This document shows, piece after piece, positions 1-49,721 of a DNA stretch of 49,721 nucleotides. Source of the DNA: an uncultured Pedobacter sp. (GTDB lineage Bacteria > Bacteroidota > Bacteroidia > Sphingobacteriales > Sphingobacteriaceae). Below the pieces are notes generated by a model. The model had not been told where the DNA came from. It saw only the letters and a program-made list of their open reading frames with translations, and made no database searches. The stretch is taken from the NCBI RefSeq assembly GCF_913776295.1, contig NZ_CAJYOJ010000003.1, positions 1 to 49,721 on the forward strand, given 5' to 3'. The stretch's first letter is position 1; each line of letters begins with the position of its first letter. A program made the translations under genes and the position numbers.

Positions 1-170
1 TTTTCTTTCAAAGCCAGTAATAGGGCTTGGTCGGTGGAGTCCGAAAAATTTGTTAGGCCGGACTTAAGTAGAACGGAGACCCAGTGCGAAGGCCTTGTTG
101 GATGGAAATGCATATTTCATAAGTGACTAATTATCAATTAATTAAAAGTTAACGTCAATGGTAGCGCAGC
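1..170. repeat. Dispersed repeat, left copy (inverted relative to window end)
   Basis: Bases 1-170 match the reverse complement of the last 174 bases (49548-49721) with scattered substitutions. Shared blocks include TTTCTTTCAAAGCCAGTAAT and GTTAGGCCGGACTTAAGTAG, and the match runs to AACGTCAATGGTAGC. On the minus strand both copies can be read from an ATG as a short open frame that runs off the window, and several differences are synonymous. I do not recognise a gene. It may be the edge of a repeated gene or an intergenic repeat. Confidence 0.85.
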
Positions 171-300
171 GAAGAATCTGTTTACTATCAATACTTCAAA
201 TGACGTTAACCTAATGATCTAAGGTATTTTCAATACGCAAAATGTAACTGCAGAGCTATGTTGCAAAAGATTCTTCATTGCATTCAGAATGACAGCAAAT
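171..300. repeat. Bacteroidota intergenic inverted repeat
   Basis: GAAGAATCT at 171-179 pairs with AGATTCTTC at 268-276. The right end, read on the minus strand, starts TGTCATTCTGAATGCAATGA, typical of the dispersed palindromic intergenic repeats of Pedobacter and relatives. No coding content is visible. Confidence 0.6.
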
Positions 301-305
301 CAATA

Positions 306-914
306 TTATTCTATCACAAAAACCTCCGCCAAGGGATTAAACAGGTAAACCCGTTTATCATCTAAACAAACACAACGGTAACGTTTTCTGATCCGTTCGC
401 CTTTGGTAAAACGACGGCCATCTTTGATTTTAAAGGTGGCATTAATTGGCAGTTGCTCTACGTGCAAGGTTTCGGTGGTATTGCTATCGTATTTTTTTAA
501 GGCCCGCGATAAATGTAAGTCAGAACAGCTTGAAGCGGCTGGGTTCGACATATAGTTGTCTATCGCCTGATGGATATCCTGAGGAAAAATATTCATATCA
601 AAAAAAGGAACCATCATCCTTTGAAAGTTTTTCTTCCATTCGGTTCCGTGTGGTTTTACCTTGTTCTTAAAATCATTCCAGGTTAACAAATGGGCAAATT
701 CGTGTACCGTGGTAACCAGAAAAGCATAATGGTTGAGGTTAAAATTAACTGAAATACGATGGCCTTTACCACCGAAAGGGTGGCGGTAATCACCTAGTTT
801 GGTAGAACGTGTTTTAGCGATTTTAAACTCGCATTGAAAATAATCAATCCATTTGGCAATTAGCGGTGCCGCTGGTTCAGGCATATACTGCGCTAAAACT
901 TTAACTTTCTCCAC
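306..914 (-). CDS. SprT-like zinc metalloprotease domain protein
   Basis: A 202-residue protein with the SprT-family active site VHEFAHLLTW (HExxH) near residue 70 and a downstream HGTEWKKNFQRMM segment, where SprT/Spartan proteins carry the third zinc ligand. The C-terminal KRYRCVCL stretch is a reduced version of the zinc-ribbon tail. Eukaryotic Spartan is a DNA-protein crosslink protease; the role of bacterial SprT-like proteins is poorly known, so a function in DNA or protein quality control is inference. The gene stands alone between repeats. The ATG at 914 gives a normal length. Cytoplasmic, with no signal peptide. Confidence 0.8.
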   Translation of the reverse strand: MEKVKVLAQYMPEPAAPLIAKWIDYFQCEFKIAKTRSTKLGDYRHPFGGKGHRISVNFNLNHYAFLVTTVHEFAHLLTWNDFKNKVKPHGTEWKKNFQRMMVPFFDMNIFPQDIHQAIDNYMSNPAASSCSDLHLSRALKKYDSNTTETLHVEQLPINATFKIKDGRRFTKGERIRKRYRCVCLDDKRVYLFNPLAEVFVIE

Positions 915-995
915 GAATGCTAAGATAAATATTTTAAATTGTAACCAGAAAAGGCTTAAAGTTTAATGAAAACACAGATTTTATTCACATTTTTA

Positions 996-1543
996 ACCAC
1001 CGAGTGCATTGAGCTTGCACAGAGAAAAAGAGCGCATTTTGGGATAGATCGAATGAATCCTAAATGTATCATGATTTACATAAAATTTCAGCTAGAAGGT
1101 AGATTGAGTTTGCACAGAGAAAGTTAGTAACCATTCACTAGTCGCCTAATTCCATCTTTTAATCTTAGTACATTAAAATTCATTAAAAGGCCGAATCTAT
1201 AACCACCCAATTTCATATACGTAAGGGTTTGTGCTAAATGAATATCCGTCAATCGTTCAATACTTTTCAATTCTAAAACCAATCTATCTTCTACCAGAAT
1301 ATCTATTCGATAACCACAATCCAATTTTATATCTTCAAAAACTAAAGGCATTATCTTTTCTTTCTCCACCCGAAAACCTGCATGATCAATTTTATAAAAC
1401 AAACATTCCTTATAAGCATTTTCAAGTAAGCCTGGGCCAAGCGCCGTATGAACATCTATTGCCAGCCCAATAATGGTCCTTGTTAGTAAATCTTCTCCCA
1501 TAACTTTGTGTCCTCTGTGCTTTAACTCTGTCTACTCGGTGGT
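996..1543. repeat. Inverted repeat arms flanking the GxxExxY gene
   Basis: ACCACCGAGT at 996-1005, followed by GCATTGAGCTTGCACAGAG, is mirrored by ACTCGGTGGT at 1534-1543 (reverse complement ACCACCGAGTAGACAGAGTT). A second copy of the inner motif, GATTGAGTTTGCACAGAGAAA, lies at about 1096-1116. The arms enclose the GxxExxY gene almost exactly. Such ACCACCGAG...ACAGAG sequences are common between genes in this phylum. Confidence 0.55.
1124..1501 (-). CDS. GxxExxY protein (PD-(D/E)XK nuclease-like fold)
   Basis: A 125-residue protein with the family signature LGPGLLENAYKECL (GxxExxY) near residues 20-33 and a later D...ELK pattern (RIDILVEDRLVLELKS) that fits a PD-(D/E)XK core. The length is normal. 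These proteins are widespread in Bacteroidota and Cyanobacteria, often in many copies per genome; no substrate is established. The ATG at 1501 follows a Bacteroidota-type spacer without a Shine-Dalgarno site. It lies between inverted repeat arms, which suggests that the gene and its flanks may move or duplicate together; that is inference. Confidence 0.85.
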   Translation of the reverse strand: MGEDLLTRTIIGLAIDVHTALGPGLLENAYKECLFYKIDHAGFRVEKEKIMPLVFEDIKLDCGYRIDILVEDRLVLELKSIERLTDIHLAQTLTYMKLGGYRFGLLMNFNVLRLKDGIRRLVNGY

Positions 1544-1577
1544 AAAATGAACTCGCGCCTTTTGCGGTAAAAGCATG

Positions 1578-3854
1578 TTACTCTTCCGAAGGAAACAATG
1601 ACGCCAGCACCATTTTTATCTCGCCGAAAGAATAATCTTTACCTAAAAACTCTCTGATGGTCGCCATCGATTTTGTTTTCTGGCTTTCAACAGCATCCGT
1701 AATATTCCGGATTTTATTAGCCTTTACCAGCTTTGTAACATCCAGTTGCTGCGTAGAAACATAGTAGGCTAAATGCCCCTCGATGGTTCCCAGTGATAAA
1801 CCCCGCTCTTTTGCAATTTCATCTAATGTTTTACCGGCGTTATACCATTCAAAACTGATCAGTTTGGTATCAGGCTTTGGCTCTTTCTTTTTCTTCTCCG
1901 TTGCAGTTCTTACTTTTAGTGCCATACCTTTGAGGGTGATTGCCTTCTTCAATTTTGCTTCCCTCTCAACGGTGTTTAAAAGTGCATCGGTATCAGCTTT
2001 ACTAAACTCTTTTCCATCAATAATCGCTTCGAGCAATGCCCTACTTTTATGAATTTTCTTTAACTGTTCATAAATCAAAATCTCCAGTTCAAGCAATTCG
2101 GTCAGGTAAGTTTTAACCTGTTTTTCTTCTTTTATGGCTTCAATTTGTGCTAAAAATTTATCCGATACCTCTCTAATTAACGGACTGAAATATTTTACCG
2201 CAGCCTGTACCCGCTTGGATACATTGAACAAAGTATGTTCGGTTTGCTGGGCGAACAAATTTTTAAGCTGATTGATAAAAGTATCGGCGGTGGCTGTAAT
2301 TTTCTGGAAATCCTTATACAGCTCCATTGTCCAATCATCATAGCGTTGCTTGGTTGATTTAGCCTCACTTTTATCAAAAGTTTGCATGTGTTCTTTAAAA
2401 TAATAGCGCACCAAATTCAGATCAAAAGCCGATAGCAGATAGGTCTTGATAAAATCATAACTTTCGGCACTAATCTGCTGGTTAAGCGCTTCAGCAGGCT
2501 GTTTGGTTTTAGAAAAATAATGGATGTTCTGGTCTTGCTGCAAACCACTTTCTCGCAGATGCGAGGTTAATACCAACCCCTTGAGTGACCTAAGGCGCGA
2601 AAGCGCCACATAAGCCTGCCCCGGCGCAAAAGCATCGCCGATATCGATAATGGCTTTATCAAAGGTTAAACCCTGACTTTTATGTACCGTAATGGCCCAG
2701 GCCAGCTTGATTGGATATTGCACAAAAGAACCGGCTACATTCTCTTCAATTTCATTAGTAGCCTCGTTGAGTTTATATTTTACGTTCTCCCAGGTATAAG
2801 GCGAAATCTGGATCACTGTATGATCTTCAGGCAATTCAATTTCGACCACATCTTTTTCGATGTGGTGCACCACACCTATTTTTCCATTGTAGTAACGTTT
2901 TTCGGCAGTCATATCGTTTTTAATAAACATAATCTGCGCACCAACTTTTAGTTCCAGACTTTTTTCGTTGGGATAAGCGTATTCGTTAAATTCGCCGGTT
3001 ACCTTAGCTTCAAAAAAATATGATTTTGTTTTCAATTGGGTTAGTCTTTCCCTGTTAATGCTATCGGCCTTATGGTTATGAGTGGTTAAAGTGATGTAAT
3101 TTTCATCAGCCGCAGGTTTAAAATCACGAATAAAATGCTTTTGCAATAATGCCGTGTCCTGTGGGGTAATCTGGTTGTTCCGCAGGTTATTCAACAGATC
3201 AATAAAAACAGCATCATCCTGGCGGTAAATTTTATCAAGCTCAATGTAAACCGGCGGATTATTCTGTAGTGCAAGTGCATCAAAAAAGTAAATACTTTTA
3301 TAAAACCCGGCCATTACCCGCCATTCGTCGTTTTTAACCACGGGCGGCAACTGGTGCAAATCGCCAATAAACAAGAGCTGTACACCTCCGAACGGTACAT
3401 TTTTACTTCTCCTGATATAGCGCAGTGCAAAATCAATGGCATCCAGCATATCAGCCCGCAGCATACTTACCTCATCAATCACCAACAGTTCCAGCTCCTG
3501 GATGAGGCGTCTTTTATTGCCCTGCATGTTTAAATGCTTGACCAGCGTACGAGGGGTATTAAAGTTAAAGGAGATTTGCTGATTGATGATATTTCCAGCC
3601 GCATCAGGGAAAAAAGCACCAAAAGGCAGCTGAAAAAGGGAATGTATAGTTACCCCGGCAGCGTTAATGGCCGCTATACCTGTTGGTGCGCAAATGATCG
3701 CCTTTTTATGCGTAAGCTGAATCAGTTTGCGTAAAAAGGTCGTTTTACCTGTTCCCGCTTTTCCTGTTAAAAAAACGTGTTTAGAGGTATAATTCACAAA
3801 TTTAGCCGCGATCTCAGCGGGCATAGAAGTTTCTTCTAATGTAGGCATCTGCAA
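1578..3854 (-). CDS. Pif1/RecD-like SF1 DNA helicase with C-terminal HTH domain
   Basis: A 758-residue helicase. Walker A is GKAGTGKTTFLR (about residues 31-42), Walker B is LLVIDEVSML, and motif III is the FIGDLHQLPPV region. Motifs V/VI appear as AWAITVHKSQGLTFDKA and AYVALSRLRSLKGLVLTS. After about residue 480 comes a helical linker rich in Lys/Glu, then a helix-turn-helix near the C-terminus (DEIAKERGLSLGTIEGHLAY), the arrangement seen in Bacteroidota helicases annotated as HTH-containing AAA/Pif1 proteins. The likely role is DNA unwinding in replication or repair. The start at 3854 (MQMPTLEE) leaves the Walker A in its usual place. Confidence 0.88.
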   Translation of the reverse strand: MQMPTLEETSMPAEIAAKFVNYTSKHVFLTGKAGTGKTTFLRKLIQLTHKKAIICAPTGIAAINAAGVTIHSLFQLPFGAFFPDAAGNIINQQISFNFNTPRTLVKHLNMQGNKRRLIQELELLVIDEVSMLRADMLDAIDFALRYIRRSKNVPFGGVQLLFIGDLHQLPPVVKNDEWRVMAGFYKSIYFFDALALQNNPPVYIELDKIYRQDDAVFIDLLNNLRNNQITPQDTALLQKHFIRDFKPAADENYITLTTHNHKADSINRERLTQLKTKSYFFEAKVTGEFNEYAYPNEKSLELKVGAQIMFIKNDMTAEKRYYNGKIGVVHHIEKDVVEIELPEDHTVIQISPYTWENVKYKLNEATNEIEENVAGSFVQYPIKLAWAITVHKSQGLTFDKAIIDIGDAFAPGQAYVALSRLRSLKGLVLTSHLRESGLQQDQNIHYFSKTKQPAEALNQQISAESYDFIKTYLLSAFDLNLVRYYFKEHMQTFDKSEAKSTKQRYDDWTMELYKDFQKITATADTFINQLKNLFAQQTEHTLFNVSKRVQAAVKYFSPLIREVSDKFLAQIEAIKEEKQVKTYLTELLELEILIYEQLKKIHKSRALLEAIIDGKEFSKADTDALLNTVEREAKLKKAITLKGMALKVRTATEKKKKEPKPDTKLISFEWYNAGKTLDEIAKERGLSLGTIEGHLAYYVSTQQLDVTKLVKANKIRNITDAVESQKTKSMATIREFLGKDYSFGEIKMVLASLFPSEE

Positions 3855-4049
3855 TAAAATTTTAGTTTGCTAAATCAGGGAGGATAAATAAAGCTAAACA
3901 TTTTAGCACAAAACTAAAGAATGATTAATGAGAAATTTTAATTTTAGGCTGATATTTTTTGGTCAGAATCTTTAATTAATCAATAATTTCTTAATTGTGG
4001 AACTCAAAAACCTGAATAGAATGACTACAGAATGAGCATAAACCTGACA

Positions 4050-4140
4050 GGAACGGCAGCCTCCGATTTCTCCAATCGGAGCTATAGTGGATGGCAGGGC
4101 TGTAACAACAAAAGAACCACTGCCACTGCTTTTCAATCTT
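4050..4140. repeat. Intergenic repeat with CTCCGAT/ATCGGAG stem
   Basis: In the 443-base gap between the helicase and prfC, CTCCGATTTCTCCAATCGGAG forms a 7-bp hairpin, followed by GCTATAGTGGATGGCAGGGC. A decayed relative on the other strand is at about 20900-20990 (CAGTCCTGCTATCCACTT). This looks like a dispersed non-coding repeat. The rest of the gap is AT-rich with no gene seen. Confidence 0.5.
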
Positions 4141-4201
4141 AAAAATTGCAATCAGTTTTCAATTAAACAATTAACCACTTAAAACAGTTAACCAAATTCC
4201 C

Positions 4202-4209
4202 TATCTTTG
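4202..4209 (+). promoter_or_regulatory. Promoter -7 box for prfC
   Basis: TATCTTTG matches the Bacteroidota -7 consensus TAnnTTTG, followed by CAGCC. It lies 89 bases before the prfC start. The -33 box is weak (GTTAACC region). Confidence 0.5.
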
Positions 4210-4297
4210 CAGCCTGATGAAACAACAATATTCAAATCTTATCGCTGTTAAATTCCTTTAACAAGGTTTCATCATCTTTTATATCCAAAATTTTATT

Positions 4298-5881
4298 ATG
4301 CTTAACCCTGAAATAGAAAAACGTAAAACCTTTGCCATTATTAGCCACCCCGATGCCGGTAAAACCACGCTGACAGAAAAGTTTCTGCTGTTTGGCGGTG
4401 CGATCAATACGGCTGGTGCGGTAAAAAGAAATAAGGCCAACCAGAGCAATACCTCCGATTTTATGGAGATTGAAAAGCAAAGGGGCATCTCTGTTGCCAC
4501 CTCGGTAATGGGTTTCGAATACAGTGGTAAACGTATCAATATTCTGGATACACCTGGTCACAAAGACTTCGCCGAGGATACTTACCGTACGCTATCTGCT
4601 GTGGATAGTGTAATTTTGGTAGTCGACTGTGTAAAGGGTGTGGAGGAACAGACCGAGAAGCTCATGTCTGTTTGCCGCATGCGGAACACGCCTGTGATTA
4701 TCTTCATCAACAAAATGGACCGGGAAGGTAAAGAGGCTTATGATTTATTGGATGAAATTGAAGAAAAATTGAACATCAGTTTATGCCCACTTTCATGGCC
4801 TATTGGGCAGGGACATACTTTTAAAGGCGTTTATAGCATTTATAACAAGCATTTAAATTTATTTAATTCTGATAAAACCAAAGTGACTGATTCGGTTATT
4901 GCCGTTAATGACCTAAACGATAACTCGCTGCTGGATTACCTGAAAGAAAGCGAGATCAATACTTTAAAAGATGATGTTGAACTGGTTGATGGTATTTACG
5001 GCAAAATTGATAAAGATTTATATACAGAAGGTTTAGTTGCACCTGTTTTTTTTGGCAGCGCGATTAACAATTTCGGGATTAAAGAGCTTTTAGACACCTT
5101 TATAGATATCGCACCAAGCCCTCGTCACCGTGAAGCCGAAGAACGCGATGTGTTGGTAGAAGAAAAAAACTTTAGCGGTTTTGTATTTAAAATTCACGCC
5201 AATTTAGATCCTAAACATCGCGATCGGATTGCCTTTTTGAGGATTTGCTCTGGTAAATTTGAGCGCAATAAATTCTATTACCACACGCGCCAGGACAAAA
5301 AACTGAAATTCTCTAATCCGATGGATTTTATGGCCAATGAGAAAAGTATTGTTGAAGAGGCCTGGCCAGGTGATGTGGTGGGTTTATACGATAGCGGAAA
5401 CTTCAAAATTGGCGATACTTTAACGGAAGGTGAAAAACTGCAGTTTAAAGGAATTCCAAGCTTCTCTCCATCTATTTTTAAAGAGGTGGAAAACATGGAC
5501 CCAATGCGTACCAAACAATTGGAAAAAGGTATTGAGCAGTTAACTGATGAAGGTGTGGCACAATTGTTCGTGATGCAGCCGGGCAACCGGAAAGTAATTG
5601 GTGCGGTGGGCGAGCTTCAGTTTGAGGTGATCAACTTCCGTTTAGAACATGAATATGGTGCAAAATGCCGTTTCCGCACATTAAGTTATACCCGTTCTAG
5701 CTGGGTAACTTCAGCAGACAAAAAGAAACTGGATGAGTTTGTAAAACGCAAACAACAACACATCGGCTTTGATAAAGAGGCAAACCCGGTTTACCTGTCG
5801 GATAGTGAGTACATGATTAATTTAACCAAACAGGATTATCCTGATATCGATTTCCATAAGACGAGCGAGTTTAAGAGTTAG
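4298..5881 (+). CDS. prfC: Peptide chain release factor 3
   Basis: A 527-residue translational GTPase that recycles RF1/RF2 from the ribosome after termination. G1 is [13 protein letters not shown] (about residues 17-29), switch I contains the [15 protein letters not shown] segment (G2 Thr), G3 is [14 protein letters not shown], and G4 is INKMDREG. Domain II and the RF3 C-terminal region ([20 protein letters not shown]) are complete. The length equals that of Escherichia coli RF3. The ATG at 4298 places G1 at its usual distance. The gene is monocistronic and ends in an intergenic inverted repeat. Confidence 0.97.
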
Positions 5882-5904
5882 TTTTTGATTCGGCGTCTGA
5901 GCAG

Positions 5905-6008
5905 ACTTCTGTCTTTGCGAGAAGGCTTTTTCAGCCCACGAAGCAATCTTTACAGGAACAATCGTTAGCTTGAAAGATTGCTTCGTCGTTCCTCCTCGCA
6001 ATGACGAT
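5905..6008. repeat. Palindromic intergenic repeat between prfC and GH32
   Basis: GAAGCAATCTTT (5940-5951) pairs with AAAGATTGCTTC (5973-5984). The outer flanks, CTTTGCGAGAAGG and CCTCCTCGCAATGAC, extend the symmetry. This is the widespread CATTGCGAGGAGG...GAAGCAATC family of Bacteroidota intergenic repeats. Placed between convergent genes it could also end transcription on both strands. Confidence 0.7.
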
Positions 6009-6020
6009 TAGTGCTAATTA

Positions 6021-7538
6021 TCATTCCCTACTCAAATCCCAGATTTTTAAACCGCTTAGCATACTTTTTCCATCTTTTGAGAATGCCGTAATCCCGGTTG
6101 CCTTTTCATCGGGAAAAATCATGGTCGAAATCACCTTTTCACCGTCATTACCAAAAACTTCAAGCGATGATTGATCAATCAGGATTTGCATTTTCACTTT
6201 ACCACCAACAGGATTTATTCTGGCCGTTTGAATAATATTTTTCTCGTTTTTGATACCCGTTTCTGATCGCGAACAGTCGACGTAAAGTTCATTTTTGCCG
6301 GCCTGATAGCCTACTTCAATTTCTTTAATCACTTTTCCTTGCTCATCTTTTAATTGGGCCAGCTTAAAGCCCGCACTTTTAACATCATGCAGATCAAACT
6401 CTGCTTCAATCCAGTTTGCATTTGTGATTTCACCCAGTTTCATTTCGCCACCAACAACCAGATTCTGTTTGGAAATTATTCGGTTTCGTGCAAGTTTTTT
6501 AAGGTTACCCGCAATAACCGAACTCGGCTGTTGAAACAGTCTTACTCCATTCGGCGTAGTTTTTAAGGCTAAATCTCTTGGAATAGACATCTGTCCTTTC
6601 CAGGGAACGGTTTCTTTACCCCCTGGCTGCAACCAGCCCAAGAGGATGCGCTTATCATTTGGTGCGCTATTCCACGGAATAGCGGCATAAAACGAATCTC
6701 CATCATCAACCAGCAAAGTTAATTGCGCATCGTTATCATTTTTAAAAGTTTTGCCGTCAAAATCACCTACAAAATACTGCATGGTTGGACCTTTCGGCCC
6801 AAAGAGCGAAATCATGAGTACCCATTTGGTATTGTTCTTATCTCCATCAACCGCCAACGGAATGATAAAAGGGCATTCCCAACCGCTACCCTGATTGCCT
6901 TGTTTACCAAAATCGCTCAGCATCGTCCAGTCTGTCAGGTTTTTCGAACCATAAAACCGGACCTGATGTTCATCAACCATCGCCACCGTCATGATCCATT
7001 GTTTAGACGCTTCATGCCACCACACGTTTGGATCGCGGAAGTCTTTTTTATCCAAATCGATGATGGGATTTTTCGCATAATTGGTAAAAGTTAAACCACC
7101 ATCGTTGCTGTAGGCCATATACTGCGATTCGTTACGTTGTTTAGGTAAATCAGCCGTGTAAAATGCGAGAATCGGTGCTCTACCCTTCCCTAAACCACTC
7201 ACATTTTGTTTATCCAGAACTGCAGAACCAGAGAAAATCATGGTAGTGGTATCTTTTGTGATTTTCTCGTGAATGGCAACCGGAAGATGCTTCCAGTTGA
7301 CCAGGTCTTTACTTTTTGCATGCCCCCAGCTCATATGTCCCCATTTATTTTCGAATGGATTGTACTGGTAATACAAATGATATTCGCCATTGAGATAAAT
7401 TAATCCGTTAGGGTCATTAAGCCAGTTAGTTGGTGCTGTAAAATGGTAACTGGGTCGCCATTGCGGGGTAGCTTGCTGTGCAAATACGCCTAAAGAACAA
7501 GTCATCAGGATAGATAAGATATATTTGGTTCTGCTCAT
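6021..7538 (-). CDS. Secreted glycoside hydrolase family 32 (levanase/invertase-like)
   Basis: A 505-residue GH32 enzyme that hydrolyses beta-fructosyl bonds in sucrose, inulin or levan. An N-terminal signal peptide (MSRTKYILSILMTCSLGVFA) predicts export. The nucleophile motif is NWLNDPNG (Asp near residue 42), the stabiliser motif is FRDPNVWW, and the acid/base motif is WECPFI. The C-terminal beta-sandwich follows from about residue 360. I chose the ATG at 7538 over an upstream ATG at 7577 because it begins a clean signal peptide. No fructan transporter or susC/susD pair is adjacent, so exo/endo and inulin/levan preference cannot be told. Confidence 0.92.
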   Translation of the reverse strand: MSRTKYILSILMTCSLGVFAQQATPQWRPSYHFTAPTNWLNDPNGLIYLNGEYHLYYQYNPFENKWGHMSWGHAKSKDLVNWKHLPVAIHEKITKDTTTMIFSGSAVLDKQNVSGLGKGRAPILAFYTADLPKQRNESQYMAYSNDGGLTFTNYAKNPIIDLDKKDFRDPNVWWHEASKQWIMTVAMVDEHQVRFYGSKNLTDWTMLSDFGKQGNQGSGWECPFIIPLAVDGDKNNTKWVLMISLFGPKGPTMQYFVGDFDGKTFKNDNDAQLTLLVDDGDSFYAAIPWNSAPNDKRILLGWLQPGGKETVPWKGQMSIPRDLALKTTPNGVRLFQQPSSVIAGNLKKLARNRIISKQNLVVGGEMKLGEITNANWIEAEFDLHDVKSAGFKLAQLKDEQGKVIKEIEVGYQAGKNELYVDCSRSETGIKNEKNIIQTARINPVGGKVKMQILIDQSSLEVFGNDGEKVISTMIFPDEKATGITAFSKDGKSMLSGLKIWDLSRE

Positions 7539-7606
7539 TTTGGTTATTAAGCCCTTAATGTACAAATAAGAACCCAAATAGTAAAACGTTTAACCCATTG
7601 TAATTC

Positions 7607-8647
7607 TTAAGTCTTCGTCTCTTGTTTTTCGTCAGTTATGTCATATTGTTTGTAGGTCTGTTCTAAACGGCGTTTGATCTTAGCAATCAGCAACCTTGGC
7701 GACCGCACTTTAACACACTCCCCAAAACCTAAGATTTCGCGCTCCAGTTCATAATTCAGCACAACATCAATCCTGATCGTAGTCGTACTGGCATTTTTAT
7801 TTAACACCACCTGCGAAGTGTGTAAAGGTTTGGTCATGACATAAGGGGCATGGTCATTCGTAAATTCCAGAATCACTTTTTGTGGCCGGTCTCTTTCGCT
7901 TTTGGTTACCCCAATTAAATCATCATAATAACGATCGAAATCTACTCCTTCATACGCGACAAAAGTTTCATTTGGCAATTCCTGAAATTCAACAATACGA
8001 TCCAAGGCCAGATTTAAGATTCCAGGCCGTTTTTTAGCCTTACAGATCAAAAACCACCGATTGCGATACTCTTTTAACAGGTATGGAAAATAAATGCCCT
8101 GCTGGGCCTGTTGTGCCTTGAATGATTTATATTCAATCAATAGTGAACGTTTATTTAGAACCGCCTGGTAAAGCGGCGGGATACATTCCAGCCCTTTCAC
8201 CAGCTTATTGCTTTCCAACTGGATGTTGTTACCACTCTGTTTGGTCGATTTGTAAAGGTTGTTCTCTAAACGGGCAATCATATCGCTCATCTCGTCGAAG
8301 TAATTGAAGGCATTAAACTGCTTGAGTACGCCCACAATTTCTTTCATTTTATCTACATCGGCATGGTTAATGGGTGCTTTTGTAATGCTGAACCCAGGAT
8401 CTTCGTAAGCGTAAAACCGTTTATCCTTAACTATAATAGGCGCATTGTAACCCAGCTTATCGCTTCGCATCAGCTGAATATCGGCCTGTATGGTCCGCTT
8501 ACTTACTCCACTGGTAATGCCTTCCAACTCATAAAGGGTTTCGGCAACCTTTTCAATCAGATCATCAAGCGTCCATTTGCGAAAGCGGTTTCGCAAACAA
8601 TCGTCGATGGTTTTGTAACGGATAAGGGCTAATTTATTGATGGCCAT
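7607..8647 (-). CDS. WYL-domain transcriptional regulator (divergent from the RNA-repair operon)
   Basis: A 346-residue regulator with an N-terminal winged helix region (residues about 1-75: YELEGITSGVSKRTIQADIQ is the recognition segment) and a central WYL domain (SLLIEYKSFKAQQAQQGIYF ... YLLKEYRNRWFLICK). A C-terminal WCX-like segment begins near residue 245. WYL domains sense ligands, often nucleic acids or nucleotides, and regulate DNA-repair, CRISPR and anti-phage genes. The gene is divergent from the SPFH-NTase-RtcB operon across 1 kb of non-coding DNA, and palindromic GCGCAATT sites lie at its promoter, so it is the natural candidate regulator of that operon and of itself (inference). 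It may sense tRNA damage in place of RtcR, the usual RtcB-operon activator, which is absent here. Confidence 0.88.
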   Translation of the reverse strand: MAINKLALIRYKTIDDCLRNRFRKWTLDDLIEKVAETLYELEGITSGVSKRTIQADIQLMRSDKLGYNAPIIVKDKRFYAYEDPGFSITKAPINHADVDKMKEIVGVLKQFNAFNYFDEMSDMIARLENNLYKSTKQSGNNIQLESNKLVKGLECIPPLYQAVLNKRSLLIEYKSFKAQQAQQGIYFPYLLKEYRNRWFLICKAKKRPGILNLALDRIVEFQELPNETFVAYEGVDFDRYYDDLIGVTKSERDRPQKVILEFTNDHAPYVMTKPLHTSQVVLNKNASTTTIRIDVVLNYELEREILGFGECVKVRSPRLLIAKIKRRLEQTYKQYDITDEKQETKT

Positions 8648-8696
8648 TTTGTCGGTTTTACGATCGAAGTTAAAAATCTGGCATTTAAGTCTCTGT

Positions 8697-8728
8697 TAAA
8701 GATAACTAAGTTTCATAAAACTACGCAA
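8697..8728 (-). promoter_or_regulatory. Candidate promoter of the WYL gene
   Basis: On the minus strand TATCTTTA (8697-8704) is one base off TAnnTTTG, with TTG at 8726-8728 about 21 bases upstream. The TTG lies inside the repeated ATTGCG motif, so a protein bound there could control this promoter. Confidence 0.4.
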
Positions 8729-8744
8729 TACAATTGCGCAATTG
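8721..8744. promoter_or_regulatory. Candidate operator 1 (perfect palindrome)
   Basis: CAATTGCGCAATTG at 8731-8744 is a perfect 14-bp palindrome. It is preceded by the related CTACGCAATA (8721-8730). Together with the second site at 8831 there are three ACGCAAT/GCGCAAT copies in the WYL-operon intergenic region. It is proposed to bind the WYL regulator; this is inference. Confidence 0.45.
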
Positions 8745-8830
8745 GGCGACAAAAACACAAATTCAATCGAAAATTAAATTTTATTAAACTAAAAATCAAT
8801 CAGTTAAATAAAATTCATTTAAAAACTTCC

Positions 8831-8853
8831 AACTGCGCAATTCCTCCGCGCAG
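8831..8853. promoter_or_regulatory. Candidate operator 2 (CTGCGC...GCGCAG)
   Basis: CTGCGC (8833-8838) and GCGCAG (8848-8853) form an interrupted palindrome. Its left part, CTGCGCAATT, matches nine of ten bases of TTGCGCAATT in operator 1. It overlaps the -33 position of a possible rightward promoter. Confidence 0.4.
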
Positions 8854-8870
8854 GGCTGGTGGCATCTTTG
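8841..8870 (+). promoter_or_regulatory. Candidate promoter of the RNA-repair leader/operon
   Basis: TTC at 8841-8843, a 19-base spacer and CATCTTTG at 8863-8870 resemble the Bacteroidota TTG-N19-TAnnTTTG promoter, with one mismatch in each box. Transcription from here would include all structured RNA elements and the operon. Confidence 0.3.
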
Positions 8871-8922
8871 TCATGTCGCCAGTCGGTGATGAAGTTCTTT
8901 GAAAAATATTAATAATAAACAA

Positions 8923-9069
8923 CTGATTTACAGCAAAAGTAAACTGTTTGAATAATACGCGCTCTCATGGGTACTACTCAATTTCCGAGTAGTACTTTAT
9001 ACGAAGCCCCCTGTTCCGGATCTGCGGAACAGGGTTAACGGCAGCATTTAAACAGTTTGAGTAAATCAG
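8923..9069 (+). ncRNA. Nested multibranch structured RNA in the RNA-repair leader
   Basis: Four perfectly complementary pairs nest within 147 bases. The outer stem is CTGATTTAC (8923-8931) with GTAAATCAG (9061-9069). The second stem is AAACTGTTT (8941-8949) with AAACAGTTT (9050-9058). Inside are two hairpins: GTACTACTC/GAGTAGTAC (8971-8995, 7-nt loop) and CCCTGTTCCG/CGGAACAGGG (9009-9034, loop GATCTG). No ORF explains the region. The ordered nesting argues for a folded RNA rather than chance palindromes. The function is unknown: it could be a regulatory leader or a scaffold RNA for the SPFH or RtcB proteins. The strand is inferred from the operon direction, since the fold is nearly symmetric. 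Confidence 0.6.
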
Positions 9070-9080
9070 TACATAAAGAA

Positions 9081-9101
9081 ATTCCGGTTAATAACCGGAA
9101 T
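9081..9101 (+). other. Perfect 9-bp hairpin
   Basis: ATTCCGGTT (9081-9089), loop AAT, AACCGGAAT (9093-9101). It sits between the multibranch RNA and the tRNA-like units. It has no T-run, so it is not a standard terminator; it may be a processing site or a further part of the structured leader. Confidence 0.55.
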
Positions 9102-9195
9102 GGCAACACTACCCCAAAATGATCCCTGTTGACGGTTTCTGTATAGCCCCAAAGTATTTATGCAATAGCATGAAATATACTGGTCAGGATGGTGA

Positions 9196-9203
9196 TAGTT
9201 TTG
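9196..9203 (+). promoter_or_regulatory. -7 promoter box directly upstream of the permuted tRNA-like RNA
   Basis: TAGTTTTG matches TAnnTTTG exactly. A start site a few bases downstream would place the RNA 5' end at about 9207-9212, just before the anticodon-stem strand GTTGT (9213). No good -33 box is seen 19-21 bases upstream, so activation or another promoter may be needed. Confidence 0.4.
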
Positions 9204-9212
9204 TCTGAACAC

Positions 9213-9282
9213 GTTGTGTGCCGTGGGTTCGAATCCCACTTTCGGAGCAATCCGGAATAGCTCAGTTGGTTAGAGCAACAAC
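9213..9282 (+). ncRNA. Circularly permuted tRNA-like RNA 1
   Basis: The 3' half of a tRNA precedes its 5' half. In order: anticodon-stem 3' strand GTTGT (9213-9217), variable loop GTGCC, T-arm GTGGG-TTCGAAT-CCCAC (9223-9239), acceptor 3' strand TTTCGGA (9240-9246), linker GCAA, acceptor 5' strand TCCGGAA (9251-9257), TA, D-arm GCTC-AGTTGGTTA-GAGC (9260-9276), A, anticodon-stem 5' strand ACAAC (9278-9282). All stems pair: acceptor 7 bp with one G-U, D 4, anticodon 5, T 5. U8, A14, G18G19, A21, the T-loop and the 15-48 pair are kept. In normal order (9251-9317) the acceptor stem fails and there is no anticodon arm. The acceptor is capped by GCAA, a GNRA tetraloop, and the open ends lie in the anticodon loop. 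This is probably the tRNA-like partner of the downstream SPFH/RtcB system. Confidence 0.85.
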
Positions 9283-9290
9283 CCCAAAGT

Positions 9291-9361
9291 GCAGGTTCGA
9301 ATCCTGCTTCCAACTCAACCTTGGAATCGCATAAGGGTAGTGCAATGGATTTAGGTTCCAT
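9291..9361 (+). ncRNA. Circularly permuted tRNA-like RNA 2
   Basis: It starts with the T-arm GCAGG-TTCGAAT-CCTGC (9291-9307), then the acceptor 3' strand TTCCAAC (9308-9314), a short linker, the acceptor 5' strand CTTGGAA (9320-9326, six of seven pairs), TC, D-arm GCAT-AAGGGTA-GTGC (9329-9343, one G-U), A, and a complete anticodon arm ATGGA-TTTAGGT-TCCAT (9345-9361) with loop triplet TAG. The open point is in the variable region rather than the anticodon loop, so this unit is permuted differently from unit 1. The five bases before the T-arm (AAAGT, 9286-9290) can serve as the variable loop. A GAAG-AGATA-CTTC hairpin follows at 9369-9381. It is probably cotranscribed with unit 1 and the operon. 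Confidence 0.7.
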
Positions 9362-9671
9362 CTTAAAAGAAGAGATACTTCAAATTTCTCATGGATTAGC
9401 CTGTAAAACCACATTCTGCTTAACGGTTCTTTTATGTTCCTGAAAGGCAAATTTGCTTTTGCTTTGAAAATAAAACGATGAACGAACTGATTTAAAAGTC
9501 AGGTTATTTTAAACGTTAGAATCAATCCCCGGATTTCAGCTAACTGAAAAAATAATTTCACTCTTAAACACATCAGGATTCAATTTATTTCCGCAAAAAC
9601 CAAATGAATGTGCTTTTACAAGGCTTTGTAAGCAAAACAATTAAATAATTATAAATCTTAACATCAAAAAA
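9362..9671 (+). other. Non-coding leader between the tRNA-like units and the SPFH gene
   Basis: This holds the small hairpins GAAG-AGATA-CTTC (9369-9381) and TTTCAG-CTAA-CTGAAA (9534-9549) and an imperfect TTACAA/TTGTAA pair near 9615-9630. No ORF, promoter box or terminator is convincing here. It is likely the 5' untranslated region of the operon. Confidence 0.4.
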
Positions 9672-10769
9672 ATGAAAAGAGTAACCATTAACACCAATGA
9701 TGTTGGATTGGTGTTTAAAAGAGGAAAATTAAAAAGCGTACTGACATCAGGAACTTACTGGTTAGGTTTTGGAGAAGATATCAATTTGTACGACATGGGA
9801 AAAGACTATTTTTTCACCCTAGCAGAATTAGAAGTGCTGTTAACAAACACTGATTTTATTAACCTGGTGCATGTGGTAGATATAGCCGATAACGAGCTGG
9901 CACTGGTTTACCGAAACGGAAATTTCAAAAGTCTTTTAACTGCGGGCAAGCATGCCATCTGGAAAGGTTTGTCTGCATATCACTTTGTAAAAGTTAATAT
10001 TAGTAACATCAACATTGATGAGACGATCGATAAAAATTTATTAGAGAAAGTACCATTGTTAAATTATATCAGGGCTTATAAGGTGGAGTCATTTGAAAAA
10101 GCCTTATTATTTATTGATGGCAAATTTGAAAAGGTGATGGAAGCCGGAAACTATGTTTACTGGAAAAATGCGATTAATATCCAGGTTTTAAAAACCGATA
10201 TGAGACAATTGAACATGGAAATTATCGGCCAGGAAATCTTAACAAAGGATAAGGCACAATTGAGGGTAAACTTCAGTATTCAATATAAGGTTGATGACAT
10301 CATAAAAGCATTATTGGAAAACAAAGATTTTGATAAACAATTGTACATTACCATGCAATTGGCCTTAAGAGAGTCGGTTGGTTTGATGACTTTTGATGAA
10401 TTGATGGAAAGTAAGGAGAGAATTGCCAAACAAGTAATGGATTTAACCTTGGCTAAAGCAGCCGATTTGGGTGTAAAATTAACAAATTGTGGTGTTAAAG
10501 ATATTATTTTGCCAGGCGATGTGAAAGAGATTATGAACCAGGTTTTAGTTGCCGAAAAAAAGGCACAAGCCAATATCATTACCAGAAGAGAAGAAACGGC
10601 CTCCACCAGAAGTCTACTGAACACCGCCAAATTAATGGAAGAAAATTCGATGTTGTATAAGCTGAAAGAGATGGAGTACGTGGAGAAGATCGCGGAAAAG
10701 ATCAATAACATCAGTTTATCGGGCAGCGGCCAAATTGTGGATCAATTGAAGCAAATCTTTGTAAAATAA
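9672..10769 (+). CDS. SPFH/Band-7 (slipin-like) protein of the RNA-repair operon
   Basis: A 365-residue protein with no signal peptide or transmembrane segment, unlike most stomatins. The SPFH core runs from about residue 140 to 300 (QEILTKDKAQLRVNFSIQYK; LGVKLTNCGVKDIILPGDVK), followed by an Ala/Glu/Lys-rich helix (EIMNQVLVAEKKAQANIITR) typical of SPFH oligomers. The N-terminal part repeats one motif three times: near residues 11-35, 75-99 and 142-166, each of the form LVxxxGKxxxxLxxGxYxxW. SPFH/Band-7 proteins in RtcB operons have been proposed as scaffolds with a cognate tRNA-like RNA, which fits the RNA elements just upstream. The start ATG at 9672 follows an A-rich stretch without a Shine-Dalgarno site. 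It is the first gene of the operon. Confidence 0.9.
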   Translation: MKRVTINTNDVGLVFKRGKLKSVLTSGTYWLGFGEDINLYDMGKDYFFTLAELEVLLTNTDFINLVHVVDIADNELALVYRNGNFKSLLTAGKHAIWKGLSAYHFVKVNISNINIDETIDKNLLEKVPLLNYIRAYKVESFEKALLFIDGKFEKVMEAGNYVYWKNAINIQVLKTDMRQLNMEIIGQEILTKDKAQLRVNFSIQYKVDDIIKALLENKDFDKQLYITMQLALRESVGLMTFDELMESKERIAKQVMDLTLAKAADLGVKLTNCGVKDIILPGDVKEIMNQVLVAEKKAQANIITRREETASTRSLLNTAKLMEENSMLYKLKEMEYVEKIAEKINNISLSGSGQIVDQLKQIFVK

Positions 10770-10784
10770 ATTAAATTTAGAAGC

Positions 10785-10813
10785 CCCTGGCAGGTGAATG
10801 TTTCCTGCCAGGG
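10785..10813 (+). other. 10-bp hairpin between SPFH and NTase genes
   Basis: CCCTGGCAGG (10785-10794), loop TGAATGTTT, CCTGCCAGGG (10804-10813): a perfect stem. No T-run follows, so it is likely a processing or stability element that lets the SPFH and downstream genes be expressed at different levels. It ends 16 bases before the chosen NTase start. Confidence 0.7.
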
Positions 10814-10829
10814 ATTAATGAGGAATAAA

Positions 10830-11591
10830 ATGAAAAACACCATCATAAACAAGCTTGCAGAAATAGAAAAGGCAAATGGGATCAAGATATTATTTGCCTG
10901 CGAATCAGGTAGCCGGGGATGGGAATTTCCGTCACCAGACAGCGATTTTGATGTGCGTTTTATTTACGTACGCCAGATTAACCACTATCTCTCTATTTCA
11001 GAAAAGAGTGATCAATTGGGTTTTCCTATCAACGATGAACTTGATATTTACGGTTGGGATTTAAAGAAGGTACTGAAACTAATCCGAAAATCGAATACTA
11101 CACCGTTTGAGTGGCTACAATCGCCTATTGTGTATGAAGAACAAGATCATTTCAGAAATGAATTATGGACATTGTGCCAGTCGTATTTTAATCAAAAAAC
11201 AAATATTAACCACTATTTAGGAATAGCACATGGCGCATTGGAAACTGTTATAAATGGCGACGAAATCAAGATCAAAAAGCTGTTTTACATACTCCGTCCT
11301 TTGCTTTCTGCAAAGTGGTGTTTAGAGAAAAATGCGATTGCTCCAATGACCATTGGTCCACTTTTAAACTTAATGCCTGAGCACCTTCGAACATTGGTTA
11401 AAGATCTGATTATATTAAAATCTACTTCTGCTGAGGCATTTATAATCCAAATAGACCCAAAATTGCGCATATACATTGATGATGAATTTAAAAGTTGTGC
11501 TGAAAGAGCTAAAGCTCTGCCCAAACAGAGTTTTGATACAGAAATGCTTGATGCCTTCTTTAGAAGTACTATAAACCGTTATGACAATTAA
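10830..11591 (+). CDS. Nucleotidyltransferase 1 (COG3541-like, Pol-beta fold)
   Basis: A 253-residue predicted nucleotidyltransferase. The active-site pattern is FACESGSRGWEFPSPDSDFD (GS at 27-28, Asp at 39 and 41), with a third carboxylate probably in NDELDIYGWD near residue 70. It belongs to the YcgL-like group that recurs with RNA ligases in repair operons, where a role in adding nucleotides to or repairing RNA ends before sealing has been proposed. I chose the ATG at 10830, preceded by AGGAAT, a clear Shine-Dalgarno-like site. A GTG at 10794 would lie within the hairpin. It overlaps the next NTase gene by 11 bases, so the two are translationally coupled. Confidence 0.85.
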   Translation: MKNTIINKLAEIEKANGIKILFACESGSRGWEFPSPDSDFDVRFIYVRQINHYLSISEKSDQLGFPINDELDIYGWDLKKVLKLIRKSNTTPFEWLQSPIVYEEQDHFRNELWTLCQSYFNQKTNINHYLGIAHGALETVINGDEIKIKKLFYILRPLLSAKWCLEKNAIAPMTIGPLLNLMPEHLRTLVKDLIILKSTSAEAFIIQIDPKLRIYIDDEFKSCAERAKALPKQSFDTEMLDAFFRSTINRYDN

Positions 11592-12642
11592 AGATTTAAA
11601 GGATCAAAAACTGCTTTTATTTGAATGTTTAAGCGGCAGCAAGGCTTACGGATTGGATATGCCTCAATCAGATACTGACATTAAAGGGATATATTATATG
11701 CCGAAAGAAATGTTTTTTGGATTGAAGTATATTCCACAAATCAGCAATGAAAGTAATGATGAGGTTTATTATGAAATTGGTCGTTTTATAGAATTACTAA
11801 TAAAGAATAATCCAAACATCCTGGAGATTTTAGCAACTCCTGAAGATTGCATTTTATATAAGCATCCAGTAATGGATAAATTAAATATTACGATGCCCTT
11901 ATCCAAATTATGCAAAGATACCTTCGGCGGATATGCGTTAACGCAGATTAGAAAGGCGAAAGGATTAAACAAAAAAATATTAAACCCAATGCCTAAAACA
12001 CGGAAAACAATATTGGATTTTTGTTTCATCACAGTAAACCATTCATCTGTAAGAGCAAAAACCTGGTTTGCAAAAAACAGTATTCCGCAAGCTAACTGTG
12101 GATTGTCAAAAATTCCCAATGCTAAGGATCTCTATGCCTTGTTTTATGATGAAGAGAAGAAGTTGAATTACAAAGGGATTGCCAACAAGGAAGCGGCAAA
12201 TGACGTTTCTATCTCATCAATTCCCACAGGAGAACATGAAATTGCTTATTTCTTCTTCAATAAAGATAGCTATTCGTCTTACTGTAAGGAATATAATGAA
12301 TATTGGGAATGGGTAGAAAAACGAAATGAGGATCGGTATCGTTTAAATAAAAACCACGGTAAGGATTATGATTCAAAAAACATGATGCATACCATTAGGC
12401 TATTACAAGTGGCACTTGAAATTGTTCGAGATGGAGAATTAAATGTTAAAAGGCCAAACCGTGAAGAGTTGCTCACGATCAAGAGAGGGGAGCTCGATTA
12501 CGATGAAGTATTAAAAAAAGCAGAATTTCTAATGGAACAAATTGAACAAGAAACGATTAAAAGCAAGCTTATGGATAAACCAGATGCAAGCTTAATAGAA
12601 TCTTTACTTGTTGAAATGAGATCAGAACTCTATGCTGATTAA
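11581..12642 (+). CDS. Nucleotidyltransferase 2 (COG3541-like)
   Basis: A 353-residue second nucleotidyltransferase with FECLSGSKAYGLDMPQSDTD (GS at 19-20, Asp at 31 and 33) and a likely third carboxylate in EVYYEIGRF. It is about 100 residues longer than its neighbour, and the two share little beyond the catalytic core, so it is a distant paralogue rather than a recent duplicate. Charged helical segments fill the C-terminus. The ATG overlaps the end of the preceding gene by 11 bases, and the rtcB start follows its stop after 11 bases. Two different NTases suggest two RNA-end reactions or two substrates, by inference. Confidence 0.85.
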   Translation: MTIKDLKDQKLLLFECLSGSKAYGLDMPQSDTDIKGIYYMPKEMFFGLKYIPQISNESNDEVYYEIGRFIELLIKNNPNILEILATPEDCILYKHPVMDKLNITMPLSKLCKDTFGGYALTQIRKAKGLNKKILNPMPKTRKTILDFCFITVNHSSVRAKTWFAKNSIPQANCGLSKIPNAKDLYALFYDEEKKLNYKGIANKEAANDVSISSIPTGEHEIAYFFFNKDSYSSYCKEYNEYWEWVEKRNEDRYRLNKNHGKDYDSKNMMHTIRLLQVALEIVRDGELNVKRPNREELLTIKRGELDYDEVLKKAEFLMEQIEQETIKSKLMDKPDASLIESLLVEMRSELYAD

Positions 12643-12653
12643 AAAAACGAAAA

Positions 12654-14078
12654 ATGAAAAACAACTTAACAGGTAACCACCTGATCGAAATAGGTTACTC
12701 CGAAGGAAAAATACTGGGTCTGGCCTTAGATACTTTGAAAACAAATTTTTTAGCCATTGAAGAAGAAGAATTGCTGGCTTTGTTTAAAAAAGTAAAAGAT
12801 TATCCCGAAAGTTTTCTGGATGATCCGGTTTTAAAGCCATTGGCAACAGCCATGATTGAAGAAGCCAATGCGCCAAAAGACGAAACCATCGCCCTTGTAA
12901 ATGATGCAAAACCCTATGCCATATTTGGCCCTGATTACATTGAAGAAGGCGCCAGGAACCAGATGGATATCGCCATGAAATTGCCGGTATCGGTTGCTGG
13001 TGCTTTAATGCCCGATGCACACCAGGGTTACGGCCTGCCAATCGGAGGTGTACTGGCTACCAAAAATGCCATTATTCCTTATGGAGTCGGTGTTGATATT
13101 GGTTGCCGAATGGCGCTGAGTATTTTTGATATCCCAGAGAAGCATTATTTTGGTAAGGATGCCATGTACAAACGCGAGTTGATTGCTTTTACAAAATTCG
13201 GAGCCGGGAGGGAGTTTAGAGGTCTGGAAAAAGCCGAACACGAAGTATTGGATAGCGAAGCTTTTACTTCAACTAACTTCCTTAAAAACCTGCATGGAAA
13301 AGCCTGGGCGCAATTAGGTACATCTGGCGGTGGTAACCATTTCGTAGAATGGGGGATTATTGATTTTGCCGAACGCGATGAGGTTTTAAATATCGATAAA
13401 GGTCGTTACGTGGCTTTATTAACCCACTCCGGTTCACGTGGCTTGGGCGCAACCATTGCCGGTCATTATACTAAACTGGCCAAAGAGATTTGTAAACTTC
13501 CAAAAGAGGCTGCAAACCTGGCTTATTTGGATCTGGATACCGCCGAAGGACAAGAATACTGGATTGCCATGAACTTAGCTGGCGATTATGCCTCTGCCTG
13601 TCATGAAGTAATCCATAAAAGGTTAACCAAAGCCATTGGTGCAAAAGTTTTAGCCAAGGTAGAAAACCACCATAATTTTGCCTGGAAAGAGTTGATCAAT
13701 GGCGAGGAGGTAATTGTTCACCGTAAAGGTGCTACGCCCGCTGGAAAAGGGGTGATGGGGATTATCCCGGGAAGTATGACTGCCCCAGGATTTTTGGTGA
13801 GAGGGAAAGGCGAAACCAGCGCCATCAATTCGGCTTCGCATGGCGCGGGTAGACAAATGAGCAGAACGAAAGCGATTCAATCGATTACCAAATCGGATAT
13901 GAAAGCGATTTTGAAAGATCATAATGTGACTTTAATTGGCGCAGGTATAGATGAAGCTCCAATGGCTTATAAAGACATCCATAAAGTAATGGCAGCACAA
14001 ACTGAACTGGTTGACGTGATCGCTAAATTCGAACCTAAAATGGTCAGAATGGCTGATGATGGAAGCAGGGAGGATTAG
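12654..14078 (+). CDS. rtcB: RNA-splicing ligase RtcB
   Basis: A 474-residue GTP- and Mn-dependent ligase that joins RNA 3'-phosphate or 2',3'-cyclic phosphate ends to 5'-OH ends, as left by anticodon nucleases. The family motifs are present: PDAHQGYGLPIGGV (about 120-133), VGVDIGCRM (metal ligands Asp148 and Cys151), GTSGGGNHFVEWG (His229), THSGSRGLG (His258), ENHHNFAW (His339/340), and SASHGAGRQMSR with the guanylylated His396. The protein is longer than E. coli RtcB (408 residues), mainly from an N-terminal extension of about 85 residues. It is the last gene of the operon, followed by a terminator. No RtcA cyclase, archease or RtcR is nearby. Confidence 0.97.
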   Translation: MKNNLTGNHLIEIGYSEGKILGLALDTLKTNFLAIEEEELLALFKKVKDYPESFLDDPVLKPLATAMIEEANAPKDETIALVNDAKPYAIFGPDYIEEGARNQMDIAMKLPVSVAGALMPDAHQGYGLPIGGVLATKNAIIPYGVGVDIGCRMALSIFDIPEKHYFGKDAMYKRELIAFTKFGAGREFRGLEKAEHEVLDSEAFTSTNFLKNLHGKAWAQLGTSGGGNHFVEWGIIDFAERDEVLNIDKGRYVALLTHSGSRGLGATIAGHYTKLAKEICKLPKEAANLAYLDLDTAEGQEYWIAMNLAGDYASACHEVIHKRLTKAIGAKVLAKVENHHNFAWKELINGEEVIVHRKGATPAGKGVMGIIPGSMTAPGFLVRGKGETSAINSASHGAGRQMSRTKAIQSITKSDMKAILKDHNVTLIGAGIDEAPMAYKDIHKVMAAQTELVDVIAKFEPKMVRMADDGSRED

Positions 14079-14140
14079 TTTCGAGTTCGGAGCTGGGAGT
14101 TTGGAGTCCTTGGTCCTCAGTCGTCAGTCTAAAACCTAAT

Positions 14141-14174
14141 AACCTCGTTGGTTTTCAAACCTTCGAGGTTTTTT
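14141..14174 (+). terminator. Rho-independent terminator of the RNA-repair operon
   Basis: AACCTCG (14141-14147) pairs with CGAGGTT (14163-14169... ending in a T-run), with an inner GGTTT/AAACC stem. It begins 62 bases after the rtcB stop. The bases between (14085-14130) are a GGAGTTTGGAGT-type intergenic repeat. Confidence 0.85.
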
Positions 14175-14193
14175 ATGTTGTTGGAATAAAAAA

Positions 14194-14487
14194 TTAGAAA
14201 AACATGGGTTCTTGCGTATTGTCCCAAAAGAAAAGAACTTCTATTCGATCGGGTTTGACTTCATAAAATACAGAAGAAAGCTTTTTAATTAATCCTTGTC
14301 GGATGTTAGGATCAAATTCAGTTTGTTTATAAATGAACGGTGAATAGCCGATTAATTCTAGTGTTTTAATGGTATTCTTTTTAAAATCAGTTAATGCTTT
14401 TGCCCCTAATCTTTCATTTATCTAAGCACAGATTGACTCAAAAGTTTTTAATGCTGTTTCTGATATGACTACAGGCAGGGGTGCCAT
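14194..14487 (-). pseudogene. RelE/ParE-family toxin pseudogene
   Basis: A 97-codon frame plus stop, interrupted by an in-frame TAG at codon 22 (14422-14424). Conceptual translation begins MAPLPVVISETALKTFESIC and continues after the stop with INERLGAKALTDFKKNTI, GYSPFIYKQTEFDPNIRQGL and KPDRIEVLFFWDNTQEP, the layout of a RelE/ParE toxin. The rest of the frame is intact, so decay is recent or relaxed. Its start overlaps the end of the antitoxin remnant by one base (TGATG), the usual toxin-antitoxin coupling. It was found by reading the minus strand through the stop; no intact ORF covers it. Confidence 0.8.
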
Positions 14488-14688
14488 CAGATTGTAGAGA
14501 TTTTATCTTTAAATTCTGCTAAAGAAAAACTTCTACCTGCTTTGATATCATCTTGTCCTTTTCTTATTCCTGACTCAACATGCTCAGGCAAGGCATCCTT
14601 CTTTTTAATTTCATAAGGAACATCCAAAGCTTTAAGAAATGCCTTTAAAGCCTTTTATTTTATCCGGGTGTACAAGGTAAGTTTCCAT
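14487..14688 (-). pseudogene. Frameshifted antitoxin (DUF2683-like) of the broken TA pair
   Basis: Translation starts METYLVHPDKIK and then shifts frame at about 14651-14652, where one extra base sits in AAAAGGCTTT. The +1 frame continues ALKAFLKALDVPYEIKKKDA and SGIRKGQDDIKAGRSFSLAE to the stop at 14487-14489. The shape (short METYLVHP-type start, an ALKAFLKAL helix, a basic tail) matches antitoxins paired with RelE/ParE toxins in Bacteroidota. Toxin and antitoxin are both disrupted, so the module is dead unless there are sequencing errors. Confidence 0.75.
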
Positions 14689-14793
14689 ATCAATTTGATT
14701 TTAAACTAATATACAAATTTAAAGATTATTAACCTGAGTTTCTCGCTATTATTTGCAGCAAGTATCTACTTTTTATAGCTTCTAAGTTAGGAG

Positions 14794-14910
14794 TCGCGTC
14801 ATGCTGATCCGATAGCAATCGGATTTATTTCAGCATCCTTTATCAAGCATAGACCCTGAAATATATTAGCTTAGGTTAGCTCAGTAAGGCTCGATTCAGG
14901 GTGACGACAG
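14794..14910. repeat. CATGCTGA...TTCAGGGTGACG intergenic repeat
   Basis: GCGTCATGCTGATCCGATAG opens the element, AGACCCTGAAAT lies in the middle and GATTCAGGGTGACGAC closes it. The same family occurs at 40502-40556, 40733-40792 and 49469-49537. It is a dispersed palindromic element downstream of the convergent membrane-protein gene. Confidence 0.6.
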
Positions 14911-14950
14911 TTTCTTGAATATATCTTCTGAAAAGTTCAGATTCTTTTAA

Positions 14951-15802
14951 TTAAACATTAGCGTTCTGAAGCGGATAAAATTTTAGGATACTTGTTAATT
15001 TTTTATCTTTCGCCTTTCCTGTAGGGTTTGACACATTTACCACGCTGATGTACTTAACTGGATCACCAATAGATTCAAAAATCAGTACTTCGGAATAATC
15101 AGTTGCATTTATTAATGAAGGCTGATCCTGTAAAACCGTAAAATTTCGCTGATTTAATGCTTCTAAAATTGTTTCTTTATTTTCTACCAGAGGAATGCGA
15201 TGGCTAATTTTCCGCCTTTTCATCCAATCATCATTAATTTCAGAATAAGGATAAATAACCCGACCATTCAAAACACCATATACAGCCCCATCGATAATCA
15301 CCAAAAATTCCCCCGCCCAAATGATCCATAATAATACACCGCTAACTGTGCCTGTACCCTGGATGCGGAATGTACCGATTTCGTTCAGGTTAATAATTTC
15401 CTGGGCGAGAATATGTGGGTGCGTAAAAAGGAAAACGAAATCCTGAGCCAAAAACTTTAAATCATTGCCATTCAGGTTAAAAGTAAAACCTTTCCTGCTA
15501 TAAGCTATGGCATCAAACAATACCCATTGGATATAAAAGGCAAATAATCCACAAAAGATGGCAATAATGGTAACGATTTTTTTATTCCGGAGTTTTCCGA
15601 TCTTAACACCAAGATCAATAAAAAATCCTAAACCCAGGCCTAGAAGCAAAGCGATAATGGCAATGAACCAAATATTGGGAATAAGCCTTCCGAGGATAAT
15701 GTAGAAAACCGGAAGAATGAATGATGCCAATATGCCAATGGCAAGTGTAGTCAGAATAGCTGATGTCGAAGCGTAACCTTGAGGGGTGTATCTGGGTTCC
15801 AT
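14951..15802 (-). CDS. Membrane protein of unknown function
   Basis: A 283-residue protein with about four transmembrane segments: residues near 13-38, 43-62, 76-96 and 154-180. A soluble C-terminal domain of about 90 residues follows. The start MEPRYTPQGYASTS has no signal sequence. I do not recognise a family. It is separated from the downstream aminotransferase by 71 bases and may be read with it or alone; nothing nearby points to a job. The ATG at 15802 is the only start that leaves the first helix whole. Confidence 0.7.
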   Translation of the reverse strand: MEPRYTPQGYASTSAILTTLAIGILASFILPVFYIILGRLIPNIWFIAIIALLLGLGLGFFIDLGVKIGKLRNKKIVTIIAIFCGLFAFYIQWVLFDAIAYSRKGFTFNLNGNDLKFLAQDFVFLFTHPHILAQEIINLNEIGTFRIQGTGTVSGVLLWIIWAGEFLVIIDGAVYGVLNGRVIYPYSEINDDWMKRRKISHRIPLVENKETILEALNQRNFTVLQDQPSLINATDYSEVLIFESIGDPVKYISVVNVSNPTGKAKDKKLTSILKFYPLQNANV

Positions 15803-15873
15803 AAAAGCGTGAAATGAGATTTTTTATTTGAACACTCCACCATCTGATTTGTTTGATGAAGTGTTCAGATTCT

Positions 15874-17127
15874 CTATTTCAATTTGCTTAAAGCCAGTTT
15901 TATTCTAGGTAGCATATCTTTTATATCCTGTAAAGTACAAGCCCCTACTGATGCCCTGAACCAAGGCATACCTGGCTCATTTCCGAATGCAGAAAAAGGT
16001 ACCAAAGCGGCCCCCGCCTCTTTGATCAAATAAAAGTTAACATCTGCACTATCTTTTAAAAGCTGACCATCTTCGGTCGTTTTACCGATGTAATCAATTT
16101 TGATCGTCAGGTAAATGGCACCCATCGGCTCCACTGCGTCTACATTAAAACCTTCAGCTTTTAAATCGTTGAAGCCTTTATAAAGCGCGTTTAAGCTGTC
16201 TTGTATCTGTGCTTTAAAACCGGTTAAGAATTTATCAACCTGCGGCTTATTGTTAAAATAGTCAGACATGGCAATCTGCTCTGCTTTTGGCGCCCAGGCA
16301 CCCATGTGGCCTACCAGTGCTTTCATCCGGTTTACGATATCCTCCGGGCCAAATCCCCAGCCCACACGTACACCTGTTGCAGCAAGGCATTTAGAACTAC
16401 CATCCACAAAAATGGTAAATGGTTTCATTTCCGGACGTAGTGAAACTGGATTTACATGTTCTTTATCAAAAGTTAAAAGCGAATAAATCTGATCGTACAT
16501 CAGGTAAAGTGGTTTTTCATCAGCACCTCTGGTTGCATTTTCTTCCAAAACCGCATCACAAATCTCAGCCAAAGCATCAGCATCGAACATGGTACCTGTT
16601 GGATTTAAAGGCGAACATAATGCCAATAAAGTTGCACCTTTTAAATGCGGTTTTAACTGGGCTGCAGTTGGCATAAAATGATGGGCTGCATCGGTTTCAA
16701 CTGCTATGGCATTTGCGGATGTTAAATGGCAATAATGGTTATTATTCCATGATGGCGCAGGAAAAACCACCGCATCACCCGGATCAATTAATGCCAGAAA
16801 AGTAGCGTAAATTAAAGGACGTGAGCCACCTGAAACCAAAATACTATTGGTATTGTATTCTAGTCCGAATCTGTCTTTCAACAATTCCGAAACCGTTTCC
16901 CGTAAAGGCAAAACACCATCAGCAGGCGGATAATTGGTTTGGTTGGCATTGTAGGCTTCCACAATCCCAGCTTTTAACTCAGTTGGTATTGGGTAAATAT
17001 TCGAATCGAAATCGCCAATGGTCAGGTTAGCAATCGATGCGCCTTTGCGCTTCATTTCGTTAACTTCATTACCAATTTTTATAATCTCTGAGCCTATTAA
17101 TGAGTTGGCTATTACTGAAACTTTCAT
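15874..17127 (-). CDS. PLP-dependent aminotransferase, class I/II
   Basis: A 417-residue fold-type I aminotransferase. LTIGDFDSNIYPIP and YPPADGVLPLRETV are N-terminal substrate-side motifs, SGGSRPLIYATF is the PLP phosphate region, SPLNPTGTMF is the conserved N-P-T-G turn, and VDGSSKCLAATGVRVGWGFG holds the Schiff-base Lys. FRASVGACT near the C-terminus carries the carboxylate-binding Arg. An aspartate/aromatic aminotransferase is likely; the exact amino donor cannot be told. It lies next to the arginine cluster on the same strand but behind a small ORF, so it need not belong to it. Confidence 0.85.
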   Translation of the reverse strand: MKVSVIANSLIGSEIIKIGNEVNEMKRKGASIANLTIGDFDSNIYPIPTELKAGIVEAYNANQTNYPPADGVLPLRETVSELLKDRFGLEYNTNSILVSGGSRPLIYATFLALIDPGDAVVFPAPSWNNNHYCHLTSANAIAVETDAAHHFMPTAAQLKPHLKGATLLALCSPLNPTGTMFDADALAEICDAVLEENATRGADEKPLYLMYDQIYSLLTFDKEHVNPVSLRPEMKPFTIFVDGSSKCLAATGVRVGWGFGPEDIVNRMKALVGHMGAWAPKAEQIAMSDYFNNKPQVDKFLTGFKAQIQDSLNALYKGFNDLKAEGFNVDAVEPMGAIYLTIKIDYIGKTTEDGQLLKDSADVNFYLIKEAGAALVPFSAFGNEPGMPWFRASVGACTLQDIKDMLPRIKLALSKLK

Positions 17128-17181
17128 TTATTTGTATATTGAATGCTGATAACCAGCACATTTATAATGCTTTAATTAATT

Positions 17182-17364
17182 TTAAATATCCTTTAAGCTT
17201 AGTCGTTTTCTTTGCTGCATTTCTTTAAGCTCTCTTAAGGCTTCAGCAATTTCAGCTGTTATATCGCTCGTTGGTTCTGATTTAACTTTTACACCAATAT
17301 TGTTAAGCGGTTCTTTAACAAAACCTTTGTCCTTATTCTTAATTTCTATTGGCAAAGTCGTCAT
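17182..17364 (-). CDS. Small antitoxin-like protein, unknown
   Basis: A 60-residue ORF, MTTLPIEIKNKDKGFVKEPL at the start and EIAEALRELKEMQQRKRLSL near the end. The C-terminal amphipathic helix with a basic tail resembles the toxin-binding end of small Bacteroidota antitoxins, but no toxin ORF is adjacent. It sits 20 bases after the argH stop, on the same strand. Codon use looks normal, so it is probably real. Unknown function. Confidence 0.5.
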   Translation of the reverse strand: MTTLPIEIKNKDKGFVKEPLNNIGVKVKSEPTSDITAEIAEALRELKEMQQRKRLSLKDI

Positions 17365-17384
17365 AATTACAAATTTATCAAGTT

Positions 17385-18716
17385 CTATCTAACCAAATCT
17401 GCTATTGCTTTATTCACCTTTTCAAAACCAAACTGTGCGAGTACAGCGTTCATGGTATCGGTAATCTGCTCGTTACACAGGTTGCCTATACTTCCCTCAT
17501 GCGTATGGTGTATTTGGTTAGATGGTGCAAATGTACCATTTTCAATCTGCTCACCAACTATTTTGTAAGCTTCTCTAAAAGAAATACCCTTTAAGGCAAG
17601 TTCATTAACCACTTCAACACTAAACAGGTAATCGTACTTTTTATCCTTTAAAATATCATCCTTTATGGTGATGTTCTGGAACATAAAAGTGGCGATTTCC
17701 AGGCACTCATTAAGCGAAGTAATGGCTGGAAAAAGATTTTCCTTTAATAACTGTAAATCTCGGTGATAGCCAGATGGCAGATTGGTAATCATCATGGCAA
17801 TTTCATTTGGCAAAGCCTGAATTTTATTGCAACGCGAACGGATGAGTTCGAAAACATCAGGATTTTTTTTATGTGGCATAATGCTCGAGCCTGTTGTCAA
17901 TTCAGGTGGAAAACTGATGAAGCCAAAATTCTGGTTGATGAAGAGGCAAACATCCATGGCCATTTTTGCAAGCGTTGCGGCAACTGCGCTCATGGCCTGT
18001 GCCAGGATTCTTTCGGTTTTACCGCGTCCCATTTGTGCATAAACCACATTGTAGTTTAAGCTTTCAAAACCCAACAATTGGGTCGTTAACGTTCTGTTTA
18101 ATGGGAATGATGAGCCATAACCTGCAGCAGAACCCAGTGGATTTTTATTGGTAATTTTCCAGGCGGCAAGCATCAGTTCCATATCCTCTGCAAGGCTTTC
18201 GGCATAGGCGCCAAACCACAAACCAAATGATGATGGCATGGCAATCTGCAGATGCGTATAACCTGGCAATAATTTATCTTTATGGGCATTGCTCAGCTCG
18301 ATCAACTGATTAAACAAAGTAGCCGTCTGTTTAACCATATCTTCAATGCAGGCACGGAAAAATAGTTTTAAATCAACCAAAACCTGATCGTTACGTGAAC
18401 GCCCGCTGTGGATTTTTTTGCCTGCTTCGCCAATGCGCTGGGTAAGCAACCACTCTACCTGCGAGTGTACGTCTTCAACCGTATCTTCGATGCTAAAATT
18501 ACCGGCTTCAATCTCAGCGTAAATATTTTTAAGTTCCTGCTGAATGGTTTTTAATTCCTCTGCAGTAAGCAAATTAATGCTTTCCAACATTTCAGTATGC
18601 GCCAGTGACCCCAGCACGTCAAACTTTGCCATTTGCAGATCGAGTTCGCGGTCTTTACCTACGGTAAAATGTTCTACAAACTGATTAACATCAATATTTT
18701 TTTGCCAAATTTTCAT
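17385..18716 (-). CDS. argH: Argininosuccinate lyase
   Basis: A 443-residue enzyme that splits argininosuccinate to arginine and fumarate, the last step of arginine synthesis. The fumarase-superfamily signature GSSIMPHKKNPD is present, together with DVHSQVEWLLTQRIGEAG, KIHSGRSRNDQV and PGYTHLQIAMPSSFG, which bind substrate. The length is typical. The start ATG at 18716 gives the usual N-terminus. It is the last arginine gene of the minus-strand cluster. Confidence 0.95.
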   Translation of the reverse strand: MKIWQKNIDVNQFVEHFTVGKDRELDLQMAKFDVLGSLAHTEMLESINLLTAEELKTIQQELKNIYAEIEAGNFSIEDTVEDVHSQVEWLLTQRIGEAGKKIHSGRSRNDQVLVDLKLFFRACIEDMVKQTATLFNQLIELSNAHKDKLLPGYTHLQIAMPSSFGLWFGAYAESLAEDMELMLAAWKITNKNPLGSAAGYGSSFPLNRTLTTQLLGFESLNYNVVYAQMGRGKTERILAQAMSAVAATLAKMAMDVCLFINQNFGFISFPPELTTGSSIMPHKKNPDVFELIRSRCNKIQALPNEIAMMITNLPSGYHRDLQLLKENLFPAITSLNECLEIATFMFQNITIKDDILKDKKYDYLFSVEVVNELALKGISFREAYKIVGEQIENGTFAPSNQIHHTHEGSIGNLCNEQITDTMNAVLAQFGFEKVNKAIADLVR

Positions 18717-18872
18717 TTTAATTTATTTAACCGCAAAGGGCGCCAGGCTTTTCGCAAAGCGCGCAAAGCTCTTCTATTTCTACTAAAGCGTTCACTGAGT
18801 TTCACAAAGCACACCAGGCATTCAAACATTCAAGTCAGGCACCCAAAGCTTAAGCCTTCAACCTTAAAACCC
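18717..18872. repeat. Intergenic low-complexity and heptamer repeat, argE-like/argH spacer
   Basis: CGCAAAGGGCGCCAGGC and CGCAAAGCGCGCAAAGC repeats are followed by a heptamer-phased run from about 18854 (GCCTTCA, ACCTTAA, AACCCTC, AACCTTG) that enters the 3' end of the argE-like gene. No gene is seen. Confidence 0.5.
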
Positions 18873-19940
18873 TCAACCTTGAACCACTGGTTTCAACATA
18901 TTCACGTATCCTTCCACTCCTTCTGCTACTTCTCTAACATATATAAATTCATCGGCCATGTGCGAACGACCTGAAAAACCCGGTCCACATTTTACAGATG
19001 GAATATCCAATAAAGCCTGATCAGATGTAGTAGGCGAGCCGTAAGTTGTTTTGCCCAAAGCTACCCCAGCCTGCACAACCGGATGGTTTTTATCAATAGA
19101 TGAAGGTTTTAAACGGATGGAGCGTGGTGTAACATCACAATCTACGTTTGCGCGGATAATTTCCAATACCTCTTCATTGGTGTAAGCATCTGTTACCCTT
19201 ACATCAACCGTAAAAGTACAGTTAGCGGGTACTACATTATGCTGCGAACCGGCGTTAATGATCGTTACGGTCATTTTCAGCGGACCAAAAACTTCTGATA
19301 CTTTGGGAAACTGATAATTTCTAAACCATTCAATATCTTTCAACGCTTTGTAAATCGCATTCTCCCCTTCTTCCCGGGCAGCATGCCCTGCTTTACCGTG
19401 CGATACACAATCCAACACCAGCAGGCCACGTTCAGCGATAGCTAAGTTCATTTCGGTAGGCTCACCTACAATACCAAATTCAAGTTCACCTAAATCAGGC
19501 AATACCAGTTCCAAGCCATTATTGCCCGAAATTTCTTCTTCAGCCGTAGCTGCCAAACAGATATTATATTTCAGGTTTTCCTGCTCGTAGTAGTACAAAA
19601 ATGTTCCGATTAAAGAAACCAGACAACCACCAGCATCATTACTGCCCAAGCCAAAAAGTTTATCTCCTTCAATTGCTGCATCGTATGGATCGCGGGTATA
19701 ACCTGAGTTCGGTTTAACCGTATCGTGGTGTGAGTTTAACAATAAAGTTGGCTTACTGGCATCAAAATGCTTGTTATAGGCCCAAACATTATTCATCTTA
19801 CGCTGGGTCTTAACCCCTCTCTCTTCCAAAAACTGGGCTATTAAATTAGCAGTCCGGTCTTCTTCCTTACTGAAAGACTGGATGCGAATCAATTGCCTCA
19901 GCAGATCCAGACTTTCCTTTTGTATATTTTCTAGTAACAT
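18873..19940 (-). CDS. M20 family deacylase, probable N-acylcitrulline/N-acylornithine deacylase
   Basis: A 355-residue metallopeptidase of the ArgE/DapE/CPG2 type. LLNSHHDTVKPNSGYTRD gives the first metal ligands (His, Asp), LGSNDAGGC the bridging Asp, and ATAEEEISGNNG the catalytic Glu pair. GEPTEMNLAIAERG follows. In organisms with an N-acylornithine carbamoyltransferase this enzyme removes the acyl group from N-acylcitrulline rather than from N-acetylornithine. With the argF' Val90 signature, N-succinylcitrulline is the likely substrate. It lies between proC and argH in the cluster. Substrate assignment is inference. Confidence 0.88.
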   Translation of the reverse strand: MLLENIQKESLDLLRQLIRIQSFSKEEDRTANLIAQFLEERGVKTQRKMNNVWAYNKHFDASKPTLLLNSHHDTVKPNSGYTRDPYDAAIEGDKLFGLGSNDAGGCLVSLIGTFLYYYEQENLKYNICLAATAEEEISGNNGLELVLPDLGELEFGIVGEPTEMNLAIAERGLLVLDCVSHGKAGHAAREEGENAIYKALKDIEWFRNYQFPKVSEVFGPLKMTVTIINAGSQHNVVPANCTFTVDVRVTDAYTNEEVLEIIRANVDCDVTPRSIRLKPSSIDKNHPVVQAGVALGKTTYGSPTTSDQALLDIPSVKCGPGFSGRSHMADEFIYVREVAEGVEGYVNMLKPVVQG

Positions 19941-19982
19941 ATAGTATCAAGTAGTTAACAGTAAGCATCAGGATAGCGTTAA

Positions 19983-20017
19983 ACCCCTACACCTTCAACC
20001 TTACACCTTTAACCTTC
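19983..20017. repeat. Heptamer array, proC/argE-like spacer
   Basis: Five consecutive 7-base units in phase: ACCCCTA, CACCTTC, AACCTTA, CACCTTT, AACCTTC. It occupies the spacer up to the proC stop. Confidence 0.7.
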
Positions 20018-20818
20018 TTTTGTGTACAAATTCCCCGCTTTCAAAGCCGAAAGTTTAATACCTTTTATCAACGACGAACTAAAACCATTATGTTCCATTT
20101 CATTTAAACCAGCAATGGTACAACCTTTCGGCGAAGTTACCTTATCTATTTCTGATTCCGGGTGTGTTCCATGTAATAAAAGTAAATCGGCTGCGCCTTT
20201 AGCCGTTTGAACAGCCATTTTCAACGCTTCATCAGCATGGAAACCAATTTCTACGCCACCTTGCGATGCAGCCCTGATCGCCCTCAAGAAAAAAGCGATA
20301 CCGCAGGCACAAAGTGCTGTTGCAGAGGTCATCAGATCTTCATTAATTTTTACCACAGACCCAACAGTTTCGAACATTCTGGTTACCTCAGCAATATTTT
20401 CTACTGACGCATTATCGCTGGCCATACAAGTCATAGACTGGCCAATGGCAATTGCCGTATTTGGCATTACCCGTACCACTTCTACACCATCACCTAGTTT
20501 TTCCCTAACAGCCGCACAGCTCACCCCCGATATTACCGAAATAACCAAATGTTTAGCCTGGATAACCGAAGTTTGAATTTCTTCTAAAACCGTGTTTAAC
20601 TGCTGGGGCAGAACAGCGAGGATGACAACGTCCGCATCAACAACCGCTTGTTTATTATCTTGGCTAACCTTAAAGCCGGCTTCAGCAAAAGATTTTAAAT
20701 GGTCAGTATTTCTACGGGTAAGGGTAATGTCGGCAGCCTGGGCAAAATTGGCTTTAACCAATCCTTTCGCTAAAGATAAACCGATGTTTCCACTACCAAT
20801 AATGGCTATTTTTTTCAT
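20009..20818 (-). CDS. proC: Pyrroline-5-carboxylate reductase
   Basis: A 269-residue NAD(P)H-dependent reductase making proline from pyrroline-5-carboxylate. It has the N-terminal Rossmann motif IGSGNIGLSLAKGL, VVRVMPNTAIAIGQSMTCMA in the middle, and the C-terminal GCTIAGLNEMEHNGF that matches the ProC signature (TSPKGCTIAGL). The length is normal. Its place inside the arginine cluster suggests coordinated use of glutamate-derived semialdehydes, but it is not a step of arginine synthesis itself. Confidence 0.93.
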   Translation of the reverse strand: MKKIAIIGSGNIGLSLAKGLVKANFAQAADITLTRRNTDHLKSFAEAGFKVSQDNKQAVVDADVVILAVLPQQLNTVLEEIQTSVIQAKHLVISVISGVSCAAVREKLGDGVEVVRVMPNTAIAIGQSMTCMASDNASVENIAEVTRMFETVGSVVKINEDLMTSATALCACGIAFFLRAIRAASQGGVEIGFHADEALKMAVQTAKGAADLLLLHGTHPESEIDKVTSPKGCTIAGLNEMEHNGFSSSLIKGIKLSALKAGNLYTKEG

Positions 20819-21052
20819 TTGATTACAAAGATTTTGGTGACTTCACCGATTAATCAATTAATGTTTATTTGAAAAGCAGTTTCGGTAATACTATTAAGGT
20901 CAGTCCTGCTATCCACTTCAATCTTTTTAAGCATGACAGTTAATTACAGCTACAGCTAAAAAAGTATTTCCGTTTCTATCAGGTTTAGCTTGCAAAAGCA
21001 GTGGTTAATCGGTTTCTTTTCCTCTCTGAGCAATACATTGATGCAATGATTC
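20819..21052. repeat. argB/proC spacer with decayed intergenic repeat
   Basis: CAGTCCTGCTATCCACTT (20901-20918), GCATGACAG and TTCCGTTTCTATCAGG match a dispersed repeat family related to 4050-4140. No ORF is supported. Confidence 0.45.
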
Positions 21053-21087
21053 AACCCTGTGCCTTCAACCTTAATACCTTCCGCCTT
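21053..21087. repeat. Heptamer array, argB/proC spacer
   Basis: Five 7-base units in phase: AACCCTG, TGCCTTC, AACCTTA, ATACCTT, CCGCCTT. It abuts the argB stop codon. Confidence 0.6.
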
Positions 21088-21877
21088 ATTTCAGCATTTT
21101 GGTACCAAAAGTACCCGTTGCCAATTCAGCCAACTCATCGGCCTTTCCGATATATACTGCTGAAACACCTTTCTTGATGGCTTCAAAGGCATTATGTAAT
21201 TTTGGGATCATTCCACCTGCTACCGTTCCATCAGCCTTTAATCCTTCAAATTCATCTGTTTTAACTTCTCTTACCACAGAGGCATCATCATTTACATCTT
21301 TTAGTACACCTTTTTTCTCAAAGCAATATACCAATCTTGTTTCATATAAAGCTGACAATGCCACTGCTACAGACGAAGCAATAGTATCAGCATTGGTGTT
21401 CAACAATTGGGTTTCGCCATCGTGTGTAATGGCACATAAAACTGGAACCAATCCTGCTTTCAACAGGTTGTCTAACGTGCTTGCTGATACAGAGTTTTCA
21501 TCCAGATCACCAACAAAACCGTAATCAACGTCTTTAACAGGGCGTTTTTTCGCCTGAATAATATTTCCGTCAGCACCGGTTAAGCCAATGGCATTGCTAC
21601 CTTTGGCCTGTAATTGGGCAACCATATTTTTGTTGATCAATCCGGCATAAACCATGGTTACAATGCGCAAGGTTTCGATATCCGTTATTCTTCTGCCCTC
21701 AACCATTTTAGCTTCAATGCCCAGCGATTCGCCCATTTCGGTTGCGATTTTTCCACCGCCGTGCACTAAAATTTTATCTCCTGGCAGTGCTGTAAAATCC
21801 AGTAAAAACCGGTGCAGGTTTTCTGAATGATCAATTACGTTTCCACCTATTTTTATGATCGTAAGTTGCTTCATCAT
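21086..21877 (-). CDS. argB: N-acylglutamate kinase
   Basis: A 263-residue amino-acid kinase that phosphorylates the gamma-carboxyl of N-acetyl- or N-succinyl-glutamate. The phosphate-binding start is IIKIGGNVID, LVHGGGKIATEM is the acylglutamate-binding GGG loop, LLNTNADTIASSVA is the ATP-side motif and GTVAGGMIPKLHNAFEA completes the fold. The length is typical for a non-fused ArgB. Given argF' Val90, the natural substrate may be N-succinylglutamate (inference). Confidence 0.94.
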   Translation of the reverse strand: MMKQLTIIKIGGNVIDHSENLHRFLLDFTALPGDKILVHGGGKIATEMGESLGIEAKMVEGRRITDIETLRIVTMVYAGLINKNMVAQLQAKGSNAIGLTGADGNIIQAKKRPVKDVDYGFVGDLDENSVSASTLDNLLKAGLVPVLCAITHDGETQLLNTNADTIASSVAVALSALYETRLVYCFEKKGVLKDVNDDASVVREVKTDEFEGLKADGTVAGGMIPKLHNAFEAIKKGVSAVYIGKADELAELATGTFGTKMLK

Positions 21878-21970
21878 GTATGTTCGCCGTGGCTCGTATA
21901 TGCACTAACCACCCTAATTTTTTATTTTAATGATTTCGGTTCTTGAGGACACGAACCGAAGCTATAGAAT

Positions 21971-22942
21971 TTACAACTCCTCCAGTACCGCTTTAATGAC
22001 GGCTTGTGCGGCCCATAAGCGGTTTCCAGCTTCGTGGATTACCAATGAATTTGGACCATCCAAAATTTCTGATGATAATTCCAGATCTCGGCGAACCGGC
22101 AAACAGTGCATCACTTTTGCATCATTGGTGATTTTTAACTTTTCGTTATTCATCATCCAGCCATCCGGATAAGTTAATACCTTTCCGTATTCTTTGTAAC
22201 TGCTCCAGTTTTTTACGTAAACATAATCAGCGCCAACCAGGGCATCTTCTATATTATATTGGATATTGGCACCCGGTGTAAAATCTTCTGCAAGTTCATA
22301 TCCTTCTGGCTGAGCAATCGTGAAATCGATCATTCCCTCCGCCTGCGCTTTACACATCCACTCTGCAAATGAATTGGGAACAGCCTGTGGGAGTGCTTTA
22401 ACATGAGGCGCCCATGCCAAAACTACTTTTGGTTTGCGGCCGTCAGGTTGTTTAGTCCAGGTTTCGTGAATGGTAATAATATCAGCAAAACTCTGCAAGG
22501 GATGGCGTGTTGCACTCTCTAAGCTCACTACCGGCACAGCACAGTATTTCACAAACTTATTGAAAAAATCCTCACTGTAATCTTCGTCCCGATTATTTAA
22601 TTTCGGGAAACAACGCAGCCCAAGAATATCGCAATACTGCCCCATAACGGCAGCAGCCTCACGGATATGTTCTACAGTAGAACCATTCATCACTACGCCA
22701 TCCTGCGTTTCCAAAGCCCAGCCTTCTTTATCCAGATTCATCACCATCACATTCATCCCTAAATTCAAGGCTGCTTTTTGCGTGCTTAAACGGGTACGTA
22801 AGCTAGGGTTCATGAAAACCAATCCAAGGGTTTTGTTCTTACCTAAATGCTGATGTGCATAAGGATTGGCTTTTAATGCCAATGCATCATTTACAAATTG
22901 TTTGATGCTCGGAACATCATGTACGGAAGTGAATAACTTCAT
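21971..22942 (-). CDS. argF': N-succinylornithine (N-acylornithine) carbamoyltransferase
   Basis: A 323-residue transcarbamylase. FMNPSLRTRLSTQ (about 43-55) is the carbamoyl-phosphate loop, NGSTVEHIREA (86-96) the specificity loop, LGLRCFP and ESATRHPLQSFADI the family signatures, and MHCLPVRRDLE the C-terminal HCLP motif. Residue 90 is Val. In Xanthomonas N-acetylornithine transcarbamylase this position is Glu92 and in Bacteroides fragilis N-succinylornithine transcarbamylase Pro90; mutating Glu92 to Pro, Ser, Val or Ala is reported to give the succinyl enzyme. Val therefore favours N-succinylornithine. It replaces the classical argF and lies between argD and argB. Confidence 0.93.
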   Translation of the reverse strand: MKLFTSVHDVPSIKQFVNDALALKANPYAHQHLGKNKTLGLVFMNPSLRTRLSTQKAALNLGMNVMVMNLDKEGWALETQDGVVMNGSTVEHIREAAAVMGQYCDILGLRCFPKLNNRDEDYSEDFFNKFVKYCAVPVVSLESATRHPLQSFADIITIHETWTKQPDGRKPKVVLAWAPHVKALPQAVPNSFAEWMCKAQAEGMIDFTIAQPEGYELAEDFTPGANIQYNIEDALVGADYVYVKNWSSYKEYGKVLTYPDGWMMNNEKLKITNDAKVMHCLPVRRDLELSSEILDGPNSLVIHEAGNRLWAAQAVIKAVLEEL

Positions 22943-22944
22943 GA

Positions 22945-22973
22945 TTTAAGGTTAAAGGTTGAGGGTTGAAAGG
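22945..22973. repeat. Heptamer array, argD/argF' spacer
   Basis: TTTAAGG, TTAAAGG, TTGAGGG, then an 8-base TTGAAAGG. The other end of the same spacer (about 23073-23100) reads CGGCCTT, TTGCCTT, CCCGCCC in the opposite sense, so the spacer is bounded by inversely oriented arrays. Confidence 0.55.
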
Positions 22974-23100
22974 CTGAAGATTTTTTGACAACCTTCCAAC
23001 ACTCAAAAATTTATAAAATGCGATTATCACCGCTTGATTTATATTAAAGTTTTTGGCTTTGCATTTACACCATTCGGCCTTTTGCCTTCCCGCCCTCTAC

Positions 23101-24231
23101 CTATTTTACCAACTTTCCAAATGCCTGCAAAAACTCATCTGCATGCGCTTTGGTTAAATTTAATGCTGGCAGTAAACGGATCACATTGGGCTTTGCCTCG
23201 CCGGTAAAGATGAAATGCTTAAACAACAGCTCTTTTTTTACATGCGCCAGCTCTTCTGGTAATTCGATACCAATCATTAAACCACGGCCACGAACTTCTT
23301 TTACCTGTTCAAATTTCTTTAATTCGGCAATTAAATAATTCCCCACCTCTTCGGCGCTTTTCATTAGGTTATCCTGCTCCATCACCTCCAGCACAGCCAA
23401 AGCCGCAGCACAGGCCAGGTGGTTACCGCCAAAGGTTGTACCCAATTCGCCGTGCCAAGGTTTAAATTTAGGGGCTATAGCAATTCCGGCTACCGGAAAT
23501 CCGTTGCCCATTCCTTTTGCCATGGTATATACGTCAGCTTCTACGCCGGCCCAATCGTGAGAGTAAAACAAACCTGTTCTGCCATAACCACATTGTACTG
23601 AATCGGCAATATAAACAGCATTGTACTCATCGCATAGTGAACGGATTTTTTGAAGGAAGCTTTTTGATGCTTCTTTAATTCCACCAACACCTTGTATACC
23701 TTCAATAATTACCGCACAGATTTCGTTACCCTGCGCTTTAAAAGTTTCTTCTAAAGCCACCTCGTTATTATGCGGCAAAAAGATCACATTTTCGGTCTGA
23801 TTAACCGGTGCTACAATTTTAGGGTTATCGGTTACAGCAACCGCTAGAGAAGTACGTCCGTGGAAAGCGCCTGTAAACGCTATTACTTTTTTTCTGCCAT
23901 TATAAAACGAGGCGAGTTTAAGCGCATTTTCATTTGCTTCTGCTCCTGAATTACATAAAAATAATTGGAAATCCTTTTTGCCCGATACTTCTCCCAGCTT
24001 TTCAGCCAGTTGCACCTGCAAAGGGATTTTAACAGAGTTGGAGTAAAAACCAACTTTGTTTAACTGATCGGTTAATCGGCTTACATAATGTGAGTTGGTA
24101 TGGCCAATGGAAATTACAGCGTGTCCGCCGTATAAGTCTAAATATTGTTGTCCGTTAGCATCCCAAACATTGCTGCCGGCTGCTTTGGTAATTTCTATAT
24201 CGTTAAGGGGGTAAACGTCGAATAGTTGCAT
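23101..24231 (-). CDS. argD: N-acylornithine aminotransferase
   Basis: A 376-residue class III PLP aminotransferase converting N-acylglutamate semialdehyde to N-acylornithine. It contains YLDLYGGHAVISIGHTN, FCNSGAEANENALKLA, FTGAFHGRTSLAVAVT, IIEGIQGVGGIKEAS, ADSVQCGYGRTG and the PLP Lys in YTMAKGMGNGFPVAG. GTTFGGNHLACAAAL follows. The length is a little short but complete. It lies downstream of the four-helix-bundle gene and upstream of argF'. Confidence 0.94.
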   Translation of the reverse strand: MQLFDVYPLNDIEITKAAGSNVWDANGQQYLDLYGGHAVISIGHTNSHYVSRLTDQLNKVGFYSNSVKIPLQVQLAEKLGEVSGKKDFQLFLCNSGAEANENALKLASFYNGRKKVIAFTGAFHGRTSLAVAVTDNPKIVAPVNQTENVIFLPHNNEVALEETFKAQGNEICAVIIEGIQGVGGIKEASKSFLQKIRSLCDEYNAVYIADSVQCGYGRTGLFYSHDWAGVEADVYTMAKGMGNGFPVAGIAIAPKFKPWHGELGTTFGGNHLACAAALAVLEVMEQDNLMKSAEEVGNYLIAELKKFEQVKEVRGRGLMIGIELPEELAHVKKELLFKHFIFTGEAKPNVIRLLPALNLTKAHADEFLQAFGKLVK

Positions 24232-24233
24232 AT

Positions 24234-24282
24234 TTTGAGGTATAAGGTTTGAGGTATAGGGTTTGAGGTATAGGGTTTAAGG
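24234..24282. repeat. Perfectly phased heptamer array, 7 units
   Basis: Seven back-to-back 7-base units: TTTGAGG, TATAAGG, TTTGAGG, TATAGGG, TTTGAGG, TATAGGG, TTTAAGG. This is the clearest array, immediately upstream of argD and downstream of the four-helix-bundle gene. Confidence 0.85.
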
Positions 24283-24648
24283 TTTTTTCCCTCCACTTCT
24301 CAAAAATTTTAAAAATGAAATTAGCATTGCCCTAACTTCGTTAATTAATTGACTCACTTTCAGATAATCATCTTCACTTATATACTTTAATTCTGAAGCA
24401 CATAAACAACAATAATCTATCTCATTGGCAGAACCTAAAGCATTATCAAGAAAATGTGCAAAATCTTTATCTGTAAATCTTCCACATCCTTCAACAATAT
24501 TCAAGGGTATAGATAATGAAGCTCGGGTAAGTTGTGAGGTTAATTCAAATCGCTCTTCTTTTGGAAATTGAGTCGCAAAATTCTTTTTGATGAACATATT
24601 CAACTCATGTGCTTTTTTCCAAACATCAAGTTTTTTATAATCTCTCAT
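24277..24648 (-). CDS. Four-helix bundle protein (23S rRNA intervening-sequence protein family)
   Basis: A 123-residue protein with the family start RDYKKLDVWKKAHEL and the central RASLSIPLNIVEGCGRFTDK. Four amphipathic helices fill the length. Homologues are encoded in 23S rRNA intervening sequences and scattered through Bacteroidota genomes; the function is unknown, possibly RNA or protein binding. It sits inside the arginine cluster between argC and argD, bounded on both sides by heptamer arrays, which suggests insertion of a mobile gene without breaking the operon (inference). Confidence 0.9.
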   Translation of the reverse strand: MRDYKKLDVWKKAHELNMFIKKNFATQFPKEERFELTSQLTRASLSIPLNIVEGCGRFTDKDFAHFLDNALGSANEIDYCCLCASELKYISEDDYLKVSQLINEVRAMLISFLKFLRSGGKKP

Positions 24649-24654
24649 GCTTTT

Positions 24655-24689
24655 ACCTTATGCCTTAAACCTTAAACCCTTTACCTTAA
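24655..24689. repeat. Heptamer array, argC/four-helix-bundle spacer, 5 units
   Basis: ACCTTAT, GCCTTAA, ACCTTAA, ACCCTTT, ACCTTAA in phase. The sense is opposite to the array at 24234-24282, so the four-helix-bundle gene is flanked by inverted arrays. Confidence 0.8.
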
Positions 24690-25709
24690 TTAGAAATTTG
24701 CTGCTTTAAGCTTCAGGCCGGCATCTTCCTTTAGTCCAAACATCAGGTTCATATTCTGAACCGCTTGTCCGCTGGCACCTTTTAACAGGTTGTCAATGAT
24801 GCTGATGATAAATAATTTATTTCCATGTTTTTCTACATGCACCAGCGCTTTATTGGTATTTACCACCTGTTTTAAATCAATATTTCGCCGGCTTACATGG
24901 GTAAAAGGGTGATCGCTGTAATAATCTTCGTAAATAGTTTGAGCTTCCTCTAAGGTTAAATCACTTTCCAGGTACATTGCGGCTAAAATACCCCGGGTAA
25001 AATCACCGCGTTGCGGGATAAAATTTAACCCCGCCGCTCCTAAAAGGGAACCAGCCTGACGAAGGCTCTCGCCGATTTCATTCAGATGCTGGTGTTCAAA
25101 TGCTTTATAAATAGAGAGGTTATTGTTTCTCCAGCTAAAATGAGAAGTGGTAGCTAAACTCTGTCCTGCGCCCGTAGATCCTGTTGTGGCATTGATATGA
25201 ACGTCATTCTGGATCAATCCCTTTGCCGCTAATGGCAATAAACCCAATTGGATACAGGTTGCAAAACATCCCGGATTAGCAATATTGCCTGCCGATTTAA
25301 TTTTATCGCGGTTTAGTTCGGGAAGACCATAAACGAAAGTACGGTTTAAGAGTTTCGCATTTTGAGCCAGCCTGAAATCCTGCGATAAATCAATAATTTT
25401 AATGTTATCGTTAATAGGATTAGCAGCTAAAAATTTCTTTGCATCGCCATGGCCAACACAAAGAAAAAGTACAGCTCCCTCTAAATCTCCCCCGGTTGGC
25501 GAGCATTCAAAAAGCTTATCGAAATCTACACTATCCGTAAATCTTAAATCGGTATCACCAATTAAATCCGTATGCACATCCGAAATCAGATTTCCGGAAT
25601 TGCTGGTGCTATTTACGAAAGCAATTTCAACATTTGGGTGGTTAACCAGGATGCGCAACATTTCTCCGCCAGTGTAACCTGCACCACCAATAATTCCTGC
25701 TTTAATCAT
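24690..25709 (-). CDS. argC: N-acyl-gamma-glutamyl-phosphate reductase
   Basis: A 339-residue NADPH-dependent dehydrogenase that reduces N-acylglutamyl phosphate to the semialdehyde. It has the Rossmann start AGIIGGAGYTGGEMLRIL, the catalytic Cys in NPGCFATCIQLGLLPLA, and the TGSTGAGQSLATTSHF loop. HQHLNEIGESL holds a conserved His. The length is typical. It is flanked by heptamer arrays and lies between argG and the four-helix-bundle gene. Confidence 0.95.
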   Translation of the reverse strand: MIKAGIIGGAGYTGGEMLRILVNHPNVEIAFVNSTSNSGNLISDVHTDLIGDTDLRFTDSVDFDKLFECSPTGGDLEGAVLFLCVGHGDAKKFLAANPINDNIKIIDLSQDFRLAQNAKLLNRTFVYGLPELNRDKIKSAGNIANPGCFATCIQLGLLPLAAKGLIQNDVHINATTGSTGAGQSLATTSHFSWRNNNLSIYKAFEHQHLNEIGESLRQAGSLLGAAGLNFIPQRGDFTRGILAAMYLESDLTLEEAQTIYEDYYSDHPFTHVSRRNIDLKQVVNTNKALVHVEKHGNKLFIISIIDNLLKGASGQAVQNMNLMFGLKEDAGLKLKAANF

Positions 25710-25713
25710 TTTT

Positions 25714-25790
25714 TTTAAGGTTTAGGATATAGGGTTTAAAGTGTAGGGATTAGGCAACCTTACGCCTTTTCACCCTAAACCTTAAACCTC
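25714..25790. repeat. Heptamer array, argG/argC spacer, 11 units with inversion
   Basis: Six units in the GG sense (TTTAAGG, TTTAGGA, TATAGGG, TTTAAAG, TGTAGGG, ATTAGGC) are followed in phase by five in the CC sense (AACCTTA, CGCCTTT, TCACCCT, AAACCTT, AAACCTC). It fills essentially the whole spacer and could fold into an imperfect hairpin. Confidence 0.75.
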
Positions 25791-25794
25791 GAGG

Positions 25795-26982
25795 CTATGC
25801 CTCATGATTTACTTTATGCCAGATCATTACCTGGTTACCGAAGATTTTAGAGAAACCTTTTACATCTTCACCGCTCCAGGCGTTATTCATTTCGCCGTAG
25901 CTACCAAATTTATTGCTCATCAAATCGTGGTCAGATTCGATACCGATGATCTGGAAGCGGTAGGGCAATAACTCTACAAACACCTTTCCGCTCACAAATT
26001 TCTGCGTATCGGCTAAGAATGCTTCAATATTCCGCATAATGGGATCATGGAACTGACCTTCATGCAACCAGTTGCCATAGAAAGAAGACAGTTGTTCTTT
26101 CCAGCTTAACTGCCATTTGGTTAACGTATGTTTTTCTAAAGTGTGGTGTGCTTTGATAATAATTACCGGACCCGCAGCCTCGAAACCCACGCGGCCTTTA
26201 ATACCAATAATGGTATCGCCCACATGGATATCTCTACCAATGCCGAAAGGTTGCGCTATGGCCTGCAATTTCTGGATGGCTTTTACCGGCGCTAATTTTT
26301 CACCATCAAGCGCTACCAGTTCACCTTTCTCAAACGTCAGTTCAATTTTACGAGATCCGCTTTCTGAAACCTGGGTTGGCCATGCACTTTCTGGTAAGGT
26401 TTCATTGGAAGTTAACGTTTCTTTACCGCCCACAGACGTACCCCATAGACCTTTATTGATCGAATATCTCGCTTTTTCGGCACTATATTCAACACCATGA
26501 CCAGCTAAATATTCAATTTCTGCTTCGCGCGATAATTTAAGATCACGGATTGGCGTAATGATTTCAACATCTGGAATAAGGATATTAAAAATCATATCGA
26601 AACGAACCTGGTCGTTACCTGCGCCTGTACTGCCATGTGCTACATAATCAGCACCAATTTTCTTTACATAGTTGGCAATTGCCGTGGCCTGACTTACCCT
26701 TTCTGCACTCACCGAAAGTGGATAAGTTGCATTTTTTAATACGTTGCCAAAAATCAGGTATTTAATACAATCATCATAATAGCCTTCTGTTTCATCTACC
26801 ACCGCATGCGATTTTACCCCCAAAGCATAAGCTCTTTTCTCAATTTCCTGTAACTCCTCATCAGAAAAACCACCGGTATTTACAATCACCGAGTGAACTT
26901 CCAATCCACGGTCTTTCGCCAGATAAATACAACAAAATGAGGTATCTAAGCCTCCGCTAAATGCTAAAACAACTTTTTTCAT
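25795..26982 (-). CDS. argG: Argininosuccinate synthase
   Basis: A 395-residue ATP-dependent ligase joining citrulline and aspartate. AFSGGLDTSFCCIYL is the PP-loop, GSTGAGNDQVRFD the citrulline/aspartate segment, and SINKGLWGTSVGGKETL and GIGRDIHVGDTIIGIKGR the family signatures. The length is typical. It starts one base after the stop of the preceding GNAT gene, which is tight enough for translational coupling. Confidence 0.95.
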   Translation of the reverse strand: MKKVVLAFSGGLDTSFCCIYLAKDRGLEVHSVIVNTGGFSDEELQEIEKRAYALGVKSHAVVDETEGYYDDCIKYLIFGNVLKNATYPLSVSAERVSQATAIANYVKKIGADYVAHGSTGAGNDQVRFDMIFNILIPDVEIITPIRDLKLSREAEIEYLAGHGVEYSAEKARYSINKGLWGTSVGGKETLTSNETLPESAWPTQVSESGSRKIELTFEKGELVALDGEKLAPVKAIQKLQAIAQPFGIGRDIHVGDTIIGIKGRVGFEAAGPVIIIKAHHTLEKHTLTKWQLSWKEQLSSFYGNWLHEGQFHDPIMRNIEAFLADTQKFVSGKVFVELLPYRFQIIGIESDHDLMSNKFGSYGEMNNAWSGEDVKGFSKIFGNQVMIWHKVNHEA

Positions 26983-26983
26983 G

Positions 26984-27682
26984 CTATTTAAATAAAAGGG
27001 TAAATAAAAATAAAAGGGCTTTTAAGCCGGTTTTCGGCTTTTGTTTAACAACCAAACGTTGTTTGATGCGCATAAAGCGCTCGTATAATTTGGGTTTTTT
27101 CTGCAGTTCTTCGGCAAACTGCTTGGCTACTTCGTGTTTTTTTTCAGCGGGATCGTAGAGCATGGCGGTGCACATGCAGTTTTTACGTTCCTTCATTTTT
27201 AAAATTTCGAAGTTTACGCAGCTCTGGCAGCCTTTCCAAAATTCTTCATCCTGGGTAAGTTCGCTGTAGGTTACAGGTTCGTAGCCCAGGTCTGAGTTTA
27301 TTTTCATCACGGCCAAACCTGTTGTTAAACCAAATATTTTTGCCTTTGGATACAACCTTCTTGACAGGCCGAAAATTTCATTTTTAATGGCTTTAGCCAA
27401 TCCGGCCTTACGGTATTTCGGACTTACGACCAAGCCACTGTTGGCTACAAATTGTCCGTGACTCCAGGTTTCGATATAGCAAAATCCTGCCCATGAGCCA
27501 TCGTTGTGGAAAGCAATAACCGATTTGCCCTCCTGCATCTTGTTAGAGATGTATTCTGGAGAACGCTTTGCGATACCTGTACCACGTGCTTTCGCAGATT
27601 CAGCCATCTCGGTTACAATTTCTTCTGCAAATACACGATGTTCAGGAAGTGCGACCTGCACTATAAATTCGTTAATATCCAT
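26984..27682 (-). CDS. GNAT acetyltransferase, candidate N-acylglutamate synthase
   Basis: A 232-residue GNAT-fold protein: GSWAGFCYIETWSHGQFVAN (beta strands 4-5), then the acyl-CoA loop SPKYRKAGLAKAIKNEIFGL (RxxGxA form), and LAVMKINSDLGYEPVTYSEL at the end of the fold. A Cys-rich tail (CQSCVNF; NCMCTAM) could bind metal, and a basic segment ends the protein. No classical argA or argJ is in the cluster. As the first gene, coupled to argG, it is the best local candidate for making N-acetyl- or N-succinyl-glutamate. This role is inferred from context and from similar gene order in related genomes as I recall it. Confidence 0.75.
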   Translation of the reverse strand: MDINEFIVQVALPEHRVFAEEIVTEMAESAKARGTGIAKRSPEYISNKMQEGKSVIAFHNDGSWAGFCYIETWSHGQFVANSGLVVSPKYRKAGLAKAIKNEIFGLSRRLYPKAKIFGLTTGLAVMKINSDLGYEPVTYSELTQDEEFWKGCQSCVNFEILKMKERKNCMCTAMLYDPAEKKHEVAKQFAEELQKKPKLYERFMRIKQRLVVKQKPKTGLKALLFLFTLLFK

Positions 27683-27936
27683 TCGTTTTCTAACGAAAAA
27701 TTATAAGTATTCTTGTTAATTGGGTTTTTAGAGAGGATCAATTCCTCGTGATGTTTAGTTTGAGTACTAAATACGTGGAGTGAAATTTTGCCGGCTTGTG
27801 GGATAAAAAAATACGGATTGAAAATGATTAATAAACAAACCTCTTCCCGACACGGCGTGTGCGGTAGAAACTGAAAGTTTATGTAAAATTGGTTTAATCA
27901 TTTCTTGCGTATTAAAACGGCTTTAACTCTATTGAG
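27683..27936 (-). promoter_or_regulatory. Long 5' leader of the arginine operon
   Basis: About 250 bases lie between the predicted start site and the GNAT ATG. On the minus strand there are two hairpins: CCGCACACGCCGTGTCGG (ACAC/GTGT core plus CCG/CGG) and GAGGA-ATTGA-TCCTC. I see no peptide rich in Arg codons and no riboswitch that I recognise. A long structured leader suggests post-transcriptional control, by inference. Confidence 0.35.
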
Positions 27937-27939
27937 GTG

Positions 27940-27970
27940 CAAAGGTTTAAATAAAAATCGAGTTACGCAA
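27940..27970 (-). promoter_or_regulatory. Promoter of the arginine operon
   Basis: On the minus strand TTG (27968-27970), 20 bases, then AACCTTTG (27940-27947), one base off TAnnTTTG, followed by CACC. TTGCGTA/TACGCAA half-sites at about 27904 and 27964 flank it in inverted orientation and could be an operator. Confidence 0.45.
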
Positions 27971-28253
27971 TAATATTGTATTTTTTTTATGTTAAGCTTT
28001 CTATTTTATTGGATTATTTTGACTGAAACAAACACTTATACAGCTACAAAAAATTCTGTTCTCAACGTCTTCAGGTGACCGTTTTGATGACCAGCTCAAT
28101 TTTTGTTAAAATAGACACAAATCTTTAACAATGCTTAACATCATTTAACATCTCCAGATAGGGTTTAAATGCAATATTTACCAACCTGTAGCGAATACTG
28201 CTGAATGATCGTTTTATGGGTACTCCGTAATTATTAAATCAAATTTTAACCGT

Positions 28254-28955
28254 ATGAATAATTTTAAACTTTTTCATTTCAAACCAATCGTTTTAGTTGT
28301 GCTGATTGCTTTTACAACGCTAACTTCATGTAAAAAAACCGAGACCGTCGATCCTACCATATCTTATTTAAGGGTGATTAACGCGTCACCGTCTTTGGCA
28401 ACTTATAACGCTTACTTTAATGGCAATATGGTTAATCCGGCAGCTTTACCATTTGGAGGTGCTGTTAGCTATCTTTCATATGCCGCTGGCACTTACAGTT
28501 TAAAATTTACAACAGCCAGCAGTGCAGAGAGCTTATTAACCAAAAATATCACCTTGAATGCAAGTACCTATTACTCTACTTATTTAATTAATAAACCTGG
28601 TGCATTAGATGTTTATACCATTAGTGACGATCTAGCTATCCCATCAACAGATAAAGCCTACATCCGTTTTATCAACTTATCGCCTGATGCCCCAGCACTA
28701 GACCTGGCCAAAACCAGCGCTACTGCTTCGTTAGTGACCAATAAAGCCTTTAAAACTGCAAGTGCCTTCATTGCGGTAGATGCAGGAACTTATACACTAG
28801 ACGCGAAAGAAACTTCGTCTGGAGCTATTAAAGCTACTTCGGAGAGTACCAGCTTTACAGCAGGTTATCACTATGATATTATTTGTGGTGGTTTGACAAC
28901 ACCTTCAAATGATACAGAACGTGCATTGAGTTTGCAGGTTATAATGATCAAATAG
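28254..28955 (+). CDS. DUF4397 domain lipoprotein
   Basis: A 233-residue exported lipoprotein with signal segment FKPIVLVVLIAFTTLTSC and lipobox LTSC (Cys at about 26) followed by KKTE. The DUF4397 beta-sandwich repeats appear as YLRVINASPSLATYNAYFNG and YIRFINLSPDAPALDLAKTS. Such proteins are surface or periplasmic and of unknown function. It is divergent from the arginine operon and followed by a strong terminator, so it is monocistronic. The ATG at 28254 begins a clean lipoprotein signal. Confidence 0.88.
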   Translation: MNNFKLFHFKPIVLVVLIAFTTLTSCKKTETVDPTISYLRVINASPSLATYNAYFNGNMVNPAALPFGGAVSYLSYAAGTYSLKFTTASSAESLLTKNITLNASTYYSTYLINKPGALDVYTISDDLAIPSTDKAYIRFINLSPDAPALDLAKTSATASLVTNKAFKTASAFIAVDAGTYTLDAKETSSGAIKATSESTSFTAGYHYDIICGGLTTPSNDTERALSLQVIMIK

Positions 28956-28980
28956 GAAAATCTGCGTTACCAGTTCATAA

Positions 28981-29013
28981 AAAAGGCAATTTTCGATATG
29001 AAAATTGCCTTTT
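28981..29013. terminator. Bidirectional terminator after the DUF4397 gene
   Basis: AAAAGGCAATTTTC (28981-28994), loop GATAT, GAAAATTGCCTTTT (29000-29013): a perfect 14-bp stem with A and T tracts at the ends. Downstream at 29066-29094 is the dispersed motif GATCCTTCAACAGGCTCAGA. Confidence 0.88.
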
Positions 29014-29117
29014 AAGTTGTAGTAAAAATTATCACTGTATCTTGATTAAGAAAGTATATGCTAGATCCTTCAACAGGCTCAGAATGACTTCCAGATTTAT
29101 TCCACAGCTGCTATTTT

Positions 29118-30101
29118 TTATTTTCTGGTTACATCAGTAAATTTTACCTGAATGACATAAGTACCTTCTAATTTAAGTCTCCAAGACCATCTTGGGTTTA
29201 CAGAGAAACCTGGTGATGTTGGAAATCCATCTATTGATTTTATAAAGGTACTCGGTATTCTGTAATACATTAGGAAACCCCAGTCGGTAGTTGGTGTAAC
29301 ATATTTTGTTAAAGGGAACGGTGCTAGCTCAAAATCGCAAATCATAGCGGTATCAGTTTGAATAACCGGGTTGAATTTAGCATAATTTTCAAAAACCGGA
29401 CGGTCACCCCTTTGTATTATTTCTTTTGCTTTAGGATTAAAGACATTTCCGTTTTTATCCACCATTTTCAGTATCGCTCTTGCACCTAAAGGTGAAATTT
29501 TTGTACAGGTAATGATTGGGTTTTTCATTGGCGTTACTGCACCTGTAACATCATTAAAGCCGTTAGCTACATTATCAGTAATCTCAAACAGGTCATCTAT
29601 TGTGGGCTCCACCACATTAATTGTCGCGAGTTTAGGGAATATCTTTGTACCAGTACCATTAGTCATTTCTACATCATATACATATCTTCCCAATGGCAAG
29701 AAACCGGACGCTCTGTTAAAGGTAAGCTGTCCGCTTAATTCATTAAACTCCATTGGCTTCTTTTTAACTACCTCCCTTTTCTTATTCAGCAAGTCAAGCG
29801 TTACGTCTGTTTCCGGATCAAAATTGGCACCGGTTTTAAAGACAGTAATTTCATATTCCTTCGAAAATTCTGCAGGTGCAGGAGAACCGTCTTCTTTTCT
29901 CAAATTCAGTAATTTATAGGTAAAAGGCGGTGTAGAACCATCCGCATTGATTCTATCTGATTGAAAAAGAGGTAAACCTCTTTTTGCATAAATGTTATTG
30001 TCTTTATATCGAATGGCATCACTTAGAAAACCATTCTGTATTTTTTTACAGGCCACTACACTTAACAAGAGTAATAATCCTAAAATGTATTTTATTTTCA
30101 T
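29118..30101 (-). CDS. DUF5007 domain lipoprotein
   Basis: A 327-residue lipoprotein: MKIKYILGLLLLLSVVAC is the signal and lipobox (VVAC), followed by KK. The body is mainly beta and fits the DUF5007 family of SusD-associated surface proteins. I trimmed the start from 30161 to 30101 because only this ATG begins the lipoprotein signal; the longer form would overlap the upstream gene. It is the last gene of the susC-susD-fasciclin-DUF5007 operon. It may bind the ligand imported by the SusCD pair (inference). Confidence 0.8.
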   Translation of the reverse strand: MKIKYILGLLLLLSVVACKKIQNGFLSDAIRYKDNNIYAKRGLPLFQSDRINADGSTPPFTYKLLNLRKEDGSPAPAEFSKEYEITVFKTGANFDPETDVTLDLLNKKREVVKKKPMEFNELSGQLTFNRASGFLPLGRYVYDVEMTNGTGTKIFPKLATINVVEPTIDDLFEITDNVANGFNDVTGAVTPMKNPIITCTKISPLGARAILKMVDKNGNVFNPKAKEIIQRGDRPVFENYAKFNPVIQTDTAMICDFELAPFPLTKYVTPTTDWGFLMYYRIPSTFIKSIDGFPTSPGFSVNPRWSWRLKLEGTYVIQVKFTDVTRK

Positions 30102-30114
30102 AATTGTGATTAAA

Positions 30115-30801
30115 TTAATTGCCCAACGATTGTGCATTAAAAAACAACCTGTGGTATCCACTTAATACATGAACTACACCATTGGTTGTGACGATTCCAG
30201 ATGTTTGGCAATCCACAGCCTTGTCTTTCTGTGAATCGGGAATGGTACTTTGATCCGTCTCCTGATCATCACGGGTTCCGATTACTTTGGTATACGTTAC
30301 ATAATCCACATAATTAAGATACTGTGTATATTCATAAGAACGTCTCAATTTGATCAGGTACTGAACATTTGGAATAGCCCCCAATAAACTGTTATAAAGC
30401 TTACCGCTAACGGTCATCTGGTCTCTGTTGATCTTGCCCGCAAATAAATAAGTCTTTAATGAATCGTTCAGCTCCTGTGATGGAATATCTTTGATCCCAA
30501 AATCAAAATTTTCCTTCCCAAGTTGGAGAGATTTCTGATATTTCTTGGCTTTTACATACTCCGCTATGCCATAATTTGTAGTTGCAAAAAGGGTTACATT
30601 ACCATTTACTACATCCTTTAAGCCAGCCCGGTCTATCACTTTCACTAAGGAATCGAAATTGCGGTTAGACTTTAAGTAATCGTAAGTACTTAAATTCACA
30701 TTGGGATCACTAGGGCCGCCATCCCTTTTATAATCATTTTTTTTACAAGCCGTTAGCGCCAGTAATAATAATGAAAGATATACTAATATATTATTTTTCA
30801 T
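30115..30801 (-). CDS. Fasciclin domain lipoprotein
   Basis: A 228-residue lipoprotein with signal NILVYLSLLLLALTAC and lipobox LTAC. One fasciclin domain is seen: FDSLVKVIDRAGLKDVVNGN, VTLFATTNYGIAEYV near the N-terminus and GIVTTNGVVHVLSGYH at the end, the usual final strand. Fasciclin domains mediate adhesion or ligand binding at the cell surface. It lies between susD and the DUF5007 gene with short spacers (26 and 13 bases), so it is cotranscribed. Confidence 0.88.
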   Translation of the reverse strand: MKNNILVYLSLLLLALTACKKNDYKRDGGPSDPNVNLSTYDYLKSNRNFDSLVKVIDRAGLKDVVNGNVTLFATTNYGIAEYVKAKKYQKSLQLGKENFDFGIKDIPSQELNDSLKTYLFAGKINRDQMTVSGKLYNSLLGAIPNVQYLIKLRRSYEYTQYLNYVDYVTYTKVIGTRDDQETDQSTIPDSQKDKAVDCQTSGIVTTNGVVHVLSGYHRLFFNAQSLGN

Positions 30802-30827
30802 ATTTTTAATCTCTTAATAAAAACAAC

Positions 30828-32345
30828 TTATACTTTACCCAACCAATATGGTGTTTGTTTCAATAACGGATTGTTTCTAAACAACGCAGGGTCTACAGGC
30901 CAATAAAACCCTTCTCTTCTAAACCTGCTTTCCGTAAGCCAATCTACGATAAGGCCGTATCTTCTGGTTCTAAGCAAATCATAAAACAAATGCCCTTCCA
31001 GGTACATTTCTTTCCCACGCTCATAAGCATATTCATCCATTACCTGATCTACGGAGCTTCCAGAAGGAATCAATACCGGATCTGGGTCATTTCTTTTCCT
31101 GAAATCATTAATAATACTGATGGCTGTTGCTGCATCTTTTTTGTAAAGTGCAATCTCCGCCTTAAGTAGTTTCAAATCACCCAGTCTGAAAATGATAATG
31201 TTATTGCTCAGGTAAGGGTCTAATTTTTGCCCAGGATTTCTATACGTTACATTACTGTACTTTACACTCATTGGTTTATCTGGGTTGGCAAGGTCAAAGC
31301 CCTTTTTATAACGGATATCAGTAGTTGTTTCGAAATGATTATTAAGATATAAAAGCGTGGTATAAAAACGTGGGTTGTTTCCGTAACCTTTGATATAATT
31401 CTCATTTAAAAAATAAGAACCTATAGAACTATTGGAACCTTCCAATGTATTCTCGCTAATGTTGATTTCAAATATTCCCTCAGAAGAACGACCAATGAAG
31501 GTATTTTTATAATTGGCAGTATCGGTTAAAGCATATCCTCCTTTGGCAATTAGGGTATTTATGGTCGTATCAGCACTATTCACGTCAGTCAAATTTGGTG
31601 CATCCACTGAAACATCCAACATCGTTGCTCTCCAAAGATACAAATGTGCTAAAAGGGCATATACTGAGCCTTTATTTGCCGTAACTTTGGCGTCGCCGGT
31701 ATTGGTATAATTCCAGCTTAACAGATTAATGGCTTTTTTACAATCATTTTCAATCAATTTCATCACCTCCGATTTTGAACTTCTTGGCAATTGAGGTGCA
31801 TTGATTGGATCGTCGTAGGCTTCTGTAACCAGCGGTACATCGCCCCATACCCTTACCATCATAAAGTAACTTAATGCGCGAAGAAAATAGGCCTGGCCAA
31901 TTACTGAATTCCGGAATTGTGTAGGATCGTCTTCGCCAGACAATTGTGTATCGCTCATCGCATTAACTTTCTTCAAAATCAGATTAGACATGGCAATGCT
32001 TTTATAATATAAAGTATAATTTGCCAGCGTATTCAGATTGTATTGAAAGGTAAAATCTCCACCCTGAATTCCTTCTAAACCGTCTCCGGAATATTGGATG
32101 GTAAAATAGTTTTTGGCAATCGCATCACCATACATAAAATAACGATTGTTTTTGTTGGTAATCGCACTACGCATCATGGCATAATTACCAGCGATGGCAC
32201 TTCTTACATCCTTGGACGATTGCCAGAAGGTTTGCTCATAAGGTGCGTCTTTAGGTTCTTCATATAACAATTTTTTACAGGAACTTACGGTAACTGCTAT
32301 GCCCAAAGCGATAAGAACACCGATTTTTGTGATTATATTTTTCAT
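30828..32345 (-). CDS. SusD/RagB family nutrient-binding lipoprotein
   Basis: A 505-residue surface lipoprotein with signal IGVLIALGIAVTVSSC (lipobox VSSC) followed by KK. The TPR-like SusD fold shows in SVIGQAYFLRALSYFMMVRV and WGDVPLVTEAYDDPINAPQL, with the C-terminal RGKEMYLEGHLFYDLLRTRR and FYWPVDPALFRNNP segments typical of RagB/SusD. It caps the SusC barrel and captures the ligand. The glycan or peptide cannot be told, because no hydrolase is in the operon. Confidence 0.95.
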   Translation of the reverse strand: MKNIITKIGVLIALGIAVTVSSCKKLLYEEPKDAPYEQTFWQSSKDVRSAIAGNYAMMRSAITNKNNRYFMYGDAIAKNYFTIQYSGDGLEGIQGGDFTFQYNLNTLANYTLYYKSIAMSNLILKKVNAMSDTQLSGEDDPTQFRNSVIGQAYFLRALSYFMMVRVWGDVPLVTEAYDDPINAPQLPRSSKSEVMKLIENDCKKAINLLSWNYTNTGDAKVTANKGSVYALLAHLYLWRATMLDVSVDAPNLTDVNSADTTINTLIAKGGYALTDTANYKNTFIGRSSEGIFEINISENTLEGSNSSIGSYFLNENYIKGYGNNPRFYTTLLYLNNHFETTTDIRYKKGFDLANPDKPMSVKYSNVTYRNPGQKLDPYLSNNIIIFRLGDLKLLKAEIALYKKDAATAISIINDFRKRNDPDPVLIPSGSSVDQVMDEYAYERGKEMYLEGHLFYDLLRTRRYGLIVDWLTESRFRREGFYWPVDPALFRNNPLLKQTPYWLGKV

Positions 32346-32357
32346 TTATTGACGATA

Positions 32358-35300
32358 TTAAAATTGAACTTGTACACCTAGAGTATATTTTCTTGGAATA
32401 GGATATCCCGTTCCATTATATTCTCCATATCCGTTAACAGCTTCTGCATCTGGTAATTTTTTTGATTGCTGGAACATATATACGTTATCAACAACGGCGT
32501 ATAATTTCAGCTGACTTAAGCCTAATTTTCTTACGGCTTTAGGACTAAAATCATAACTAAAATTGATACTTCTGATCCTTGCATAACCACCTTTTTCTAG
32601 GAAAAAAGATTGTGCAGCTGTATAATAATATCGATAGGATCCCAAATCGAGTTTTGCATATTCGGCTTGATCTCCAGGGTTTCTCCAGATGTTCAGGCGA
32701 CTTAGATCCGGTGAAGAAACACTGGCAAAATTATATACGGCATTAGCATCAGTTGAGTTCGTAAAACGATCTGAATCAAATAGGTTGAGTACATCACGTT
32801 TAAGTGTAAAGTTTACAAAAACACTTAAGCTAAAGTTTTTGTAAGAAAAGTTATTAGTCCAGCCACCGGTAAAACGTGGGTTAGGATCACCAATTGGAGC
32901 CTTATCCGGATTGATACCATCATTAAAAATATCTATAAAATAATCTCCATCCAAATCTGCCAGATAAAAATCACCTGCACTAAATGTTCCATTACTATTT
33001 CGATATCTTTCTCCAGTGTAAGGATTCTGGGGAATATCTGCTGAAGTAGAAAATACGCCTTTTGTACGGTATAAATAAAAAGCATTTAGTGGACTACCTA
33101 CAGAAAGCACGTGGTTTTTATCAAAACGATCTCCGCTCAAAATAATATCACGGCCACCATTCGGCAGACTCATGACCTGATTTTTATTGTAAGAGATATT
33201 AAAAGAGCTATTCCACTTAAATTCCTTACGGATTGGATTAGCAGTTAGAACCAACTCCAAACCTGAATTACGAACGGCAAATGCATTGGTAAAGGCATTG
33301 TCATAGCCTGATGTAACCGGCAAATCAACATTAAAAAGTTTTTCTCTTACTTCTTTGTTATACACATCGAATGAAATGGCATATCTACCATTATCGATTT
33401 CCAGATCGGTACCAATATTCCATTGGATCGATTTCTCCCAGCTTAAGTCTTTTTGTGCCACACCATTTCTGAAGTTAGGTGTAATTGCGGTTACACCATT
33501 ATATGAGGTTGCTCCAGAATTCCCACTAAAATAACCATTGTTAACCTGATAGGTATTATATTGCACATAAGCATTTCTTTTATCCTCATTTCCTGTCACG
33601 CCATAACTTCCTCTTATTTTTATGAGTGTAAAAGGATTATTAGATAGGTTTTTCATAAAGTTCTCTTCTGAAAGAAGCCATCCTGCTGAAATGGAAGGGA
33701 ATACGCCATATTTGTTATTTTCACCAAAACCAGATGAACCGTCCGTTCTGATTGTTCCCGATAAAAGATACTTGCTATCATAGTCATAATTGAAGCGGCC
33801 GTAATATGCGATTAGGCCATGGGCAATGTAATTTGAATAGGCAAAAATATTCTGTTGTTTAAACCCTGTAACCGTTTGAATATTGTCTGAAGCACCTCCA
33901 TAGCCAGATGCCTGGGTAGATTGAAACAAACTATACTCGATATCCTGACCCGCTACTGCACTAAAAGAATGTTTTTTAATGGAACCATTATAAGCCAGAT
34001 AGTTTGATGTTCTTAAGCCTATAGCGCTAGAAGAGAAACTGGAAGAGCTGTTGCCAAAACCATTGTTTAACAAATTGCTCATGCTCACATCCCTGCGCGT
34101 ATTATCATTAGTATAGGAAGATTGAGAATTTAAGGTAAAATGTTTATTAAATTCATAAGCCAGGTTGAGGTTAGCTCCAAACTGGTTCGACACATTTCTA
34201 TTTAAATTTTCACCATCTTTACTTACAAAATAATCCAGTTTTTCGGGAGATATATTAAATAACGAAGAGGGCAGATTCCCTGAACCAACTTTTGTAGGCT
34301 TAGATGGATCGTTTGGATCTTCATTACCTCTACCTCTGCTAGAACTTGAATAATAAAATATGGGGTTGATCATTAATTTTTTATTCATCGCCCTTGAGGT
34401 AAGGTTTAAGCGTGTGGTATAACGTTTAAAGCCTGTTCCTTTTACAATACCATCTTCGTCATAATAACCTCCGCTGAAACGATAAACCGTTCCATTATCA
34501 GTACCACCACTGATACTGAGGTTATTATCATTGATTTTACCTGTCTGATAAAATAAATCCTGCCAATCGGTATGGCCATTGAATGCCGGATTTAAGCTGT
34601 CGGTAAGGATGTAAGGCAGTTGTACCCGCTGATCGTAACTCAGCTGTCTTTGAAGTACCTCCATTTTTTGTCTACGCTCGGTAGTACCCATGGTTGCCTG
34701 CCTTAAGTTAGGGCGTTGCACCATACCGTAATAAGAGTTAAAGCTTACTCTTGTATCGCCACCTGTACCTTTTTTCGTTGTAATTAAAATCACGCCGTTA
34801 GCAGCTCGTGAACCATAAATGGCCGCTGCTGAAGCATCTTTTAATACATCAATAGATTCGATATCACTCGGATTAAGGCCGGCCATGTAGTTGGTTCCTG
34901 TACCTGTTCCTGGTGGCACAAGATCATCAGATGATTGAGGAACACCATCTACTACATAAAGTGGCGATCTAATGACATTAAACTGATCATAACCTGTACT
35001 ACCTGTTGAGTTACCCCTTACAGATACTGTTGGTGCCACACCTGGCTGGCCAGTAAAGTTTTGAACGTTTACACCAGATAAACGCCCCTGTAACAACTGA
35101 TCAAAACTTGCTGCAGGTAAATTGGCCAGTTCTTTACCGGAAATACTGGAAATTGCTGCCGTCGTTTTCTTTCTGGTAATTTTCTGATAACCGATAGTAA
35201 CCACTTCACTGAGTGTATTATTATCCTCTTCCAAAGAGAAATTTAATGTACCATTGGCCGAAACCGCTTTCTCTACCGAGCGATAGCCTACAATTCTGGC

Positions 35301-35537
35301 GGTAACAATTGCACCCTCTTTTTGAACAGTTAGGGAGAATTTTCCCTCAGCATTGGTGGCCGTACCATTTTTGGTACCCTTTTCAATAATCGAAACGCCG
35401 GGGATTGGTTTTTTGTCCTGATCTACAACTGTTCCCTTAATGGTTTTCTGGGCGAAGGCCAGCCAAGGGATAAGTAGAAAAAACAATGTTGCTTTTAAAA
35501 TTTTTACATAGCAATGTTTTGTAGAAGTTTTTTCCAT
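32358..35537 (-). CDS. SusC/RagA family TonB-linked outer membrane protein
   Basis: A 1059-residue TonB-dependent importer. Signal peptide (LFFLLIPWLAFAQ), then a carboxypeptidase-like regulatory domain (KGTVVDQDKKPIPGVSIIEK, about 33-110), a plug (SVRGNSTGS; LNPSDIESIDVLKDASAAAI is the SusC signature), and a 22-strand barrel ending in KYTLGVQVQF with the terminal aromatic. It lies 12 bases upstream of susD. No ECF sigma/FecR pair or hybrid two-component system is adjacent, so regulation is not visible here. Confidence 0.96.
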   Translation of the reverse strand: MEKTSTKHCYVKILKATLFFLLIPWLAFAQKTIKGTVVDQDKKPIPGVSIIEKGTKNGTATNAEGKFSLTVQKEGAIVTARIVGYRSVEKAVSANGTLNFSLEEDNNTLSEVVTIGYQKITRKKTTAAISSISGKELANLPAASFDQLLQGRLSGVNVQNFTGQPGVAPTVSVRGNSTGSTGYDQFNVIRSPLYVVDGVPQSSDDLVPPGTGTGTNYMAGLNPSDIESIDVLKDASAAAIYGSRAANGVILITTKKGTGGDTRVSFNSYYGMVQRPNLRQATMGTTERRQKMEVLQRQLSYDQRVQLPYILTDSLNPAFNGHTDWQDLFYQTGKINDNNLSISGGTDNGTVYRFSGGYYDEDGIVKGTGFKRYTTRLNLTSRAMNKKLMINPIFYYSSSSRGRGNEDPNDPSKPTKVGSGNLPSSLFNISPEKLDYFVSKDGENLNRNVSNQFGANLNLAYEFNKHFTLNSQSSYTNDNTRRDVSMSNLLNNGFGNSSSSFSSSAIGLRTSNYLAYNGSIKKHSFSAVAGQDIEYSLFQSTQASGYGGASDNIQTVTGFKQQNIFAYSNYIAHGLIAYYGRFNYDYDSKYLLSGTIRTDGSSGFGENNKYGVFPSISAGWLLSEENFMKNLSNNPFTLIKIRGSYGVTGNEDKRNAYVQYNTYQVNNGYFSGNSGATSYNGVTAITPNFRNGVAQKDLSWEKSIQWNIGTDLEIDNGRYAISFDVYNKEVREKLFNVDLPVTSGYDNAFTNAFAVRNSGLELVLTANPIRKEFKWNSSFNISYNKNQVMSLPNGGRDIILSGDRFDKNHVLSVGSPLNAFYLYRTKGVFSTSADIPQNPYTGERYRNSNGTFSAGDFYLADLDGDYFIDIFNDGINPDKAPIGDPNPRFTGGWTNNFSYKNFSLSVFVNFTLKRDVLNLFDSDRFTNSTDANAVYNFASVSSPDLSRLNIWRNPGDQAEYAKLDLGSYRYYYTAAQSFFLEKGGYARIRSINFSYDFSPKAVRKLGLSQLKLYAVVDNVYMFQQSKKLPDAEAVNGYGEYNGTGYPIPRKYTLGVQVQF

Positions 35538-35997
35538 TGATGTCTAGTTAGTTTAGTTTATTAATATTTTAAAAGTATCAACATTTTTACCTGGTGGTTA
35601 ACAACTTTTTAGCTAAATAAAACCATATTTTAACATAAAAATTTAACATTAATTAACATTTACTGTTAGCGCATCACACTTTTACGATCAATAATCTGCC
35701 TCTATGTGCCGTTAATGGCTATTTACAATAAAATAAGTCTTATTTTAATCCTTTTCCAGAATACATTTCGCTAATTAATTAGCAATCAGATTTTGACAAC
35801 TGAGATATAAAAAATGTCTCAATGGAATCCGCTAAAACGATAAACTAATCTTTTAGTACATCCATTCTTTTTTGCTGCAAAAAGCAACTGAATACTTATG
35901 GACTTATCCAATTTAGAATAATTCAAAATAATTTGGATTATATAATTTTCTGATGTTATTTTGCGACTGTTTAGATTTAATCCAAATAAATATCAAA
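35538..35997. promoter_or_regulatory. Divergent promoter region between susC and the TonB siderophore receptor
   Basis: AT-rich, with no ORF. On the plus strand TTTG near 35933 and TATTTTGC near 35957 make a fair Bacteroidota promoter for the receptor gene. On the minus strand TACTTTTA near 35570 is a weak -7 box for susC. No clear Fur-type palindrome was seen. Confidence 0.35.
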
Positions 35998-38436
35998 ATG
36001 TTAAAGATCAAATTTTACAGTTTTACCTTACTATTTATTTTTATCAATATACTGTGCTTTGCTCAGCAACCTGTAACGATCAGGGGTACGGTTACCACTT
36101 CTGATGGGAAACCTGCAGCTTATATTACTGTAGGTTTGAAAGGGAAAGGCATTGGAAATATGACCAATGATAAAGGTATCTTCGAAATACAAAGAGTTAA
36201 ACCCGGTTCGTATATCTTACGCGTATCAGGCGTTGGCATCCAGAGCATAGAAAAATCAGTTACCATTACTGCAGGAGAAAACAAAACAGTTGATTTCGTG
36301 ATCAGCCAGAACTCAAATCAACTCAATGAAGTGAATATCAATAAAGGCAAAGCCAATAAATATAGCGCTCAAAAAAGCGATTACGTAGCTAAAATGCCGA
36401 TCAGCAATCTGGAAAATCCTCAGGTTTATACCACGATTACCAAAGAAACATTTAATGATCAATTATTATTTTCGGTTGATGATGCTACCCGTAACGCAGT
36501 TGGTATTCAAAAAATGTGGGAATCAACCGGACGTGGCGGCGATGGTGGTGCATATTATGCATCAAGAGGCTTTATTGTACAATCGAAATTAAGAAACGGA
36601 ATTGCAGGTAATGTAACCAGCCGTAATGATGCAGCCAATATAGAAAGTGTTGAAGTAATTAAAGGCCCGTCAGCCACTTTATTTGGCAGCACCCTAACTT
36701 CTTATGGAGGTTTAATTAACCGCATCACTAAAAAACCTTTCGAAGGTTTGGGCGGTGAAGTAACTTATTCGGCAGGTAGTTATGATTTAAACAGGCTAAG
36801 TACCGATTTTAATTTCCCTGTTGATAAAACTAACCATATTTATGCCCGTATCAACGCATCTTATAACTATAAAGGCTCTTTTCAGCAAAATGTATTTGAT
36901 AGGGGTTTCTTTGTGGCACCAAGCTTGGCCTATAAAGTAAACGATAAGCTGGATTTTACTTTTGATGCTGAAATCGCAAATGGTAGTAACACCTTAAAAC
37001 CGTTTGTTTTCTTCTATTTTCCGGTAAAAGACCTTGGTTTTGATCGGGCTGATCAGGCTGGTATACCTTACGACAAATCGTTTACAGGTGACGTGATGAA
37101 ACAAAAATATAACAGCACCACTTTCTTTGGACAGGCAAATTATAAATTTAACGACAACTGGTCATCACATACCAGCTTTTCATCCAGCTATAGTTTTTCT
37201 AATGGCCGCGGAACTTACCTGTTCTTAGTTCCAAACAACTATCCGCCATTAGGCAACCCAACTGCTGCACCAAGCGCCGACCTCATTTCAAGGGCAGATC
37301 AATCAACTGATAACAGTAAACTTTACAACTACGAAATTCAACAAAATTTTAACGGCACTTTTAACCTGGGTTCAATAAAAAACAGAGTGGTATTGGGCCT
37401 TGATTATTTACGTCAAAACTCCGATCAATTGTTTTATGGAATCGATAGTTTCGATTTGACCAATAAAAACGGTACTGGCAGCAATTATAATAATTTCACA
37501 GAGTTCAATCTGGCAACCATTTATGCAGCAAATACCTATTCCAAATATCCCATTAATTTTAAATCGAACACTTATAGTGCCTGTGCTTCTGATGTGATTA
37601 ACCTAACCGACAGGTTAATTGCTTTGGCGGCCATTAGGGTAGACCGTTTTGACAATAAAGGTAATTCTGACCGTGCAGGCTCGGCGCCAAAAGGGGCTTA
37701 TAAACAGACCGTTTTCTCTCCGAAATTTGGTTTGGTATTTCAGCCTATTAAAGATCAGTTATCATTGTTTGCCAATTATCAAAATGGATTTAACAATCTT
37801 AACGGTATAGATTATAAAGGCGAAGCATTTAAGCCAGAGCAAGCCAATCAGATAGAAGGCGGTGTTAAAAGTAATCTGTTTAATGGTAAATTAACCGGAT
37901 CGGTATCTTATTATTATATCAAAGTGAAAGATATTGTGAGGGGTTATAATGGCGATCCCGCTAATCCAAATGCACAGATCCAGGATGGCAACAAAATCAG
38001 CAAAGGTATTGAAGCTGAAGTTATAGCGAATCCTTTAAATGGTTTAAACATTATTGCTGGTTTTGCTTATAACGATAACCGCTTAGAAAATGCATCTCCG
38101 GATGTTGAAGGAAGACGTGATGCCTATTCAGCTTCTCCGTATTCGGCAAACTTATGGATCAGTTACAAATTTGCTGCAGGTTCGTTAAAGGGTGTTGGTT
38201 TTGGGGCCGGTGGTAATTATGCCAGCGATAACAAAATTGTAAACAGTGTAAGCCAGGGCGTATTTATCTTACCTGCTTACGAGGTTTTTAATGCATCCGT
38301 ATTTTACGATCATCCAAGGTTCAGGATCGGAGCAAAAGTTGACAACTTTACCAATCAGAAATACTGGACTGGTTATAGTACCATGAATCCCCAGGATTTG
38401 AGAACCTTTACCGGTAGCGTAACTTATAAATTTTAA
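35998..38436 (+). CDS. TonB-dependent siderophore-type receptor
   Basis: An 812-residue outer membrane receptor. Signal peptide (YSFTLLFIFINILCFAQ), a carboxypeptidase-like domain (IRGTVTTSDGKPAAYITVGL), a plug with IESVEVIKGPSATLFGSTLT typical of siderophore receptors, and a barrel ending in FTGSVTYKF. I trimmed the start from 35953 to 35998, where the signal peptide begins. DUF4198 and PepSY genes follow, as in iron-uptake operons, so a ferric-siderophore ligand is likely. The exact siderophore is unknown. Confidence 0.92.
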   Translation: MLKIKFYSFTLLFIFINILCFAQQPVTIRGTVTTSDGKPAAYITVGLKGKGIGNMTNDKGIFEIQRVKPGSYILRVSGVGIQSIEKSVTITAGENKTVDFVISQNSNQLNEVNINKGKANKYSAQKSDYVAKMPISNLENPQVYTTITKETFNDQLLFSVDDATRNAVGIQKMWESTGRGGDGGAYYASRGFIVQSKLRNGIAGNVTSRNDAANIESVEVIKGPSATLFGSTLTSYGGLINRITKKPFEGLGGEVTYSAGSYDLNRLSTDFNFPVDKTNHIYARINASYNYKGSFQQNVFDRGFFVAPSLAYKVNDKLDFTFDAEIANGSNTLKPFVFFYFPVKDLGFDRADQAGIPYDKSFTGDVMKQKYNSTTFFGQANYKFNDNWSSHTSFSSSYSFSNGRGTYLFLVPNNYPPLGNPTAAPSADLISRADQSTDNSKLYNYEIQQNFNGTFNLGSIKNRVVLGLDYLRQNSDQLFYGIDSFDLTNKNGTGSNYNNFTEFNLATIYAANTYSKYPINFKSNTYSACASDVINLTDRLIALAAIRVDRFDNKGNSDRAGSAPKGAYKQTVFSPKFGLVFQPIKDQLSLFANYQNGFNNLNGIDYKGEAFKPEQANQIEGGVKSNLFNGKLTGSVSYYYIKVKDIVRGYNGDPANPNAQIQDGNKISKGIEAEVIANPLNGLNIIAGFAYNDNRLENASPDVEGRRDAYSASPYSANLWISYKFAAGSLKGVGFGAGGNYASDNKIVNSVSQGVFILPAYEVFNASVFYDHPRFRIGAKVDNFTNQKYWTGYSTMNPQDLRTFTGSVTYKF

Positions 38437-38445
38437 TAAAATAAG

Positions 38446-38481
38446 CAGGAGCATCTGGATCAGATCAGCTGCTCCTGTTTT
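38446..38481 (+). terminator. Terminator-like hairpin after the TonB receptor
   Basis: CAGGAGCA (38446-38453) pairs with TGCTCCTG (38470-38477), followed by TTTT. As the DUF4198 gene starts 15 bases later, it probably lowers downstream expression rather than ending the operon. Confidence 0.65.
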
Positions 38482-38495
38482 CAAAACCCGGAAAC

Positions 38496-39206
38496 ATGAA
38501 AACCAAAATCTCATTACTGGCATTATTCATTGCCTTTAGTATCTCGAATGTATTTGCTCATGCCTTATGGATAGAAACCGCCTCAACTGGCAAAAAAGGA
38601 CAGCAACAGGAAGTAAAAGTATTCTTTGGGGAATATGAAAGCAATGAAACTGATTCTGTGGCGAAGTGGTTTAGTAACCTGAAAGATTTTAAACTGGTTT
38701 TAACGGCGCCTGACGGCACCACTAAAGTGCTAACGGCTTTGCCCGATGTACTTTTTTATAAAGCGAGCTTTGTACCAGACCAGGAAGGCCATTATAAGAT
38801 TTCTATTGTACACGAAGTAGCTGCCGTTTATGAAAAAGCAAAAATAGAATACTACGCCTTTGCCGATGTTACTGTTGGTACATCAAAAATTAACAACGCT
38901 TTTCCGTCGGAAGCCGCTTTAACCATCAGGCCTGCTAAACACGGTTTAAAAGTTGGCGACCTGGCTGTTCATGAGGTGATTTATCATAAAAAACCTTTTG
39001 CAAACCAGAAATTAACGGTTGTGGGTCCGGATAAGAAAGGCCAACCCGCCAAAACCGATGTACAGGGCAAATTTATCTTTAAACCTGTTGCGAAAGGAAA
39101 TTACTTTCTTGAGGCCTTTACCGAAGATAAAACACCCGGCAAACTAAACGGACAGGATTACGAAAAAACCTGGCATTTGGTAACCTATACTACCGAAGTT
39201 AAATAA
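38496..39206 (+). CDS. DUF4198 domain periplasmic protein
   Basis: A 236-residue secreted protein: signal MKTKISLLALFIAFSISNVF ending in AHA, then HALWIETASTGKKGQQQEVK, the N-terminal His-containing strand of the DUF4198 family. The last part (TDVQGKFIFKPVAKGNYFLE) is a second beta-sandwich. Family members accompany TonB receptors for iron, nickel or cobalt and may bind metal in the periplasm. It lies between the receptor and the PepSY gene. Confidence 0.85.
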   Translation: MKTKISLLALFIAFSISNVFAHALWIETASTGKKGQQQEVKVFFGEYESNETDSVAKWFSNLKDFKLVLTAPDGTTKVLTALPDVLFYKASFVPDQEGHYKISIVHEVAAVYEKAKIEYYAFADVTVGTSKINNAFPSEAALTIRPAKHGLKVGDLAVHEVIYHKKPFANQKLTVVGPDKKGQPAKTDVQGKFIFKPVAKGNYFLEAFTEDKTPGKLNGQDYEKTWHLVTYTTEVK

Positions 39207-39227
39207 CCGGACAGTTCAAAACCTTTC

Positions 39228-39264
39228 AACCAATTGACAGCCGAACCCGCCAATTGGTTCTTTT
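39228..39264 (+). terminator. Hairpin with T-run after the DUF4198 gene
   Basis: AACCAATTG (39228-39236) pairs with CAATTGGTT (39251-39259), followed by CTTTT. It precedes the PepSY start by 16 bases and may attenuate it. Confidence 0.65.
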
Positions 39265-39279
39265 ATTAAATAAAGCCTG

Positions 39280-40476
39280 ATGTCGACAACAAAACCTATA
39301 CAGAAAAAAACAAAGAAATCGCGGATCAGAAGAATCAGTGACTGGCTGCACTTGTGGTTGGGTATAATATCCGGTATTGTGGTTTTTCATTTGGGCATTA
39401 CCGGCTGTATTTTTGCCTTTCAGAAAGAAATTACCGAGTTTATCCATAGAAAAGAGCTTTTTGTTGAGGTACCGGCCAATAAAAAAACAATTCCTTTAAG
39501 TACGCTAAAGGCGATAGCCGAAAAAGCTTTGGGCGAAAAAAAGAAGATAACTTTCATATCGAGCTACACCCGGGCCAACCGCGCCTGGGAGTTTGGCACT
39601 TACAAGCCTGGTAATCCTAAAGCTTTCTGGTATTTCGACGCGATAGATTATTATGATATCGTACGCATCAACCCCTACACCGGCAAGGTTATGTGGGTTT
39701 CCGATTATAAATACGAATTCTTCAGCATCATTAAAATGTTGCACTGGAGTTTTCTGATCAATCATCCCATCGGACAACAGATTATCGGTTGGAGCACCCT
39801 TATTTTTGTTTTTCTTTTGATCTCGGGTATCGTGATGTGGTGGCCTAAAAACCTTAAAAAATCAAACTTCGATAAAAGTTTCAAAATTAAATGGAAAGCC
39901 AAATTTAAACGCATCAACTATGATATGCACAACGTACTTGGCTTTTATGTAATGATTATTTGCCTGATGCTGGCACTGACCGGTTTGGTATGGGCTTTCA
40001 AATGGTTTCAGGCCACCGTATATGTGGTGGCATCGGGAAGTACCAGCCCCCCAAAAGCCATAATAGCCAAATCAGATTCGACCCAGGCCATTAAAGCCAT
40101 TCCTTTTGATGTGGCCTTCGAAACCGCGCAAAGGGTGTTCAAAAATGCCGAACGCATCGGGATGTCGCCAGCCGAAGGAGGTTCAGCAAGCATTTATGCA
40201 ACGGGTTATAGAGGCGAAGAAACGTTTTGGAATTTCGATGTTCTGGTATTTGATCAGTATACCGGAAAATTGCTTGCCCGTAAAAACCAAAGCGATAAAA
40301 ATGCAGGTGAGGCAGTTATCGGCATGAATTATGACATTCATGTGGGTGCTATTTTAGGACTTCCCGGAAAAATAATGGCATTTTTTGCCAGTTTGATTGC
40401 TGCAAGTCTACCTATCACCGGATTTATCATTTGGTGGGGCAAAAAGAAAAAGAAGAAAAATACCGCAGCTGCGTAA
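39280..40476 (+). CDS. PepSY-associated transmembrane protein (siderophore reductase-like)
   Basis: A 398-residue inner-membrane protein of the PepSY_TM family. Transmembrane segments lie near 28-50 (WLGIISGIVVFHLGITGC), 165-190 (IIGWSTLIFVFLLISGIVMW), 210-235 and 370-392. Conserved His in the first helix region (WLHLWLG), MLHWSF, INYDMHNVLG and NYDIHVGAILGLPGK could bind haem, as proposed for FpvG/FoxB-like ferrisiderophore reductases. A Lys tail (KKKKKKN) ends the protein. It likely reduces ferric siderophore brought in by the upstream receptor; this is inferred from context. Confidence 0.88.
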   Translation: MSTTKPIQKKTKKSRIRRISDWLHLWLGIISGIVVFHLGITGCIFAFQKEITEFIHRKELFVEVPANKKTIPLSTLKAIAEKALGEKKKITFISSYTRANRAWEFGTYKPGNPKAFWYFDAIDYYDIVRINPYTGKVMWVSDYKYEFFSIIKMLHWSFLINHPIGQQIIGWSTLIFVFLLISGIVMWWPKNLKKSNFDKSFKIKWKAKFKRINYDMHNVLGFYVMIICLMLALTGLVWAFKWFQATVYVVASGSTSPPKAIIAKSDSTQAIKAIPFDVAFETAQRVFKNAERIGMSPAEGGSASIYATGYRGEETFWNFDVLVFDQYTGKLLARKNQSDKNAGEAVIGMNYDIHVGAILGLPGKIMAFFASLIAASLPITGFIIWWGKKKKKKNTAAA

Positions 40477-40501
40477 AAATTGCCGCAACCTCATTAATCC
40501 A

Positions 40502-40612
40502 TATGACACTGAATTCGTTTCGTCCGGTAAGACCCTGAAATAAATTCAGGGTGACGATCAGCCTTCCCCGGTTTTATTTACTAAATTCCGGCATGAAAAG
40601 ATTCGGTTTCTT
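40502..40612. repeat. Duplicated unit 1: repeat plus decayed copy of the M28 gene start
   Basis: After an intergenic repeat ending ATTCAGGGTGACGATCA comes GGTTTTATTTACTAAATTCC, then ATGAAAAGATTCGGTTTCTT. The true gene start at 40795-40850 has GGTTTTATTTTTGTAAATTC and ATGAAAAAATTTGGTTTCTT. In this copy the frame stops after 11 codons and the -7 box reads TATTTACT instead of TATTTTTG. Confidence 0.75.
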
Positions 40613-40732
40613 CATATTTAGATGTTAGTCGAGATTGTAATCTCGACTTTATGGATCCTGGATTTATAATCCACGTAAATAATTTATCTCTGTCCGGATT
40701 ACAAATCCAAACCAACGACAATCATCAATCAC
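40613..40732. repeat. Spacer repeat with GTCGAGATT...AATCTCGAC hairpin
   Basis: GTCGAGATTGTAATCTCGAC (about 40629-40648) is a palindrome, followed by GGATTTATAATCC and GGATTACAAATCC. The same theme recurs at 44090-44215. It separates the two duplicated units. Confidence 0.6.
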
Positions 40733-40850
40733 TATGATGTTGAATTCATTCAATACAGTAAGACAACCGAATTAATTTAGGGTGACGATCACCCTTTCCA
40801 GGTTTTATTTTTGTAAATTCCGGCATGAAAAAATTTGGTTTCTTCATCCT
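40733..40850. repeat. Duplicated unit 2, containing the working M28 promoter and start
   Basis: Homologous to 40502-40612: GATGTTGAATTCATTC, then TTTAGGGTGACGATCACC, then the promoter and first codons of the M28 gene. Confidence 0.7.
40806..40813 (+). promoter_or_regulatory. -7 promoter box of the M28 peptidase gene
   Basis: TATTTTTG matches TAnnTTTG exactly, 11 bases before the ATG, so the mRNA would be almost leaderless. Confidence 0.5.
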
Positions 40851-41964
40851 CTTGTTTTGTACGCTCAACAGTTTTGCGCAAGATTCCACATATACCAGGG
40901 AAATCATGAATACCCTTGCTTCGAAAGCATTCTGGGGAAGAGGTTATACCAAACATGGGATGAAAAAGGCGGCAAGTTATCTTACTGATGCCTATCAAAA
41001 AATCGGCTTATTGCCAATGGGTACAGCATATAAACAGACCTTTAATTTTCCTGTGAACACTTTCCCAGGGAAAATGATGGTAACCATCAACGGCAAAAAA
41101 CTCGTTCCCGGTAAAGATTTCATAATCAATAACGAAAGTCCGGGCATTAAACAAAAAGCCAGGTTAAAACAAATTGATAGTCTTAATTATCAGGCTACGT
41201 CTTCATTAATTATTTCACTAAAAGATAAACTTACCTGGTCTGTAGCAACCGAAATTGGAGACTTAACCACCATACAGCTTAATAAAAAGAGCTTTACGGC
41301 CATCCCAAAAGAAATCAGTGCTGATATTGAAAACGAGTTTATCCCCAATTTTCAGGCAGCCAATATTTGTGGTTGGGTTAAAGGAACTACATATCCTGAT
41401 TCATTGTTAATTATTACCGCACATTACGATCATTTGGGTGGTATGGGTGCCGATACCTATTTCCCGGGTGCAAATGATAATGCAGCTGGGGTGGCTACCC
41501 TGTTAAGTTTAGCCAAATATTATGCCGCCAATCCCCAGCCCTACTCCATTGGTTTTATCTGTTTTGCAGCCGAAGAAGCAGGATTATTAGGATCAGCATA
41601 TTTTGTAGAAAATCCATTGGTTCCTTTAAGTAAAATTAAATTCCTCCTCAACCTCGATCTGGTTGGAACAGGTGAAGCCGGAATGACAGTGGTGAATGCT
41701 TCTGTATACCCAAAAGCCTTCGCGCAGCTTAATGAAATTAATAATGAACATCATTATATTTCCAAAATCAATCCGAGGGGCAAAGCAGCCAATAGTGATC
41801 ATTATTTTTTTACCGAAAAAGGTGTTCCTGCATTCTTCATTTACACTCAGGGCGGCCCAACTGCCTATCACGATATATATGACAAACCGGAAACCTTGCC
41901 GCTTACCAAATACAAAGATCTGTTTAAACTAATTGTTGGTTTTAATCGAAAACTGATGGAATAA
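40825..41964 (+). CDS. Secreted M28 family zinc aminopeptidase
   Basis: A 379-residue exported peptidase. The signal is MKKFGFFILLFCTLNSFAQ. Metal ligands and catalytic residues fit M28: TAHYDHLGG (His, Asp), PGANDNAAGVATLL (bridging Asp), CFAAEEAGLLGSAYF (Glu pair), LNLDLVG (Asp) and NSDHYFF (His). These enzymes remove N-terminal amino acids from peptides outside the cytoplasm. The start region is duplicated upstream (40502-40612). It is probably monocistronic. Confidence 0.9.
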   Translation: MKKFGFFILLFCTLNSFAQDSTYTREIMNTLASKAFWGRGYTKHGMKKAASYLTDAYQKIGLLPMGTAYKQTFNFPVNTFPGKMMVTINGKKLVPGKDFIINNESPGIKQKARLKQIDSLNYQATSSLIISLKDKLTWSVATEIGDLTTIQLNKKSFTAIPKEISADIENEFIPNFQAANICGWVKGTTYPDSLLIITAHYDHLGGMGADTYFPGANDNAAGVATLLSLAKYYAANPQPYSIGFICFAAEEAGLLGSAYFVENPLVPLSKIKFLLNLDLVGTGEAGMTVVNASVYPKAFAQLNEINNEHHYISKINPRGKAANSDHYFFTEKGVPAFFIYTQGGPTAYHDIYDKPETLPLTKYKDLFKLIVGFNRKLME

Positions 41965-42139
41965 CTACGTTTTTTAGGACGAAAACCATAAACCGCTATG
42001 CAAACACTTTAGTCTGCATCCTCAGTTTCCTAATCTCCTTTTCGCCGATTGGGATAATATAACAAACAGTTGGGATAATTAAATTTAACATTGAGGCCTG
42101 CATACTCATCTTTGAATCAAACAAAAACGAAACAAAGTT

Positions 42140-43216
42140 ATGAGAACCTTACAAAAATTTATTCTTGCATTATCACTGCTTGTGGCATTTACCATTAAAT
42201 TGAATGCCCAGAATAAAATCGAAATTGTTATCGTGGGCTCTGCCCACGACAATTCTAAATCGACTATAAATTTTCAGTCTGTCATTGATAAACTTAAAAA
42301 CTTTAAGCCAGATATGGTTTTTGGAGAATACCTGCCTAAGGACGATTATGCTAAACTTGAGGAAAGTAATTGGGCAAAAGAATTGTTTAAAAAAAATCAT
42401 GCCTATCTGGAAAAATTAAATCCGGAATCTCCAAAAAATATTGGTGTAGAAATTAAAAGAGATCTGAAAGCACTTGCAAAATTTGCGTACTATCATAAAA
42501 CGAGAATGAATTTAGCCGTTAACTATGCTAAAAACTGGGATAGAGGCAATACTGATTATCAAATCTTTGTGCTAGAGAATTATATGAAACAGAGTTTTGG
42601 CAAAGAAGAATTAGCCACCTATAATAAGATGTTTGGCGGTACAGATTCATTGAAAAAGATAGGTTTTTACAGACCAGGTAGCGAATACAGCAAAATTTAT
42701 TTTCCCCTTATTTACCAATTGAAACAAGATCGGATTTATAATATGGATTGCCAGACCTATGACAGGCCCTGGAGTGAAGCCTGGCATAAGACAGATTCCT
42801 TATACAAAATTCTGACAGACAAAGCTAAAACTGATAGCACCTCTCAGGAAGCCGCTACTGTTAAAGCCATAGAAAAATACTGGTCTTATGATAAGGATGA
42901 AGCAAAGGTATTTAATGCTGACCCCTATGCAGGCATGAATACGGTAAAATATGGCATTTTAGATGAAGCCTGGAACTTTTATGGTGGATCTCACTTTTAC
43001 GGATATGCCGGTTTCCCAACTGAAACAGTAAAGGAAATGATTGCACAATGGACCTTGAGAAACGAAGGCATGTGTAAAAATATTATTGAGCAGGCAAAAG
43101 CGCAAAAAGCAAAAAGGGTTGTAGTCGGCGTTGGTGCATCGCACCGGAAATGGATGGAGGAAATTTTGGCTAAAAACCCAGCTGTAAAAATTATTAACTA
43201 TAATGACCTCCACTAA
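42140..43216 (+). CDS. DUF5694/TraB-like exported protein
   Basis: A 358-residue secreted protein with signal FILALSLLVAFTIKLNAQ. Three short motifs recall the TraB/GumN (Tiki-like) hydrolase superfamily: IVGSAHDN (GxxH), MVFGEYLPKDDY and VVVGVGASHRKWMEEIL. In Tiki proteases GxxH and nearby Glu bind the metal. An activity is therefore possible but unproven. It stands alone, followed by a GCGGTCTGT hairpin. Confidence 0.75.
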   Translation: MRTLQKFILALSLLVAFTIKLNAQNKIEIVIVGSAHDNSKSTINFQSVIDKLKNFKPDMVFGEYLPKDDYAKLEESNWAKELFKKNHAYLEKLNPESPKNIGVEIKRDLKALAKFAYYHKTRMNLAVNYAKNWDRGNTDYQIFVLENYMKQSFGKEELATYNKMFGGTDSLKKIGFYRPGSEYSKIYFPLIYQLKQDRIYNMDCQTYDRPWSEAWHKTDSLYKILTDKAKTDSTSQEAATVKAIEKYWSYDKDEAKVFNADPYAGMNTVKYGILDEAWNFYGGSHFYGYAGFPTETVKEMIAQWTLRNEGMCKNIIEQAKAQKAKRVVVGVGASHRKWMEEILAKNPAVKIINYNDLH

Positions 43217-43230
43217 ATTTTACACCCTCC

Positions 43231-43254
43231 GCGGTCTGTGTCCCTACAGACCGC
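43231..43254. repeat. GCGGTCTGT palindromic intergenic hairpin
   Basis: GCGGTCTGT (43231-43239), loop GTCCCT, ACAGACCGC (43246-43254); a further ACAGACCGTGG follows near 43282. It lies between convergent genes and may act as a terminator. Confidence 0.6.
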
Positions 43255-43305
43255 TATAGGCATAAGTTCTTATCAGTACAGTACAGACCGTGGAAATAAA
43301 AAAAG

Positions 43306-43992
43306 TTAACCCTTTAAGGTTAGTTTCACCAGATACTGGTCTTCACCATCATCAAAAATCAGTTCAGCATCCCATCCTGTTTCTTTCGCAATCTGTTTAA
43401 TGGTTTCTTCATCGATATAAATCCAGTTAAACCAATTGCCTTTTTCTCCTTTATATTCATATTGGTAAGATACCTCACCATAGTACTGATTTTGCGGTTT
43501 GGGTAGATCTTCATATAAGTAAGCAATATCAGATGAATCGAAAATAACCTGTCCACCGGTGTTGATCAGGTCTTTTAACTTAATCAGAAAATTCCGGAAA
43601 CCGGGCAGAGTTCCTGTCAAACCGATACCGTTCATCAGCATGATGATGGTATCGAATTTCTCCTGATAATTAAAAATATCCTGTACGAATGCTTTTTTTA
43701 CTCCACGGTCTTTCATAATATTCACCGCGGCTTCCGAAATATCAATAGCGGTAACATCGATATTAAAGGCTTGTAGCAGTAATGCATGACTGCCCACACC
43801 AGCACCGATATCCAATACCTTGCCAGTACACATATGCAAAGCCTGAAGCTCTAAAACCGGCATATCTTCATCATCACGAAAGAAAAATTCCAGCGGCATT
43901 TCTTCTGGTTCTCCGTAAGAATTGTGCAACCAGAGCGTATCTGCCTCGCCCGTTCTGTAAATATCTGTTAGCGCTTTTCCAAAAACATCCAT
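43306..43992 (-). CDS. Class I SAM-dependent methyltransferase
   Basis: A 228-residue methyltransferase. VLDIGAGVGSHALLLQ is the SAM-binding motif I, VTAIDISEAAVNIMKDRG motif II, and FDTIIMLMNGIGLTG motif IV. The substrate is unknown. I chose the ATG at 43992 (MDVFGKALTDIY) because a perfect -7 box ends only a few bases upstream and the longer ORF reads through repeat DNA. An N-terminal segment rich in acidic and aromatic residues (EEMPLEFFFRDDEDMP) precedes the Rossmann fold. Confidence 0.88.
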   Translation of the reverse strand: MDVFGKALTDIYRTGEADTLWLHNSYGEPEEMPLEFFFRDDEDMPVLELQALHMCTGKVLDIGAGVGSHALLLQAFNIDVTAIDISEAAVNIMKDRGVKKAFVQDIFNYQEKFDTIIMLMNGIGLTGTLPGFRNFLIKLKDLINTGGQVIFDSSDIAYLYEDLPKPQNQYYGEVSYQYEYKGEKGNWFNWIYIDEETIKQIAKETGWDAELIFDDGEDQYLVKLTLKG

Positions 43993-43996
43993 AACG

Positions 43997-44004
43997 CAAA
44001 GATA
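43997..44004 (-). promoter_or_regulatory. -7 promoter box of the methyltransferase gene
   Basis: On the minus strand TATCTTTG, an exact TAnnTTTG match, ends 5 bases before the chosen ATG. This implies a leaderless or nearly leaderless mRNA and decides the start. Confidence 0.55.
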
Positions 44005-44089
44005 TAGAAAATGGAAGATGTATAAATGAATGACGGAAAGGGTAAGATGGGAGATGGAAAGGTAAATTTTATGCGAAGGCAATAGACAT

Positions 44090-44220
44090 AACTTTGGTCG
44101 GGATTTAAAATTCATGTTGGTCGGGATTTAAAATCCGTTCTAAGCGCCAAGGATTTACAATCCCGGCAGAAACAGATTAAAAAAAGGTCCGGACGTTAAA
44201 TCCAGACCAACAATTTTCAG
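44090..44220. repeat. GGTCGGGATTTAAAAT intergenic repeat cluster
   Basis: TTGGTCGGGATTTAAAAT occurs twice (about 44093 and 44117), followed by GGATTTACAATCCCGGC and GGTCCGGACGTTAAATCC. Related palindromes are at 40613-40732. No gene. Confidence 0.6.
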
Positions 44221-44227
44221 ATCAACT

Positions 44228-45628
44228 TTATTCCAACTCATACACCTGATGGTATTCGGGTATGGCTACATGTTTGAAACCCCGGTCTTTTAATTTCGTA
44301 GCAAAATTTTGTTGTACTTCGTACTCTCCATGGATCAGAAACAACTGTTTTACCTTCGCTGGATCCTGGCCTGATAAAAAATGTAATAAATCTTCATAAT
44401 CGCCATGTGCACTCATTGATTTTATAGATTGTACTTCGGCTTTAACTTCATATTCATCTCGAAAAATTTCAACAACTTTGTTTCCTGCGATCAATTTTCC
44501 ACCAAGCGAGTTCGGCTCACAATAACCCACCATTAAAATGGTATTTTTCTGGTTACTGATATTATTCCTGATATGATGTTTTACCCGGCCTGCCTCTGCC
44601 ATGCCTGATGCGGAAATAATTACACAGGGCCTCGGATCATCATTTAAGGCAATTGATTCTTCTACACTTTCGATAAAACGTAAACCTTTAAAACCAAAAA
44701 TATCATGATCTACCTTTAGGATTTCTTTAACCCCATTATTGTATACTTCGGGATGGTTCCTGAGAATTTCGGTTGCTTTGGATGACAAAGGACTATCTAC
44801 ATAATAGGGAACATCAGGCAATTTACCTTTCAGCTCTAAGCCATTTAAAGCATAAAGGAGTTCCTGTGTACGGCCAACGGCAAAAGCAGGAATAATTACC
44901 TTTCCTTTTTTGCGGTTACAGGTATTATTAATGACCTCCAAAAGCATATCTTCGATCGGATCAAGGTCTTTATGCAGCGAATCGCCATAGGTTGATTCCA
45001 TCAGGATATAATCAGCCTGATCAAATTGTTGCGGACTTTTTAATAACAGATCGCCATAACGGCCAACATCGCCAGAAAATGTAATTCGTGTAGATTCCCC
45101 CTCTTCTGTAATGGTAAGATGAACAGCAGCACTACCTAAAATGTGACCTGCATCGGTAAATTTCAAACGAATTCCCTCTTCAATCTCAAAATCCTCCTCA
45201 TACTCCACAATTTTCATTTGGCCAACAGTTTTGGTCACGTCTTCCTCTGTATAAAGCGCTTCTTCCATTTCTTCGCCTTCACGCAGATTGCGGTTAGCAT
45301 ATTCAGCATCCTGCATCTGGATTTTTGCAGAATCCATCATTAAAATACGGGCGAGATCCATGGTGGCTGCGGTACAATAAATTGCTCCTTCAAATCCTTC
45401 AGCTACGAGTTTAGGCAGCAAACCACAATGATCTATATGTGCATGTGATAAAATGAGATACGTGACGTTTTTTGGATTAAAACCAAAATAATCATTTAGT
45501 TTATCGGTAACACGGCCCATCCCCTGGAACAAGCCGCAATCTAATAAAATCTGGGTGCCGTTTTTTAAGGTAATAAGGTGCTTACTTCCCGTAACCGTAC
45601 GGGCAGCACCATGAAAAGCAATGTTCAT
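44228..45628 (-). CDS. MBL-fold/beta-CASP ribonuclease-like protein
   Basis: A 466-residue metallo-beta-lactamase enzyme of the RNA-processing (CPSF73/RNase J-related) type. LSHAHIDHCGLLPKL is the HxHxDH zinc motif, DAGHILGSAAVHL and SGDVGRYG supply further ligands, ESTYGDSLHKD opens the beta-CASP domain, and IISASGMAEAGRVKHH and SMSAHGDYEDLL belong to the C-terminal RMMBL part. It is expected to cut or trim RNA. I trimmed the start from 45688 to 45628 (MNIAFHGAARTVTGSKH), because the longer form would read through the terminator after the ytxH-like gene. Confidence 0.9.
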   Translation of the reverse strand: MNIAFHGAARTVTGSKHLITLKNGTQILLDCGLFQGMGRVTDKLNDYFGFNPKNVTYLILSHAHIDHCGLLPKLVAEGFEGAIYCTAATMDLARILMMDSAKIQMQDAEYANRNLREGEEMEEALYTEEDVTKTVGQMKIVEYEEDFEIEEGIRLKFTDAGHILGSAAVHLTITEEGESTRITFSGDVGRYGDLLLKSPQQFDQADYILMESTYGDSLHKDLDPIEDMLLEVINNTCNRKKGKVIIPAFAVGRTQELLYALNGLELKGKLPDVPYYVDSPLSSKATEILRNHPEVYNNGVKEILKVDHDIFGFKGLRFIESVEESIALNDDPRPCVIISASGMAEAGRVKHHIRNNISNQKNTILMVGYCEPNSLGGKLIAGNKVVEIFRDEYEVKAEVQSIKSMSAHGDYEDLLHFLSGQDPAKVKQLFLIHGEYEVQQNFATKLKDRGFKHVAIPEYHQVYELE

Positions 45629-45659
45629 CAAAATATTGGTTAGAGAAAATATATAGCTA

Positions 45660-45685
45660 AAAGTGCCGGATATTTCCGGCACTTT
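45660..45685. terminator. Terminator after the YtxH-like gene
   Basis: AAAGTGCCGGA (45660-45670), loop TATT, TCCGGCACTTT (45675-45685). It lies between the YtxH stop and the MBL start and separates their transcripts. Confidence 0.8.
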
Positions 45686-45692
45686 CAATTTG

Positions 45693-45920
45693 TTATGCGT
45701 TTATTTCTGCAACTTTATCTTTAACCTTGTCGGCAACACTTGTGGCTTTATCTGCCAAACCGGCTAATTTATCTTTTGAAGCGTCTAAAAGATCAGCAAA
45801 GAAATCTGATACTTTATTTTTCAGATCGCTGGTTGAATCTGATGACAATGCTAATGCGATGGTTGCACCTAATGCTGCTCCGGCTAATACGCCTACTATG
45901 ATTTTTGTTTCTTTTTTCAT
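45693..45920 (-). CDS. YtxH domain small membrane protein
   Basis: A 75-residue protein with one transmembrane helix (IIVGVLAGAALGATIALALS, about 8-27) and a long amphipathic Lys/Asp/Ala helix (KDKLAGLADKATSVADKVKD). This is the YtxH architecture, common among general stress proteins; no function is established. Monocistronic, with a terminator just after the stop. Confidence 0.88.
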   Translation of the reverse strand: MKKETKIIVGVLAGAALGATIALALSSDSTSDLKNKVSDFFADLLDASKDKLAGLADKATSVADKVKDKVAEINA

Positions 45921-45999
45921 GGTTTTAGTGATTTACTTATTAAACATATTTAACCCACAGGTGTTTTTATTTTTTTCATCTTACAAAAACCCATCCATA

Positions 46000-46623
46000 A
46001 TGAAGCGAATATTTTTTATAGACTTAGACAATACCATTTATTTTACCAGGCAGAACGAAGAACAGTTGATGGGGGAATTATATCGCTTTTTAGAAAAGTT
46101 GGATTTAGGAATCAGTCGGGAAGATTTTCAGTTAGCCAAAAAGGAAATGTTGAGGACTCCTTTTCTGAAAGTAGCTAAAAAATATCATTTCAATGAGGAT
46201 GTGATGCCAGAAGTGATTTCCTACCTCCAAAACAGATCTGTAACCCATCCGTTAAAACCAAGCGATGATTACCATTATATCAAAAACTTAACCGGCAGAA
46301 AATTTATTGTAACGGCGGGTTTCCCAAAACAACAGCGATCAAAGGTAAAAATGTTAGGCATTGCCGATGATTTTGAAGAAGTACGTGTGGTAGATGTTTC
46401 GATCTCCAATAAGAAAGAAACATTTGAAATGCTGATCGACCAGCATCAACTTAACAAAGATGATATTTTAATTATAGGCGATGATGCCGAATCGGAAATT
46501 AAATTTGGCCTGGAACTCGGGATAACCACTTTCTTGCTGGATCCCGAAAACCTGCACCCTAATGCTGAAAGCACCTTTAGAGGAAATGATTTAAGTAATT
46601 TGCGCATAGCGGCAGAGCAGTAA
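46000..46623 (+). CDS. HAD-family hydrolase
   Basis: A 207-residue HAD phosphatase. FFIDLDNTIYF is motif I (Asp nucleophile and Asp+2), FIVTAGFPKQQRSKV is motif II (Thr) with a following Lys, and IIGDDAESEIKFGLELG is motif IV. A helical cap lies between residues about 20 and 85. The substrate is unknown, possibly a nucleotide or sugar phosphate. I placed the start at 46000; the ORF reaching back to 45727 is read antisense through the YtxH gene and is not credible. Confidence 0.88.
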   Translation: MKRIFFIDLDNTIYFTRQNEEQLMGELYRFLEKLDLGISREDFQLAKKEMLRTPFLKVAKKYHFNEDVMPEVISYLQNRSVTHPLKPSDDYHYIKNLTGRKFIVTAGFPKQQRSKVKMLGIADDFEEVRVVDVSISNKKETFEMLIDQHQLNKDDILIIGDDAESEIKFGLELGITTFLLDPENLHPNAESTFRGNDLSNLRIAAEQ

Positions 46624-46630
46624 TAAAATG

Positions 46631-46777
46631 AAGATCGTCATCTCGACTGGAACGCAGTGGAATGCCCGCCTGTGCGGACAGGCCTGCCCGTACAGGCGGG
46701 GAGAGATCTATCTTAATAGATTTAGCTTCGCTGAGCACTACGTGGTTCACTTCGTTGCACTTCACTCGAAATGACGT
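46631..46777. repeat. Nested intergenic repeat
   Basis: The outer arms are TCGTCATCTCGACTGGAACG (about 46634) and CACTTCACTCGAAATGACG (to about 46777), a common Bacteroidota palindrome. Inside is a second palindrome, CCCGCCTGTGCGGACAGGCC and CTGCCCGTACAGGCGGG, as if one repeat had inserted into another. Confidence 0.7.
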
Positions 46778-46803
46778 TAACTTTATTAGAATTACCGCAT
46801 AAA

Positions 46804-46829
46804 AAAGTCCCGATTTTCATCGGGACTTT
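46804..46829. terminator. Terminator of the DUF6600-type gene
   Basis: AAAGTCCCGAT (46804-46814), loop TTTC, ATCGGGACTTT (46819-46829); on the minus strand a T-run follows. Confidence 0.8.
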
Positions 46830-46834
46830 CCATT

Positions 46835-48430
46835 TTATCCTCTGCCACCTCTTGATGGTCTTCCACCTTCACCACCTCGTTCACCGCCGCCACCTCGTTG
46901 TTGTGGAGCCTCCATCCTTCTTTGTTCTTGTCGCTGTTGCATTTGCTGATTACGTTGCTGCTGCATTTGTGCATCTCGTTGAGCCCTTTCTTGCTGTTGT
47001 TGCTGAGCTTGTTGAGCCCGCTGCTGTTGCATTTGTTCATTACGCTGTTGCTGAATTTGTGCATCTCGCTGCGCTCTTTCCTGTTGTTGCTGCTGGGCTT
47101 GTTGCGCACGTTGCTGTTGCATTTGCTCATTACGTTGCTGTTGCATCTGTGCATCGCGTTGCGCTCTTTCCTGTTGCTGCTGCTGGGCCTGTTGTGCACG
47201 TTGCTGTTGCATCTGCTCATTACGTTGTGCCCTTTGCTGATCCATTTGCACACGTTGATCATCCTGACCTCTCTGCGGTTGCATATCACGTTGACCACGT
47301 TGTTGATCTATGCCCATGCGGTCTTGATTACGTTGTTGCCTCATCTGATCCCAACGTTGTTGGTCCTGACCACGATTTGCATTATCTTGTCTGTTTCCAT
47401 TATCAATACCATTAGCACCGCCACGGCTAATACGTCCGTTTGCATCTCTGTTATAAGCCTCAGCCCTATTATCTGGCTGATTGTTATTATCCCGGCCTAC
47501 ATTTCGATTATCTCTTGACCCAAAGCGGTTGTCATTACTGCCTGGGGTATTTCCTCTTTGATCACGGTTGGTATAACCTTCGTTTCTTCCGCCTCTGCTA
47601 ATGCCAGCATTGCCTTGCTCAAATCTCCTTGGCGCAGCATTACGGTTGTCTACTACTGCATTACGTTCAGGCCTTGGTCTGTAAATCGCTACCTCCCTGC
47701 CACCTATCCGGCTAGCACCAGGTCTGGAACTTTCGGCATAACGGTATACAGTCACATCCCTGTTGGTTGCGCGCCTGATATCTTCAACCCTTGGCCCCCC
47801 ATAATAAGTTCTTCTGTTATATACATAAGTATTATTGATGATGGTGGTATTGCGTATATACACATTATTACGGCCGTAATCATATCTTGGGAAAGTATTG
47901 ATATAAATATTTCGCTGAGGGATAAAGTTCCAGCAGAAAGCAGGCACCACATAACGGCGCCCAAAGCTCAGGTTAATGTTAATGCTTGGCGCCATAGGTG
48001 CCCATCCGTAATAACCATCGCCACTTCTCCAATCTACCCAGGCTGGGCCCCAATTGGTATCAGGTAACCAGATCCACTGGCGGTAACTGTTAATTACCCA
48101 ACGGCCATAGTGAAAAGGTGCCCAGCCCCAGTCGTAATTGGAAACCCAGGTATTACCATACTCAGTCATGGCCCAGCGTCCGTTAGTATAATACGGGCGG
48201 AATTCACTTTGATCTACATCGGGGCGCCAAACATAGCCGTATTGCGGATCTTGTATCCACGTACCATAGGGCGAGAGCTCGTCGTAAAAAGTCTGTAGAG
48301 AAATGTTGCCGGTACTGTAACCATCAGACTGGTAATCGTTTTGGTAGTCTTGTGCCCTGACAAGGGTTGTGGTTCCGGCAAGGAGCGAAAATAGCCCCAG
48401 CACAAGTGCCGTAGATTTCAGTGTTTTCAT
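46835..48430 (-). CDS. Secreted DUF6600-type protein with Gln/Arg-rich repeat tail
   Basis: A 531-residue exported protein with signal STALVLGLFSLLAGTTTLVRA. Residues about 40-150 are rich in Trp/Tyr/Gly (FYDELSPYGTWIQDPQYGYV; GWAPFHYGRWVINSYRQWIW), the DUF6600/YXWGXW pattern, possibly cell-surface. From about residue 270 the chain is Asn/Gly/Arg-rich, then Gln/Arg-rich with three tandem 30-residue repeats (MQQQRAQQAQQQQQERAQRD core). The end is Gly/Arg (GGGGERGGEGGRPSRGGRG). The low-complexity tail is probably disordered and could bind RNA or acidic polymers (inference). Function unknown. Confidence 0.85.
   Translation of the reverse strand: MKTLKSTALVLGLFSLLAGTTTLVRAQDYQNDYQSDGYSTGNISLQTFYDELSPYGTWIQDPQYGYVWRPDVDQSEFRPYYTNGRWAMTEYGNTWVSNYDWGWAPFHYGRWVINSYRQWIWLPDTNWGPAWVDWRSGDGYYGWAPMAPSININLSFGRRYVVPAFCWNFIPQRNIYINTFPRYDYGRNNVYIRNTTIINNTYVYNRRTYYGGPRVEDIRRATNRDVTVYRYAESSRPGASRIGGREVAIYRPRPERNAVVDNRNAAPRRFEQGNAGISRGGRNEGYTNRDQRGNTPGSNDNRFGSRDNRNVGRDNNNQPDNRAEAYNRDANGRISRGGANGIDNGNRQDNANRGQDQQRWDQMRQQRNQDRMGIDQQRGQRDMQPQRGQDDQRVQMDQQRAQRNEQMQQQRAQQAQQQQQERAQRDAQMQQQRNEQMQQQRAQQAQQQQQERAQRDAQIQQQRNEQMQQQRAQQAQQQQQERAQRDAQMQQQRNQQMQQRQEQRRMEAPQQRGGGGERGGEGGRPSRGGRG
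46949..47218. repeat. Three tandem 90-bp repeats in the Gln/Arg-rich gene
   Basis: Each unit starts at ATTACG (46949, 47039, 47129; next at 47219) and spans exactly 90 bp, or 30 codons. The units differ mainly at synonymous sites (TTACGTTGCTG/TTACGCTGTTG), so the duplication is not very recent and the protein repeat is kept by selection. Confidence 0.9.
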
Positions 48431-48697
48431 TTGTGTGTTTATTTTAATAACCTAATGTGTGTGTATCAATTAGAGAACCAAAAATGCCAAAGGTTTAATA
48501 TGCAAGCATAGTTTTTATGTTTTCTTTTCAAATATTGCCATCCAAGGTATATTTAACTAATATTTAACGTTTTACGCGGAGTTTAATTGTGCAGAAAAGA
48601 AGTCAGTTAAAAATAAAATTTGCTACACCTTTGCTTACAAAAGAGATTATATTGCCAGTTGCACAAGCTTTAGAACTTAAATTCTATTTATTGTGCG
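48431..48697. other. Divergent spacer, no gene seen
   Basis: AT-rich spacer of 267 bases between the DUF6600-type gene and the RsmI-like gene. No ORF, hairpin or repeat stands out; promoters of both genes should lie here. Confidence 0.4.
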
Positions 48698-48705
48698 TAT
48701 TTTTG
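48698..48705 (+). promoter_or_regulatory. -7 promoter box of the RsmI-like gene
   Basis: TATTTTTG, an exact TAnnTTTG match, lies 4 bases before the ATG; near-leaderless mRNA. Confidence 0.5.
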
Positions 48706-48709
48706 TAGC

Positions 48710-49411
48710 ATGCAAAAAGGCACCCTATACCTTATTCCCGTACCATTGGCTGAAGAGGTAGCACATAAAACATTTACCCCTTACCTGGTTAACACCATTA
48801 ACCAGATTGAAACCTACATTGTAGAGAACAGTAAAACTGCACGTCGTTTTTTAAAAGAGGCGGGTTTAAAAATACCACAGAAAGATTTAATTGTACACGA
48901 TTATGGTAAACACAACCGAACAGATTTAGGGCAGTTTTTTGTTGAACTTACTGCCGGAAAAGACGTTGGCTTGATGAGCGAAGCAGGTTGCCCTGGTATT
49001 GCCGATCCTGGAGCAGATATTGTTGCCGAAGCGCATAAACGCGGTATAAAGGTAGTGCCCTTGGTAGGGCCCAGCTCTATTTTACTGGCTTTAATGGCTT
49101 CAGGTTTTAATGGACAAAGTTTTGCTTTTTGGGGCTATTTACCGATTGATAAAGAACAACGAACAAAGCGTATTAAAGACCTGGATTTATCGGCCAGCCG
49201 TTATAAACAAACTCAGATTTTTATCGAAACACCTTTCCGCAATAACCAGCTTTTTGAAGAGGTACTGAAAAGTTGTAAACCGAACACGCAGGTTTGCGTA
49301 GCCAGTAACCTTACCGCAGCAGATGAATTTATTAAAACACAAAGTGTTTACAACTGGCGCAAAGAGGAGATAGACCTTCATAAAAAGCCGACTATATTTT
49401 TATTATATTAA
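48710..49411 (+). CDS. RsmI-like tetrapyrrole-methylase-family SAM methyltransferase
   Basis: A 233-residue methyltransferase of the SAM/tetrapyrrole methylase fold. GTLYLIPVPLAEEVAHKTF replaces the usual GxLYxVATPIGN start of RsmI, ENSKTARRFLKEAG and GLMSEAGCPGIADPGADIVA match RsmI signatures, and VPLVGPSSILLALMASGFNG completes the SAM site. RsmI 2'-O-methylates C1402 of 16S rRNA. This shorter, divergent form is a common extra paralogue in Bacteroidota, so its RNA target may differ. Confidence 0.85.
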   Translation: MQKGTLYLIPVPLAEEVAHKTFTPYLVNTINQIETYIVENSKTARRFLKEAGLKIPQKDLIVHDYGKHNRTDLGQFFVELTAGKDVGLMSEAGCPGIADPGADIVAEAHKRGIKVVPLVGPSSILLALMASGFNGQSFAFWGYLPIDKEQRTKRIKDLDLSASRYKQTQIFIETPFRNNQLFEEVLKSCKPNTQVCVASNLTAADEFIKTQSVYNWRKEEIDLHKKPTIFLLY

Positions 49412-49468
49412 ACTGCAATTGATAATTATTTAGAAATCCTATTTTTTCAACGCCATTGACTAGACCAA

Positions 49469-49537
49469 TTCGTCATGCTGAATTCATTCCAGCATCTTTT
49501 TAGCAGGAAAGACCCTGAAATAAATTTACACCGTAGC
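49469..49537. repeat. GTCATGCTGAATTCATTCCA intergenic repeat
   Basis: Same family as 14794-14910: CGTCATGCTGAATTCATTCC, then AGACCCTGAAATAAATTTA. The right arm is missing, as if the terminal repeat had inserted into it. Confidence 0.6.
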
Positions 49538-49547
49538 TTTCCGCTTC

Positions 49548-49721
49548 GCTACAGCTACCATTGACGTTATTTTGTTATCAATTGATAGTTAGACACTTGT
49601 GCACAATGCATTTCCGTCTAACAAGGCCTTCGCACTGTGCCCCCGTTCTACTTAAGTCCGGCCTAACAAATTTTTCGGATTCCACTGACCGAGCCCTATT
49701 ACTGGCTTTGAAAGAAAAATT
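49548..49721. repeat. Dispersed repeat, right copy (inverted relative to window start)
   Basis: Reverse complement matches bases 1-170. From ATGCATTTCCGTCTAACAAG a plus-strand frame stays open to the window end (LLKSGLTNFSDSTDRALLLA), and the left copy reads almost the same. Unknown element. Confidence 0.85.

What the first reader, a model, noticed from the sequence alone, without database searches (positions are those of the whole stretch)
9213..9282. Circularly permuted tRNA-like RNA with ends in the anticodon loop
Read in normal order (9251-9317) this is a broken tRNA with no anticodon arm and mismatched acceptor ends. Read as 3' half then 5' half, every stem closes: anticodon strands GTTGT (9213) and ACAAC (9278) are perfect complements, acceptor strands TTTCGGA and TCCGGAA pair over 7 bp with one G-U, and the D and T arms are perfect. 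The acceptor ends are joined by GCAA, a GNRA tetraloop. The tRNA signature bases U8, A14, G18G19, A21, G15-C48 and the T-loop are kept. The molecule resembles a tRNA cut in the anticodon loop, the damage that RtcB seals, so it could be a sensor, decoy, guide or RtcB substrate that becomes circular after ligation.
Basis: partly seen in the sequence, partly recalled or inferred. Interest (0 to 1): 0.96.

Follow-up and report, generated by a model that had tools for sequence, protein, structure and literature searches.

The report
Tandem permuted tRNA decoy RNA
Beside a set of RNA-repair genes, a bacterium carries a conserved stretch, predicted to be transcribed, whose structure holds two rearranged tRNA shapes with closed ends, likely decoys for enzymes that cut or mend tRNAs.

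Summary
In detail: window 9213-9282 reads as a tRNA permuted at the anticodon loop. It is also incomplete. A second permuted tRNA mimic follows at 9291-9361, opened in the variable region, so its anticodon arm is a closed hairpin. A conserved 5' domain precedes them and a predicted pseudoknot follows. On 26 diverse sequences, 34 of 39 pairs show two-sided changes and 95.4% of cells pair; no shuffle matched. The element lies upstream of slipin, often with RtcB, in many Bacteroidota. Module 1 has the order of the tRNA-like module of YrlA, a bacterial Y RNA already known as a circular permutation of tRNA; but the Rsr-binding stem and rsr gene are missing and the score is below cut-off. Module 2's anticodon arm differs between species and copies real tRNA loops more often than shuffled triplets do. 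Some relatives carry a tRNA array upstream, or a Ro60 gene nearby. Best reading: a Y-RNA-like tRNA-decoy RNA of an RNA-repair system, a new variant of a known kind. I found no support for free ends or RtcB circularisation. A tRNA-like RNA of SPFH repair operons is, as I recall, prior art.

The parts
9213..9282 (+). Module 1: tRNA mimic permuted at the anticodon loop (T arm, acceptor hairpin capped by GCAA, D arm, closing anticodon stem); same order as the YrlA tRNA-like module
   Evidence: (RF02553 at 9215-9281, 35.5 bits, E 7.6e-6, cut-off 69)
9283..9290 (+). Linker between the modules, variable between species
9291..9361 (+). Module 2: tRNA mimic permuted in the variable region (T arm 9291-9307, acceptor 9308-9313/9321-9326, D arm 9329-9343, complete anticodon hairpin)
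9345..9361 (+). Anticodon-arm hairpin of module 2, ATGGA-TTTAGGT-TCCAT (triplet UAG); loop identity differs between species
9366..9390 (+). Predicted H-type pseudoknot (AAAG/GAAG with CTTY, second stem crossing); weak in the window itself
9134..9148 (+). 5'-domain hairpin with conserved loop TTTCTGTATAG; stem covaries in relatives, only 2 bp in the window
9153..9181 (+). Second 5'-domain hairpin, AGTAT...ATACT
   Evidence: pairing read by eye
9082..9100 (+). Upstream hairpin TTCCGGTT-AAT-AACCGGAA (CCC-GAAA-GGG in many relatives)
   Evidence: by eye
8864..8902 (+). Promoter-like pair of boxes ATCTTTGT ... GTTCTTTGA, recurring in Pedobacter and Sphingobacterium loci
   Evidence: promoter function inferred
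7607..8647 (-). WYL/WCX-domain regulator, divergent
9672..10769 (+). SPFH/Band-7 slipin
10794..11591 (+). RlaP nucleotidyltransferase
   Evidence: 233.3 bits
11581..12642 (+). Second RlaP-like nucleotidyltransferase
   Evidence: 74.6 bits
12654..14078 (+). RtcB RNA ligase; the only gene of this genome matched by PF01139

Best explanation
Upstream of a slipin-RlaP-RtcB gene set lies a conserved RNA structure, predicted to be transcribed, that carries two tandem tRNA mimics whose acceptor ends are closed by loops, and it likely works as a tRNA decoy that would show a copied anticodon loop to anticodon-cutting or tRNA-mending enzymes. Shown: the permuted cloverleaves, their covariation, the linkage to slipin and often RtcB, the closed acceptors, and the tRNA-like, changing anticodon loops of module 2. 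Inferred: module 1, of the YrlA type, docks tRNA-elbow-binding proteins as Y RNAs do. Module 2 offers an anticodon loop of a threatened tRNA (Leu, Lys, Asn and others). With closed acceptors neither could be charged or used in translation, so a cut there would cost the cell little. A cut decoy would be a substrate and possibly a signal for the RtcB/RlaP machinery, perhaps held on the slipin assembly. The RNA is probably made as the leader of the operon transcript, perhaps under the divergent WYL regulator.
For: Covariation of all 8 helices in both modules. Of 11 genomes with model hits of at least 100 bits among 295 class genomes, 10 have the hit on the slipin strand, 262 to 947 bases upstream of the slipin match; slipin occurs in 18 of 295 (two of the 11, G000 and G097, are in the model). 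The eleventh, G321, keeps the RNA and an RtcB gene with only a slipin C-terminal remnant. RtcB is near in 49 of 65 long loci. In 70-base segments after the last D arm of 96 distinct loci, hairpins of 5 bp/7 nt with U33 and purine 37 number 81; 200 shuffles average 3.5 and reach at most 9. Of the 81, 8 are T arms and 9 belong to the pseudoknot; 64 in 55 loci remain. Of 44 such arms right after the D arm, 17 have exactly a tRNA loop of the window's genome; triplet-shuffled mean 5.8, maximum 13, 0 of 2000 as high. D-arm type goes with loop type: 14 of 17 TAGCTCA arms carry CNNNTAA loops, 8 of 12 TGGC arms carry TTNGGN loops (classes set after seeing the data). Of 80 loci, 17 have at least 4 tRNA genes in the 6 kb upstream. 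In Zobellia the 13 array tRNAs all duplicate anticodons found among 39 tRNAs elsewhere.
Against: No transcript, protein partner or nuclease has been seen. Some loops carry triplets that are not ordinary bacterial anticodons as far as I know (AGG in 6 of 50, five of them Pedobacter; AAG in 1). No strict 5 bp/7 nt arm was found at that place in 47 of 97 loci (some have shorter arms, and in some the finder stopped at module 1), so drift or loss may be common. The window's own loop TTTAGGT is not an exact loop of the genome's tRNAs (its Leu UAG loop is CTTAGGA). Module 1 has no anticodon loop, so the bait idea covers only module 2. C48, kept in 66 of 76 first modules, is present in only 20 of 76 second modules. 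Shared ancestry is not removed by any control. In Salmonella no fragments of YrlA were detected when tRNAs were cut, although the authors suggest its tRNA-like domain could be a competitive inhibitor (passages of PMC7790460).
Confidence: 0.42

Rival explanations
1. A Y-RNA-like scaffold: the tandem tRNA-like modules tether tRNA-binding or RNA-processing proteins (RtcB, RlaP, PNPase, Ro60 where present) to the slipin assembly, and the anticodon loops are incidental.
For: Module 1 matches the tRNA-like part of YrlA below cut-off in the window and YrlA matches occur in 4 of 5 other loci. Elbow bases not built into the finder are kept in module 1: purine 15 in 75, A21 in 75 and C48 in 66 of 76. 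Ro60 lies directly downstream of slipin in Kordia, and Ro60 relatives lie in two further loci of 80. YrlA is reported to tether Rsr to PNPase (passages of PMC8394870).
Against: No Rsr in the window's genome and no Rsr-binding stem matched (model positions 23-86 of 114). It does not explain why module 2 keeps U33, purine 37 and real anticodon loops.
Confidence: 0.3
2. A cis-acting leader: the structure is a 5' untranslated region that controls slipin-RlaP-RtcB expression, for instance by being cut or bound when tRNAs are damaged.
For: In the whole-genome search, 10 of 11 strong matches lie on the slipin strand shortly upstream of it; two searches looked only there, so they add nothing on position. 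Conservation runs in patches towards the slipin start; promoter-like boxes lie upstream; tRNA-like operators are known elsewhere (recalled).
Against: G321 keeps the RNA after losing most of slipin, though RtcB still lies downstream; two whole tRNA mimics are more than a leader switch usually needs (judgement).
Confidence: 0.2
3. Remains of a tRNA gene array that decayed next to the operon, without present function.
For: Related loci have tRNA arrays upstream; some loci have one degenerate module by eye or none by the finder.
Against: Compensatory changes in 34 of 39 pairs and the same permuted order across families need selection.
Confidence: 0.03
4. One reading: a linear RNA with ends in the anticodon loop that RtcB seals into a circle.
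For: The strands at 9213 and 9282 do face each other; RtcB is encoded nearby.
Against: Module 1 is joined to a conserved second module in 26 of 27 related genomes and to a conserved 5' domain. Processing signals were not looked for. The same order occurs in YrlA, which is not circular as far as I know.
Confidence: 0.04

Closest known systems
YrlA bacterial Y RNA (Rfam RF02553; PDB 6CU1)
   Same: Module 1 has the same circular permutation: outer stem, T arm, loop-closed acceptor hairpin, D arm, outer stem; YrlA too is encoded with rtcB in some bacteria (passages).
   Different: Two modules in tandem (three in L055 and L082 by the finder); score 35.5 against a cut-off of 69; no Rsr-binding stem matched; no rsr in the genome; added 5' domain, closed anticodon arm and predicted pseudoknot.
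tRNA-like RNA of SPFH/Band-7 RNA-repair systems (Burroughs and Aravind 2016, recalled; paper not held)
   Same: Probably the same class of molecule: a tRNA-like RNA beside SPFH and RNA-ligase genes.
   Different: Its text could not be read, so it is unknown whether the permutation, the tandem, the changing anticodon arm or the 5' and 3' domains were described.
Circularly permuted tRNA genes of algae and Thermofilum
   Same: 3' half encoded before the 5' half.
   Different: Those are processed to working tRNAs (recalled); the table of a 2014 review lists none in Bacteria (passages of PMC4033280). Here the acceptor strands are joined by a short loop and kept as hairpins.
tmRNA
   Same: tRNA-like part plus pseudoknot in one RNA.
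   Different: Only weak partial hits to RF00023 (16.2 bits against 47); ARAGORN finds no tmRNA; no tag reading frame was sought; closed acceptor.

Membership tests
YrlA (RF02553) | Rfam gathering score (69 bits) | tested here: not met
   35.5 bits in the window; best 46.8 in 5 other loci, none found in L111
YrlA (RF02553) | Permuted tRNA-like module with loop-closed acceptor hairpin | tested here: met
   model positions 23-86 aligned in order to 9215-9281; covariation
YrlA (RF02553) | Basal stem that binds Rsr/Ro60 | tested here: not met
   model positions 1-22 and 87-114 not matched in the window; weak whole-model matches in L083 and L085 at 31 bits
Ro60-associated Y RNA | rsr (TROVE) gene in the genome | tested here: not met
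   no PF05731 match in G000, one control genome rings; present in L098 and by tblastn in L066 and L051, 3 of 80 loci
Ro60-associated Y RNA | Physical binding to Ro60 and PNPase | not testable with these tools
   needs RNA pull-down
Permuted tRNA gene (algal or archaeal type) | Processed to a mature tRNA with a free CCA-bearing acceptor end | tested here: inconclusive
   acceptor strands are joined by 2-8 bases in module 1 and 2-10 in module 2 by the finder; no RNA data
SPFH-associated tRNA-like RNA (Burroughs and Aravind 2016, recalled) | tRNA-like RNA beside SPFH and RNA-ligase genes | tested here: met
   the published definition itself was not available
tmRNA | tmRNA covariance model and ARAGORN call | tested here: not met
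   16.2 bits against 47; no gene by ARAGORN

The most novel reading that the evidence does not exclude
A widespread Bacteroidota RNA of RNA-repair islands that wears interchangeable anticodon arms: it copies the anticodon loops of the tRNAs under attack, takes the cut in their place, and couples that cut to RtcB repair and, in some relatives, to a back-up tRNA array, making it a record of which tRNAs are targeted in each lineage.
Probability: 0.3. Interest if true: 0.92.

Novelty: new variant of a known kind. Interest (0 to 1): 0.74.

Why it matters
It ties three things together: the tRNA-like part of bacterial Y RNAs, the RtcB repair gene sets whose natural substrates are poorly known, and extra tRNA arrays. 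If module 2 is a bait, reading its triplets across Bacteroidota would predict which tRNAs anticodon nucleases attack in each lineage, which is directly testable. It also gives a large structured RNA that Rfam at its cut-offs sees only as a partial linear tRNA, with a ready covariance model.

Tried and rejected
Thermodynamic folding of 9170-9380: not informative, because the two T arms pair with each other. Model R1 below 100 bits in whole genomes (244 of 295 genomes have some match at E 1e-4): the two such matches that I read, G315 and G107, are runs of ordinary tRNA genes; the others were not read and not counted, except that six genomes with matches of 54-66 bits on the slipin strand 245-1128 bases upstream of slipin (G301, G232, G270, G306, G284, G352) are noted as likely true. 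Two slipin genomes, G099 and G349, have only one degenerate module by eye. Slipin relatives in viral contigs: none confirmed. A free pseudoknot scan (79 of 95 loci) had no control and is not used; one search replaces it. A small reading frame near 8874-8903 was considered for the conserved block and dropped in favour of promoter-like boxes; not tested. Loop classes were set after seeing the data and are illustrative only. The TTC and GG counts are built into the finder, and T8 and A14 gain score there; purine 15, A21 and C48 are not. The finder found a consecutive module pair in 82 of 107 upstream regions; of the 25 without one, several (for example L014, L029, L045, L046) show the tandem by eye, and 4 (L061, L070, L073, L075) have no module by the finder. 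Rows dropped before counts: duplicates of one sequence (97 distinct of 103, 76 distinct pairs), L031 (same locus as L032), L021 from the tandem alignment. The structure count used 26 chosen sequences of the 82 with a pair. tblastn with the window's proteins may miss diverged WYL, RlaP and RtcB.

Paper searches for prior art: (listings only; passages read in PMC7790460, PMC8394870, PMC4012209, PMC7824862, PMC6514570, PMC11472068, PMC4033280). None of the listings showed a tandem permuted tRNA-like RNA with slipin, but most subscription papers and the 2016 review are not held, so absence from print is not claimed.

Full report
What is there. Positions 9213-9282 encode, in order, the 3' strand of an anticodon stem, a five-base variable region, a T arm, the 3' acceptor strand, GCAA, the 5' acceptor strand, U8-A9, a D arm and the 5' strand of the anticodon stem. 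ARAGORN reports no tRNA or tmRNA in the window. Rfam's tRNA model matches the linear reading 9254-9311 with the anticodon arm skipped.

It is the YrlA order. In the sensitive Rfam search, RF02553 (YrlA, a bacterial Y RNA) matches 9215-9281 with 35.5 bits, E 7.6e-6, model positions 23-86 of 114, below its cut-off of 69. Its consensus structure line shows the same order: outer stem, T arm, acceptor hairpin closed by a loop, D arm, outer stem. Of five other loci searched, four have YrlA matches, 31 to 47 bits. Passages of PMC11472068 state that 81 of 99 permuted pairs in their set featured a bacterial Y RNA (PDB 6CU1) circularly superposed on tRNAs. So this kind of permutation in bacteria is known. 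What is not matched is the Rsr-binding end, and the genome has no TROVE match.

There is a second module. Directly downstream, 9291-9307 is another T arm, TTCCAA/TTGGAA with a seven-base cap is an acceptor hairpin, 9329-9343 is a D arm, and ATGGA-TTTAGGT-TCCAT is a complete anticodon hairpin. This copy is opened in the variable region instead of the anticodon loop. Of 99 genomes searched, 27 have the slipin gene, and 26 of these have both modules upstream of it; L021 has only the second.

Covariation. I aligned 26 diverse two-module sequences with MAFFT and counted a structure taken from the window: 39 pairs, 8 helices, 1005 cells. Paired cells: 95.4%, shuffled 76.4%. Pairs with two-sided changes: 34, shuffled 21.1. 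Cells with two-sided changes: 191, shuffled 45.8. Slid registers gave at most 46.6% and 35 cells. No shuffle of 500 reached any of the five observed values. The tool warns that such shuffles ignore relatedness; the slides keep it, but favour a structure taken from one of the sequences. The two acceptor helices, which close on themselves only if the permutation is real, have two-sided changes in all 12 pairs. The closed acceptor is therefore selected.

Extent of the RNA. Among the 27 loci, conservation runs from about 9115 to 9400 and in patches to the slipin start. A hairpin with loop TTTCNGTAT(A/G)G lies some 75-125 bases before the module-1 T loop. Among 60 distinct loci with the motif (of 103 with a module), its three loop-proximal pairs form in 57, 58 and 56, with GC, TA, AT and CG at the middle pair; total 195 of 240 cells against a shuffled mean of 140 and maximum of 154. 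In the window the stem is only two pairs. After module 2 comes a predicted H-type pseudoknot: in 56 anchored loci, a second stem of at least 4 Watson-Crick pairs occurs in 22, permuted mean 5.4, maximum 12 of 500 rounds. It is therefore shown for a part of the loci only. Upstream, ATCTTTGT...GTTCTTTGA boxes recur in Pedobacter and Sphingobacterium loci (pattern hit in 56 of 103 loci, some of them other matches).

Linkage. In 295 genomes of the class, slipin (E at most 1e-40) occurs in 18. Model R1, built from the 26 sequences, gives at least 100 bits in 11 genomes; two of these, G000 and G097, are in the model. In 10 of the 11 the match lies on the slipin strand, 262 to 947 bases upstream of the slipin match. 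The eleventh, G321, has both modules followed by a C-terminal remnant of slipin (GGSQVMDQLKAIFTK and stop), an unknown frame and an RtcB gene. Six more slipin genomes have matches of 54-66 bits at the right place, and two (G099, G349) have one degenerate module by eye. Among 65 named loci with enough flank, tblastn with the window's proteins finds RtcB in 49, WYL in 35, and each RlaP in 12. So RtcB, not the nucleotidyltransferases, is the usual partner of slipin here. Of ten frames from loci without an RtcB match that I scanned, one is Ro60 (Kordia, L098) and one a T4 Rnl1-type ligase (Taibaiella, L051); the other eight show no RNA-repair family. Ro60 relatives occur in 3 of 80 loci. The names are nearly all Bacteroidota; two records bear other names (L110, L111).

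The anticodon arm of module 2. Immediately after the last D arm, 50 of 97 distinct loci have a strict 5 bp/7 nt hairpin; 47 of 50 have U33, 47 of 50 a purine at 37, 44 both. In 70-base segments downstream, 96 distinct loci contain 81 hairpins with both marks; dinucleotide shuffles average 3.5 and never exceed 9 in 200. A recount shows that 8 of the 81 are T arms and 9 belong to the pseudoknot; 64 in 55 loci remain, 43 of them right after the D arm. The triplets of the 50 vary: UAG 12, UUU 8, GUU 6, AGG 6, UUG 3 and others. Of the 44 with both marks, 17 loops equal, in all seven bases, a tRNA loop of the window's genome; shuffling only the three triplet positions gives a mean of 5.8 and a maximum of 13 in 2000 rounds; counting each stem-loop once, 15 of 34 against 5.0 and 11. 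Eight loci share the stem CTACA/TGTAG with seven different loops. Several loci have a second anticodon-like hairpin behind the first, for instance L089 (GUU then CAA) and L097 (UUU then UAA). D-arm type and loop type go together. This looks like repeated take-over of real tRNA 5' halves or of their anticodons. Against: AGG and AAG triplets, the many loci without a strict arm, the rarity of C48 in module 2 (20 of 76), and shared ancestry, which no control here removes.

Extra tRNAs. In 17 of 80 loci, for example of Aquimarina, Zobellia, Kordia and Tenacibaculum, at least four tRNA genes lie in the 6 kb upstream; one of the 17, L073, has no module by the finder, and in some the nearest array gene is over 1 kb from the RNA. 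For Zobellia (L094, G354) I fetched the tRNA genes found: ARAGORN names 13 in the array and 39 elsewhere; all 13 anticodons also occur elsewhere, and the two array tRNA-Leu are 74 and 75 bases long against 83-85 for the same anticodons elsewhere. So there the array is not the cell's only set. The window has no such array.

How it most likely works. Closed acceptors would exclude aminoacylation, the elbow is kept, and module 2 often keeps a tRNA-like anticodon loop. With RtcB next door, the simplest reading is a decoy: it would be bound or cut by enzymes that attack anticodons, and mended or sensed by the operon. Module 1 would dock tRNA-binding proteins as in Y RNAs. Every step beyond the structure is inference. 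The Salmonella work (passages of PMC7790460) reports that an rtcBA operon that also encodes YrlA is activated when tRNA fragments accumulate, that no YrlA fragments were detected, and that its tRNA-like domain might inhibit the nuclease; it is a parallel, not proof.

Prior art. From memory, Burroughs and Aravind (2016) mention a novel tRNA-like RNA as partner of SPFH/Band-7 modules in RNA repair; the paper is not held, so I cannot say how far it goes. I therefore call this a new variant of a known kind.

Noticed in passing
L094, L098, L100, L103, L106 and others, 6 kb upstream of slipin: Arrays of tRNA genes on the same strand upstream of the RNA (17 of 80 loci with at least 4); in Zobellia they duplicate anticodons present elsewhere, and the tRNA-Leu copies are about 10 bases shorter, as if without the long variable arm.
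   Followed up: partly
L098:7434-8963; L066:3159-4682; L051:1977-3542: Ro60/TROVE gene beside the RNA in Kordia and tblastn relatives of it in the Chitinophaga and Taibaiella loci, although the window's genome has none.
   Followed up: partly
L203 (G321): The RNA is kept with an RtcB gene although slipin is reduced to a C-terminal remnant; an unknown 214-aa frame lies between.
   Followed up: partly
window 8834-8853 and near 8735: TGCGCA-type dyads near the WYL gene start and before the promoter-like boxes, also in many relatives; possibly the WYL operator.
   Followed up: no
window about 8912-9070: A stretch with inverted repeats, poorly conserved in the alignment, between the promoter-like boxes and the RNA; several relatives have a shorter gap here.
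   Followed up: no
L055, L082 (and L072): Three tRNA-like modules in a row by the finder (L072 by eye).
   Followed up: no
L068:8288-9127; L100:8040-8882: PRPP-synthetase-like genes downstream of slipin in two Aquimarina loci without an RtcB match.
   Followed up: no
window 20898-20990, minus strand: Flavo-1 RNA (RF01705, 58 bits).
   Followed up: no
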